From assembly GCA_029945625.1 (NCBI GenBank), contig JAQSCW010000008.1, forward strand, positions 1 through 49,032: a stretch of DNA of 49,032 bases, read 5' to 3'. Below the pieces are notes generated by a model, which saw nothing but the letters and a program-made list of their open reading frames with translations, did not search any database and had not been told where the DNA came from. This document shows positions 1-49,032 of this stretch, piece by piece (the stretch's first letter is position 1; each line of letters starts with the position of its first letter). Source of the stretch: a bacterium (GTDB lineage Bacteria > Bacteroidota > Bacteroidia > B-17B0 > Aurantibacillaceae). A program made the position numbers and the translations under genes.

Positions 1-560
1 CTGAATGACGATTTTCCCAAACCGTCATTCAGAGGCCGCTTAAAGAAAAATAGGGGAGGCGGCCGAAGAATCTGTCACTGAAATTTGTATACAAACATCA
101 GCAGCACTGCTAGATAACAGATTCATCGCGCTGCAGAGTCACAGTGCAAAGCGCTCTGAATGACGATTTTCCCAAACCGTCATTCAGAGGCCGCTTAAAG
201 AAAAATAGGGGAGGCGGCCGAAGAATCTGTCACTGAAATTTGTATACAAACATCAGCAGCACTGCTAGATAACAGATTCATCGCGCTGCAGAGTCACAGT
301 GCAAAGCGCTCTGAATGACGATTTTCCCAAACCGTCATTCAGAGGCCGCTTAAAGAAAAATAGGGGAGGCGGCCGAAGAATCTGTCACTGAAATTTGTAT
401 ACAAACATCAGCAGCACTGCTAGATAACAGATTCATCGCGCTGCAGAGTCACAGTGCAAAGCGCTCTGAATGACGATTTTCCCAAACCGTCATTCAGAGG
501 CCGCTTAAAGAAAAATAAAGGAGGCGGCCGAAGAATCTTTCACTGGGATTTGAATATAAA
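1..560. repeat. 155-bp tandem repeat array (three full units plus a diverged fourth)
   Basis: Unit starts are at 1, 156, 311 and 466, so the period is exactly 155 bp. The first three units look identical by eye. The fourth carries changes (AATAAAGG for AATAGGGG) and loses similarity near 560. Each unit is almost wholly made of inverted repeats: a 10-bp arm pair (1-10 with 23-32), GGCCGC with GCGGCC (34-39, 59-64), AATCTGT with ACAGATT (69-75, 117-123) enclosing the palindrome TTTGTATACAAA (84-95), and GCGCTGCA near its end. No sizeable ORF lies within. The array runs off the left edge, so its total copy number is unknown. Confidence 0.95.
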
Positions 561-1094
561 CCCGCTGGCCCCCTATCGCGCGGATTTGCGCGTAAGCATT
601 TGCGCCTGCAAATCCCTGCGTGGATAATTAAAGTATTTTTTTTCATTTCTCCTAAACATTACTCTTCAAATCATTTGTTCTTCTCACACTTCTGCTAAAA
701 AATAATATTATTGAAAACAATAATTTAGTGGAACCCAATCAAGGTAAAACACTAGCCCTCGTTTAATATGAAACGATTACCTAAATTCTTAGTGTCTCTT
801 TCGAGGTTCATGCGTTTGCCATCCGTGACCTAAGCGTATGCTAAGCGTAGATTTGCGTATTATTGCGTAGTTTTCTCGTATAACATACGTAAAAGTGCGT
901 AAAACAACGCACTCTCATTTTTTTCTCCTCCGAATTGAATCTTAAATTTTAAACTAAGAACTGTGAAGCTTTGAACCTTTTAAACCCTTTAAACTTTGAA
1001 ATCTTTTGCAAAGCAGTTCTGAAGAAATGGATTAGCTCACCTAAAGCAGAACTCGCCGGTGATTTTTTACGTTTGCTCGTTCGCTTCAGGTTTC
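561..1094. other. gene-free AT-rich spacer
   Basis: No supportable gene on either strand. The stretch holds an inverted repeat (GGATTTGC at 582-589 with GCAAATCC at 608-615), several GCGTA-type words around 835-900, a 7-bp hairpin (AGTGCGT 894-900, ACGCACT 907-913), and low-complexity text of the TTTGAACCTTTTAAACCC type at about 955-1005. It could contain an unrecognised small RNA, but nothing in it supports a specific call. Confidence 0.6.
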
Positions 1095-1351
1095 GCTGAT
1101 CCTGAGGGGAGTTAATGCCATGAAGCAGAACTCCTGCGTCGTTCGCTTCATGGCAGGATCAACAAAACCTATTTTGCTGCGCAAAATGGTTTTTTGATTT
1201 TTCATCTAGCCTTCAAGTTTCGCTTGAGGATCGCCAGCACGAAATGGTTAATTGGAATTGGATTAGCTTTGCTACGCGACGCTGATCCCGAGGGGAGTTA
1301 ATGCTCAACAAAACCTATTTTGCTGCGCAAAATGGTTTTTTGATTTTTCAT
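1095..1351. repeat. duplicated terminator-like segment beside tRNA-Gln
   Basis: Two blocks occur twice. A 24-bp block lies at 1095-1118 and 1281-1304 with one mismatch. A 47-bp block lies at 1159-1205 and 1305-1351 and is identical. In the second copy the blocks are contiguous; in the first they are separated by 40 bp containing an 11-bp inverted repeat (1116-1126 with 1145-1155). Each 47-bp block holds a hairpin (AAAACC T ATTTTGC paired with GCAAAATGGTTTT, 1164-1193 and 1310-1339) followed by a T-run on the plus strand. No ORF is convincing here; the 62-residue reading frame across 1301-1489 runs over the tRNA antisense. Confidence 0.85.
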
Positions 1352-1392
1352 GCGCGTTTACAAGCTTCGCTTGCAACTTGCAGAAAAATCAA

Positions 1393-1425
1393 AAAACCCT
1401 TTCAAGCTCTGCTTGAAAGGGTTTT
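1393..1425 (-). terminator. rho-independent terminator of tRNA-Gln
   Basis: A perfect 14-bp stem (1393-1406 with 1412-1425) has a 5-nt loop. On the minus strand it is followed by TTGATTTTTC, and it lies five bases past the tRNA 3' end. Confidence 0.9.
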
Positions 1426-1429
1426 GTTG

Positions 1430-1500
1430 TTGCCCGAGCTGGATTCGAACCAACATAGTCGGTACCAAAAACCGAAGTCCTGCCATTAGACGATCGGGCA
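1430..1500 (-). tRNA. tRNA-Gln (anticodon TTG)
   Basis: Read on the minus strand, the seven-pair acceptor stem TGCCCGA/TCGGGCA is perfect. The D arm is GTCT...GGAC. The anticodon stem TCGGT/ACCGA closes the loop TTTTGGT, giving anticodon TTG. The T arm is GTTGG-TTCGAAT-CCAGC with one wobble pair. The discriminator is A at 1430. The 3' CCA is not encoded (the next bases are ACA), so it must be added after transcription. A strong terminator follows. Confidence 0.97.
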
Positions 1501-1608
1501 TTTTATTTTAAGACTGCAAAAATACTAAATTTTTAATTTAATCAAATACTTTTTGATAAAAATCGGCCTTATTCTGCTTTTCAGCCCGAAAATGAAGCAA
1601 GTAAAATG

Positions 1609-1616
1609 TATCTTCG
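1609..1616 (+). promoter_or_regulatory. putative -7 box (TATCTTCG) for the DUF2723 gene
   Basis: TATCTTCG is one base off the Bacteroidota TAnnTTTG consensus and lies 18 bases before the ATG at 1635. No convincing -33 TTTG is seen. Confidence 0.45.
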
Positions 1617-1634
1617 CAAGCATTACCGTATTTT

Positions 1635-4600
1635 ATGATGACACACGATTTTAAGAAATTAAATAACCTAATTGGATGGCTGATTTGGGCTATTGCAAGC
1701 GTTACCTATTGTTTAACGATTGAGCCTACTGCCAGTTTTTGGGATTGTGGCGAATACATTGCCTGTGCTTATAAATTAGAAGTGGGTCATCCCCCCGGAG
1801 CTCCTTTCTTCCTCATCATCGGTCGCTTCTTTTCTTTGTTTGCCGGCGGTGATCCCGCCCTGGCAGCCATGATGGTTAATATCATGAGCGCCCTGTCCAC
1901 ATCATTTTCTATCCTCTTCCTGTTTTGGACCATCACCCGTTTGGGAATTAAAGTGTATGGCAAAAAAGTAGCCGATCTCAGCAAAGGCCAACAATGGGCC
2001 ATTCTGGGTGCCGGCATGGTTGGTAGTTTGGCCTGTACCTTCAGTGATACTTTCTGGTTCAGTGCGGTTGAAGGGGAAGTGTATGCTATGTCCTCTTTGT
2101 TTACTGCGGTTGCCTTTTGGGCCATTTTAAAATGGGACGAAGAAGATTCTGTCAATCCTACCGGCGCCCTGCGCTGGCTGGTACTCATCAGTTATTTAAT
2201 CGGCCTTTCCATTGGTGTGCATCTCCTCAGCCTCCTCACCATCCCCTCCATTTGTTTTATCATTTACTACAAAAAATACAAATTCAGCTGGAAAGGATTT
2301 ATTGTCGCGGGTGTGGTGTCGGTGCTCGTGCTCGCCTTTGTGCAAAATCTCATCATCCCCAAAATCGTAAAATTTATCAGCGACTACGAAGTGTTCTTCA
2401 CCAATAAATTGCATCTGGGATTCAGCACCGGAACCATATTATTCTTTGTGCTCCTCTCTTTTTCACTCACCGCCTTTATTGCTTACACCGCTACTAAAAA
2501 AGAACAATACTTCAAAGCCGGCTATTATTCGGCAATTGTTTTGTCGGTTTTTGCAGTGCTTACTGCCCCCAGCGGAATGGGCATGTTCACACGCCTGCTT
2601 ACTCTGGGCGCAATTTTGTATGCCATACAGAAATTTAAAAGCAAAACCAATACGCTCAATGCCATCTTTCTGAGTTTCGCCACTTTATTGATCGGTTATT
2701 CCACTTTTTTCATACTGGTCATTCGTTCTCAGGCAAATCCTCCTATGGATGAAAACGATCCCGAAAATGCACCCAATATGTTATCGTATTTGCTGCGTGA
2801 ACAATATGGCGACTGGCCACTTTTATACGGCCAATATTACAACGCGCCTTCACGTCCCCGCAACGATTACGCCAGCGGTGATCCCATTTACGCCAAAGAC
2901 AAAATCAATAATAACTATAAGGTTATCGATTCACGAAAACACTCAATCCCTACTTATGAAAAAGAATTTTGCACGGTGTTCCCTCGCATGTACAGCGGCC
3001 AACAGCATCACGAAGCCGGTTATAAATATTGGGGCAATGTAACCGACCATCATAAAAATAAAGTAGTGCAAAACCGGGAGGGAGAAGAGGAAACCGTGGA
3101 AATTCCTACCATGGCAGCAAACCTCACCTTTTTTAAAAATTACCAAATTGGGTATATGTACCTGCGTTATTTTGCCTGGAACTTTATTGGTCGTCAAAAT
3201 GATGTGCAGGGTTCAACCGGCAATAACATGGATGGTAACTGGATTACAGGCATCAAAGCGTTTGATGATTTCAGACTGGATTATGATACCTCCAATCCCA
3301 TCTACCGCGATAAACATAATTTTGCAAATAACAGTTTGTATGCACTCCCTTTTTTATTGGGAATTTTAGGTTTGTTTTTCCATTACAAACGTCAGAAAAA
3401 CGATGCCTGGGTAGTGCTTTCCTTTTTCCTTTTCACCGGGTTGGCCATTGTGGTGTTTCTCAATCAAACGCCTTATCAACCAAGAGAACGTGATTATGCG
3501 TATCCGGGAAGTTTCTACGCATTTTGTATCTGGATAGGTTTAGGAGTTTTGTTTATTTACGATAAACTTAGCAAAAAAAGTCCTTCCATGAGTATTGCCC
3601 TTGGTTCTACTGCGCTGGGCCTCATTGTGCCCTTTATTATGGCGAAAGAAGGCTGGAACGATCACGACCGTTCTTTAAGAACTTTGTCACGCGATTGCGC
3701 CATTAATTATTTGCAAAGTTGCGCCCCCAATGCCATCTTATTTACAAATGGTGATAACGACACCTTCCCACTATGGTATGCACAAGAGGTAGAAGGCATT
3801 CGTACCGACGTGCGCGTGGTGAACCTAAGTCTCCTCAACACCGATTGGTATATTCGCCAAATGCGCCGGGCTGCATACGACAGTCCTCCTGTGCCTTTTA
3901 CAATTCCCGAAGAAAAACTGGAAGCCGAAAAATTATCGTATTTAGTGATCGATAGTCGCGAGGCACGACCCATGCGCTTAAAGGATGCGCTCGACATGGG
4001 AATCAGCGATGATCCCGCAACCAAGATCGACAATGGGGGAGATCTGCTCGATGTTCTTCCTACCAACCAATTGTATGTTGATGTGGATAGTTTAAAGGTG
4101 ATGCGAAACAAAGTGATCAGCGTGAAAGATACCAACCGCTTGGTGAAACGTATTTCATGGAATCTGGGTGGAAGAAATTACATTCAGAAAAACGATGTGC
4201 TGGTACTGGATCTCGTGGCGCATAACGATTGGAAACGTCCCATCTATTTTGCGGTTACTACCGGCGATGAAGCCTATGTTGGTTTGAAAAAATATTTCCA
4301 ACTCGAAGGATTGGCCTATCGTTTTGTTCCCATCAAACAAACAGATAATGAAGAAGCACAAGGCGGACGTGTGAATACCGCCGTGATGTATGATAACATT
4401 ATGAATAAATTTTTGTGGGGAGGTATGGACAAAGCCGGTGTGAATCTGGATGAGAATTGTGTGCGGATGACCAGCAACTTAAGAATGCAAATGAGTATTC
4501 TGGCAGGCGCCCTTATCACCGAAGGAAAAAACAGCAAGGCTGAGAAAGTTCTGGATAAGAGTCTGCAAGTAATGCCCGATGAAAATATTCCTTTCGATGC

Positions 4601-4904
4601 CACGGTGTTTACCATGTGTGGGGCCTATTACGAAATTGGTAAGTTCGAAAAAGCCAACAAACTCACTAAGAAATTATTTGAGATGTACGAGCACGATCTT
4701 CGAATATACAATGCTCAGAAACCAAATCGCAGGAATGCTTACAGCCGTGATATGAATCAGGCCAAAGAGATCCTTAAACGTTTGGTAGGACTTACGCAAC
4801 AGTACAAACAGGAGGCCTTGTCGAAGGAATTAATGGGAAGGATCAGTAGTGTGATTTCTCAGGAAGACCTTCAGCCCGCAGCACCGGAGCCGCAGTTACC
4901 CTAG
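1635..4904 (+). CDS. DUF2723 family membrane protein (TMEM260-like GT-C glycosyltransferase candidate)
   Basis: A large polytopic membrane protein of 1089 residues. The first membrane segment (about 12-29) is followed by FWDCGEY (35-41) and HPPG (52-55), the N-terminal signature of DUF2723/TMEM260. Several further hydrophobic segments run to about residue 370, with another group around 575-680. A long soluble region follows, ending in a tetratricopeptide-like stretch (about 960-1050). TMEM260 of animals is an O-mannosyltransferase; from family membership the likely role is transfer of a lipid-linked sugar to exported proteins, with Asp37 a candidate catalytic residue. Acceptor and donor cannot be read from the sequence. 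The ATG at 1638 is an equally possible start. It is followed by a polysaccharide deacetylase gene after 83 bases. Confidence 0.88.
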   Translation: MMTHDFKKLNNLIGWLIWAIASVTYCLTIEPTASFWDCGEYIACAYKLEVGHPPGAPFFLIIGRFFSLFAGGDPALAAMMVNIMSALSTSFSILFLFWTITRLGIKVYGKKVADLSKGQQWAILGAGMVGSLACTFSDTFWFSAVEGEVYAMSSLFTAVAFWAILKWDEEDSVNPTGALRWLVLISYLIGLSIGVHLLSLLTIPSICFIIYYKKYKFSWKGFIVAGVVSVLVLAFVQNLIIPKIVKFISDYEVFFTNKLHLGFSTGTILFFVLLSFSLTAFIAYTATKKEQYFKAGYYSAIVLSVFAVLTAPSGMGMFTRLLTLGAILYAIQKFKSKTNTLNAIFLSFATLLIGYSTFFILVIRSQANPPMDENDPENAPNMLSYLLREQYGDWPLLYGQYYNAPSRPRNDYASGDPIYAKDKINNNYKVIDSRKHSIPTYEKEFCTVFPRMYSGQQHHEAGYKYWGNVTDHHKNKVVQNREGEEETVEIPTMAANLTFFKNYQIGYMYLRYFAWNFIGRQNDVQGSTGNNMDGNWITGIKAFDDFRLDYDTSNPIYRDKHNFANNSLYALPFLLGILGLFFHYKRQKNDAWVVLSFFLFTGLAIVVFLNQTPYQPRERDYAYPGSFYAFCIWIGLGVLFIYDKLSKKSPSMSIALGSTALGLIVPFIMAKEGWNDHDRSLRTLSRDCAINYLQSCAPNAILFTNGDNDTFPLWYAQEVEGIRTDVRVVNLSLLNTDWYIRQMRRAAYDSPPVPFTIPEEKLEAEKLSYLVIDSREARPMRLKDALDMGISDDPATKIDNGGDLLDVLPTNQLYVDVDSLKVMRNKVISVKDTNRLVKRISWNLGGRNYIQKNDVLVLDLVAHNDWKRPIYFAVTTGDEAYVGLKKYFQLEGLAYRFVPIKQTDNEEAQGGRVNTAVMYDNIMNKFLWGGMDKAGVNLDENCVRMTSNLRMQMSILAGALITEGKNSKAEKVLDKSLQVMPDENIPFDATVFTMCGAYYEIGKFEKANKLTKKLFEMYEHDLRIYNAQKPNRRNAYSRDMNQAKEILKRLVGLTQQYKQEALSKELMGRISSVISQEDLQPAAPEPQLP

Positions 4905-4987
4905 TGGTGGCAGCGCTATTTCCGAAAGGCGGGTGTTTCTTGGAAATTCGTGGAGTTTGAACGAGTGCTAGTGTTGCTCACTATTAA

Positions 4988-5611
4988 ATGAAGCATTTAC
5001 TTCTTATACAGCCTAATTCCCTGTTGAGGAAATTCTATCCCCAAGCGATTTGGCATCTTGATAGGAGCGAAAAAAGCCTTTACCTCACCTTTGATGATGG
5101 TCCCATTGCCGGCCTGAGCGAGTGGGTGCTCGACGAATTGGACAAGTTTAATGCAAAAGCCACATTTTTTTGTGTGGGTGAAAATATCAAGAAACATTTC
5201 AGCATTTTCGACAGGATCAAAGCAGAAGGGCATGCGGTGGCAAATCATACTATGACACACAGTAAGGGATTCAGAACCTCTGTTCCGGCTTATCTGGACG
5301 AGATTAAGGAATGTGAGAAATTGGTGGACACAAATTTATTCAGACCCCCCTATGGGCAAATGAAACCGGGGCAATACAAGGCCCTGATAGAAGGGGGTTA
5401 CAAGGTGGTGCTGTGGGATGTAATCAGTTATGATTATGAAAAAATCTCTCAGAAGAAGTGCGCCAGTAATGTGATCCGAAACGCCAAAAACGGAAGCATT
5501 GTATTGTTTCACGATAATATTAAAGCTGAAAAGAATCTGAAATATGCCCTACCTCTTTTTTTAAAACACTTTTCACGTGAAGGCTATCGTTTTAAGGCTC
5601 TTGTTCCCTAA
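4988..5611 (+). CDS. polysaccharide deacetylase (NodB/CE4 family)
   Basis: A 207-residue protein consisting of almost nothing but the NodB fold. Motif 1 is TFDDGP (34-39, catalytic base Asp36 and metal ligand Asp37), motif 2 is HTMTH (87-91, metal ligands His87 and His91), and motif 3 is RPPYG (119-123). Later come LWDV (about 140) and LFHD (about 173), which carries the catalytic His. All metal and catalytic residues are present, so it should remove acetyl groups from N-acetylglucosamine in peptidoglycan or an exported polysaccharide. No clear signal peptide is visible, which leaves its location open. It converges on the DUF2480 gene with a six-base gap. Confidence 0.92.
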   Translation: MKHLLLIQPNSLLRKFYPQAIWHLDRSEKSLYLTFDDGPIAGLSEWVLDELDKFNAKATFFCVGENIKKHFSIFDRIKAEGHAVANHTMTHSKGFRTSVPAYLDEIKECEKLVDTNLFRPPYGQMKPGQYKALIEGGYKVVLWDVISYDYEKISQKKCASNVIRNAKNGSIVLFHDNIKAEKNLKYALPLFLKHFSREGYRFKALVP

Positions 5612-5617
5612 TCAATC

Positions 5618-6124
5618 TCAGATCTTTGCCTTGTAAAGAGGCACCGTGCTGCAAGGTTCCCCATACATGATGCTTTTGGCATAAGGTTTTAGGAGCCGGG
5701 TTAAATGAACAAACGCGTTAGTTGGAATGTTTTTTTCGCCACAGCCCTTGATTACAATCCGTGCGTCTTTATAAATACTTGGGTCGATAGCTGCGAGTTT
5801 TTCGGTAAACAGAGAATTCTCAAGCTCATCCAGCCCGCCAAACACTATTTTGGCGGCAAATGGTTCAAGGGCAAGGGTTAGAAGCATATAGGCCCAGGTA
5901 GGGACAATGGCATCGGCACTGCAAATGATGCCCACCAATTTGCCATCATACACGCTCCAATCATTGGACTTAATGAATTCCCTAAAGTCCTTTTCACGCA
6001 AAATCAGTTCTTGAAACAAATGGGGCTTAAGATCAAAAATTACCCGTTCGCCGGGAACGTAAAACTCTTCCAAATCAAGGCTGGTAATCCCGCTATTTGC
6101 TACTTTATTAATTAGCTCACTCAT
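5618..6124 (-). CDS. DUF2480 family protein
   Basis: A soluble protein of about 168 residues. Recognisable family features are INKVANSG near the N-terminus, then LILREKDFREF, CSADAIVPTWAYMLL and, at the C-terminus, KSIMYGEPCSTVPLYK. The family is common in Bacteroidota and has no established function; the conserved Cys residues (CSADA, KGCG, EPCST) might bind metal or be redox active, but that is a guess. I start it at the ATG giving MSELINKVA; an in-frame ATG at 6139 adds five residues. A perfect 8-bp inverted repeat lies about 30 bp upstream (6156-6175). Confidence 0.9.
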   Translation of the reverse strand: MSELINKVANSGITSLDLEEFYVPGERVIFDLKPHLFQELILREKDFREFIKSNDWSVYDGKLVGIICSADAIVPTWAYMLLTLALEPFAAKIVFGGLDELENSLFTEKLAAIDPSIYKDARIVIKGCGEKNIPTNAFVHLTRLLKPYAKSIMYGEPCSTVPLYKAKI

Positions 6125-6155
6125 TTTTAACCCGGGCAACCTAATTTTCCCTGTC

Positions 6156-6175
6156 CTAATTTACGCATAAATTAG
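6156..6175. promoter_or_regulatory. 8-bp perfect inverted repeat upstream of the DUF2480 gene
   Basis: CTAATTTA and TAAATTAG flank a CGCA loop. It sits in the upstream region of the minus-strand gene, so it may be an operator or simply a small hairpin. No regulator can be assigned. Confidence 0.4.
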
Positions 6176-6250
6176 TCCCAGCCTGCGATACAAGGCATAA
6201 AAAAAGCAAAATCGGCAACAATATCTTAACGGTACAATGTTAAAATATAA

Positions 6251-6282
6251 ATTGAAAAAGAAAAATATATGCCCTATCTTCG
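6251..6282 (+). promoter_or_regulatory. Bacteroidota-type promoter (ATTG - N20 - TATCTTCG)
   Basis: ATTG at 6251-6254 is followed after 20 bases by TATCTTCG at 6275-6282. The arrangement matches the -33/-7 architecture of Bacteroidota primary sigma promoters. It lies 38 bases before the TTG start of the solute-binding-like gene. Confidence 0.6.
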
Positions 6283-6319
6283 CCGTTTAGAAACCGTATA
6301 AACAGAATACCCAATTGCA

Positions 6320-7138
6320 TTGAAAAAAATCCTCATCATAGCGCTCTTCAGCTTTTGTTTTCTTTTTGCTCATAGCCAAAATGGCGACACCTTACGTGTC
6401 AATTATTTTGTTCAAAGTCCCTTTGCCTTTACCGAAAATAATTCGCTAAAAGGGATCGAAATAGAAGTATTGAACGAGTATGTTTTTTGGCTGAAGTCTA
6501 AAAAGAAAATGAACATTAACATTAAGTATAAGCCTTATAATAGTCTTTCTGATTTGATGGAGGCTATCAAAAAGGCCGGCAATAATAATTTGGGACTTGG
6601 CTCTGTGCAAGTAACTCCGGAGAGAGCAAAAGATGTGGATTTTACATGTCCCTATTTAAAGAAAGTTGCTTTTTGTGTTACCAATGGTCACGCACCCGAC
6701 ATAAAAATTGAAAGTAAAGATGAAATCATGCGGGCTTTGGGAAGTATGGAGGCCTTAACAATCAACAATACCACCCTGAACAAATACGCGATGGATTTGA
6801 AGAAGAAATACCTCCCTGAACTTAAGATTTCCTATCATTCGGATGAGAAGAAGATCTTGGATGAGATCTCTAAAAATGTGCTGTTCTTCGGTTTTGTGGA
6901 TGCCGTTGGGTTTTATACCTATTTAAAAAACAATCCCAGCAAATTTATTAAGATGCAAAAAGTGCTTAACCAGAATAAGGAGGAGATCGCGTTTATCATT
7001 CCTAAAGGAAGCACACACAAACAATTATTTAATGAGTTCTTTAACGGACCGGGTGGATTCAAAAGCAGTCAAAACTACCGCTTCATTCTTGAAAAATATC
7101 TGGGAACCTACATGACGTCGATTCTGGCAGTCAATTAA
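6320..7138 (+). CDS. periplasmic solute-binding protein-like (SBP family 3)
   Basis: A 272-residue protein with a clear signal peptide (MKKILIIALFSFCFLF, likely cleaved after AHSQ). The mature part follows the bacterial extracellular solute-binding family 3 pattern: an N-terminal FxxKGIEIEVLNEY-like segment, then LGLGSVQVTPERAKDVDFTCPY (where the family has a TxxR binding motif), and a C-terminal IIPKGS segment. No ABC permease or ATPase gene is adjacent, so it may be a stand-alone sensor or binding protein rather than part of a transporter. The start is TTG; no in-frame ATG exists before the signal sequence, and a promoter-like pair lies just upstream. Confidence 0.78.
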   Translation: MKKILIIALFSFCFLFAHSQNGDTLRVNYFVQSPFAFTENNSLKGIEIEVLNEYVFWLKSKKKMNINIKYKPYNSLSDLMEAIKKAGNNNLGLGSVQVTPERAKDVDFTCPYLKKVAFCVTNGHAPDIKIESKDEIMRALGSMEALTINNTTLNKYAMDLKKKYLPELKISYHSDEKKILDEISKNVLFFGFVDAVGFYTYLKNNPSKFIKMQKVLNQNKEEIAFIIPKGSTHKQLFNEFFNGPGGFKSSQNYRFILEKYLGTYMTSILAVN

Positions 7139-7183
7139 GTAATTTCATGTGAGTACGCAGATCAACCTTATTCGACACGAAAT

Positions 7184-7759
7184 ATGATTGCCATCGATAA
7201 CACCATAGTGAGCACTGATCTTCTCGAGAAAAAATTTGTATGCGACCTCAATGCTTGCAAAGGAGCTTGCTGCGTGGCAGGTGATAGCGGGGCACCCCTC
7301 GATAAAGATGAATTGGAAGTTCTGGAGTCGGTGCTTGAAAAGGTAAAACCCTATATGGTAAAGAAGGGCATAAAGGCCATTGAAAAGTACGGGGCTTATG
7401 TAATTGATAGCGACGGCGATTATACCACCACCCTGGTGAGTGAAAAAGCAGAATGTGCCTTTGTGTATTTTGACGAGTCCAAAATTGCCAAATGTGCCAT
7501 CGAAAAAGCTTATCTCGAAGGTAAGATTGATTGGAAAAAACCAATAAGCTGCCACCTCTATCCTGTTCGAATTACCAAACACAAAAATTACGATGCCGTA
7601 AATTATAGCAAATGGGATGTGTGCAAACCGGCTTGCGAATGCGGTGCAAAGCTGGATGTGCCGGTATATAAATTTTTAAAAGAACCACTCATCCGCAAAT
7701 ATGGAAAGGCCTGGTTCAAACAATTGGAACAAAGCGCTCAATTGCATTTGAAGGAGTAG
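7184..7759 (+). CDS. DUF3109 family cysteine-rich protein
   Basis: A 191-residue cytosolic protein with many conserved cysteines. C20, C25, C29 and C30 form an N-terminal cluster (CDLNACKGACC), AECAF and KCAIE follow, then SCHLYPVR and CKPACECG in the C-terminal half. This is the DUF3109 pattern, related to YkgJ-type CxxxCxxC proteins thought to bind zinc or an iron-sulfur cluster. Its biochemical role is not established. It lies between the solute-binding-like gene and a sugar-nucleotide reductase, with no sign of functional linkage. Confidence 0.88.
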   Translation: MIAIDNTIVSTDLLEKKFVCDLNACKGACCVAGDSGAPLDKDELEVLESVLEKVKPYMVKKGIKAIEKYGAYVIDSDGDYTTTLVSEKAECAFVYFDESKIAKCAIEKAYLEGKIDWKKPISCHLYPVRITKHKNYDAVNYSKWDVCKPACECGAKLDVPVYKFLKEPLIRKYGKAWFKQLEQSAQLHLKE

Positions 7760-7834
7760 AATGGCCAATCTTGGTTCTCGGACAACATTCCTTTTTGATG
7801 CGGCAATTCAACTCACAGAACGAAACAACGAATC

Positions 7835-8767
7835 ATGAAAATATTAATCACCGGATCGAACGGTTTATTAGGTCAGAAACTCGTTTACAAACTTCGTCAC
7901 AAAACGGGCATTACCTGCATTGCCACTGCACGGGGCGAAAACCGACTCATTCATACCGAAGGCTATCTTTACGACTCACTGGATATCACGAATAAACAAA
8001 ACGTGGAAGAAATTTTTGCCAAACACTTGCCCGACGTGATCATCAACACTGCTGCTATGACCAATGTGGATGCCTGTGAAACGGATAAAGAAAATGCTCT
8101 TTTGATGAATGCCACATCGGTTCAATACCAGGTGAACGCGCTCGAAGCATTACATCAGGACAATCCCAATTATCAGCCACATTTTATTCATCTGAGCACC
8201 GATTTTATTTTCGATGGAACTCATGGGCCTCTTGATGAATCTGAAAAACCTAATCCTTTGAGTTATTACGCCGAAACAAAACTGGAGGCCGAACGCATCG
8301 TGATGGCATCTACTTTAAACTGGGCCATTGCCCGCACAGTTTTGGTGTTTGGCATTGTCGACAATATGAGTCGCAGCAATATTGTGCTTTGGGTAAAATC
8401 GAATTTAGAATTGGGAAAAACCATCAATGTAGTAGACGATCAGTTCCGAACTCCTACGTTGGCCGAAGACTTGGCCGATGGCTGTATCTTAATGGCCGAA
8501 AAAAGAGCCACCGGAATTTATAATATCTCAGGAAAGGATTTTTACAGCATACTCGAACTTGCACGGGTCGTTGCCGACTATTACGGATTAAATAAAGACC
8601 TAATTAAACCCAGCAAGAGCGCCGACATTAAGCAGCCTGCCAAACGTCCGCCAATTACCGGGTTTATCATCGAAAAAGCCAGAAGAGAACTGGGCTACGA
8701 ACCACATAGTTTTGTGGAAGGCATTCGTTTGCTTGAAGATCAGATCAAAGAAATGGGAAAGTCATAG
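7835..8767 (+). CDS. RmlD-like NAD(P)-dependent sugar-nucleotide reductase (SDR)
   Basis: An extended short-chain dehydrogenase of 310 residues. The nucleotide-binding motif TGSNGLLG is at 6-13, STDFIFDG at 121-128, and the catalytic pair Tyr145-x3-Lys149 lies in YYAETK. The closest familiar family is dTDP-4-dehydrorhamnose reductase (RmlD), which makes dTDP-L-rhamnose. No rmlA, rmlB or rmlC is nearby, so the substrate cannot be fixed. The following gene is a polysaccharide flippase, which fits cell-surface glycan work. The start ATG is clear. Confidence 0.85.
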   Translation: MKILITGSNGLLGQKLVYKLRHKTGITCIATARGENRLIHTEGYLYDSLDITNKQNVEEIFAKHLPDVIINTAAMTNVDACETDKENALLMNATSVQYQVNALEALHQDNPNYQPHFIHLSTDFIFDGTHGPLDESEKPNPLSYYAETKLEAERIVMASTLNWAIARTVLVFGIVDNMSRSNIVLWVKSNLELGKTINVVDDQFRTPTLAEDLADGCILMAEKRATGIYNISGKDFYSILELARVVADYYGLNKDLIKPSKSADIKQPAKRPPITGFIIEKARRELGYEPHSFVEGIRLLEDQIKEMGKS

Positions 8768-8916
8768 TTCCACGATTATTTTCCTATTTGCCCTCCATTT
8801 TAGATTTTCTTCTCACTGTCTTGCTGAGTCTGTCTACAACAACAGGTTGATATCTTACACGTACAAAAAAACAAACTGAAGAGATAATCCCTATTTTTAG
8901 TACCTAATTCAAAGGC

Positions 8917-10428
8917 TTGTCAAATTCTTTAAAAAATTTAGCGGGACAAACGGTGGTATACGGACTCGGAACCATTCTTCCGCGCTTGTTGAATTATTTA
9001 CTCACCCCGCTTCTCACTTATACTTTTAAACCGGCCGAATTTGGTATCAACAGTGAGATCTTCGCCTACATCGCATTTTTGAATATTATTTTCATTTACG
9101 GAATGGAAACCACCTTTTTTAATTTTAATTCTAAAAATGAAAACAAAGAAGAAGTGTTCAATACCTCCTTCTCCTCACTAATCACAACCACCGTTATTTT
9201 AAGTCTGCCCTTTTTACTGTTTGCCCCACAGATTGCCGAACTCATGTCGACCCCGAATGCTAGGTATCTTCCTGTATTTATTGTGTGGAGCGTGTTGATC
9301 ATTGCCAGCGATGCTTTTGCGGCTATCCCCTATGCACGCTTGCGATCAGAAAATAAGGCGCTTAAATTTTCGCTCTTAAAACTCACCAACATTGTGGTGA
9401 ATCTCCTCATTACTGTTTTCTTTTTAGTGGTGTGTAAAACAAGTTACGATAAGGAGGAAACAAATTTTTACGCCCTCCTTTACAATCCTGAGATTGGCAT
9501 AGGGTATGTGTTTCTCGCCACCTTGATTGCGAACCTCATTTCTATTTTACTCCTGAGCAAACAAATAGCCCGTTTTAAATTTGGTTTCAACATGGAACTA
9601 TTTAAAGAAATGTTGAGGTACACCTGGCCTTTAATCATTTTAGGACTAGCAGGTAACATTAACGATACGGCCGACCGTGTGATGATTAAATGGTTGGTGC
9701 CCGACAAAGTGGAAGCTCAGAACGCCCAGGGAGTCTATGGCGCGTGTTACAAAATTGCCATTTTGATGAATATTTTTATTCAGGCTTTTCGGTTTGCGGC
9801 CGAACCTTTTTTCTTTAATAAGGCAAAAGATAAGGACTCAAAAATCATGTACGCCGTGGTGATGAAGTATTTTGTCATATTTTGTCTGCTCCTATTTTTG
9901 GGAACCGTATTGAATCTCGATTGGATCAAATATTTTGTGGATGTGGAATACCGGGTGGGATTAAAAGTGGTTCCAATACTTCTCATCGCTTATTTGTGCC
10001 TTGGTGTGATGATCAATTTATCCATTTGGTTTAAATTGAGCGGGCAAACAAAATTTGGGGCGGTGATTTCTATTTTCGGAGCGGTGATCACCGTTGCCAT
10101 CAATTTTATTTTTGTACCTGAGTATTCTTACATGGCCTGTGCCTGGGCAACACTCCTAGCGTATTCAAGCATGATGGTATTGTCTTATGTGTTAGGACAA
10201 AGGTATTTTCCCATTAAATACAACGTGAGGGCCATTGGTGTTTATGCAGGAATTACCGTAGTTCTATACCTGATCACGCTATCTTATTCGGAGATGGATA
10301 ATGTGGTGATCAAGGTCATCCTTAATAATTTGTTGATACTGGTGTTTGTTTGGACGGTGTATAAACTTGAGATTTCTAACTTTAATAAATTAAGTACCAA
10401 TGTCGCTGCTCCAACTAAAAGTAATTAA
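8917..10428 (+). CDS. polysaccharide/oligosaccharide flippase (Wzx-like, MOP superfamily)
   Basis: A 503-residue membrane protein with about a dozen to fourteen hydrophobic segments spread over its length and few long soluble loops. The N-terminus ([20 protein letters not shown]) matches the start of polysaccharide-biosynthesis flippases, which move undecaprenyl-linked sugar units across the inner membrane. The start is TTG (MSNSLKNL), preceded by AAAGG. Its last 29 bases overlap the dUTPase gene in another frame, so the two are probably co-transcribed. Which glycan it carries cannot be told here. Confidence 0.88.
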
Positions 10429-10843
10429 TCACAGCAAACACCCACTGCCCGAGTATGCTACTGCTCTAGCGGCCGGACTCGATCTCAAAGCCAATTTGAC
10501 TGAGGCAATCACTTTAAAACCTCTGCAACGGCAATTGATCCCCACGGGATTGTTCATTGAATTGCCAGCCGGGTTTGAAGCGCAGATCAGACCCAGAAGC
10601 GGATTGGCATTTAAGAACGGGATCACGGTTCTGAATTCACCGGGCACTATTGATGCCGATTACAGAGGTGAAGTAAAAGTTTTATTGGTGAATTTATCGG
10701 AAACAGATTTTATTATTCAAGATGGGGAGCGCATTGCGCAATTGGTAGTGGCCAAACACGAACAAATAGCGTGGGTCTCGGTTGAGGAATTGGGGAGTTC
10801 TGATCGTGGTGCAGGAGGCTTTGGTAGTACGGGGAAGAAGTAG
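10400..10843 (+). CDS. dut: dUTP diphosphatase
   Basis: The 147-residue trimeric dUTPase, with all five motifs: AGLDL (25-29), RPRSGLA (64-70), [10 protein letters not shown] (82-91, catalytic Asp and uracil pocket), GERIAQLVV (109-117) and the C-terminal [10 protein letters not shown] (136-145), which closes over the active site. It hydrolyses dUTP to dUMP and pyrophosphate, keeping uracil out of DNA and feeding dTMP synthesis. Length is normal. It overlaps the end of the flippase gene by 29 bases. Confidence 0.98.
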
Positions 10844-10926
10844 GAAGAGAATATCCTGCGTATGTGCACTATGAAAATGCTACCATAAAAAACATTAAGG
10901 GCACTACTTAGAAAAACAAATATTAG

Positions 10927-11071
10927 GAGTGACCGCGTGAGGGATTGTAGCGGAAAGCCCGGAGGCCACGACTCTTCGTCGTGGCCGAGGACTTGGAGCG
11001 AAAAGCCCGACCGCCATGAAGAGAAGCTCTCCGTTTTATTGAAAGGCTTCTACTTCATGGGGGGCACGCCC
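10927..11071 (+). repeat. dispersed hairpin element, copy A (plus orientation)
   Basis: One of three related intergenic elements of about 145 bp. Order: GTGACCGCGTGAGGGATTG, then CGGAAAGCCCGG, a first hairpin whose 9-bp stem (10965-10973 with 10979-10987) is perfect, then GAGGACTTGGAGCG, AAAGCCCGACC, a second longer hairpin opened by CCATGAAG and closed by CTTCATGG, and a GGGCACGCCC end. The flanking words are shared with copies B (44143) and C (45710), whereas the hairpin sequences differ. Confidence 0.85.
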
Positions 11072-11119
11072 AAGAAAAATAAAAAGCACTGCCTCCCTAT
11101 ATTAGATAGGATATTTGTA

Positions 11120-11824
11120 TCAATGCAAAGAAATGATCCCCCACATACGGCCGGTGAGTCCTTTATCGCGCCGGTAACTGAAAAAATCATCTTCAAACGT
11201 ACAACGATTCATCTTCCAGATGTTTTTTGTGGGAATATGGTTTTGGGCAAGAACAAATTCGTTGCATTTTATCAAATCTATTTTATTTTCATGCCAGCAA
11301 GTTTCAGGAAATCCTGCATCCTGAAATTGTTTGATCACGTCGTTTCCTACTTCAAAGTTTTTTTGTGAGATGCCTTGTCCAATCGCCACTTGAATTGAGT
11401 CGAGGTGCGCACCCAGCTTAAGCATTTCTGAGATAGTGGAACTTACAATTTTGGCGCAAGTTCCCCGCCACCCAGCGTGTGCAGCACCAATCACCGCATG
11501 GGTCTTGTCGTAAAATAAAATGGGATAACAATCGGCAACACTCACGGCAAGCACCCGATTTTTTTTATTTGTAACAAGTGCATCGCCGGTTTGGGATCCT
11601 TTTTCAGCCTGGCAAACCGTGGTTCCATGTACTTGTTTAAGAGTGCATAAATTATCGGCAGAGAGGCGTAATTGTTGCAGGGCTTTTTCGCGGTTGTGTT
11701 CGATATTAATTTTTAGATCTGCGGTGCCGCCCAGATTCATAGATTCAAACGGCGAAGAGGAGACGCCCAGATGACGGGTGGAAAACCCATGACTACATGA
11801 TATGTTATCGGCTTTGAGCCACAT
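11120..11824 (-). CDS. pgeF: PgeF/YfiH family purine nucleoside phosphorylase (laccase-like LACC1 family)
   Basis: A 234-residue cytosolic protein of the DUF152 fold. The zinc ligands are His66 in KQVHG, Cys99 in VADCYP and His116 in HAGWRG, all in the expected order. Members were long annotated as polyphenol oxidase; experimental work on the family shows adenosine/inosine phosphorylase and deaminase activity, and E. coli YfiH also acts in peptidoglycan precursor editing. Its ATG overlaps the TGA of pyruvate kinase by one base (TGATG), so it is translationally coupled to it. Confidence 0.9.
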   Translation of the reverse strand: MWLKADNISCSHGFSTRHLGVSSSPFESMNLGGTADLKINIEHNREKALQQLRLSADNLCTLKQVHGTTVCQAEKGSQTGDALVTNKKNRVLAVSVADCYPILFYDKTHAVIGAAHAGWRGTCAKIVSSTISEMLKLGAHLDSIQVAIGQGISQKNFEVGNDVIKQFQDAGFPETCWHENKIDLIKCNEFVLAQNHIPTKNIWKMNRCTFEDDFFSYRRDKGLTGRMWGIISLH

Positions 11825-13254
11825 CAGTTAATATAACTTAACTTCATCATATTGGTTCTTCCTTTCTCATTCATGGGCATACTGGCAATATTAATCACAA
11901 GGTCATCGTCTTTCACCAATCCCGCTTTCTTAATAATATTTTTAAGATCGTTGATGGTTTGATCGGTGCTTTCATATTTATCATAATAGTAACCACGCAC
12001 GCCCCATACTAAACTCAAGGTGGTGAGCAAAGAACGGTTATCGGTAAAGATTAGAATGGGTGCTTTAGGACGGTGACTCGATAGTTTAAAGGCTGTATAC
12101 CCGCTATTGGTCATGCTCACCAGGGCCATAGCACCTGCATGGTGTGCCAATGCACAGGCATTAAAACAAATACTGTCGGTAATGTAGGTGATTGTTTTTA
12201 TTTGAGGCGTGTGTTCTTTGTAATAAATAGTATCGAGTTCCTCCACTTCGGTAATAATTTTGCGCATCATTTCAATTACTTTCACCGGAAATTTTCCGAC
12301 AGACGTTTCTGCACTCAACATCACCGCATCGGCTCCGTCCATCACTGCGTTGGCCACATCGTTAACTTCGGCGCGGGTGGGGGTATAACTCGTGATCATG
12401 CTTTCCATCATTTGGGTAGCAATAATTACCGGTTTGCCAATTTGAATGCATTTGTTCACAATCATTTTTTGCAACAGCGGAACGCGCTCCATTGGCAATT
12501 CTACGCCCAGGTCGCCGCGGGCCACCATAATGCCGTCGGTAACGTCAATGATATTATCAATTTCATTAATGGCTTCCGGTTTTTCAATTTTGGCGATCAC
12601 GCGGGCGCGTTTGCCCTTGCTGCGAATGATGTCTTTCAACTCCACAATGTCGGTGACACTTCTTACAAACGATAATCCTATCCAGTCAAAATCATGTTCC
12701 AGGGCAAAATCAAGATCGCGCAGATCTTTTACGGTTAAACAGGGAAGAGAAATTTTTGTATTGGGTAAATTCACTCCTTTTTTGGAGGATAAATGTCCGC
12801 CAACCTTAATAAGGCATCTCACATTATCTTTCCCGTTGGTCTCCAGTACTTCCAACTGAATCTTTCCATCATCAATCAAAACAATCTCGCCAACTTTTAC
12901 ATCTTGTGGAAATTGAGGATAGGTAATGTAAATGACTTTTTCGTCGCCTTCCATTTCCTTGGTGGTGATGTTGATGGTTTCACCGTTCGCTAATTCGGCG
13001 CTGTTATTTTTTACCAGCCCTATTCGGAGTTTCGGTCCCTGTAAGTCAGCGAGAATTCCCACGTGACGGTTGAGTTTCAAGTTGAGTTCGCGAATATTAG
13101 CGGTGGTTTTTAAAACGGCATCGTAGTCGCCATGTGAGAAATTGATGCGACAGATATCGAGACCCTGGTTAAACATTTGTTCGAGCACAGCGATATCGGC
13201 TGTAGCAGGACCCATTGTAGCTACTATCTTGGTATGATTAAATATTCTTTTCAT
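11824..13254 (-). CDS. pyk: pyruvate kinase
   Basis: A 476-residue type II pyruvate kinase converting phosphoenolpyruvate and ADP to pyruvate and ATP, the last step of glycolysis. Visible signatures are TKIVATMGPAT (8-18), the IAKIEKPEAI active-site segment, MVARGDLGVE for metal and phosphate binding, and TRAEVNDVANAV downstream. The C-terminal domain (about 350-476) is the usual allosteric site domain. It heads a two-gene unit with pgeF. Confidence 0.98.
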   Translation of the reverse strand: MKRIFNHTKIVATMGPATADIAVLEQMFNQGLDICRINFSHGDYDAVLKTTANIRELNLKLNRHVGILADLQGPKLRIGLVKNNSAELANGETINITTKEMEGDEKVIYITYPQFPQDVKVGEIVLIDDGKIQLEVLETNGKDNVRCLIKVGGHLSSKKGVNLPNTKISLPCLTVKDLRDLDFALEHDFDWIGLSFVRSVTDIVELKDIIRSKGKRARVIAKIEKPEAINEIDNIIDVTDGIMVARGDLGVELPMERVPLLQKMIVNKCIQIGKPVIIATQMMESMITSYTPTRAEVNDVANAVMDGADAVMLSAETSVGKFPVKVIEMMRKIITEVEELDTIYYKEHTPQIKTITYITDSICFNACALAHHAGAMALVSMTNSGYTAFKLSSHRPKAPILIFTDNRSLLTTLSLVWGVRGYYYDKYESTDQTINDLKNIIKKAGLVKDDDLVINIASMPMNEKGRTNMMKLSYIN

Positions 13255-13523
13255 AAGAACCTTGCTAATTGATTGCCTAAGGTAAAGATTTGACGCGAGG
13301 ATTGGAAGTTAAATGAGGTGAAATGTATTGTTCTGTTTTTAAAAAAGATAAACCTGTTTTGGAAAACCGTAAAATGGGCCGGAAGCCGGAAAAAAAGATG
13401 AAGCGAGGAGCTTTGCATAGCGCGGCGCAAGTAGACTGAGGAATGGAGTTTATTTGTTTTGAATTGGCCGCAGTAGTACAAATGCTGCGGAGCCGGGAAT
13501 AGCTATGGGTAAACATCCCTATT

Positions 13524-15086
13524 TTATTTCTGAAGTATTATCTTATTTGAGTAGATCCTGATACCTGAATGATAGATATTAAGCAGGTAAATACCGTTCT
13601 TAAAGTCTGTGAGATTAATGTTTGATTCTGCGTCCAAGAGGGGGGCTTCGGTCATGTTCTCTCCTAAACTATTTTGAACGGTCATCCTGGTGTTGTCTCC
13701 AAAATGCAGCCCATCAATGCTGAGATGCACTATGCCCTGACTTGGGTTGGGCCAAAGTTTAATTGCATAATTTTCCTTTGCCCAGGAGGGAATTCCTGTG
13801 GCATAACAACCTATCGCATTGGGGTCACAGTAATTGGTATCGGTTTTGTAGAAAGTGAAGTAAACTGGGGCATTACTCGCCTCGTATGAAACTGAAGTAA
13901 AGGCTATCTGATTGTTCGAAGTGAGTATCATTCCATTTGGCTCCTCAACATTATTGCTGTCATTTCTATTATTGAAATACTTCTTCCACAACAAATTTCC
14001 ATCCTTATCAACCTTCATTATTCGAATGAATCCATTTTTACCGTAATAGTGGTTCATTAAAAAATCTATCTCTCCCGATACAATGAAGTTGCCATCTGCT
14101 AATTCTACTACATGAGTGTTTGCATTGTATACATCAAGGGTATCATATGTTTTACTAAAGATAATAGTGCCGTATCCGTCGAACTTAACTAATGAAGCAA
14201 GAGATTTCTTATAACTAGAATACAATATTTGGTCGCTAACCAAAACTCCTGCAGCAAGATAATTGTGGTCTCGCGTGCGTATCACTTCAACCAAATCGGA
14301 AAACAGTGGTCTGGTCTGGGGTGATCCAAACTTATTTATCAAAGTACCCAAACTATCCAAGATAAACAAAATGCCAAATGTATATGGGTTCCCTGTTTCA
14401 TAACCGGTAACAAAAATATTCTTGGTCACAGAATCTTGCAAAATACCCACGCCAATATTAACATAATCAAGGTTCGTAGTAGCAAATGCCTTGCTCCAAA
14501 TCTCATTTCCATTCGCATTTTTCTTCCTGACATTAACCGAGACCGTAGGATGATTATTATAACTGGGAGTATTCGTCTGGATTGCCCCGCAGATCAAAAA
14601 ACCGTTGTCTTCTGAAGGAGTCGCAGAAAAAAATGAAACATCTTGCCCATTGTTTCCATAACTTTTTCTTTGCCACAATGTATCCCCATTTAAATTAAAC
14701 TTAATAAAAACTCCTGCTTGTCTATTATTACTATCAACCACACTTAGAGCACTGTATAAATACCCCTTTGATTTGAGTAGCATCTGATACGAGCCAATCA
14801 TCGGAAGATAATTGAACTTATTGTTTCCATAACTTTTATGCCACAAATAATTTCCATTTGCATCAATACTTGCAACTGTTAACCTATTATGCAATTCGCC
14901 TCCGATGTATGCAGTTGCGGACCCTATCAATAGGAAGTTATTTGAATTAAGTTCAACAAGATCACGGCTAAAGCCATTTGTTGTACCAGGTAATGGAATA
15001 TTCTTTTGAACGAAGGTGGACTGCCCATCGAGATAATGGGAAAGAATTAGTGTGTGTATAAAAAAAATAATTCTTGAATATTTCAT
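13524..15086 (-). CDS. secreted protein with type IX secretion C-terminal sorting domain
   Basis: A 520-residue exported protein. The signal peptide is at 1-22 (MKYSRIIFFIHTLILSHYL...GQ). Residues about 30-430 read as repeated delivery of FKFNLNGDTLWQR / DKDGNLLWKKYF-like units, a beta-propeller-like pattern common in Bacteroidota surface proteins. From about residue 445 the sequence IKLWPNPSQGIVHLSI and a final GIYLLNIYH...NKIILQK form a type A T9SS sorting domain, which directs export through the type IX system and surface attachment. The ligand or enzymatic role is unknown. It stands alone between pyk and the transketolase region. Confidence 0.88.
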   Translation of the reverse strand: MKYSRIIFFIHTLILSHYLDGQSTFVQKNIPLPGTTNGFSRDLVELNSNNFLLIGSATAYIGGELHNRLTVASIDANGNYLWHKSYGNNKFNYLPMIGSYQMLLKSKGYLYSALSVVDSNNRQAGVFIKFNLNGDTLWQRKSYGNNGQDVSFFSATPSEDNGFLICGAIQTNTPSYNNHPTVSVNVRKKNANGNEIWSKAFATTNLDYVNIGVGILQDSVTKNIFVTGYETGNPYTFGILFILDSLGTLINKFGSPQTRPLFSDLVEVIRTRDHNYLAAGVLVSDQILYSSYKKSLASLVKFDGYGTIIFSKTYDTLDVYNANTHVVELADGNFIVSGEIDFLMNHYYGKNGFIRIMKVDKDGNLLWKKYFNNRNDSNNVEEPNGMILTSNNQIAFTSVSYEASNAPVYFTFYKTDTNYCDPNAIGCYATGIPSWAKENYAIKLWPNPSQGIVHLSIDGLHFGDNTRMTVQNSLGENMTEAPLLDAESNINLTDFKNGIYLLNIYHSGIRIYSNKIILQK

Positions 15087-15279
15087 TCCTTTGAAATTAC
15101 GATTATCTCTAATTGTGGCTTAAACGAAATCAGATTGTTTTCTTCGTCATCAACATACAAGACATTTGGAATTTGGTTATTTTCCATTTTGAATCATCGG
15201 GTAAAAGGAATGGATGCCGATGAACTAAGGTATGAAAAATATTAAGATGTAATAGTCCGGGAACCGGCGGCGAAGAAAA

Positions 15280-16233
15280 TCATTTCCGTTTCAGAACTGC
15301 TTCAACGGCAGCCACAATATTCACAGTATCTAAGCCATATTTGGTCATCAACTCATCGGGTGTTCCGCTTTCGCCAAAAGAATCATTTACGGCTACATAC
15401 TCCTGAGGGCAAGGCAAGCGGCGCACCAATAACTGCGCAACACTGTCGCCCAAACCACCGTTCATTTGATGTTCTTCGGCGGTGACCACACATTTGGTTT
15501 TTGACACTGATTTTAAAATGGCATTTTCGTCAAGCGGTTTAATAGTATGAATATTAATGATTTCTGCGCTGATGCCTTTTTCAGCTAATTTCTCTCCTGC
15601 TTCAATGGCTTTCCAAACCAAATGTCCAGTTGCTACAATGGTAACATCTGATCCTTCGTTTAAAAGAACGGCTTTTCCTATTTCAAAATTCTGGTCTGCC
15701 GGTGTAAAATTAGGAACTGCCGGGCGGCCGAAACGTAAATAGACAGGGCCCACATATTTTGCAATGGCAATGGTAGCGGCTTTGGTTTGGTTATAATCGC
15801 AGGGATTTATGACCACCATGTGTGGTAACATTTTCATGAGACCAAGATCTTCCAGAATTTGATGTGTCGCGCCATCTTCACCCAGAGTAAGTCCGGCATG
15901 TGAGGCACAGATCTTTACATTTTTTCCTGAATAGGCGATGCTCTGACGAATTTGATCGTACACTCTGCCCGTGCTGAAATTAGCAAAGGTACCGGTGAAG
16001 GGAATTTTGCCTCCAATGGTCAGTCCTGCTGCAATTCCCATCATATTGGCTTCGGCAATTCCTATTTGAAAAAAACGATCAGGATAATCCTTTTGAAAGG
16101 CATCCATCTTAAGCGAACCCGTAAGATCGGCGCAGAGTGCCACCACTTTGGGATTAGATTTTCCAAGTTCCGATAGACCGGCGCCAAAGCCCGAACGCGT
16201 ATCTTTTTTTTCTGTGTAGGTGTATTTTTTCAT
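15280..16233 (-). CDS. transketolase, C-terminal (pyrimidine-binding) subunit
   Basis: The second half of a split transketolase, 317 residues. It carries the pyrimidine-binding domain with the catalytic Glu in IGIAEANMMGIAAGL and the transketolase C-terminal domain. Together with the N-terminal half (17827-18675) it should transfer two-carbon units between ketose and aldose phosphates in the non-oxidative pentose phosphate pathway. Split transketolases are usually encoded side by side; here a von Willebrand A gene of 1.4 kb separates the halves. Alternative 1-deoxyxylulose-5-phosphate synthase is less likely because of the split and the length. Confidence 0.92.
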   Translation of the reverse strand: MKKYTYTEKKDTRSGFGAGLSELGKSNPKVVALCADLTGSLKMDAFQKDYPDRFFQIGIAEANMMGIAAGLTIGGKIPFTGTFANFSTGRVYDQIRQSIAYSGKNVKICASHAGLTLGEDGATHQILEDLGLMKMLPHMVVINPCDYNQTKAATIAIAKYVGPVYLRFGRPAVPNFTPADQNFEIGKAVLLNEGSDVTIVATGHLVWKAIEAGEKLAEKGISAEIINIHTIKPLDENAILKSVSKTKCVVTAEEHQMNGGLGDSVAQLLVRRLPCPQEYVAVNDSFGESGTPDELMTKYGLDTVNIVAAVEAVLKRK

Positions 16234-16411
16234 AAAAAGCAGGACGAATTTTAAAGTGCTAAACTACTAAAAAGCCTCATGTTTTGGGAGGAAAAAAGAC
16301 CTGAATTATCCATAAAAGCACAAGGTTTCAAACAATTTACGGGGAAGGACAGGGACGGTGTTTGAGAAATAAAGATTCTGCGCCTAAACGAAACAAGAAG
16401 TAGGCATGAAC

Positions 16412-17812
16412 CTACAGTAACTTCACAGTTAGCGGCGTCCCCGTCTTTACCTCAAAATTTCGTTCCACCGATTTTAGGGTCTCTTTGGCAAAATCGAGAC
16501 GGTAAACGGCCTTGTATTTGCCGGGTTGCAAGTAAATGATCTCATTTGGAAGTGTGGGGTCAAAATTACAGACCCACGTTACTGTTTTGCCATCGTCAAC
16601 ATAAATACTTCCAAAGCCGTTGCCCGGTTTATTAAATAAAACACTCCCGCTGGTTGGAATCTTAATGCTGTTTACACTGCTTTGTTTGATCTCAGCGTCT
16701 TTGATATAGATACGCGGAAGTGTAAGTACTTCGAGATCATATTTACCGACGATGTATTTCTCTGTTTTTCCGAAATCCTGTACGTTCAGTGTTTTCATGT
16801 CGTTGGCCTTACGCACAATGGTAGTGGGGAAATACTTATTAAATGTACCGTCAAGCTCCAATCGTAAAAAACCCTGAGGCGCATCGAGTGAAATAATATT
16901 GTGTCGGCCCTTTTCAATCAAAATATCTTTTTTTCCAACAGGCGGTATGGTGTGAACCGTTAGGTCGTACCTAAGATCGGGGTCAAGTACCAGCGTATCG
17001 GGATTACCACGATGATTGATAGTGTGCAGGTAATTGTATTTTACTTTGTTGGTTCCTGCTTCGTAAAAGGTCATATCCACATCGGTCTCACTGGCATTTT
17101 TTAGCAGATCCAATAAGTCCACCTGAACCGTTGTTTGTGAAATGGCCTCGGTGATCACGAGTTTGAGTACATCGGCAAAATTGGCCTCATTGCTTACGTC
17201 GTAATATTTTCCAACGCAGGAAAAGGCTTCTGCGAACTTCATGTCGAGGCCTACTCCTATCACAAAAGGACGAATAAAAATTCCTTTCTTCTGAAGTTCA
17301 GCGCTCACGGCACATGGATTTCCATTACACTCTTCAATACCATCGGTGATCAGAATCACAATGTTTCGGCAATTGTTACAAGGTGTAAAATCGTTCACCG
17401 ATTGACCCAGAGAATAGGCAATGGGAGTGGTGCCCAGAGGCTCCAAACGCTGAATGCGTTGTTTTATTTTAAGCGAATTTGTTTTGGCCTCGGCAAAGGC
17501 GACTTCGAGTTTGGTGTCCTCACAATTGCGGTCGGGCTTAAAAAAGGTGGTGTGCCCGTAACAGCGAAGCGCTAGTTGAAGGTCGGGAACATTTTTAAGA
17601 CTATCGAGAAAATCGCCCATCACTTTTTTAGCCACTTCAATTTTGATGTTGCTGTTCCAGGGAGCATACATGCTGTAGGAATCGTCGAAAATAAATAAGA
17701 TGCGGTTGGTGACTTGTGAATTAGAAATTAGAAATGAAAAATTAAAAATGAGAAACAGGAGAGTGACCCTATGCAGCCCGGCGCCCTTAATTCTTAATTT
17801 TCCATTTTTCAT
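16412..17812 (-). CDS. secreted von Willebrand factor A domain protein
   Basis: About 466 residues from the ATG at 17812. A hydrophobic export signal (LLFLIFNFSFLISNSQ) ends near residue 33. The vWA domain follows: the MIDAS motif DDSYS directly after the first strand (ILFIFDDSYSMYAP), the Thr loop GTTPIAYS and the third MIDAS Asp in ITDGIEECNG, so metal-dependent ligand binding is likely intact. The C-terminal half has beta-rich segments of unknown fold. An upstream in-frame start at 17905 would overlap the transketolase gene and is not used. The signal-peptide codons look like the AT-rich AATTAAAAATTA repeats found between genes. The function is unknown. Confidence 0.85.
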   Translation of the reverse strand: MKNGKLRIKGAGLHRVTLLFLIFNFSFLISNSQVTNRILFIFDDSYSMYAPWNSNIKIEVAKKVMGDFLDSLKNVPDLQLALRCYGHTTFFKPDRNCEDTKLEVAFAEAKTNSLKIKQRIQRLEPLGTTPIAYSLGQSVNDFTPCNNCRNIVILITDGIEECNGNPCAVSAELQKKGIFIRPFVIGVGLDMKFAEAFSCVGKYYDVSNEANFADVLKLVITEAISQTTVQVDLLDLLKNASETDVDMTFYEAGTNKVKYNYLHTINHRGNPDTLVLDPDLRYDLTVHTIPPVGKKDILIEKGRHNIISLDAPQGFLRLELDGTFNKYFPTTIVRKANDMKTLNVQDFGKTEKYIVGKYDLEVLTLPRIYIKDAEIKQSSVNSIKIPTSGSVLFNKPGNGFGSIYVDDGKTVTWVCNFDPTLPNEIIYLQPGKYKAVYRLDFAKETLKSVERNFEVKTGTPLTVKLL

Positions 17813-17826
17813 TTTGAATTGCTGAC

Positions 17827-18675
17827 CTAATAATCTCCGAGAGTCACCGGAAGCTGATCCAGCGCCTTTTTCAACTGCTCGTCGTTTGGAGCGGAACCGT
17901 GCCATTTATGGGTGCCCATCATAAAGTCAACCCCTGCGCCCATTTCGGTGTGCATAAGAATCATTACCGGTTTCCCCTTTCCGCTCAGGGTTTTGGCTTC
18001 TTGCAGTGAGGAGGTCACCGCCTCAAGATCATTCCCTTTTGGATTATCAATCACGGTCCAACCAAAGGCTTCAAATTTTGCTCTTAAATTTCCAAGAGGA
18101 AGTACTTTATCGACATCTCCGTCAATCTGTCTGCCGTTATAGTCAACTGTGGAAATCAGGTTATCCACCTTGTTTCCGGCCGCGTACATAGCAGCTTCCC
18201 AAATCTGTCCCTCTTGTAATTCGCCATCTCCGTGTAAACTGTAAACGATAGAGGCATCTTTGTTTAGTTTTTTTGCCAAAGCAGCACCAATGGCCACACT
18301 CATGCCTTGTCCCAGTGAACCACTGGCAATGCGCACGCCGGGCAGGTTTTCGTGCGTGGTGGGGTGACCTTGTAAACGAGAATTGAGTTTGCGAAAGGTT
18401 CTTAATTCCTCTACGGGAAAAAAGCCGTTGTGAGCCAGAACGCTGTAAAAAACGGGGCTAATATGGCCATTACTTAAAAAGAAAAGATCTTCATTTTTCC
18501 CGTCCATGGTGAAATTCCGGGGATCGTATTTCATGATGCTGCCATATAGCGCCACCAAATATTCCACGCAACCCAAAGAGCCGCCCGGATGACCCGAACT
18601 CACGGCATGCACCATTCTTACAATATCTCTGCGTACTTGCGCGCATAGTTTTTTTAAATCCTCTGTTTGTGCCAT
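17827..18675 (-). CDS. transketolase, N-terminal (thiamine diphosphate-binding) subunit
   Basis: The first half of the split transketolase, 282 residues. SSGHPGGSLG provides the conserved His-containing loop, and LHGDGELQEGQIWEA with DYNGRQID forms the GDG-N motif that binds the thiamine diphosphate and Mg ion. It must pair with the C-terminal subunit at 15280-16233 to form the active site. Its 3' end is 14 bases from the vWA gene start. A TAATTTTG box on the minus strand (18716-18723) lies 40 bases before the ATG. Confidence 0.93.
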   Translation of the reverse strand: MAQTEDLKKLCAQVRRDIVRMVHAVSSGHPGGSLGCVEYLVALYGSIMKYDPRNFTMDGKNEDLFFLSNGHISPVFYSVLAHNGFFPVEELRTFRKLNSRLQGHPTTHENLPGVRIASGSLGQGMSVAIGAALAKKLNKDASIVYSLHGDGELQEGQIWEAAMYAAGNKVDNLISTVDYNGRQIDGDVDKVLPLGNLRAKFEAFGWTVIDNPKGNDLEAVTSSLQEAKTLSGKGKPVMILMHTEMGAGVDFMMGTHKWHGSAPNDEQLKKALDQLPVTLGDY

Positions 18676-18824
18676 GTTGTTGTGAAAATTGATAGCGGGA
18701 GTGCTTTTCTTGCCGCAAAATTAGCATTCGGGGGCGGCTTGGAGGCCCAATGTTGATAATAAAGAGAGGATGTTAAAAACTATGATTTTTAGATTTATTA
18801 GGTTTCAGAAGGATTTGAGTTTAG

Positions 18825-18832
18825 TATATTTG
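18825..18832 (+). promoter_or_regulatory. -7 box (TATATTTG) of the lipoprotein gene
   Basis: A perfect TAnnTTTG, 12 bases before the ATG at 18845. It argues against the longer reading frame that would begin at 18770. No clear -33 TTTG at the right spacing. Confidence 0.55.
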
Positions 18833-18844
18833 CCTTTCGAAAAA

Positions 18845-19579
18845 ATGAAGAGAATTCTATTGTTGATGCTCAGTCTAGCGGTGTTTGTTTCCTGCAAAAA
18901 AAAGGAAGAAGCGGCCCCCGCTGCGCCCGAACCCGTGAAAACAGGAAGCATCACCTTGAATGTTCTTAGCTACGATTCGCTTGGAGATGTATTAGCCAAT
19001 CATAGTGGGATCCGCGTGATCCTGAATTCATCCAATTCGGCTACCACCGGCGTGTCCGGCAGTGTCACCTTCAATAACATAGAATACGGCACTCAGTATC
19101 CTTCTTTACTCAAAGATGGCTACGATGGCCCTCCAACCGGGGTCACGCTAAACAGCGCTTCCACTTCAAGTACCCTTCCTTTTCCTAAGCGTTCGGCATT
19201 TAAAGTTCAGAATTATGCGGGACAAGCCTATAACAAGGATTCTATCATTATCACATTTAATTTGGACAGAGCCATGCCCGCAGGCAAATATTCAAAAATT
19301 GCTATTATAACCGGCACTGTAAGTGGGGTAAATGCTTCAAATTTTGAGGTAGTCGACATCGTTACTGCAAATTCGTCTTCAGGATTGAGGTATAACATCT
19401 CAAAACTACCCGCATTTAATACCTGGCTGGTAAAATTAGACAGCAATGCCTTGTTTTTTGTGAATGCCATTCCGCTGTCGTATGGCCTGTATGTAAGTAA
19501 CCTAACAACAAAACCCGTATTGCTGGGGGAAAATCTGTTCGTCCCCGACAATTTAGTATTTAAAAAGAACTGGATTTAA
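18845..19579 (+). CDS. lipoprotein of unknown function
   Basis: A 244-residue lipoprotein. The signal peptide MKRILLLMLSLAVFVSC ends in a lipobox with Cys17, followed by KKKEEAAPAAPEP, a flexible Lys/Pro linker. The body is beta-rich with a segment SGIRVILNSSNSATTGVSGSVTFNNIEYG (about 44-74) that resembles a carboxypeptidase-regulatory-like (transthyretin-type) domain. No catalytic motif is seen. The ATG at 18845 is preferred over the upstream start at 18770 because it gives a standard signal peptide and lies just after a -7 box. It ends 10 bases before ychF. Confidence 0.75.
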   Translation: MKRILLLMLSLAVFVSCKKKEEAAPAAPEPVKTGSITLNVLSYDSLGDVLANHSGIRVILNSSNSATTGVSGSVTFNNIEYGTQYPSLLKDGYDGPPTGVTLNSASTSSTLPFPKRSAFKVQNYAGQAYNKDSIIITFNLDRAMPAGKYSKIAIITGTVSGVNASNFEVVDIVTANSSSGLRYNISKLPAFNTWLVKLDSNALFFVNAIPLSYGLYVSNLTTKPVLLGENLFVPDNLVFKKNWI

Positions 19580-19589
19580 AAATAATTTT

Positions 19590-20690
19590 ATGGCGTTAAA
19601 ATGTGGGATCGTTGGACTCCCGAATGTTGGAAAATCTACCTTATTTAATTGTTTAAGCAATGCGAAGGCACAGGCGGCAAATTTTCCGTTTTGCACCATC
19701 GACCCAAACGTGGGCACTATTACCGTGCCTGATGAGCGTTTGAATAAACTTTCCGAATTGGTAAAGCCAATCAATATTGTTCCAACTACCGTTGAGATCG
19801 TTGACATTGCCGGCCTGGTAAAAGGTGCCAGCAAAGGAGAAGGACTTGGTAATAAATTTTTGGGGAACATTCGTGAGTGTAATGCCATTTTGCATGTGCT
19901 CCGTTGTTTTGATGATGATAATGTGGTGCATGTGGATGGGAAGGTGAATCCCGTGAGCGACAAGGAAATCATTGATGCCGAATTACAATTGAAAGACCTT
20001 GAGAGCGTGGAAGGCAAAATGAAAAAGTTTGAGAAACTGGCAAAAACGGGTAACGACAAAGAAGCCGTTAAAACTTTTGCCACCTTAAACAAACTAAAAA
20101 CTGCTTTGGAGAGCGGACAGAGTGCAAGAGCGGTGCATTTGGAAGAAAATGAATTGCCTTACATAGCAGATCTTTTTTTATTAACGATTAAACCTGTTAT
20201 GTACGTGTGTAATGTGGATGAAGCTTCTGCTAAGACAGGAAACAAACACGTAGACGCAGTGCGAGAAGCGGTGAAAAATGAGGATGCTGAGATTTTGGTG
20301 ATCACCGCGCAAATGGAAAGTGAAATCGCGGCCCTTGAAACGTATGAAGAAAAACAGATGTTTTTGGCCGACATGGGTCTGGATGAACCGGGCGTAAACA
20401 AACTTATTAAATCGGCTTATAAACTATTAAAGCTCGAAACTTATTTTACGGCAGGAGTAAAAGAAGTAAGGGCCTGGACCATCACCGAAGGCATGAAAGC
20501 CCCACAGGCGGCGGCAGTGATTCACACCGATTTTGAAAAGGGATTTATTAAAGCGGAGGTGATCGCCTACAATGATTTTATCACCTTAGGCTCTGAAGCG
20601 GCGTGCCGCGAGGTTGGAAAACTGAGAATTGAAGGAAAAGAATATGTGGTGAACGATGGCGACGTGATGCATTTTAGGTTTAATGTTTAG
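19590..20690 (+). CDS. ychF: redox-regulated ATPase YchF (Obg family)
   Basis: A 366-residue P-loop protein. The G1 motif is GLPNVGKST (9-17), followed by the switch II region VDIAGLVKGASKGEGLGNKFL; the nucleotide-specificity motif is NVDE rather than NKxD, the reason YchF prefers ATP. A coiled-coil insertion lies at about 125-205 and a TGS domain at the end (HTDFEKGFIKAEV ... YVVNDGDVMHFRF). It binds ribosomes and affects translation and stress responses in other bacteria. Length is normal. Confidence 0.97.
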   Translation: MALKCGIVGLPNVGKSTLFNCLSNAKAQAANFPFCTIDPNVGTITVPDERLNKLSELVKPINIVPTTVEIVDIAGLVKGASKGEGLGNKFLGNIRECNAILHVLRCFDDDNVVHVDGKVNPVSDKEIIDAELQLKDLESVEGKMKKFEKLAKTGNDKEAVKTFATLNKLKTALESGQSARAVHLEENELPYIADLFLLTIKPVMYVCNVDEASAKTGNKHVDAVREAVKNEDAEILVITAQMESEIAALETYEEKQMFLADMGLDEPGVNKLIKSAYKLLKLETYFTAGVKEVRAWTITEGMKAPQAAAVIHTDFEKGFIKAEVIAYNDFITLGSEAACREVGKLRIEGKEYVVNDGDVMHFRFNV

Positions 20691-21112
20691 GCAAAGTGAT
20701 TCTAATAAATTAAGAATTGAGAATTAAAAATTAGGGATATAAAAATCAAGACAGAAGGGAATCAAGACAGAAGGGAAACAAGCCAGAAGGGAATCAAGAC
20801 AGAAGGGAAACAAGACGGAAGGGAATCAAGACAGAAGGGAATCAAGACGGAAGAGAAACAAGACAGAAGGGAATCAAGACAGAAGGGAATCAAGACGGAA
20901 GAGAAACAAGACAGAAGGGAAACAGGACAGAAGGGAATCAAGACAGAAGGGAAACAAGACGGAAGGGAATCAAGACAGAAGGGAATCAAGACAGAAGGGA
21001 ATCAAGACAGAAGGGAAACAAGACGGAAGGGAAACAAGACAAACTTTTCTTTGCGATCTTAGCGTCTCTGCGCGACAAGAGGAAAACGGAAATTAACCAA
21101 TAAACTCCAAAT
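20691..21112. repeat. 16-bp purine-strand minisatellite and AT-rich mini-repeats
   Basis: Eighteen 16-bp units run from 20748 to 21035 with consensus AAGACAGAAGGGAATC. Variation is limited: A/G at position 6, T/A at position 15, a few other substitutions. The plus strand is nearly pure purine except for the C positions. It is preceded by AT-rich text (20704-20735) of a kind also seen at the vWA signal sequence and followed by a TCTTTGCGATCTTAGCG-type word. With 16 not divisible by three, the minus-strand reading frame here is an artefact of the repeat. No gene is supported. Confidence 0.95.
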
Positions 21113-21895
21113 ATGAACAACCATGAAATAGATTACAGATTGCAGGGGGAGGAAATGCAATGTGTTGAAATTGAACTCGACCCGCAAGAGGCTGTTATTG
21201 CCGAGCCGGGAAGTTTTATGATGATGACCGATGGCATTCAGATGCAAACGCTTTTTGGAGATGGAAAACAATCGGGATTTATGGATAAGTTATTTACTGC
21301 CGGAAAACGATTGCTCACCGGGGAGAATTTATTTCTGACCGTCTACACCAACACCTCGTCGCAAAAACGTCAGGTTACTTTTGCGGCACCCTATTCGGGT
21401 AAAATTATTCCCATGGATCTTTCAGGATTGGGAGGAAAAATCATTTGTCAGAAAGACAGTTTTTTGTGTGCCGCTAAAGGCGTGCAGGTGGGAATTGAAT
21501 TCACCAAAAAAATGGGAACCGGTTTATTTGGGGGAGAGGGATTTATCATGCAAAAGCTCGAAGGTGATGGCATGGCTTTTGTGCACAGCGGAGGACATGT
21601 GATTGAACGAAATTTACACAGTGGTGAATTGCTGAAAGTGGATACCGGCTGTTTGGTTGCTTTTACACAAAGCGTTGACTATGATATTCAATTTGTTGGA
21701 GGCATCAAAAACACCCTATTTGGGGGAGAAGGCATGTTTTATGCCACCTTGCGCGGACCGGGCAAAGTGTGGATTCAAACCCTTCCAATTAGCCGTCTCG
21801 CCGGGCGAATCCTTTCTTATGGCTCGGGCAGAAGAAAAGAAGAAGGAAGTATTTTAGGTGGATTAGGCAATATTTTAGATGGCGATGGTTTGTAA
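21113..21895 (+). CDS. AIM24 / TIGR00266 family protein
   Basis: A 260-residue protein with the AIM24 double beta-sandwich pattern. Landmarks are AVIAEPGSFMMMTDGI, GLGGKIICQKDSFLCA, GFIMQKLEGDGMAFVHSGG, and GGEGMFYATLRGPGKVWIQTLP, ending in a Gly-rich tail (GGLGNILDGDG). The bacterial members have no settled function; the fungal protein is mitochondrial and affects inner-membrane architecture. No signal peptide. Start ATG chosen after the repeat region. Confidence 0.9.
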   Translation: MNNHEIDYRLQGEEMQCVEIELDPQEAVIAEPGSFMMMTDGIQMQTLFGDGKQSGFMDKLFTAGKRLLTGENLFLTVYTNTSSQKRQVTFAAPYSGKIIPMDLSGLGGKIICQKDSFLCAAKGVQVGIEFTKKMGTGLFGGEGFIMQKLEGDGMAFVHSGGHVIERNLHSGELLKVDTGCLVAFTQSVDYDIQFVGGIKNTLFGGEGMFYATLRGPGKVWIQTLPISRLAGRILSYGSGRRKEEGSILGGLGNILDGDGL

Positions 21896-22028
21896 ATTCT
21901 TTTAAATTCGAAATCGAACTTCGCTAAAAGTCTTAGATTTAAGATCGGAATTTTTAAATAGGAGACATAAAAATTAGATCCTGTAAAACGAGGACGAGCA
22001 CCCTGAAACCCATAAACGAAACAAAACT

Positions 22029-23888
22029 ATGGCAAAGTCAAATTATAACGAAGACAGCATCAAATCACTCGATTGGAAAGAACACATTCGCACACGGCCG
22101 GGTATGTATATCGGCAAGTTGGGTGATGGCAGTGCTTTTGATGACGGCATTTATGTGTTGATAAAGGAAGTGATGGATAATTCCATCGACGAATTTATGA
22201 TGGGTGAGGGAAGCCGAATTGATATTCAGGTAAAAGAAGGATTGGTTTCCATTCGTGACTATGGCCGCGGAATTCCACTCGGAAAAGTAGTAGAGGTAGT
22301 ATCCAAAATTAATACGGGGGGAAAGTACGACAGCGAAGCATTTAAGAAATCGATCGGATTAAACGGCGTTGGAACGAAAGCGGTAAATGCCCTGGCAATT
22401 TATTTCAAGGTGACTTCTTTTCGCGATGGTCAAGCTAAAGCGGCCGAATTTTGCAAAGGCGAATTGGTGAAGGAATACAAACTCGCCGCAGCGCCGGGCG
22501 AAAAGAATGGCACACTGGTAGAATTCAGACCCGACGATACCATCTTTAAAAAATACCATTTTGTGCATGAGTACATCGATCGTATGATCTGGAACTATGC
22601 CTTTTTAAACACCGGCTTAAAACTATACCTCAATGGGGTGGAATATAAATCGGATAATGGGTTGAAGGACCTTCTTGAAAAAAACATCACCGGTGAGATT
22701 TTGTATCCGATCATTCATTTAAGAGGGGAAGACATTGAACTCGCGATGACCCATAGCAACGAGCATTTCAGTGAGGAGTATTACAGCTATGTGAATGGTC
22801 AGTTCACCACGCAGGGAGGCACGCATCAGTCGTCGTTCAGAGAAGCAGTGGTAAAAACGATCCGCGAATTCTTTAAAAAGGAATTTGATCCAACCGATGT
22901 TAGGAAGTCGATTGTAGCAGCCATTGCCGTAAAAATTCAGGAACCGGTGTTTGAATCGCAAACCAAAACAAAATTGGGTTCACAGGAAATTGCTCCGGGC
23001 GGCCAAAGCATTCGTAGTTTCATTAACGATTTCATTAAAGAGCAACTCGATAATTACCTGCACAAAAACACTGATGTCGCCAAAGCCATTGAAGCCAAAA
23101 TTCTGGCCAATGAACGCGAACGCAAAGAACTTTCGGGAATTCAAAAATTAGCCAGAGAACGCGCTAAAAAGTCCTCTCTTCACAATAAAAAGTTGCGCGA
23201 TTGCCGCACGCACTTAGATGACACGAAAGATATCCGTCGCCTCGAAACCACGCTGTTTATTTGTGAGGGAGACTCGGCGAGCGGTTCCATTACCAAAACG
23301 CGCGATGTAAATACGCAGGCGGTGTTTAGTTTAAAAGGAAAACCCCTGAATTGTTTTGGCCTGGGAAAAAAGGTAGTGTACGAAAACGAGGAATTTAATC
23401 TCTTGCAATCAGCCCTTAACATTGAAGATGGTCTGGATGATCTGCGTTATAATAATGTAGTGATTGCTACCGATGCCGATGTAGACGGGATGCACATTCG
23501 TTTGTTATTACTCACTTTCTTTTTACAATTCTTTCCCGATCTGGTTAAAAATGATCACGTGAAGATTTTGCAAACGCCGCTTTTTAGGGTAAGAAATAAA
23601 AAAGAGACGATTTATTGTTATAGCGATGAAGAACGCAAAGCCGCCATTGCCAAACTGGGACCAAAGCCCGAAATCACCCGCTTTAAAGGTTTGGGAGAAA
23701 TTTCACCCGATGAATTCAAACATTTTATTGGCAAAGACATTCGTTTAGAACCTGTGCTCATTGATCAAAAGGCCAGCATCAACGAATTATTGAACTATTA
23801 CATGGGCAAAAATACCCAGGGTCGTCAGGATTTTATTATTGACAACCTGCGCGTTGAGAAAGATGTGGAGAAAGAACTGGTTGGGTAG
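22029..23888 (+). CDS. parE: DNA topoisomerase IV subunit B
   Basis: A 619-residue type IIA topoisomerase ATPase subunit. GHKL features: Glu47 and Asn51 in [14 protein letters not shown] (78-83) and [13 protein letters not shown] (110-122). The TOPRIM domain has EGDSASG (413-419) and the DxDxD triad at 482-486 in [11 protein letters not shown]. The protein is shorter than GyrB, consistent with ParE. It works with the A subunit at 27826-30474 to decatenate chromosomes; the two genes are separated by three lipoprotein genes. Start ATG is preceded by AAACAAAACT. Confidence 0.95.
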
Positions 23889-24079
23889 ATTCTCCTGAGA
23901 ATTTAGCAGGTTTGTCCCGGCCAAACGAAAACCTTTATTTTTCTAAGTAGGATCGGCTACCCAAAAATAGGTCATTAAGAGTAGTTCCATTGCCAAAGGC
24001 GTGTGGCCAAGCAGTTAAAATACGGCATTCGGTAAGTGTACTTATTTTGTTAAAGCAAGTTAATTTAATATTTTTGAAT

Positions 24080-24087
24080 ATCTTTGG
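24080..24087 (+). promoter_or_regulatory. -7 box (TATCTTTG) of the LPP20-like lipoprotein gene
   Basis: A perfect TAnnTTTG, placing the transcript start near 24095. That excludes the longest reading frame (from 24084) and agrees with a start at 24129 or 24174. Confidence 0.6.
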
Positions 24088-24173
24088 CACAATACATGGA
24101 TTTACTCAAGATAAGAAATTCAAAAATTATGAAACCAATAAAGAATCAATCGCTTAATTTAAAACCAAACGTT

Positions 24174-24758
24174 ATGACAAAAACAGCCACACAATTACTG
24201 TTGATCCCGGCAATTGCTATGCTAACATTAGCAGGATGCAAAGGAAAAAAGCAAACTCCTGTTCAAAAAGACACCGGAGCCATTGAAATTTCGGTCCCAT
24301 TCAGCACCAAGGAATTCCGCAGCGACGGAGATTATTTTAGAGCCAAACAAGTTGGAAAATCCCCTGATATGGCCACCGCCAAAAAAATCGCCTTCCAAAA
24401 TGCCAAAGCCGAAATGGCCGGAAACATTAACAGTACTATTAAACGGGTAACCGATCAATACACGAATCAGCGTACCGTTGGTAATACTCAGGAATTCGAA
24501 AATAAGTTCGAAGAGCTGGCACGTGAAGTAGTAAACATGGAGATGTCGAACGTAAAAGAGATTGGTGAGAAGATCTTCAAGGAAACTGATGGGGCCTACA
24601 GTTATTGGATCGCCATTGAAGCCGGCAAAAAAGAAGTGTTTGACAAATTAGATGCACGGATTTCAAATGACGCCAAATTAAAGTTGGATTACGACAAACA
24701 GAAATTTCAACAAATTTTTGATGCCGAAATGAAAAAAATGGCCGACGAAGGCAAATAA
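24174..24758 (+). CDS. LPP20-like lipoprotein
   Basis: About 194 residues from the ATG at 24174. The signal peptide MTKTATQLLLIPAIAMLTLAGC ends with lipobox LAGC and Cys22. The mature part resembles LPP20/FlgP-type lipoproteins: an aromatic FRAKQVGKS strand, the helix ATAKKIAFQNAKAEMAGNI (with regular Ala spacing) and a SYWIAIEAGKKEVFDKL tail with a Lys-rich C-terminus. It probably sits on the outer membrane's periplasmic face. An ATG at 24129 gives a longer signal sequence. A strong terminator follows, so it may be transcribed alone from the 24080 promoter. Confidence 0.78.
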   Translation: MTKTATQLLLIPAIAMLTLAGCKGKKQTPVQKDTGAIEISVPFSTKEFRSDGDYFRAKQVGKSPDMATAKKIAFQNAKAEMAGNINSTIKRVTDQYTNQRTVGNTQEFENKFEELAREVVNMEMSNVKEIGEKIFKETDGAYSYWIAIEAGKKEVFDKLDARISNDAKLKLDYDKQKFQQIFDAEMKKMADEGK

Positions 24759-24766
24759 CCCTCAAC

Positions 24767-24808
24767 AAAAAAAGGAGTGTCTTTCGTACAGATACTCCTT
24801 TTTTTTTT
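24767..24808 (+). terminator. rho-independent terminator after the LPP20-like gene
   Basis: A 15-bp A-rich stem (24767-24781 with 24791-24805, including one G-T pair) has a 9-nt loop and ends in a run of ten T. It lies between the first lipoprotein gene and the next, which starts 12 bases downstream. Confidence 0.9.
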
Positions 24809-24820
24809 GCCCATCTTATT

Positions 24821-26176
24821 TTGAAACGCAACCCCTACATAATTATTCTTTTTTGTGCCGCAGTTCTGCTCTCTTGCAGCGGATCGCGAAAGTACTTTAA
24901 GGTAGCCGAGCGCCTTGAAAAACAGGGTTTGGTAAATGAGGCTGCCGAGTATTACCTTGAGGCGCTTCAACGTAAACCCACTAGCGCGCAAGCCAGAATT
25001 AAATTAAAGGAAGTGGGACAGAAACATGTGTCGAATATGGCTTCTGAATTTTTTAGGAATTTCAACACGCAACAACTCGATGCCTCATTGGAGTCGTATG
25101 AGAAAATGAAGGATTTTTATACCAAAGCCAATGCCATAAATGTGACCTTGGATTATCCCCGTGCTTACGACGAAGATTATCAAAAAGCGGTTGAGATGTA
25201 CTGCTCAAAAAATTATAGCATGGGGTACCTGCTGGTGAATCAAAAGAAGTACAGCGAGGCTCTTACCTATATACGTAAAGTAGAGAAGTATAACAGCAAT
25301 TATAAAAGCACTAAACAACTTTCCACCATTGCCTTCTGTGAACCTTTGTACCAAAGTGCCATCAATAATCTGCAAAGTAAAAATTATTCAGCCGCTCTCA
25401 ATTTATTGGCGGAAGTAAAAGGAAAATCGGAGGACTACAAAGATTCGCGAGATTTGCTGGAACTTTCCACCTCACAGCAGCAACGAAGTTTTATTTTATT
25501 TGAACCAAAACCTTCGGGTGATCAGGCTTTGCAGCAAATTCAAGAATTTTTGTACACTAACTTTAGTCAGGCGGCCCAACAAAAATTCAACAATGTGCAG
25601 ATCATCAATAACAGTCCTTTTCAAAATGCACCTAGCTCCACCGACCTCAATAACAGTAATAACCTCGACCTCGTGCAGGCCATTCGGAAGGCAACAGGGG
25701 CTGACTATTTTTACGTATTTGATGTATCGAATAAAAGAGAATACAATTCAGGGAACAGCAAAACAGGAGCCAGAGGTTTTGAAGAGGTGGTGACCCGAAT
25801 AAATGATACCACTACAAAAACGGAATACAAGCCCTTTGATTATTATGTTGTAAAGTCGAGTCGTTCCTATTCTTACGATTTTAAATACAAGATCATCAAT
25901 GCCTATTCGAACCAGTTTGTGGCCTCCCAGCTGCAGAACATGAAGGCAGCCGATGCTGTTGAATACAATGAATTTGCCAGAAGGTTTACCGGAAACATCA
26001 ATAGTCTCTATCCTTATAATCCGCCAACTCTGAGCCCGATTGCCCGCTATAATCCCAAGAACTGGCGCAATCAGTTCAGTGCGCGAAGTGATCTCAAATC
26101 GTTTGAAGACTTAAAAACCGACGTATTGAATCAGAACATAAAGATATTTGTGAGTTCGGCCTACAATATGAAATAA
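24821..26176 (+). CDS. TPR-containing lipoprotein with CsgG/LpoB-like segment
   Basis: A 451-residue lipoprotein. The signal peptide MKRNPYIIILFCAAVLLSC ends with Cys19. Residues about 22-60 (YFKVAERLEKQGLVNEAAEYYLEALQRKP) are a TPR; further helical repeat pairs run to about 215. A later part (about 230-300), with EFLYTNFSQAAQQKFNNVQII and IRKATGADYFYVFDVSN, resembles the nucleotide-binding-like fold of CsgG/LpoB/FlgO lipoproteins, though this is a by-eye resemblance. The start is TTG, 12 bases after a terminator. One base separates its stop from the next gene, so those two form an operon. Confidence 0.65.
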   Translation: MKRNPYIIILFCAAVLLSCSGSRKYFKVAERLEKQGLVNEAAEYYLEALQRKPTSAQARIKLKEVGQKHVSNMASEFFRNFNTQQLDASLESYEKMKDFYTKANAINVTLDYPRAYDEDYQKAVEMYCSKNYSMGYLLVNQKKYSEALTYIRKVEKYNSNYKSTKQLSTIAFCEPLYQSAINNLQSKNYSAALNLLAEVKGKSEDYKDSRDLLELSTSQQQRSFILFEPKPSGDQALQQIQEFLYTNFSQAAQQKFNNVQIINNSPFQNAPSSTDLNNSNNLDLVQAIRKATGADYFYVFDVSNKREYNSGNSKTGARGFEEVVTRINDTTTKTEYKPFDYYVVKSSRSYSYDFKYKIINAYSNQFVASQLQNMKAADAVEYNEFARRFTGNINSLYPYNPPTLSPIARYNPKNWRNQFSARSDLKSFEDLKTDVLNQNIKIFVSSAYNMK

Positions 26177-26177
26177 A

Positions 26178-27590
26178 GTGAGGATCTTTAGAAATATAAT
26201 CGTAACAGTTATTCTTTTGTTGGTTTCCTGCAAAAGCAAACAAACCACTGTTGTTCCTGCTGAAGTGGAAATAAAGGTGCCCATTTGGGTCAGCAGTCGT
26301 CCCAATAACGGATTCAAATACATTGGTGTGGGTTTCGCTGAAAAAGGAAAAGGAGGAAATTACCAGATAGAGGCTAAGAAAAATGCCTTATACGATCTGG
26401 CCTCTGAGATCAAAGTTGATATTTCGAGTAATTCGGTCTTATATACGGTACAGAACAATAACAATTTTAACGAGAATTTTAATTCACTCATTAAACTTTC
26501 GAACAGCGATAATATTGAAGGTTATACACTAGTTGATTCGTATGAAAACGAGAAACAATATTGGGTGTATTACCAACTCGACAAAGCGGAGTATGCGAAT
26601 GCAAAGGCCCAGAAAAAGATTCAAACCATTGCAAAGGCGAGTAATTTAATCAATGCCAGTTTTTACGATGAGAAAAATAAGGATTTTTCTTCTTCCTTAA
26701 AAAAACGCATTCAGGCATTTGGTGTGCTGACGCCCTACCTAAGTGAAGAAATTAATTTCGATCCCCAGCAAACGAACGGTGTAAAAACCGTTTTTGATCT
26801 CACCAATCTCATCCAACAACAATTATCTTCCATTGCAGTGATGCAGCAAACCCTGCTACCGATGCTCAAGCCCTATCAGGCTTCTTACGCGCCAATCACC
26901 TATAGACTTGAGATTAAAAACAAAGTGCCTCTTCAAAACTTCCCGCTGCTGGTGAGTAGCGATGATGATAAAATAAACGTGAATGAACGCACGGTGAGTT
27001 CATCCAACGGAGAAGTTCAATTAAAAGTGAACACCGTAGAACCGGTGAATCAACAAGTAGCTTTCTCGTTGAGTCCCGATATTATTACCTTAATGGGCAC
27101 CGACTCTATTGGCAGAGCAGGGGTAGGGCTTTTGAAACAATTTATTCAAACCGGCACTCTAAAAGTATACGCTAACGTAAGTAACATTACCTTGCTGGTA
27201 AATTCTATTGAAAAAAATCTTGGTAAACCAACCGGTCTCAATAGCATCGACATGTTCATAAAACAAAAATTTGCCGGGCAGGAGATTCGCATGGTTGAAA
27301 ATCAAGCGGAGGCCGATTACATCATCGAATCCAGTGCCGATACACAGGAGGACATTAGTTCAACGGTTTTAGAAACCAATTACAATATTAAATTGGCATC
27401 CTTGATCATCACTGTGAGCCTGAAGAACCGGCTTACCAATGAAGTTTTATATAAAACGCAGGTAACCGACATTTATGGCTACGCCAATACCCTCGAAAAA
27501 GCAGGCCTGAATGCTTACGCAAGTCCGAAAATGACAACCAAACTGGCGGAAGCTATCTTCTTTTTAAAGAGGAAGATTCTGGTGTATTAA
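26178..27590 (+). CDS. LPP20/FlgT-like lipoprotein
   Basis: A 470-residue lipoprotein starting at GTG, one base after the previous stop. The signal peptide MRIFRNIIVTVILLLVSC has Cys18. Residues about 36-130 form an LPP20-like domain: VPIWVSSRPNNGFKYIGVGFA, then YQIEAKKNALYDLASEIKVDI with Ala every few residues, and a YWVYYQLDKAEY strand. The middle holds a Gln-rich stretch and beta-rich segments. The arrangement of a small LPP20 lipoprotein, a CsgG-like protein and a larger LPP20-like protein recalls FlgP/FlgO/FlgT of Vibrio flagella, but no flagellar genes are present, so the function is open. Confidence 0.7.
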   Translation: MRIFRNIIVTVILLLVSCKSKQTTVVPAEVEIKVPIWVSSRPNNGFKYIGVGFAEKGKGGNYQIEAKKNALYDLASEIKVDISSNSVLYTVQNNNNFNENFNSLIKLSNSDNIEGYTLVDSYENEKQYWVYYQLDKAEYANAKAQKKIQTIAKASNLINASFYDEKNKDFSSSLKKRIQAFGVLTPYLSEEINFDPQQTNGVKTVFDLTNLIQQQLSSIAVMQQTLLPMLKPYQASYAPITYRLEIKNKVPLQNFPLLVSSDDDKINVNERTVSSSNGEVQLKVNTVEPVNQQVAFSLSPDIITLMGTDSIGRAGVGLLKQFIQTGTLKVYANVSNITLLVNSIEKNLGKPTGLNSIDMFIKQKFAGQEIRMVENQAEADYIIESSADTQEDISSTVLETNYNIKLASLIITVSLKNRLTNEVLYKTQVTDIYGYANTLEKAGLNAYASPKMTTKLAEAIFFLKRKILVY

Positions 27591-27795
27591 CAAAACGAGG
27601 TGAATTAGCATAATTTTAGGGCGTTGAAGGGGGGTTAATTCGTATGATTATGGACCCCTAAAAAAGCTCAACTCTCAGGTTTTCAACATCTCAAAAACCC
27701 CTTCGGACGCCACTTTTGAGTCCATTTTGTGAATATTTCAGAAGGAATTGCTGCTCAGGAGGCTAAGTCGGTCTTTATTTTTGTATTCGTAATCT

Positions 27796-27803
27796 TATAT
27801 TTG
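27796..27803 (+). promoter_or_regulatory. -7 box (TATATTTG) of parC
   Basis: A perfect TAnnTTTG 22 bases before the ATG at 27826. A weak CTTTA at 27773-27777 may serve as the -33 element. It suggests parC has its own promoter rather than depending on the lipoprotein operon. Confidence 0.55.
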
Positions 27804-27825
27804 CATTTTTATTTAGTACAGAACC

Positions 27826-30474
27826 ATGGCCGATAAAACAACTGATGATAAGGAGCGGGAAGATCACAACGAGGTAGACAGCATCACCCACGTAAGTGGT
27901 ATGTTTAAAAACTGGTTCATTGATTATGCCTCCTATGTGATCCTCGAGCGCGCTGTTCCAGCCATGGAAGACGGTTTAAAGCCCGTTCAACGCCGCATAC
28001 TTCACAGCATGTGGGAATTGGAAGACGGCCGTTATAACAAAGTAGCCAATCTTATTGGGAATACCATGAAATACCACCCCCATGGCGATGCCAGTATTGG
28101 TGACGCGTTGGTGGCCATGGGTCAGAAAGATCTATTAATTGACTGTCAGGGAAACTGGGGAAATACTCTCACCGGTGACAGTGCCGCGGCTCCCCGTTAT
28201 ATTGAAGCACGTTTATCCAAATTTGGTCAGGAAGTATCGTTTAACCCAAAAACCACCAACTGGGGATTGAGCTACGACGGCAGGAACAAGGAACCCATTT
28301 CCCTTCCAGTAAAATTTCCCTTGGTATTGGCGCAAGGCGTGGAAGGTATTGCGGTGGGATTGGCCTGTAAAATTCTGCCCCATAATTTTAACGAACTCAT
28401 CGATGCCTCCATTCAAATCCTAAAAGGAAAAAAGGCCGCCATCTATCCCGATTTTATTACCGGAGGTGTGGCCGATTTTAGCGATTATAAAGATGGCTTG
28501 CGTGGCGGAAAAATAAAAGTGCGAGCCCGGGTAAAAGAACTGAATGCAAAAACCCTCATTATTTCTGAAATTCCTTTTGGAACCACTACCGGAACCCTCA
28601 TCGATTCTATCCTCGCGGCAAATGATAAAGGGAAGATCAAAGTAAAAAAAGTAGAAGATAATACGTCCGAAAACGTAGAAATTTTGGTGCACTTGCAGCC
28701 GGGCATTTCACCCGACAAGACCATTGACGCTCTATATGCCTTCACCAATTGCGAGATGAGCATTTCGCCAAATGCTTGTATCATTGAAGGCGATAAACCC
28801 CGCTTCATCGGTGTGAGTGAGATCCTTCGAAAATCTACTCTTCAAACACTCGAACTCCTTCGGCGTGAATTGGAGATCGAACAAAAGGAATTGGAAGAAA
28901 AATGGCATTTCGCTTCTCTCGAAAAAGTATTTATTAAAGAAGAAATGTACATCGACTTTAAAAAATATGCGAATCGGGAAACCTTAAATGTGTATTTATA
29001 CGATCGTTTTAAATCCTTCCGTAAAAAACTAATCCGCGAAATTACCGACGAAGACCTTCATCGTCTCACTCAAATACCCATGATCCGCATTACCCGCTTC
29101 GACAGTATAAAAGCCGAAGATTTTATGAAGGAGTTGGAAGAGAAAATCGCCATTGTGAAACACCATCTTGCCAACCTCACCGATTACGCTGTTGAGTATT
29201 TCAAAAACCTGAAAAAGAAATACGGAGTAGGTAAAGAACGTAAAACAGAAACCAAACAATTAGAGACCATCATTGCTACCGAAGTGGTAATGGCGAATCA
29301 AAAATTGTATATGGATCGTGCCGAAGGATTTATTGGCACCGGTTTAAAGAAAGACGAATTTATAACTGATTGTTCTGATATAGACGATATCATTGCCTTT
29401 ACCAAAGAAGGGAAAATGAAAGTATTCAAAGTGAGTGAGAAAACCTTTGTGGGGAAAGATATCATTCATGTGGCCATCTTTAAAAAGAACGACGAGCGTA
29501 CTACTTACAACATGATTTATAGGGACGGCCCCAAAGGCATCACTTTTATGAAACGATTTAATGTAAGCGGTGTCACCCGCGACAAAGAATACGATCTTAC
29601 AAAGGGAACTGCAGGATCAAATGTGTTTTGGTTCACCGTAAATCCAAATGCTGAAAGTGAAAAAGTGATCGTGCATTTGAGGCAGGTGGCGGGACTCCGA
29701 AAATTAGAGATCGCCGTTGATTTCAGTGAAATGGAAGTGAAAGCCAGAGGAGCGGTAGGAAATATTGTGACCAAGTACACCGTGAATAAAGTAAGTCTGA
29801 AAGAAAAAGGTATTTCCACACTCGACGGTGAAGACTATTGGTTTGATGAAAAGACGCACCGATTAAGCAAGGAAGAAAAAGGAACTTACCTGGGTAAATT
29901 TGGAGGAGAAGATAAAATAATGGCGATTACTGCCAATGGTTATTACAAACTTTACACCTACGATCTTCTTAATCATTTCGACGATGACCTGGTGATGATT
30001 GAAAAATATTATCCCAATCAAACTTTAACTTGTATTTATTACGACGGCGTCAGTAAATCGTATTTCACCAAACGTTTTGATCCCGAGATGACCACCACTA
30101 AAACCTTAATCATCACCGAAGATGAGAATTCACGCATTGAGCTCATTACAACTCAGGTGAACCCGATAGTGGAAGTAAAATTTGCAAAAGAAAAAGGAGC
30201 TGATCTTCCTGAAGAAGTACTCAAGATGGTAAATTTTACGCCGGTGATGAACATGAAGGCCAAAGGCAAGAAACTGAGTAGTTATAAAGTGAAGGAAATC
30301 AATTTAAAAGAACCTGAAGAAATTAAGGCTGCACGAAAATTTTTGTCGAATCCCAATGATGAAAAAACCGGACTTTCTCCGATGGAACTGCACCGCCGCG
30401 CGATGGAAAAACTGAATAAAGGCAGCGCCAAAGATTTTTTTGATGGCGACGGGCAAATCACGTTTGAGTTTTAG
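27826..30474 (+). CDS. parC: DNA topoisomerase IV subunit A
   Basis: An 882-residue type IIA topoisomerase A subunit. The winged-helix part contains DGLKPVQRRILHSMWEL, KYHPHGDASIGDALV and the catalytic Tyr125 in AAPRYIEARLS, which forms the covalent link to DNA. The coiled-coil tower and the C-terminal domain (from about 510) follow, with degenerate beta-pinwheel blades such as IIAFTKEGKMKVFKVSEKTFVGKDI. No GyrA-box is evident, supporting the ParC assignment. It converges on gap with a 15-base gap and no clear terminator between. Confidence 0.93.
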   Translation: MADKTTDDKEREDHNEVDSITHVSGMFKNWFIDYASYVILERAVPAMEDGLKPVQRRILHSMWELEDGRYNKVANLIGNTMKYHPHGDASIGDALVAMGQKDLLIDCQGNWGNTLTGDSAAAPRYIEARLSKFGQEVSFNPKTTNWGLSYDGRNKEPISLPVKFPLVLAQGVEGIAVGLACKILPHNFNELIDASIQILKGKKAAIYPDFITGGVADFSDYKDGLRGGKIKVRARVKELNAKTLIISEIPFGTTTGTLIDSILAANDKGKIKVKKVEDNTSENVEILVHLQPGISPDKTIDALYAFTNCEMSISPNACIIEGDKPRFIGVSEILRKSTLQTLELLRRELEIEQKELEEKWHFASLEKVFIKEEMYIDFKKYANRETLNVYLYDRFKSFRKKLIREITDEDLHRLTQIPMIRITRFDSIKAEDFMKELEEKIAIVKHHLANLTDYAVEYFKNLKKKYGVGKERKTETKQLETIIATEVVMANQKLYMDRAEGFIGTGLKKDEFITDCSDIDDIIAFTKEGKMKVFKVSEKTFVGKDIIHVAIFKKNDERTTYNMIYRDGPKGITFMKRFNVSGVTRDKEYDLTKGTAGSNVFWFTVNPNAESEKVIVHLRQVAGLRKLEIAVDFSEMEVKARGAVGNIVTKYTVNKVSLKEKGISTLDGEDYWFDEKTHRLSKEEKGTYLGKFGGEDKIMAITANGYYKLYTYDLLNHFDDDLVMIEKYYPNQTLTCIYYDGVSKSYFTKRFDPEMTTTKTLIITEDENSRIELITTQVNPIVEVKFAKEKGADLPEEVLKMVNFTPVMNMKAKGKKLSSYKVKEINLKEPEEIKAARKFLSNPNDEKTGLSPMELHRRAMEKLNKGSAKDFFDGDGQITFEF

Positions 30475-30489
30475 TCCTCTTTTAGTGTA

Positions 30490-31488
30490 TTACAATTTTC
30501 CTATCCTTAACACCAGATCTACCAAGCGGTTGCTGTAGCCCCATTCGTTATCATACCAACCTATGATTTTTACCAAGTTTCCTACAATGCTTGTGAATTC
30601 GGAATCATAGAGCACACTGTGCGGATTTCCGATTACGTCCACACTCACAATCGGATCTTCGGTATACGCCAAAATTCCTTTGAGGTGGGTTTGCGAGGCC
30701 GTTTTAAAGGCCGCATTAATAGCGATTACACTTGGCATTTTGGTGAGCACGCAGGTAATATCTGTTAACGAGCCATCGGGTACAGGTACCCGCATGCCAC
30801 AACCACCAATCTTTCCTTCGAGGTGCGGAAAAATTTTAGTAATAGCTTTTGCAGCACCCGTGGAAGTGGGAATAATGCTCATGGCCGCTGCACGAGCTCT
30901 TCTCAGGTCTTTATGAGGGGCATCGTGAATGCGTTGATCGTTGGTATAAGAGTGTACAGTCGTGATATAGGCTTCTTCAATTCCAAATTGCTCGAGCACC
31001 TTTAACATGGGTGCGGCACAATTGGTGGTGCAGCTGGCATTGGAGATAATAAGATCCTCGTTGTTCAACAGGTGATCATTTACCCCAAGCACAATCGTTT
31101 TGATACCATCATCCTTTGCGGGAGCAGAGAGGATCACTTTTTTTGCACCGGCACTCAGATGTTTTCCCGCACCGGCCACATCAAGAAAAAGACCCGTACT
31201 TTCAATCACCATGTCAATATTATTTTCTTTCCAAGGGTTTTGAGCAGGATCTTTAAAGGAAACCGTTTTTATGGATTTATCATTTACAATCAAAGTACTT
31301 CCTTCAACACGTATTGTTCCGGGAAAAGCTCGGTGCACCGAATCGTATTTTAGTAAATGCGCCATGGTAACGGTATCGGCAACATCATTGATCATCACTA
31401 GGTCGATGGCAGGGTTATTGATGCAATTGCGCAAAAATACTCTGCCAATGCGACCAAAACCATTTATTGCTACACGGATCTTATTCAT
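30490..31488 (-). CDS. gap: glyceraldehyde-3-phosphate dehydrogenase (type I)
   Basis: A 332-residue GAPDH. NGFGRIGR (9-16) binds the dinucleotide, Asp35 in INDVAD favours NAD, and the active site is NASCTTNCAAP with Cys153, followed by His in TVHSYTNDQ. The C-terminal WYDNEWGYSNRLVDLV is intact. It catalyses the phosphorylating oxidation of glyceraldehyde-3-phosphate. Its ATG lies two bases after the stop of a WG-repeat-like secreted protein gene, an unusual partner, so it is expressed from an upstream promoter of that gene or from one within it. Confidence 0.97.
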   Translation of the reverse strand: MNKIRVAINGFGRIGRVFLRNCINNPAIDLVMINDVADTVTMAHLLKYDSVHRAFPGTIRVEGSTLIVNDKSIKTVSFKDPAQNPWKENNIDMVIESTGLFLDVAGAGKHLSAGAKKVILSAPAKDDGIKTIVLGVNDHLLNNEDLIISNASCTTNCAAPMLKVLEQFGIEEAYITTVHSYTNDQRIHDAPHKDLRRARAAAMSIIPTSTGAAKAITKIFPHLEGKIGGCGMRVPVPDGSLTDITCVLTKMPSVIAINAAFKTASQTHLKGILAYTEDPIVSVDVIGNPHSVLYDSEFTSIVGNLVKIIGWYDNEWGYSNRLVDLVLRIGKL

Positions 31489-31490
31489 GC

Positions 31491-32384
31491 TTACTCTTTT
31501 TTTAATGGTTTTTTTTGATTACTCACCAGATCGTAAATGTACCACTCATTTTTGATCCGGATGGCTACTTCGTCGTGTTGGTAAACGATGAGTTCGTCGG
31601 CGATGAGGTTCTTTTCCTCTTTCGTAGTGAGGTTGTGGATCACATAATATTCCTTGGGTTCATACACCTTTAAAACGAGGTAATGGTGAGTTGCCAACAC
31701 CACATGTTTGTAGCTGCTTTCTACTATCTTTCCTTCGTAATTATAAATATCATCGCCTGCGTTCCTTCGAACTCCGGCACTACAGGCAATAATGAGAGAA
31801 TCCTGCGCATTTACCTGAATGTCGGAATACAAATAGGGCACAATGACTTCTTCCCTTCTATTCACCAATCCCGTAACCATTACCTCCGCTTCGTTCAAAT
31901 TTTGAGTGATGTAAAAGGAAGGTTCATCGCAGAATCTGATATCGTGATAATCGTTAAAAGTAAGTTGTTTGAAATCCTTAGTAATCAGGTATTTTTTTCC
32001 CTTGGTAACGGCTTTAAAATAAGGTGTGTTTCCGGCATACTCCTCCACAATATTTTTTGAGACCGAGAATACACTGTTGGTATCACCCGCAGCATTTCTG
32101 ATCACCAGCTTTTTACTATTACGATCAAGGTAATTGCAGGAGTAACTTGTTTTAATCACTTTTATGAACTTTGAGGCAGTGGCGCTTTTTGATTTGAAAC
32201 AGACCAGACAGATCTTTGAAGTGGAATCGAAATTAAACACCGTATCGTACAGCGGTGCCACAAGCACTTGCTCCTGTTCTTTTATTCCCCATTTGTTATT
32301 TTCTCTAAAAAGCTCTGTCTGGGCCTGAACCAGACTGAAATAGAACAAAACTAAAAGCAGGGATATGTGGTTTCGGATACTCAA
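31491..32384 (-). CDS. secreted WG-repeat-like protein
   Basis: A 297-residue protein with a signal peptide (MSIRNHISLLLVLFYFSLVQAQ). It begins with a WG repeat signature (LFRENNKWGIKEQEQVLVAPLYDTV), then VNRREEVIVPYLYSDIQV and IKNEWYIYDLV, both weaker copies of the same K/NxWG...xPxYD pattern. WG (KWG) repeat proteins are common on Bacteroidota surfaces with no set function. The start is TTG. It lies directly upstream of gap in the same direction. Confidence 0.68.
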   Translation of the reverse strand: MSIRNHISLLLVLFYFSLVQAQTELFRENNKWGIKEQEQVLVAPLYDTVFNFDSTSKICLVCFKSKSATASKFIKVIKTSYSCNYLDRNSKKLVIRNAAGDTNSVFSVSKNIVEEYAGNTPYFKAVTKGKKYLITKDFKQLTFNDYHDIRFCDEPSFYITQNLNEAEVMVTGLVNRREEVIVPYLYSDIQVNAQDSLIIACSAGVRRNAGDDIYNYEGKIVESSYKHVVLATHHYLVLKVYEPKEYYVIHNLTTKEEKNLIADELIVYQHDEVAIRIKNEWYIYDLVSNQKKPLKKE

Positions 32385-32566
32385 GGATGAATTGTAAATG
32401 TACTCAAATTCCCCTTTTTCTCATACAAAAAATGTGTTGGTAACAGACTTTAACACCACTCACCGCCTCAGAGGTAACGTTTACCGACTGCCGGCACAAA
32501 CCGACCTATTGTCTCTTGTGGCGCGCTTAATTACCCCGTAATTTTACTGAAAAATAAAACATAACA

Positions 32567-33352
32567 ATGGAAAATCAAGACGAATACAATGAACAATTAG
32601 CGCGAGAGTGGGACAAAAAACACCGTCGCGGTAAAATGATGGGAGGTTTGCTGGTGGTAGCTGCCGGTGTACTTTTTTTAGCCCGCGAACTGGGCGCAGA
32701 ACTTCCTTATTGGATCTTCAGCTGGAAGATTTTTTTGATAGGAATAGGTTTGGTAATGATGGTAAAACATGGATTCAGCCGGGTGGGTTGGATAATTCCA
32801 ATTCTTATTGGAGGCACATTTCTAATTTCTGATCTGTTTCCCGCTTTGGCGTTGAAACCAATTTTATGGCCTTCCTTGCTGATCGTGATCGGACTCTTTA
32901 TCATGTTTAAACCCAGACGAAAGTTTAAACATATGCACTGGCAGAAATGGCAGTCCCGTTATGGTCGCCATCAGGACATGTGCCAACCACAAGGCAGTTC
33001 CACAACTGAAAATTTTCTTGATTCCACTTCCGTGATGGGTGGAGTTAAAAAGAATATCCTTTCCAAAAATTTTAAGGGAGGAAACATCACGAATGTGTTT
33101 GGAGGTGCTGAGATCAATTTAATGCAGGCCGATTTTGAAGGGAAGATTACACTCGAAGTCACACAACTATTCGGTGGAACAAAATTAATTATCCCCTCTA
33201 ATTGGGTGATCCATACCACCGAAATGGTGGCGGTTTTTGGCAGTATTGAAGACAAACGTCCGATGCAACAGCAGGCATCTAGCGATCAAACCAAAATTCT
33301 GGTATTGAGTGGCGTCACCATCTTTGGGGGAATTAGTATTACTTCTTATTGA
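32567..33352 (+). CDS. LiaF-like membrane protein (LiaI/LiaF transmembrane region plus C-terminal LiaF domain)
   Basis: A 261-residue protein with four hydrophobic segments in residues 24-112 (GGLLVVAAGVLFLA, WKIFLIGIGLVMMV, GWIIPILIGGTFLIS, PSLLIVIGLFIMF), followed by a basic stretch and a beta-solenoid-like C-terminus (about 155-261) with repeating VFGGAEINL / LFGGTKLIIP / VFGSIEDKR / IFGGISITS strands. This is the LiaF-like cell-envelope stress fold. LiaF of Firmicutes inhibits the LiaSR two-component system. Here a LytS-type kinase and LytTR regulator follow after one small gene, which suggests a similar pairing, inferred only from context. Confidence 0.82.
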   Translation: MENQDEYNEQLAREWDKKHRRGKMMGGLLVVAAGVLFLARELGAELPYWIFSWKIFLIGIGLVMMVKHGFSRVGWIIPILIGGTFLISDLFPALALKPILWPSLLIVIGLFIMFKPRRKFKHMHWQKWQSRYGRHQDMCQPQGSSTTENFLDSTSVMGGVKKNILSKNFKGGNITNVFGGAEINLMQADFEGKITLEVTQLFGGTKLIIPSNWVIHTTEMVAVFGSIEDKRPMQQQASSDQTKILVLSGVTIFGGISITSY

Positions 33353-33365
33353 TAAAAAAAATAAA

Positions 33366-33713
33366 ATGAAAAGATACCTTGCAAAATTAATGTTCAATAT
33401 AAGAATTGAAAATGGGAAGGAGAACTCCCAATTCGATGAACAGATCCGTCTCATTGAATCAACTAGTCTGGAGGATGCATTTTACAAAGCCCGCGGAATT
33501 GGAAAACGAGAGGAAGAAACGTTTTTAGACGATCAAAATAAACTGGTGAGCTGGAATTTTATTGATGTGGCGGAGGTATATCAAATCGAAGGTTTGCGCG
33601 ATGGTGAACAAGTATATTCAAACACACATACGCAAACAGACGCCGCTTCTTACATTGGATACATTCGTCAAAAATCAATGGAAATTCAGGCTAAAAGCTT
33701 AACTTTTGCCTGA
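33366..33713 (+). CDS. DUF4288 domain protein
   Basis: A 115-residue cytosolic protein. The pattern MKRYLAKLMFNIRIENG, FDEQIRLIESTSLEDAFYKARGIGKREEETF, and WNFIDVAEVYQI matches DUF4288. The function of the family is unknown. The ATG at 33366 is chosen over an upstream frame (33309) that would overlap the previous gene. It lies 13 bases after the LiaF-like gene, in an apparent operon with the sensor kinase that follows. Confidence 0.82.
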   Translation: MKRYLAKLMFNIRIENGKENSQFDEQIRLIESTSLEDAFYKARGIGKREEETFLDDQNKLVSWNFIDVAEVYQIEGLRDGEQVYSNTHTQTDAASYIGYIRQKSMEIQAKSLTFA

Positions 33714-33769
33714 TAATTCTGAGGACGCAAACCACATATTCGCAAAAAAAGTTCCTTCTCTTATATTCC

Positions 33770-34756
33770 TTGTGGTGGATCTTTTGGGCATTGGTGCAGG
33801 GTTTTGTACTGCACCGGCTGGACTTAAGCTGGGAGATTGCCTTTGTGGATTCCTTTGTTTCGAACATACTTTTGGGGATTCTGGCGCTCACTGCTTTGGT
33901 ACTTTACAAATATTACCAACCCGGAAATCGAAACAGAGTCTATCGCTTCATTTATGCCATCGGCATCTCCATTCTGTTTTCGACCTTGTTGCGGTGGGTG
34001 CTTGAGCACTTGTATCCCAACAATGTTTCCTACCTGCAGTTTCTTGAACGCTCTATGCCCTTAAGAACGATCATGGCTCTAGTAATCCTTTCTTTTATTA
34101 CCATGTTGAATTGGATGTGGAGCATTTTGCAAGAACAGCAAGAACGAGAGTTTCGGCATAATGAAGCCGAACAATTAGTGAAAGATGCAGAGTTGGTGAA
34201 ATTACGACAGCAATTGCAGCCTCATTTTTTGTTCAATAGTTTAAATTCTATTAGCGCGCTGGCGGGTTCAAAACCCGAGGAAGCACGCAAAATGATTCAG
34301 CAACTTTCTGATTTTTTACGGGGCACCTTAAAAAAAGATGAACAAAAAACAGTATCCTTAAAGGAAGAGATTGATCACCTGAAATTATATTTAGAAATTG
34401 AAAAAGTAAGATTCGGTCACCGTCTGCAAGTGGCGATTGAATTACAGGAAGCGGCTCTCACGTGCACCATACCGCCACTGCTGCTCCAGCCCCTGCTTGA
34501 GAACGCCATTAAATTTGGTTTGTACGGAACCATAGAAGCCCTCACGGTGAGCATGAATGCCGATACCGAAAATGGATTTCTTAAAATCGTGATAAGGAAT
34601 CCCTTCGACGAACAAACACAAAGCGGCAGACAAGGAACCGGTTTTGGTTTGAGTTCCATTCAGCGTCGTTTACAGTTGTTGTATGGAAGAACTGATCTCT
34701 TAAACACACGAAAAGAAAATTCCACATTTATTACTACCTTAGAAATACCACAGTGA
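33770..34756 (+). CDS. LytS/YehU-type sensor histidine kinase
   Basis: At least 328 residues. Four hydrophobic segments lie in residues 1-115, then a short coiled coil, then the His_kinase (PF06580) domain with phospho-acceptor His152 in QLQPHFLFNSLNSI and the N-box LLQPLLENAIKFG (about 240), ending in the G-box GTGFGLSSIQRRL. The start is uncertain: TTG at 33770 cuts into the first membrane segment, and the frame stays open upstream (KFLLLYSLWWIFW) to the previous gene without an ATG, GTG or TTG. It overlaps the regulator gene by four bases. Confidence 0.9.
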   Translation: MWWIFWALVQGFVLHRLDLSWEIAFVDSFVSNILLGILALTALVLYKYYQPGNRNRVYRFIYAIGISILFSTLLRWVLEHLYPNNVSYLQFLERSMPLRTIMALVILSFITMLNWMWSILQEQQEREFRHNEAEQLVKDAELVKLRQQLQPHFLFNSLNSISALAGSKPEEARKMIQQLSDFLRGTLKKDEQKTVSLKEEIDHLKLYLEIEKVRFGHRLQVAIELQEAALTCTIPPLLLQPLLENAIKFGLYGTIEALTVSMNADTENGFLKIVIRNPFDEQTQSGRQGTGFGLSSIQRRLQLLYGRTDLLNTRKENSTFITTLEIPQ

Positions 34757-35499
34757 AAAAAGTTGTAATCATAGACGATGAACCATTGGCACGCAGCCTG
34801 GTACTAGAGTATCTGGCAAACAGAAATGATTTGCAGGTGGTAGCAGAATGTAATAACGGGTACGAGGGAATCAAAGCCATTCAGCAACATCAGCCTGATC
34901 TTATTTTTTTGGACATTCAAATGCCTAAGATCAATGGCTTTGAAATGCTGGAACTGCTCGATGAACTACCCTCTGTTATTTTTGCCACCGCCTTTGATGA
35001 ATATGCCATAAAGGCCTTTGAAGCCAATGCCGTTGATTATCTATTAAAACCTTTCAGTAAAGAACGTTTCGATTTGGCACTTCATAAATGGCAAAACAAA
35101 TCGATGACCGCTACCGATCCCGAAAAAAGCATTGCAGAACTTCTGCAAACTTCCGAAAAGCAACCCGAAGAACGGCATCGTATTGTGGTACGCAACAATG
35201 CCGAGATTAGCATTATACCGGTTCAAAATATCCATTACATAGAAGCCTATGACGACTATTTGAAAATCTTCACAAAAGATTCTTATTTTTTGAAGAAAAA
35301 AACCATGAGCTACTATGAGCAAGTTTTAGATCCCTCCCTGTTTTTCAGAACGCATCGTTCGTTCATCATCAACTTAAATGAGCTTACGCGTATTGAACCT
35401 CTTGAAAAGAATACATACATCGCCTTGCTGCGGTCAGGAAAAAAAATCCCTTTGAGCCGCACCGGCTATCAAAAACTAAAAGAAAAATTAGGCATTTAA
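34753..35499 (+). CDS. LytTR family response regulator
   Basis: A 248-residue regulator. The receiver domain has the acidic pair in IIDDEPLA, phospho-acceptor Asp54 in LIFLDIQMPK and the Lys of LLKPFS. The LytTR DNA-binding domain (about 142-248) shows IHYIEAYDDYLKIF, FFRTHRSFIINL and the closing IPLSRTGYQKLKEKL. The start is GTG, overlapping the kinase stop (GTGA). Targets could include the LiaF-like gene or the coiled-coil genes downstream; no operator was identified. Confidence 0.95.
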   Translation: MKKVVIIDDEPLARSLVLEYLANRNDLQVVAECNNGYEGIKAIQQHQPDLIFLDIQMPKINGFEMLELLDELPSVIFATAFDEYAIKAFEANAVDYLLKPFSKERFDLALHKWQNKSMTATDPEKSIAELLQTSEKQPEERHRIVVRNNAEISIIPVQNIHYIEAYDDYLKIFTKDSYFLKKKTMSYYEQVLDPSLFFRTHRSFIINLNELTRIEPLEKNTYIALLRSGKKIPLSRTGYQKLKEKLGI

Positions 35500-35805
35500 A
35501 AACAAGGACGTATTCTTAGATCCGCTTCCTAAATTTTACTCCCATCGGCTGAACCCTCAGTTCGTCGAGGTTTTTCTTCCAAAAAGCCTCTGAAAAGCCT
35601 GTTAATACTACAATCTAAAGAATTTAGTTGGGTAAAATGCCCGCTTTGTCTGCCGTTTAAGCCTCTTCATCTAATTTCTAAACCTTTTAGGAAGGGTCGC
35701 CGTAAACCATGGTAAGCAAAAGGCTTTAGCAGAGCGGTTACACAAAGAATCGCGAACTGAATTGGAGTCGCAGCAGAACTAATGTTATACTAAAAACACA
35801 AGCTC
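35500..35805. other. 306-bp gap without a gene
   Basis: No convincing ORF, tRNA or strong hairpin. It probably holds the promoter for the coiled-coil protein gene at 35806, but I see no clear TAnnTTTG box close to it. Confidence 0.5.
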
Positions 35806-36390
35806 ATGAAAACAACTACCTTAATTATGGCAGGACTCTGCTTAACCCTCCAAATGGGTGTAAGGGGTCAGGAACAGAACAAACAAATGGGGACTTCAAC
35901 GGTGAAAGTGATTTCGGTGCCACATGCCGACTACGTTTCTGATCTCTTGAAAGAAGTAGATCTTCTAAACGACAAAGCAGATCATCTTCGCGCGGAAGCG
36001 AAAAAAGAAAGCGGGGAAAAACAAAAGAAGCTAAATAGAGAAGCCTCTGTTTTAGAGAACCGTTCATTGGAAAAGCAGATCGAAGTATTTGAAATTAATT
36101 ATGCCAACAATGATAAATTGTACACTGATAATGAAAAAACAATCAGGCAGATGCAAAAGAAAACGAACTCAAAACAGAATGGCATGCACCTCGAATATCT
36201 TCTTACGGAAGCAGTGAAAAACATACGACTTGCCGACGAATTGGCGGAAGAAAGTAATTTTCAAAGTAATCTGGCCTTACGTATGGGTAATCTTGAAAAT
36301 GCTGAAGAAAAAATGTTGACTGCCTTAAAACAACAAGGGGAGGCCCTTGAAATACTGAAGTCAAATTCGAAGATGGTAGCCCATCGCTAA
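35806..36390 (+). CDS. secreted coiled-coil protein of unknown function
   Basis: A 194-residue protein with a signal peptide (MKTTTLIMAGLCLTLQMGVRGQ). The rest is almost all charged helix: DLLKEVDLLNDKADHLRAEAKKE and SLEKQIEVFEINYANN segments predict coiled coil, and EEKMLTALKQQGEALEIL closes it. It resembles short periplasmic helical proteins next to TPR proteins in Bacteroidota. No motif points to a function. Downstream is a terminator, then a TolA-like gene with the same AEK-rich style. Confidence 0.65.
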   Translation: MKTTTLIMAGLCLTLQMGVRGQEQNKQMGTSTVKVISVPHADYVSDLLKEVDLLNDKADHLRAEAKKESGEKQKKLNREASVLENRSLEKQIEVFEINYANNDKLYTDNEKTIRQMQKKTNSKQNGMHLEYLLTEAVKNIRLADELAEESNFQSNLALRMGNLENAEEKMLTALKQQGEALEILKSNSKMVAHR

Positions 36391-36436
36391 TTGGCTTTTA
36401 CTCTTTTTTTCTGATCCCATACAGGGAAGAAGCTCC

Positions 36437-36480
36437 ATCTCGCTTTTCGGGATAACTCTCTTGGAAAGCGAGATTTTTTT
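36437..36480 (+). terminator. rho-independent terminator after the coiled-coil gene
   Basis: ATCTCGCTTT (36437-36446) pairs perfectly with AAAGCGAGAT (36465-36474) around an 18-nt loop; seven T follow the stem. The position is 47 bases past the stop. Confidence 0.88.
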
Positions 36481-36569
36481 GAAGAAGCGGGTCCTGCCTG
36501 CTAATTCGCAATAAAGAGAAAATATTGAGTGACTGAAAAAGACTGATTTTAGAGGATTAGGTGATGGTT

Positions 36570-36592
36570 TAATGTAATTTTTTTTTACATTA
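36570..36592 (+). promoter_or_regulatory. T-loop hairpin just upstream of the TolA-like gene
   Basis: TAATGTAA pairs with TTACATTA around a loop of seven T, ending 12 bases before the TTG start at 36605. It could reduce ribosome access or be an operator; this is inferred from position only. Confidence 0.4.
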
Positions 36593-36604
36593 GGGCTCCT
36601 TAAA

Positions 36605-38584
36605 TTGAGCCGCTTTGCCCTCATAGTCGTTGTTTTGCTTGCCAGAATGCATTCGTATGGCCAATGGGATCTTACCATTAGCAGTAAAGTGGAAAAAGAA
36701 GGAAAGGGTTTAGGTGGCGCAAAAATAGAATTGATCCAAGGCACCAAAGTTGTTTCTGAAATGACAAGTGCTTCTAATGGCGAATTCAAAGTGGAAGTGC
36801 CTCCAAACGGAGAGTTCATAATTCAGGTGTCTTACCCAAATTGTAATACCAAAAAATTTCAGGTCTTTACCCGCGGAGTACCACCCGATGTGGCTGCCGA
36901 CGATTTTAAGCCCAAATACAAAATTGGAGGGTTCACCATGAAAGAACCCTTGCCGGGCATTGATTATTCGGCATTAAAAAACCCCATGGTAAAAATTGTT
37001 TACTTCCCTGAAATAGGAAAATTTGACCATGTGGATGATCATACCGGTGCCATGCTCACGGCTCTCGATAAAATTAGAGCAGCCGAACAAGATCTGATTG
37101 ACCGGCAGGAGCAAGCAGTGAAGGACGGTGATGAGGCACTCAAAAAGAATGATTGTGTGTTGGCAAAATCGAATTATGAAAAAGCCATCAAGTTAATTCC
37201 CCAAAAACCTTACGACGATCTTCCAAAAGCCCAGATCCTGAAATGTGATAAGTGTATTGCCGATAAGGACGAAGGAGGCAAAAAAGCCGCAGAAACGGCT
37301 GCAGCTGCAGCGGCTGCACAGAAATTGGCTCAGGAAAAGGCGGCCGCAGAAAAACTTGCCGCAGAAAAAGCAGCAGCCGACAAAATGCTTGCCGAGAAAG
37401 CAGCAGCAGAAAAGAAGGCCGCTGATGATCTTGCCAAAGCCCAACAGGAAAAAGCAGCGAAGGAACTAGCAGAAAAAACAAAAGCTGAATCGGAAAGACT
37501 GGCGAAAGAGAAAGCGACGGCAGATAAATTGACGAAAGAAAAAGCAGAAGCAGATAAGAAGGCAGCAGAGGAACAGGCCAAAGTTCAACAAGAAAAATTG
37601 GCAAAAGAAAAAAGCGAATCAGAACGTTTAGCCAAAGAAAAGGAAGCCGCAGATAAACTCGCTAAAGAAAAAGCGGAAGCAGATAAGAAAGCTGCCGAGG
37701 AATCGACGAAGAGTCAACAGGAAAAGTTGGTAAAAGAAAAAGCGGAAGCGGACCGCCTGGCGGCTGAGAAAGCGGCGGCGGATAAACTAGCAAAAGAAAA
37801 AGCAGAAGCGGATAAAAAAGCTGCCGCCGAACTTTCTAAACAAGAACAGGAAAAGCTGGCAAAGGAAAACGCTACTAAAGCAAAAGCAGAATCAGATCGT
37901 TTAGCAAAAGAAAAAGAAGTTACTGATAGGGCGGCAAAAGAAAAGGCGGAAGCTGATCGTCTTCAAGCGGAGCAGGAGAAACTGGCGAAAGAAAAAATTA
38001 CGGTGCCTCCTCCTCCAAAACCTGATAATAGTAATGCCGAAGCCGCTCGTCTCGCAAAAGAAAAAGAAGCGGCCGATAAATTGGCGAAAGAAAAAGCGGC
38101 GGCAGATGAAAAGAAGTTGAAAGACCAAAAGAAAGCAGAATCGGAGCGCTTGGCAAAAGAGAAAGTTGAACAGGACGCGCGAAAAAAAGCTGAAGCAGAG
38201 AAACTTGCCAAAGAAACTGTTGCAAAAGAAAAACCAAAAGAGATTGCTAAAGAACAGAAGCCTGTGGCAGAAGAGAAAGTATATGTAAACCCGAAAAAAG
38301 AATCGGATCCAACTAATAATGCGGTGATCATTCCCAAAGATCAGAGTCCGGGCTCAACCAAGACCAAAGAAATTGGGTCATCAAAAGCGAAAATGGGAAT
38401 CCCTATTGTTTTAGGCGCCGACAATTATAAATTGAGTATTAAAAAGGCGGACGACTATTATAAAATGAAACGCTACGACGAAGCCAAAATTGCTTATGAG
38501 GAGGCGCTTTCTTATAAGGCCAATGATGCTTATGCCAAAAGTAGATTGGAATTGATTGCAAACATCAATCAGGCTAAGAAATAA
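36605..38584 (+). CDS. TolA-like secreted Ala/Lys/Glu-repeat protein with C-terminal TPR
   Basis: A 659-residue exported protein starting at TTG. Signal peptide 1-20 (MSRFALIVVVLLARMHSYGQ). Residues about 22-90 look like a carboxypeptidase-regulatory-like domain (GGAKIELIQGTKVVSEMTS), residues 165-210 a TPR-like pair, and residues about 225-565 a long single helix built of AEKAAADKLAKEKAEADKK-type repeats resembling the TolA stalk. The end (about 605-659, ADDYYKMKRYDEAKIAYEEALSY) is a TPR. The helix may span the periplasm. No Tol/Pal neighbour is present. The repeat codons vary, so it is an old repeat rather than a recent expansion. Confidence 0.78.
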   Translation: MSRFALIVVVLLARMHSYGQWDLTISSKVEKEGKGLGGAKIELIQGTKVVSEMTSASNGEFKVEVPPNGEFIIQVSYPNCNTKKFQVFTRGVPPDVAADDFKPKYKIGGFTMKEPLPGIDYSALKNPMVKIVYFPEIGKFDHVDDHTGAMLTALDKIRAAEQDLIDRQEQAVKDGDEALKKNDCVLAKSNYEKAIKLIPQKPYDDLPKAQILKCDKCIADKDEGGKKAAETAAAAAAAQKLAQEKAAAEKLAAEKAAADKMLAEKAAAEKKAADDLAKAQQEKAAKELAEKTKAESERLAKEKATADKLTKEKAEADKKAAEEQAKVQQEKLAKEKSESERLAKEKEAADKLAKEKAEADKKAAEESTKSQQEKLVKEKAEADRLAAEKAAADKLAKEKAEADKKAAAELSKQEQEKLAKENATKAKAESDRLAKEKEVTDRAAKEKAEADRLQAEQEKLAKEKITVPPPPKPDNSNAEAARLAKEKEAADKLAKEKAAADEKKLKDQKKAESERLAKEKVEQDARKKAEAEKLAKETVAKEKPKEIAKEQKPVAEEKVYVNPKKESDPTNNAVIIPKDQSPGSTKTKEIGSSKAKMGIPIVLGADNYKLSIKKADDYYKMKRYDEAKIAYEEALSYKANDAYAKSRLELIANINQAKK

Positions 38585-38963
38585 TTGCGTGTCACCTCAA
38601 AAAAACCGGACTCAGGCCCATTGCATAAACCCGAGTCCGGCTGATAACCATGACAAATTTAGTGTCCTTTAGTACCCGTGTCCCACGTTTGCTCCTGCAA
38701 TTGTGCCGGTTTATGGTTGCTAAGAATAAGGTAAAAGTAGAGGCCCGGTATTAGGGGAGTGTTATGGATTAATTAGGGCAATGTTGTGATTGTTCAGAAT
38801 CCGGAAAATCTATAAACATTTTTGGAAGCTTGTTGATTTCTTTTAACCGACCGGTCACAGCTCTGCGCCGAAAACGTTCAGAAAACATTCTGCATGTGAG
38901 GTAGCAAAATAAAATTATGCCGTATACAATTGGGATTATTAATGAGTAATTTTACAAGTGTCT
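38585..38963. other. 379-bp gap with a hairpin, no gene
   Basis: An 8-bp perfect inverted repeat, CCGGACTC at 38606-38613 with GAGTCCGG at 38633-38640, lies just past the TolA-like gene; it is probably part of transcript termination, though no T-run follows. The rest has no supportable ORF. A TAATTTTA box at 38948 is close to the hydrolase start. Confidence 0.6.
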
Positions 38964-39803
38964 ATGAACCTTCTCAGCAATTTTGTACTCGAGCATCTTC
39001 ACAAAAAACCAATTCTTTTGGATGTATTTTACAACGCAAATAAACAAAAGAAGCCCCTGCTTATTTTTGCACACGGCTTTAAAGGGTTTAAAGACTGGGG
39101 CCATTTTAATGCTCTTGGTGCTCACTTAGCCACAAAGGATCTGGTATTTGTAAAATTTAATTTTTCGCATAATGGCACAACCGTTCAGCATCCCGATTCT
39201 TTTGAAGACCTTGAAGCTTTTGGAAACAATAACTACACCCTTGAGCTCGACGACCTAAAACGTGTGATGGATTGGGCGCTCTTGGAAGCTCCTTTGCAGG
39301 AGGAAATAGATCATGAGCGTTTGTATTTATTGGGACACAGCCGCGGCGGCGGTATTTGCATTATTAAGGCGGCTGAAGATCCGCGTGTAAAAAAATTGGT
39401 CACCTGGGCTTCGGTCTGTGATTTTCTGAACCGAAATAAAAAGAAAACCATTGAAACATGGCAGCGCGATGGTGTGGTGTATGCCACCAACGCCCGCACC
39501 AAACAAAAGATGCCTCTGTATTATCAATTCTTTGAAGACCAACAAAACAATAAAGAACGTTTTCACATTGTTCGTGCAGCCAAGTCATTAACAATCCCAT
39601 TTTTGATTATTCATGGCACTGCCGATGAGGCAGTGGAAGTGGCGGAAGCACAACACCTACATCAGGCAGCAAAGCTAAGCGAGCTATTTTTGGTGGAAGG
39701 GGCCGGACATACATTTGATGTGAAGCACCCATTTCAAGAGTCGAATTTTCCTGCGCATGCCCAAAGGGTGATCGACAAAACTATCGAATTCCTTAAGGAA
39801 TAA
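38964..39803 (+). CDS. alpha/beta hydrolase
   Basis: A 279-residue cytosolic hydrolase. The oxyanion loop is IFAHGFKGFKDW (34-45), the nucleophile is Ser126 in GHSRGGG, the acid Asp lies in HGTADEAVEV and the His in EGAGHTFD, giving a full catalytic triad in order. It is probably an esterase or peptidase of the dienelactone-hydrolase-like group; the substrate is unknown. I use the ATG at 38964; a GTG two codons upstream is possible. yceH follows after 67 bases. Confidence 0.88.
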   Translation: MNLLSNFVLEHLHKKPILLDVFYNANKQKKPLLIFAHGFKGFKDWGHFNALGAHLATKDLVFVKFNFSHNGTTVQHPDSFEDLEAFGNNNYTLELDDLKRVMDWALLEAPLQEEIDHERLYLLGHSRGGGICIIKAAEDPRVKKLVTWASVCDFLNRNKKKTIETWQRDGVVYATNARTKQKMPLYYQFFEDQQNNKERFHIVRAAKSLTIPFLIIHGTADEAVEVAEAQHLHQAAKLSELFLVEGAGHTFDVKHPFQESNFPAHAQRVIDKTIEFLKE

Positions 39804-39870
39804 TTGATCACCTCCATTATCTTTTTTTTGCGTCTAACAATTTATTACCTTTCCACCACTAAGCAAGACT

Positions 39871-40521
39871 ATGGACAAGGACGCCTCATTACCGATATTA
39901 AGCCCCGAAGAAATTCGCGTTTTGGGTGCACTCATTGAGAAAAGCAAAACCACACCCGATTATTACCCAATGTCATTAAATGCGCTCACTGCCGCCTGCA
40001 ATCAAAAGACGTCCCGTTATCCGGTGGTGGATTACGACGAAGAAACGGTGGTTCTGGCCCTGAACAGTCTTAAAGGACAAAGTCTGGTAGCTACTGCTAT
40101 TGGCGGCGGTTCCAGAACCATGAAATACAAACACAATTTCACCACGGTGTTTGATGTATCGCCCGAAGAACTGGCGATTTTATGTCTATTAATGATCAGA
40201 GGTCCGCAAACTCCGGGAGAACTCAATACCAATTCCGCACGTTTGATTGAATTCAGATCATTGGAATCGGTACACGCTGCACTGTATAAGTTACAGCATT
40301 CAAATCCCCCTTTTGTGCTGGAGTTACCGAAACGGCCGGGACAAAAAGAAGCGCGTTTTGTTCATTTGCTCTCGGGCACTGTGAGCTTTGAGGATTACGA
40401 TCAGGTGGAGGAGCCCGCGCGCAAAAATGTTTCTCATTTGGAGGAGCGGATGGAAAAATTGGAGAAGGAGCTCGCTGAGGTAAAGGAGAATCTCGATAAA
40501 TTGATGAAACAACTTTCCTGA
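39871..40521 (+). CDS. yceH: YceH family (DUF480) winged-helix protein
   Basis: A 216-residue protein. The N-terminal winged helix has LSPEEIRVLGALIEKSKTTPDYYPMSLNAL followed by ACNQKTSRYPVVDYDE, the DUF480 signature. The second winged helix includes LLMIRGPQTPGELNTNSARL, and the end (about 185-216, HLEERMEKLEKELAEVKENL) is a coiled coil. The family function is unknown; its folds suggest nucleic-acid or protein binding. Length is standard. Confidence 0.93.
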   Translation: MDKDASLPILSPEEIRVLGALIEKSKTTPDYYPMSLNALTAACNQKTSRYPVVDYDEETVVLALNSLKGQSLVATAIGGGSRTMKYKHNFTTVFDVSPEELAILCLLMIRGPQTPGELNTNSARLIEFRSLESVHAALYKLQHSNPPFVLELPKRPGQKEARFVHLLSGTVSFEDYDQVEEPARKNVSHLEERMEKLEKELAEVKENLDKLMKQLS

Positions 40522-40577
40522 TAATAACTATGTAATAGTACTTCCCACAACATGTGATAACCTTTAAAACAGTGATC

Positions 40578-41042
40578 ATGGCAAAACAGAAAAAATCAGC
40601 AGGTAAAAAAAAGGCAGCCAAGTCTCCGATGAAGGCGGCGAAGAAAGGTGCAAAAAAGGTTGTCAAAAAAAAGGCCGCAAAAAAAGCCAAAAAAACTAAG
40701 CCTCGTAAAAAAAGAGAAGACCTGAATTGTTTTCTCACCACGGCCTGTGTGCGACATTTTGGATTGCGCGATAATGGTTACGAATTAAATACCCTCCGGA
40801 ATTTTAGAGATACCTATCTAAGTTCCAATGCTTCGGGAAAAAAGTTGATACTTGAGTATTACCGCATCTCACCCTTGATTCTTGAGAGTATTGAAAAGGA
40901 TCCGCAAAAAGAAAAAATCTTCCACTATATTCATGAACAAGTTCTTGAGGCGTGCAAAGAAATAGAACTAAAAAAACTTTCTGCGGCCAGAAATACCTAT
41001 ATGGTCTTAGTTCAAAACCTTAAACACCAGTATTTGTCTTAG
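40578..41042 (+). CDS. lysine-rich-tailed CFI-box-CTERM-like protein
   Basis: A 154-residue protein in two parts. Residues 1-46 are histone H1-like: Lys and Ala in KKAAK patterns, with no acidic residue before Arg/Glu at 46-47. Residues 50-110 carry the CFI-box pattern NCFLTTACVRHFGL, LRNFRDTYLSS and YYRISPLIL, normally found at the C-terminus of larger bacterial proteins. The tail is expected to bind nucleic acid or an acidic partner. The ATG at 40578 is preferred; the frame upstream (40554) begins with GTG and adds eight unlike residues. It is downstream of yceH and has its own spacing of 56 bases. Confidence 0.72.
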   Translation: MAKQKKSAGKKKAAKSPMKAAKKGAKKVVKKKAAKKAKKTKPRKKREDLNCFLTTACVRHFGLRDNGYELNTLRNFRDTYLSSNASGKKLILEYYRISPLILESIEKDPQKEKIFHYIHEQVLEACKEIELKKLSAARNTYMVLVQNLKHQYLS

Positions 41043-41053
41043 TTATTCTAAAG

Positions 41054-41148
41054 GTTCATAAGCAGTTCATAAGCGGTGCATAAGCGGTTAATCCAATCTT
41101 AATAAGCTGTTCGCAAGTAGTTCACAAAGCGTTCACAAGCGGTTAATC
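41054..41148. repeat. two sets of three 11-bp direct repeats (iteron-like)
   Basis: The consensus is GTTCAYAAGCG. Set 1: units at 41054, 41065 and 41076, then GTTAATC (41087-41093). Set 2: units at 41109, 41120 and 41131, then GTTAATC again (41142-41148). The two sets start 55 bp apart, five unit lengths, so all lie on about the same helix face. The array is in the intergenic region between the CFI-box gene and the DUF2461 gene, upstream of a -7 box at 41213. Confidence 0.9.
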
Positions 41149-41212
41149 ACGTGTTAATACAAAAGGAATGGTTTGTGAAATACTGAAGATGAGCTCTTTA
41201 AAAATATTACTT

Positions 41213-41220
41213 TACCTTTG
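41213..41220 (+). promoter_or_regulatory. -7 box (TACCTTTG) of the DUF2461 gene
   Basis: TACCTTTG fits TAnnTTTG and ends six bases before the ATG at 41227. The transcript would therefore be nearly leaderless. The 11-bp repeat array lies 65 bases upstream and could be an operator for it. Confidence 0.5.
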
Positions 41221-41226
41221 GCTCCT

Positions 41227-41916
41227 ATGAAAAAAGCAGTCATTCAAGCCTCTAATCTCGAATTCCTTAAACTTCTTAAAAAAAACAATAACCGCGATTG
41301 GTTCAATGCGCATAAGGATCGTTATTTGACCGAACTCGATCACATCGTTCATTTTGCCGATGCCCTGCTCCTCGAAATGAACAAACACGATGTGATTGAA
41401 AATCCCAGTGGAAAAAAATCCCTGTTTCGTATTTACCGAGACGTGCGTTTTTCGAAAGACAAACAGCCATATAATAATTGGTTCAGTGGAGCATTTAAGC
41501 GGGCTACCAAAGCACGCAGAGGTTCTTATTATTTTCACATCGAACCCGGTAATTCTTTTGCCGGCGGGGGCTTTTGGGGTCCAGAACCGGCCGACCTTAA
41601 GCGGGTGCGTGATGAATTTGCAGCTGATCCGGCACCTTTCCGAAAAATAGTGAAGAGCAAAGGGTTTAAAGATAATTTTGGCAGCCTCGAGGGCGAACAG
41701 CTCAAAACGTCGCCAAAAGGCTTCAATGCAGATGATCCGGCCATTGACCTCATTCGTTACAAACAATACCTGGTGATGAAAAAATTTACCGATAAAGAAG
41801 TGATGAGTCCTGATTTTTTGAAAAAACTCAACGATACGTTTAAACAGATGCGTCCGTTTTTTAATTACATGAGTGAAGTGCTAACGACAGATGTGAATGG
41901 AGAATCGGTGTTGTAG
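41227..41916 (+). CDS. DUF2461 (TIGR02453) family protein
   Basis: A 229-residue protein. The pattern FLKLLKKNNNRDWFNAHKDRY near the start, FRIYRDVRFSKDKQPYN, GGGFWGPEPADLKRVRDEF and the later SPKGFNADDPAIDLIRYKQYLV are standard for DUF2461, a widespread soluble family without assigned function. I use the ATG at 41227. The gene is convergent with the aminotransferase at 41994; a small hairpin (CAAGGT/ACCTTG, 41967-41983) lies between. Confidence 0.92.
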   Translation: MKKAVIQASNLEFLKLLKKNNNRDWFNAHKDRYLTELDHIVHFADALLLEMNKHDVIENPSGKKSLFRIYRDVRFSKDKQPYNNWFSGAFKRATKARRGSYYFHIEPGNSFAGGGFWGPEPADLKRVRDEFAADPAPFRKIVKSKGFKDNFGSLEGEQLKTSPKGFNADDPAIDLIRYKQYLVMKKFTDKEVMSPDFLKKLNDTFKQMRPFFNYMSEVLTTDVNGESVL

Positions 41917-41993
41917 AAAATGAGCAGTAGTATAAGGCCGAGAATTTTGTTCAGTTCTTACTGAGGCAAGGTTCAGTACCTTGGTGAATGACA

Positions 41994-43178
41994 TTAGTGA
42001 CGACCCGAAACTTTAATAAAATCAGTAGTTTGCAGGATCTCTTTTAATTCAGAATACAATCTATCCAGATCTTCCTGCGAATTAAAAGCATTGATCGAAT
42101 ACCGCATGTACACTTCTTTATCCTGCCGCATCACGGGAATTTCAATGCTGTAGGTATTGAATAAAAGTGCTTGCAGCTTCTCGGGCTCCCGGGTGTTTAC
42201 CGGAATACTAAACATTTGCCCAAGAAATTCATCGTTGAGTGGACACAAGGGTGTTGTTCCAAGTAGTTCACAAAATCGAAGGGCATTGGCTTTCACCAAG
42301 TCCCTGCATTGTTTTGCTACCTCTTCCCAATGATTTTCTTTTAAGAATTGGATTGTTCGAGGCACCGTTAAAAAGGCGGAGAAATCGCGGGTGCCCTGCA
42401 TTTGATGGTAGTCTATAAATTGAGAATAAGAAGGAGACGCACTTTCGTAACCCCAACTCACTACCAAGGGGTCGATCTTCTTTTGAAATTCTTTTTTTAC
42501 ATATAAAAATGAACAGCCTTTCGGACTCATCATCCATTTGTGACAAGCACCTATGTATATGTCGGCCCTTAAAGTGGCCAAATTTAGAGGAATATGACCG
42601 GGTACATGCGCGCCGTCAACAATGGTAAGCAGTCCCTTTTCTTTGGCGATGTCACAAATTTCTTTTACCGGTAATATAAGTGCAGTACTACTGGTAATTT
42701 GACTAATGTGAATGGCTTTTGTGTTTTTTCGCAAGCCCTTAAAAAAATCGTCTATGAATTTTTCCTTTGAACTCAGTGGGAGCTCAATAGTCTGACGAAC
42801 ATACCGAGCGTTTTTTTGTTTGCAGTAATAATTTAGTGCGCGATCGCTGGCGCCGTATTCAATATTGGTGCTTAATATTTCATCACCTGGTTTCAGATCT
42901 AGGCTCTTTAATACAATATTGAGACCATAAGAGGGATTGGTAACAAATACCAAATCGTCGCTGGGGCAATTGATATACGAAGCCAATGCTTCTCGCGATT
43001 CTTTCAGGTATTTAACTCCATTGACGGCAATAAATTGCACGGGTTCAAATTCCAGTTCGCGCTGCCATTTTTGATAATCGTCGAAGATGGGTTTAGGACA
43101 AGCGCCAAACGAGCCAAAATTCAAAAATGTAATGTCGGGATTGAGAAGAAATTGAGATGTTAAAGTTGAATCCATCAT
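41994..43178 (-). CDS. class V aminotransferase family protein (isopenicillin-N epimerase-like)
   Basis: A 394-residue PLP enzyme of fold type I. Conserved positions: NFGSFGACPKPIFDDY near the N-terminus, Asp188 in TIVDGAHVPGH (pyridine nitrogen) and the Schiff-base Lys214 in GACHKWMMSPKG. Length and order match class V members annotated as isopenicillin-N epimerase or cysteine desulfurase-like; the substrate is unknown and no penicillin biosynthesis genes occur. ATG at 43178 or 43175. Spacing of 63 bases to the gene upstream on the same strand. Confidence 0.88.
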   Translation of the reverse strand: MMDSTLTSQFLLNPDITFLNFGSFGACPKPIFDDYQKWQRELEFEPVQFIAVNGVKYLKESREALASYINCPSDDLVFVTNPSYGLNIVLKSLDLKPGDEILSTNIEYGASDRALNYYCKQKNARYVRQTIELPLSSKEKFIDDFFKGLRKNTKAIHISQITSSTALILPVKEICDIAKEKGLLTIVDGAHVPGHIPLNLATLRADIYIGACHKWMMSPKGCSFLYVKKEFQKKIDPLVVSWGYESASPSYSQFIDYHQMQGTRDFSAFLTVPRTIQFLKENHWEEVAKQCRDLVKANALRFCELLGTTPLCPLNDEFLGQMFSIPVNTREPEKLQALLFNTYSIEIPVMRQDKEVYMRYSINAFNSQEDLDRLYSELKEILQTTDFIKVSGRH

Positions 43179-43241
43179 GAAAAAAAAAATCTAATATATG
43201 AATATTTTACACAGCAGGCTGTCGCAACAAATAGCAGGGCA

Positions 43242-43997
43242 TTAGTGAAGGCTAAAAATAAACTTAATATTACCGGCCGTACTCCCCAAATAATAAGTTT
43301 TGGTATCAAAAGGTGCTGAGGGATCTTTTACCGGATACCTCTCAAATGTTTTTCGATTCACTAAAAAATGGGAGGGAGGCAGGTCGCTGTGTTTCTTAAA
43401 TCCCGAGCGTATAAAAGAACTGCCATCCGATAATTGTTTGTCAACATAGGTCATAACATCGCCGGCTTGTTTTTCTATGACAAAATGTTTTAAAAGTTTG
43501 GTCAGTCCGCCGGCCACGGTGATTCCTGTTTTGCTACAAAATCGAATAAGTTCGTACGATCGTTCGTGTTCCAAAAGGCGATTCATTTTGCGTCCTTTCG
43601 AAAATGAAGCAAGTGCCAGGAGTTCTTCCTTATAATACAAACCATAATTGCCGGCGCTCGAAGTAGCGTTCATCAAATGGTAGCGATTCAAAAAATTTTC
43701 CGCCTCAGATTTTGTCACTTTTTTTAGCGCACAATTTCTCGCAAAAATTACCCGGTTTAATTTTAGTTTTGAACGAACAATCGAGACAATTTTTTCAGGA
43801 GCGGTCATGAGTAAATCGAGTGGCAACATGGCCTGATCTTGTATATCAGAGGGAAAAGTTTCTTCGCTTACTAAATAGACTGTAAATAAATTAGCGTGAT
43901 TTGAAAAACTGAGGAGTTGATTGGAATAGGATGTGTGAACCGAATGTTTATTTAATTCAGTGCCCACAAATTGGATCTGCGCTTCGATGCTTTTCAC
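43242..43997 (-). CDS. protein resembling phage/Mom-like GNAT-fold proteins
   Basis: A 251-residue protein starting at GTG. The C-terminal two thirds contain VTKSEAENFLNRYHLMN, YGLYYKEELLALASFSKGR, YELIRFCSKTGITVAGGLTKLLKHF and DVMTYVDKQLSDGSSFIRSGFKK. This order (HL, YGLyy, ElIRfc, GG.sKLl, Y.D, GF) is one I associate with phage and nuclease-associated proteins with a GNAT-like fold, related in layout to the Mom DNA modifier. The first 90 residues have the look of a beta-rich nuclease-like region but no catalytic motif is clear. The assignment is by pattern memory and is not certain. Confidence 0.5.
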   Translation of the reverse strand: MKSIEAQIQFVGTELNKHSVHTSYSNQLLSFSNHANLFTVYLVSEETFPSDIQDQAMLPLDLLMTAPEKIVSIVRSKLKLNRVIFARNCALKKVTKSEAENFLNRYHLMNATSSAGNYGLYYKEELLALASFSKGRKMNRLLEHERSYELIRFCSKTGITVAGGLTKLLKHFVIEKQAGDVMTYVDKQLSDGSSFIRSGFKKHSDLPPSHFLVNRKTFERYPVKDPSAPFDTKTYYLGSTAGNIKFIFSLH

Positions 43998-44142
43998 CGG
44001 GTGAAGGTATGAAAATCATTTTAGTGAAAGGTTACAGCACGTAAGCTAAGCTCTGTTTTCGCGATTTGGAGGCACAGCCCCAATCAATCAGTATTTCCGT
44101 GGAGATAGAATGAAAATGGATTTTAATTTTGATAAGATGCCT

Positions 44143-44291
44143 GAATCCGCGTGAAGGATTGAGCCATTGTTTGAGCTCCTTTTTGCTCCAAAATTAGCCC
44201 TGGCAAAAAGAGCGAGTGGCGAAAGCCTGACCCCTGAAGCAGAAAAACCAGGAATTGTTTTGGTGCGTTTTTTGCTTCAGGGGACACGCCC
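44143..44291 (+). repeat. dispersed hairpin element, copy B (plus orientation, degenerate)
   Basis: Shares CCGCGTGAAGGATTG, GCGAAAGCCTGACCCC, the CTGAAGC...GCTTCAG hairpin and an ACACGCCC end with copies A (10927) and C (45710). The first half is degenerate. It sits in the 394-bp gap between the GNAT-like gene and the KdnA-like gene; outside it that gap holds no supportable gene. Confidence 0.75.
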
Positions 44292-44337
44292 AAAAAAACT
44301 TCTCCCCAAATTTCGGCTTGACTCTGATCCCGCATGA

Positions 44338-44371
44338 TAAAAAAAATCCGCTCAAAAAAAAGCAAGCGGAT
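44338..44371 (-). terminator. rho-independent terminator of the KdnA-like gene
   Basis: On the minus strand, ATCCGCT (44371-44365) pairs with AGCGGAT (44352-44346) around a T-rich loop and ends in a run of eight T. It lies 20 bases past the stop of the minus-strand gene. Confidence 0.85.
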
Positions 44372-44391
44372 CAGTTATACATTAAAATAAA

Positions 44392-45600
44392 TTACGCGTT
44401 TACCGGCGACATGGCTTTTTGCACGCAAGCCGACATTTTTTCTGCCATCTCGGTCATGTACGCATCGGTCCAATTGCATTTAATGCCAAACGAAATCAAA
44501 CGACCAATTACTTCCTGCGTTTTTGGAAGCTGCAAATTATTATAATCTTGCGGTGCACCTAATACCTGAACGGCCAGTTTTGAAGCGGTTTTCATGTTCT
44601 TGATATGATCCCACTGGTTGATGAAGTGGTACATGTTTTTGAACCAATAATCAAAGCCTGCGATGCCGGCCTTATTAAATTCGTCTACCACACGTTGCGC
44701 AATTTCGGTACTTGGTAATAACATATTAAGGAAAGTGGCAGAGTCCCCGTTTTCATCTCCGAGTTTCGCAAAACTAATTCCTTCGGTCTTCGCTAATTTG
44801 GATTGCAAAAATGATTTATGGTGGCGATTAATTTCGCGGATCGTTGGCACCTTGCGGGTTTGAGCCGCGCCCACAGCGGCGTGCAATTCAGAAATGCGGA
44901 AATTAAAACCAATGATGGGATGATTTTCCATACCGCGTTTATCGCCCACGTGATCGTGTCCGTGGTCGCAAAAACTATCGGCTAACTTGTAGGTAGGTTC
45001 GTCGTTGGTAACCATTATGCCACCTTCACCGGCGGTAGCAATCTTAAAAAAGTCGAATGAATAGGCGCCCGCTTTACCAAATAACCCGGTGTAGGTGCCT
45101 TTATACGAAGAAGCAAACGCCTGACCTGCATCTTCCACCAAAATTAAATTATGTTGTTTTACTACGGCCATAATCTCATCCATATTGGCATTGCCGCCGC
45201 ACATGTGCACCAGACATACCGCTTTTGTTTTGGGACCGATGGCTTTTTTAATACCCTCTGCACTGAGGCACAGTGTTTCATCAATTTCAGCAAATACCGG
45301 GAGGCCGCCTAAAAAAAGAATAGCTTCAATGGTAGCAATGTAGGTAAAGGGAGGACAAATAACTTCGTCGCCCGCACCAATGCCTGAGGCAGCTAGGGCG
45401 GCGAGAATGGCGGCTGAACCGTTAGAAACAGCAAGCGCGTATTTTGCTTGGGTAATTTTTTTGGCTTCCGCTTCAAAATCTTTGGCTTTCCAAAAATTAT
45501 TACGCAAAGCATCGTGGTTATAACGAAACATAATCCCCGTTGATAAAACATCTTCAATTTCTTTGCGCTCTTCGGCGCCAAACAATTCTGTTCCCGGCAT
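44392..45600 (-). CDS. KdnA-like 8-amino-3,8-dideoxy-manno-octulosonate transaminase (DegT/DnrJ/EryC1/StrS family)
   Basis: A 402-residue PLP aminotransferase. The opening MPGTELFGAEERKEIEDVL, then FRYNHDALRNNFWKAKDFEAE, closely follows the N-terminus of KdnA as I know it; most DegT enzymes lack this segment. Asp157 in LVEDAGQ and the Schiff-base Lys186 in SFDFFKIATAGEGG are present, as is CDHGHDHVGDKRG. KdnA makes the 8-amino form of KDO for lipopolysaccharide in Shewanella; its partner dehydrogenase KdnB is not in this window. A promoter (45623-45654) and terminator bound it as a single-gene unit. Confidence 0.8.
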   Translation of the reverse strand: MPGTELFGAEERKEIEDVLSTGIMFRYNHDALRNNFWKAKDFEAEAKKITQAKYALAVSNGSAAILAALAASGIGAGDEVICPPFTYIATIEAILFLGGLPVFAEIDETLCLSAEGIKKAIGPKTKAVCLVHMCGGNANMDEIMAVVKQHNLILVEDAGQAFASSYKGTYTGLFGKAGAYSFDFFKIATAGEGGIMVTNDEPTYKLADSFCDHGHDHVGDKRGMENHPIIGFNFRISELHAAVGAAQTRKVPTIREINRHHKSFLQSKLAKTEGISFAKLGDENGDSATFLNMLLPSTEIAQRVVDEFNKAGIAGFDYWFKNMYHFINQWDHIKNMKTASKLAVQVLGAPQDYNNLQLPKTQEVIGRLISFGIKCNWTDAYMTEMAEKMSACVQKAMSPVNA

Positions 45601-45622
45601 GGTAATGGTTTTTTTGTGGCTT

Positions 45623-45654
45623 CAAAGGTACGGTTTATTGGGAATGTTGGCAAG
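45623..45654 (-). promoter_or_regulatory. Bacteroidota-type promoter of the KdnA-like gene (TTG - N20 - TACCTTTG)
   Basis: On the minus strand CTTG (45654-45651) is followed after 20 bases by TACCTTTG (45630-45623), 22 bases before the ATG at 45600. Confidence 0.68.
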
Positions 45655-45709
45655 TAGAACGGCGAAGATGACGTGCAGGATAGAACAGAGTTTAATTGTA
45701 CTTTTATTA

Positions 45710-45852
45710 GGGCGCGTCCCCCTGAAGCAGAAAAACCGCGGTGCCTTTCTGCTTTGTTTTTCGCTTCAGGGGGTCGGGCTTTCCGTTGCAAGTCCTCGCC
45801 CCTCTGAAGGAGAGGGGCTCCGGGCTTTCCACTCCAATCCCTCGCGCGGCAC
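45710..45852 (-). repeat. dispersed hairpin element, copy C (minus orientation)
   Basis: Read on the minus strand: GCCGCGCGAGGGATTGGAG, GGAAAGCCCGGAG, a first hairpin CCCCTCTCC...GGGG, GCGAGGACTTGCAACGG, AAAGCCCGACCCC, a second hairpin (CTGAAGCG...GCTTCAG), then GGACGCGCCC. This matches copy A block for block while the hairpin stems differ. Length is 143 bp against 145 in A. It lies between the KdnA-like gene and a small unknown gene. Confidence 0.85.
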
Positions 45853-45890
45853 CTTCCAATTGGTAGGCGGCATCGAAATAATCAAAATAT

Positions 45891-46355
45891 TCAATTCGGA
45901 AAATACACGAAATTGGAATTGGTGTCGAGCACACCAAAATTTACCGAGACCAATTTATTATTCTCGAAATAGCAATCGAGGCCGGCTTCGTCGAAGCTCA
46001 GGCGTTTTTCGCCCCATTTGTGTACTTCTGAATCGGAGAGGGCAAAGCCTTGTTTTTTCATGAGATCAATAACTTCTTTTTCTTTGAGGGTAAAAATTTT
46101 GGTACCGAAGAGGATGGCATCTTTATTGTCCATTTCCACGCTGCAAAAGGCCTGATCTTTGTTGGTGTCGAAAAAAATAGAAACCCCTTCATTCCAGTAG
46201 TGGTATACCAGGGAGTTATTGTTGAGAATATCGTCGGTAAGGTTTTGAATCTCTTCGGGCTCGCCCAGTTCTTGCACCACAGTATCTTTGCTGGCACCGA
46301 ATGGGAGGGTGCCAAAACCTTTCAGCAGGAGTATTTCGGGCGTTTCGAAGATCAT
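45891..46355 (-). CDS. small protein of unknown function
   Basis: A 154-residue soluble protein. Features: GFGTLPFGASKDTVVQELGEPEEI, an N-terminal segment of the PFGxSxxxVxxxLGxPxE type, and a C-terminal DCYFENNKLVSVNFGVL strand pair. I recognise the N-terminal layout from unassigned Bacteroidota proteins but cannot name a family. No motifs for catalysis, no signal peptide. The ATG start MIFETPEILL is the only good one. Confidence 0.62.
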   Translation of the reverse strand: MIFETPEILLLKGFGTLPFGASKDTVVQELGEPEEIQNLTDDILNNNSLVYHYWNEGVSIFFDTNKDQAFCSVEMDNKDAILFGTKIFTLKEKEVIDLMKKQGFALSDSEVHKWGEKRLSFDEAGLDCYFENNKLVSVNFGVLDTNSNFVYFPN

Positions 46356-46420
46356 TCCTCTAAAATAAAAATTGTGTCATAAGCCATGAAATTTTGACCC
46401 TAAAATATTTCTCAAAATTA

Positions 46421-46452
46421 TTTGTAAACTGAGCAAAAGTCTGCTATATTTG
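46421..46452 (+). promoter_or_regulatory. strong Bacteroidota promoter (TTTG - N20 - TATATTTG) ahead of tRNA-Lys
   Basis: TTTG at 46421-46424 and TATATTTG at 46445-46452 are both perfect and have the expected spacing. The tRNA begins 110 bases downstream, so the primary transcript would have a leader holding the REP-like hairpin at 46500-46539. Confidence 0.78.
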
Positions 46453-46499
46453 CAGCCCGAATTAAGGAGATAATCCTTGTTTGGGCCCGCACACGAAAT

Positions 46500-46539
46500 G
46501 TTCGGCTTTGGCTTCGACAAGCTCAGCCATCGCCAGAAC
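46500..46539. repeat. REP-like hairpin with TTCGACAAGCTCAG core
   Basis: Nested complementary pairs are GTTC/GAAC (46500, 46536), TGGC/GCCA (46509, 46526) and GCTT/AAGC (46511, 46519). The core word is one I know as frequent between genes in many bacterial genomes. Confidence 0.55.
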
Positions 46540-46561
46540 GGTTCCTGCGAAAAAAGTGAAT

Positions 46562-46634
46562 GATTCCGTAGCTCAGCTGGTAGAGCATTACACTTTTAAT
46601 GTAGGGGTCCTGGGTTCGAATCCCAGCGGGATCA
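46562..46634 (+). tRNA. tRNA-Lys (anticodon TTT)
   Basis: Acceptor stem GATTCCG/CGGGATC (one G-T pair), D arm GCTC...GAGC, anticodon stem TTACA/TGTAG closing CTTTTAA with anticodon TTT, T arm CTGGG-TTCGAAT-CCCAG, discriminator A. CCA is not encoded. It is followed by a terminator and then by AT-rich genes unlike the rest of the window, so its 3' half could be an integration site. Confidence 0.97.
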
Positions 46635-46648
46635 CAGAATGAAGCTTG

Positions 46649-46686
46649 AAAGCCTTGTAAACCAACAGTTTACGAGGCTTTTTGCT
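46649..46686 (+). terminator. rho-independent terminator of tRNA-Lys
   Basis: A 14-bp stem (46649-46662 with 46668-46681, one T-G pair) has a 5-nt loop and a T-rich tail. Confidence 0.88.
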
Positions 46687-46857
46687 TTTCTATCAACAAT
46701 ATATCAATAATTTTCAAATAGCCAATTCACAATAGAACTAGTTAATTTTAGTTAGAGTTCCGTGCGGAAGTAAATTGAAACTGCTATTGTTCCAATTACC
46801 TCCCTGTGCAAAAAGTTGTTAATTAAATAGAGATAGGTTTTTTAATATCGATCTTTA

Positions 46858-46865
46858 TATTTGAC
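46858..46865 (+). promoter_or_regulatory. -7 box (TATATTTG) of the three-gene AT-rich operon
   Basis: Perfect TAnnTTTG 25 bases before the ATG at 46891; no clear -33. It supports 46891 rather than 46861 as the start of the first gene. Confidence 0.55.
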
Positions 46866-46890
46866 TAATTTAGTCAGTACACTTTATTTA

Positions 46891-47622
46891 ATGGAATCTC
46901 AAAGAGAATTATTTGCCAACAATAAGATTACTGAGGCTCTATGTCAAATTAGTTTTGATAGTTCTATCGATTTAACCAAATTAAATGGATTTTGGGAGGC
47001 CTTGAGTGAAAAGAAAATTTACATAGAAAAACAAGATCAACCATTACTTCAGTTTACTTTAAACGCAACAGATACTCTACCGACTCGCACAACTATTAAT
47101 GGATTAAGGCTTCAAAATGAAGCTAAGGATAAGGTAATTCAAATATTTCCTGACAACATTTCAATTCACCAAGTTGGCAATTATACTAAATGGGAAGATT
47201 TTAGGAGTAATATTTATTCTGTTTTAGACATTTTTAAAAAATATTTTTCCGCTGAAATTATTAGAATTGACTTGAGAACCATAAATAATTATGACTTGGG
47301 TTTAAATGAAGATTTAAAGAAGTTTTTTAAAATACATTTGGAAGTGCCGACTAGCTTAACAAACCCGTACAATTTTAATTTTTCGATCGAACAATCTTAC
47401 GAATCAAACAAGAGCTTTGGTGTAATTCGAGTAAACAGTATTAATCAAAATGACACCAAGAAAGTTACCTTCGATATAAGTTATGTGTTATTATGTAATG
47501 AATCTAAAATATCACTCAATGATTCTGACTCACTATCAAAAGAGCTTGAAAATGGTCATTCGAAATTAAACAGTATTTTTATGGATGCCATTACACAAGA
47601 AACTAAATCTTTAATTAAATAA
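46891..47622 (+). CDS. TIGR04255 family protein
   Basis: A 243-residue protein from the ATG at 46891. Family hallmarks: KITEALCQISFDSS near the N-terminus (the family has PIxEAxxEIRF here), VIQIFPDNISIHQVGNYTKWEDFRSNIYSVL in the middle and IIRIDLRTINNYDL after it. TIGR04255 proteins are found sporadically in bacteria, typically next to other unassigned genes; no function is established. Its base composition is clearly more AT-rich than the genes before the tRNA. It starts a tight three-gene operon (gaps of 2 and 14 bases) directly 3' of tRNA-Lys. Confidence 0.8.
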   Translation: MESQRELFANNKITEALCQISFDSSIDLTKLNGFWEALSEKKIYIEKQDQPLLQFTLNATDTLPTRTTINGLRLQNEAKDKVIQIFPDNISIHQVGNYTKWEDFRSNIYSVLDIFKKYFSAEIIRIDLRTINNYDLGLNEDLKKFFKIHLEVPTSLTNPYNFNFSIEQSYESNKSFGVIRVNSINQNDTKKVTFDISYVLLCNESKISLNDSDSLSKELENGHSKLNSIFMDAITQETKSLIK

Positions 47623-47624
47623 GT

Positions 47625-48116
47625 ATGGATGCACCAGTATTTGAAAAGCGGTATAATATTGAATACAATATTAATTGCGAATCGAAAAGTCTAAGTGCTA
47701 AATTAGGTTTAGCAGACAATGCGCTTACAAAAGCAATGCACACTCAAACGTCAAGACAGACCTTGAATGAAAGTATCACTGCGCCATCTCGACATAGCTT
47801 TTTACTAAATAGTTTTATTAAAGTGGCTCAAATATATAAGGAATTGAATTTGAATAATGAGAGAATTCTAAATACTTCAATCGAACTTTTGCAAAGTTGT
47901 GCCGTATTAGGAAAAACAAACTTGAATATTTCAAAGACATCTCAAGAAGAAATTTTAATTTATACTTCAAAAAATGGGAACTTTAATAATGTTTTAATTG
48001 ATGAGGATGGAGACATCTCCCTCTTAAGAGTTGGCGATAAAAAGGAAAATAAATATACAGCCTTTTATTCCGCAAACGAAAAAATTGACTTCAATTCGAT
48101 CGTGTCTTTTCTTTGA
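47625..48116 (+). CDS. unknown protein, second gene of the TIGR04255 operon
   Basis: A 163-residue protein I do not recognise. The first 95 residues are helical with a SFLLNSFIKVAQIYKEL stretch; the second half alternates short strands (EEILIYTSKNGNFNNVLIDEDGDISLLRVG) with the look of a compact beta domain ending in FNSIVSFL. No catalytic motif, signal peptide or membrane segment. It begins two bases after the TIGR04255 gene stops, so it is co-translated with it, and a functional or physical partnership is likely but unproven. Confidence 0.75.
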   Translation: MDAPVFEKRYNIEYNINCESKSLSAKLGLADNALTKAMHTQTSRQTLNESITAPSRHSFLLNSFIKVAQIYKELNLNNERILNTSIELLQSCAVLGKTNLNISKTSQEEILIYTSKNGNFNNVLIDEDGDISLLRVGDKKENKYTAFYSANEKIDFNSIVSFL

Positions 48117-48130
48117 TTTGATTATGGGGT

Positions 48131-48802
48131 ATGGCTTGTTTAGATTCAAAAATCCCTAAATATTTACATTACAGCGAAAAGAAAAGACCTGTTTTAAGTC
48201 AATCAAGATTTAAAATAAATCAAATTCTTTTCAGGACAGGTTTTAAAGAAAAAGTAAACCCTATCGAATTACCCCCGTCTAATCCGACTTCGATTTCAGT
48301 TTGTTGGAATAAATTAATACAATTAAATCACGTACTATTTACAGTTAAATCTGGGGCTAAAAATCCAGATAATTTAGGTAATCGTGTTTTTTATGGATTT
48401 GTGGGGGAAGTTAAACGATTTAACTTGGAAAGAACTTGTTTATCTGGCATTTATACAGGACCTCACGTGATTAGTTTAACTATTAGACACGATCCCTTAC
48501 CATGTAATTATTCTCATACAGAAATTTTAATAAGACATTCTTTTTATGAAAGTAATAAATTAAAAAGCGTAATAATCGAACACTCTGCTTGGAAAAGTTC
48601 GCTTTTTAAAATGGTCAAGGGTGAAGATAAAAAATTCTTTAAAGATTTGGAGTTGAATTTTAGAGCAGATGTGGTTCATCTTTTAAAACGAGATTCCGAA
48701 GCACTGAATAAAACATGGCTTTCAAGGTCGTTTATTAAAGTGGCAATTATTAGACTATTCTTACCATTGCAAATGTATTTAGTAAGTTTGAAAAAGAATT
48801 AA
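48131..48802 (+). CDS. unknown protein, third gene of the TIGR04255 operon
   Basis: A 223-residue protein I do not recognise. Possible conserved-type features are HYSEKKRPVLSQSRFKI near the start, the block VFYGFVGEV in the middle, and IRHDPLPCNYSHTEILIRHSFYES, where several His and a Cys cluster as in metal-binding sites; the C-terminal 25 residues (FIKVAIIRLFLPLQMYLV) are hydrophobic enough for a membrane anchor. It follows the second gene by 14 bases. Together with the two upstream genes it forms a candidate undescribed module. Confidence 0.72.
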   Translation: MACLDSKIPKYLHYSEKKRPVLSQSRFKINQILFRTGFKEKVNPIELPPSNPTSISVCWNKLIQLNHVLFTVKSGAKNPDNLGNRVFYGFVGEVKRFNLERTCLSGIYTGPHVISLTIRHDPLPCNYSHTEILIRHSFYESNKLKSVIIEHSAWKSSLFKMVKGEDKKFFKDLELNFRADVVHLLKRDSEALNKTWLSRSFIKVAIIRLFLPLQMYLVSLKKN

Positions 48803-49000
48803 TAATCTTTTCTACAATTAAAGTTGTTTGTTTTTTGAGAAAAACGTCCAAAACTATTTGTTGATGCCCCTTCTCCGTAAAGATGCAACATAAGCAATTA
48901 AACTCATCTTCAAACACAAAATTTCCACAAACTATTTGAACAGATGGTATTTGGGACTTGAGTTTGAACAGAGACTGACTGGAAATTCCGCTTAAATAGG

Positions 49001-49032
49001 CCCCACTTCATCACTTCAAACTGACCCCACTT
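49001..49032. mobile_element. putative IS21-family terminal repeat (partial, at window edge)
   Basis: CCCCACTT occurs at 49001-49008 and 49025-49032, 24 bp apart, with TCATCACTTCAAACTGA between. Such spaced GACCCCACTT repeats are what I expect at the ends of IS21-like elements, whose transposase binds several short terminal repeats. No istA/istB reading frame is inside the window, so this stays a suggestion. Confidence 0.45.

Follow-up and report, generated by a model that had tools for sequence, protein, structure and literature searches.

A TIGR04255-led three-gene operon beside tRNA-Lys, a possible toxin-based mobile module for defence or addiction

The operon and its components

The window, by which is meant the whole stretch of DNA that was analysed (49,032 bases), closes with three genes that follow a tRNA-Lys gene and are here called A, B and C (Table 1). 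On re-reading of the open reading frames the three genes are confirmed to lie on the same strand and to be tightly spaced, with 2 bases between A and B and 14 bases between B and C. The start of A is 255 bases from the tRNA-Lys and 208 bases from the terminator-like stem, where the preliminary description gave about 250 bases from a terminator. One such stem was found where 1.2 were expected in shuffles of the same region, and a promoter scan found 13 candidates against 10.5 expected. A candidate operator palindrome at 46862-46876 was rejected, as equally long arms occurred in 81 of 500 shuffles. The operon is, as had been noted, more AT-rich than everything upstream, with a GC content of 0.29 in A, 0.32 in B and 0.30 in C against 0.42 upstream; of the 1.9-kb stretches there (in steps of 50), the one poorest in GC is at 0.37.

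Table 1. Features of the operon and its flanks, with positions in the window
Feature	Position	Strand	Proposed role or basis
tRNA-Lys (TTT)	46562..46635	+	Proposed point of insertion in the genus; relatives vary here and some carry recombinases
Terminator-like stem 3' of tRNA-Lys	46648..46682	+	Stem scan
Gene A, TIGR04255 protein, 243 aa	46891..47622	+	Constant component; proposed sensor/stabiliser
Gene B, 163 aa, DEDGDI motif	47625..48116	+	Proposed antitoxin/adaptor
Gene C, 223 aa, H-x-P-x-P-C-N-Y-S-H at 120-129	48131..48802	+	Proposed toxin/effector
Multi-copy element end, probably insertion sequence	48978..49032		Repeats elsewhere in genome

Gene A is a member of TIGR04255, scoring 84.3 bits against a cut-off of 30 (E 1.1e-23, NCBIfam), and residues 8-242 align to positions 2-251 of the 252 in the profile, which is nearly its full length. 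The name of the model reflects its sporadic distribution and it has no assigned function; a full-text search of open-licence PubMed Central papers found none on it. Both B and C are unassigned, neither being over any Pfam or NCBIfam cut-off. Weak matches to A and B (E 0.04-0.11) are far below cut-off and C has none. No PADLOC family was matched by A, B or C at E up to 1. A sequence search of the PDB found nothing credible for A, for C or for profiles of either, and two structure models were unusable, with mean pLDDT of 38 and 33. Across 21 aligned A proteins there are no invariant columns and F230 alone is nearly so, a pattern that fits binding more than catalysis.

The cluster of histidine and cysteine residues reported in C is real and conserved, with H120, P122, C125, Y127 and H129 invariant in five aligned C proteins. 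The membrane anchor suggested for its C-terminus has fared less well. The best 19-residue hydropathy is 1.67, at residues 202-220, a segment that is absent from the C proteins of loci L009 and L052, and the best stretches in C of L009, L044 and L052 have lower scores and other positions. The putative anchor is borderline and lacks conservation. This type of C is rare, a profile of three such proteins finding it in 3 of 395 phylum genomes. The closest relative, at 86%, is in a Flavobacterium MAG (L008) on a contig that begins within B; the two loci are 82% identical over 1052 bases and the similarity stops at the last codons of C. Two weak matches (L006 and L007) were rejected as relatives, being located in unrelated genes.

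Elsewhere in the window, a 155-base tandem repeat occupies the very start of the contig (1-561; 3.6 copies, 98%) and about 19 copies of a 16-base unit (20744-21041) lie between a YchF-like GTPase gene, recognised by eye, and a 260-aa ORF. A 659-aa ORF at 36605-38584 has long repeats rich in Lys, Glu and Ala, and the AT skew is strongest there, at 37-38 kb.

The tRNA-Lys site in related genomes

The same tRNA-Lys was read in 20 same-genus genomes, of 39 others matching. The gene just upstream of it (45891-46355) is kept in all 20. The DNA 3' of the tRNA-Lys is variable among these relatives and is partly shared, one gene being common to L119, L129 and L132. A recombinase, confirmed by Pfam, is directly downstream in 4 of the 20: a tyrosine recombinase at +260, common to L120 and L122, and large serine recombinases in L128 (2536-4095) and L131 (4684-6246), the 3' ends of which overlap the tRNA-Lys. 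With variable DNA and recombinases both present, the identification of this tRNA-Lys as an integration hotspot in the genus is well supported. In L127 a protein with HEPN and nucleotidyltransferase parts (2797-3675) is found about 390 bases after the tRNA-Lys, and is perhaps another toxin-antitoxin-like insert.

Neither A nor C was found at the tRNA-Lys of the 20 relatives (tblastn, E 1e-5), several of the stretches being short, with less than 1 kb after the tRNA-Lys in L123 and L130. Their absence goes against the view that these are ordinary chromosomal genes conserved at this site. TIGR04255 is present in 1 of 40 genomes of the genus, which bears out the sporadic distribution claimed for it. 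Given the constant upstream gene, the variable DNA and recombinases on the 3' side and this single occurrence, the operon is most likely an insert at the tRNA-Lys hotspot.

The contig ends at 49032, 230 bases after C. Its last 52-55 bases recur with 100% identity at 11 other places in the genome, and at two more less exactly; eight of the 11 identical copies are the first bases of a contig. This suggests that a multi-copy element, probably an insertion sequence, starts 175-177 bases after C. No exact copy of a 12-mer of the tRNA was found in the window after 46700, nor in L008.

TIGR04255 operons with a varying third gene

Searches for TIGR04255 gave 20 genomes with a match among 295 of the class (19 of them over cut-off) and 24 among 395 of the phylum (23 over cut-off), and none among the 14 control genomes of either comparison. 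The class and phylum samples overlap; together they hold 45 TIGR04255 places, and one Crinalium plasmid brings these to 46, of which 43 were examined (G479:C320, G162 and G530 were left out). In 41 of the 43 loci, A is followed by two ORFs on the same strand. The gene order is therefore conserved, and the possibility that two partner genes never accompany TIGR04255 does not hold. The partner ORFs in the 41 loci are 95-280 aa long with gaps of -56 to +101 bases, where the operon rule allowed -75 to +150 bases. The exceptions are L034, with a stop within A, and L040, whose contig stops after B; L093 is counted among the 41 although its A is broken by two stops. The set includes near copies (L079/L080 and L087/L064), and the A profile was itself built from 21 of these loci. 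As a control, the same rule was applied to ORFs of 200-350 aa from 20 other regions of these genomes, and 7 of 47 passed, or 18 of 47 without the partner size limit. In a few loci (L009, L044 and L052) the two partners are homologous to the B and C of the window.

The 41 C proteins were sorted, partly by eye, into 16 of the window's H-x-P...H type (the first position being R in L042 and Y in L049), 7 of a P...H variant, 5 'ARK', 4 'TCD', 5 PemK/MazF, 2 HEPN, 1 DUF7689 (L038, E 8.7e-21) and 1 PIN-like lead. Unnamed types thus make up 32 of the 41, with known toxin families accounting for 7. Pfam confirmed all three of the five PemK/MazF proteins that were tested (E 1.5e-14, 4.1e-13 and 1.6e-12); all five loci are from one genus (g117) and one clade of A. 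Some 'ARK' loci have a HEAT-like B, with a best E of 3.6e-5 that is under the Pfam cut-off. HEPN proteins are the C of L078, L039 and a Thermus plasmid. The PADLOC model HEPN_IX matched two, unspecified, of 47 proteins (best 4.9e-6), blastp between the L039 and L078 proteins gave 5e-9, and the Pfam HEPN scores of 21.8 and 17.7 are below the cut-off of 22. The canonical HEPN motif is R-x(4-6)-H; by eye this is present in C of L039 and absent from those of L078 and Thermus. The PIN toxin at L036 was seen by eye in pieces in more than one frame, with Pfam and the PDB unsupportive, and is kept as a lead only.

Most of the C proteins that can be given a name are of toxin families, which makes C most likely the effector, with B as its partner and A as the controller. 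The reverse arrangement, in which A is the effector and C a changeable recognition part, would suit a constant A and a variable C. It is very improbable, as some C positions hold PemK/MazF, HEPN or an annotated zeta toxin and A is without an invariant column.

Comparisons between the C classes by hhalign gave 50% for I-Ib, 53% for I-IIb, 95% for II-IIb, 20% for IIb-IV and 3% for I-II, with reversed controls reaching 1.2. From these links, which are moderate, the C of the window may belong to the commonest, and unnamed, superfamily of C. The window's B class was linked by hhalign to no other B class. In a quick tree of 40 A proteins, 12 changes are needed to account for nine C types, whereas shuffling gave a mean of 23.4 and none of 200 shuffles was as low; 10 of the 37 inner branches are unsure, and L034, L040, L064, L088 and L093 were omitted and the Vibrio and Thermus proteins added. 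A and C have therefore been associated for a long time, with some replacement. This tracking of the A tree by C type, and the fact that A is the sole component recognisably conserved across all C types, would also be seen if A were an antitoxin binding changing toxins and B a co-factor or regulator. This is unlikely, however, because the candidate system PDC-M32, described below, retains parts like B and C in the absence of TIGR04255, favouring B and C as the working pair.

Cassettes of this kind are also carried by plasmids. Searches by tblastn matched 3 of 72,556 plasmid records, the start of the cassette being on three plasmids of three phyla (Crinalium, Vibrio and Thermus). On the Vibrio plasmid TIGR04255 is followed by a 179-aa protein and then a protein annotated as zeta toxin family; this name is that of the record, and phmmer against the PDB found nothing at E up to 0.1. 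The Thermus plasmid carries TIGR04255 and B together with a HEPN ORF that lacks annotation, and its A, B and C match those of L078 at 54, 34 and 50%. This similarity in all three genes suggests that the whole cassette has been transferred between phyla. Phage records searched with tblastn had no matches, the window's A or C as tblastn query matched no plasmid or phage record, and viral contigs scanned with C or A alignments had no relative. Seven of the 43 cassettes, including that of the window, are within 250 bases of a contig end (the others are L033, L036, L037, L040, L044 and L080); as a raw count, this is what flanking repeats or mobile elements would lead one to expect.

Neighbourhoods, proposed function and known systems

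The preliminary description had offered a defence system as an inference from position, composition and distribution. Known defence genes (BREX, restriction and OLD, by PADLOC) are indeed neighbours of some cassettes and toxin families are found at C in a minority; the defensive role itself is putative. Twelve of the 43 loci, hand-picked as promising, were scanned singly, and 9 of these have a PADLOC match of E <=1e-20 within about 5 kb; the remaining three are L034 (3e-11), L039 (1e-10) and L091 (2e-16). The neighbours in L078 are BREX genes (PglZ, BrxH and BrxA), and in L045 the cassette sits between two subunits of a type III restriction-modification system. Type IIG is found at L047, type I restriction at L079, a type I methyltransferase on the Crinalium plasmid, OLD at L095, an AriA/OLD-like gene at L094, RmrA at L009 and PDC-S01 at L082. 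In a pooled scan, the 105 proteins neighbouring 20 loci had hits in 196 PADLOC families, and 119 control proteins, from 20 same-contig regions, in 92; these are counts of families rather than proteins and are to be read qualitatively. Among the 25 control families listed, GajB models, which UvrD-like helicases fit, account for 20, and the control matches listed also include a type II endonuclease model, MzaA, PDC-M37B and DolB.

The named toxin families in the C position and the defence genes near several copies support a defence reading. A toxin-based module that is mobile and serves defence or addiction is a possible reading of the operon, and we place slightly less than even odds (about 0.48) on a horizontally mobile three-component toxin-antitoxin-like module that is probably anti-phage, acting by abortive infection, with C as the effector, B as its partner and A as a shared controller. 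Several points weigh against this module: known toxins occupy C in just 7 of 41 loci, the PemK/MazF loci are confined to a single genus and A clade, the HEPN scores are low and the motif is absent in part, the zeta name comes from annotation, plasmid matches are few and phage matches none in the tblastn searches, control regions have PADLOC matches as well, and the window's C is of a rare type with no recognised fold. That C is toxic, what A and B do, what triggers the module and that it defends the cell are inferred along the following lines. C, once released, would arrest the cell, perhaps by means of an active site built around histidine. B would bind or neutralise C as an antitoxin or adaptor. 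A would be a shared sensor or stabiliser, holding the complex inactive and reacting to infection or other disturbance.

With the roles of A, B and C unchanged, the module might instead serve as an addiction module that retains a mobile element and has no anti-phage role. The plasmid copies in three records, the tRNA-Lys hotspot and the adjoining end of a multi-copy element are in keeping with this. It is nonetheless doubtful in view of the defence genes that accompany several copies (BREX, restriction-modification, OLD and others), and because at least four copies are on contigs of 2.8-4.5 million bases (G151, G176, G493 and G472). An operon for accessory metabolism or regulation, with no link to toxins or defence, would be consistent with a B and C of no known family and with the lack of PADLOC matches to the three proteins, yet is improbable for an operon that is sporadic in its genus, occupies a hotspot, and has toxin families at some C positions and defence genes among its neighbours.

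A broader proposal, which is more tentative than the anti-phage module, is that TIGR04255 is the constant sensor of widespread three-component immune modules with interchangeable effectors, and that the C of the window represents a new toxin superfamily with a P...H active site, of which H-x-P-x-P-C-N-Y-S-H is the best form. C proteins of the P...H type are commoner than any named effector in the loci examined (16-23 of 41, against 5). As the fixed first gene of a cassette with an exchangeable C, TIGR04255 would become a directly testable component of toxin control, and the unnamed C types a set of candidate toxins.

PDC-M32 of PADLOC, one of the closest known systems, is itself a candidate, termed hypothetical in PMC12429752. 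In hhalign comparisons of two examples each (L180 and L181), a domain close to the end of PDC-M32A is B-like, at 75% with B class IV, and PDC-M32B is similar to the C proteins of classes II (74%) and III (58%); reversed controls gave at most 1.8. The presence of B-like and C-like parts with a different front domain supports a split between a controller and a B-C pair. Weak matches to the PDC-M32B model were given by C of L046 (E 1.3e-3) and L090 (0.055), with 0 of 18 matched at E 1e-3, and to the PDC-M32A model by B of L035 (8.1e-4). PDC-M32 has seven full-length matches among 345 genomes, all in one genus. It differs in having two genes rather than three, and the first 250 residues of PDC-M32A are unlike TIGR04255 (0.2%). 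The window's own B and C classes have no direct PDC-M32 match (0.2% and 1.2%), so that, with no PADLOC match either, its proteins are joined to PDC-M32 by distant links through other classes rather than as members.

The toxin-antitoxin-chaperone systems are alike in layout, having three components and toxins of several families. One of these, CmdTAC, is described in PMC11618068 as a three-component module that defends against phage. Their constant component is a SecB-like chaperone, whereas A is not SecB-like by sequence, neither the window's A (E up to 1) nor that of L078 (0.5) having a match to the SecB family in Pfam.

The type II toxin-antitoxin systems with PemK/MazF or HEPN toxins are approached by the five loci that end in a short ORF followed by PemK/MazF (three tested). 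The C of the window, which has no family in Pfam or NCBIfam and so cannot be placed in a known toxin family of type II systems, lies outside these groups. The operons described here differ further from type II systems in that TIGR04255 precedes the pair as a third conserved gene.
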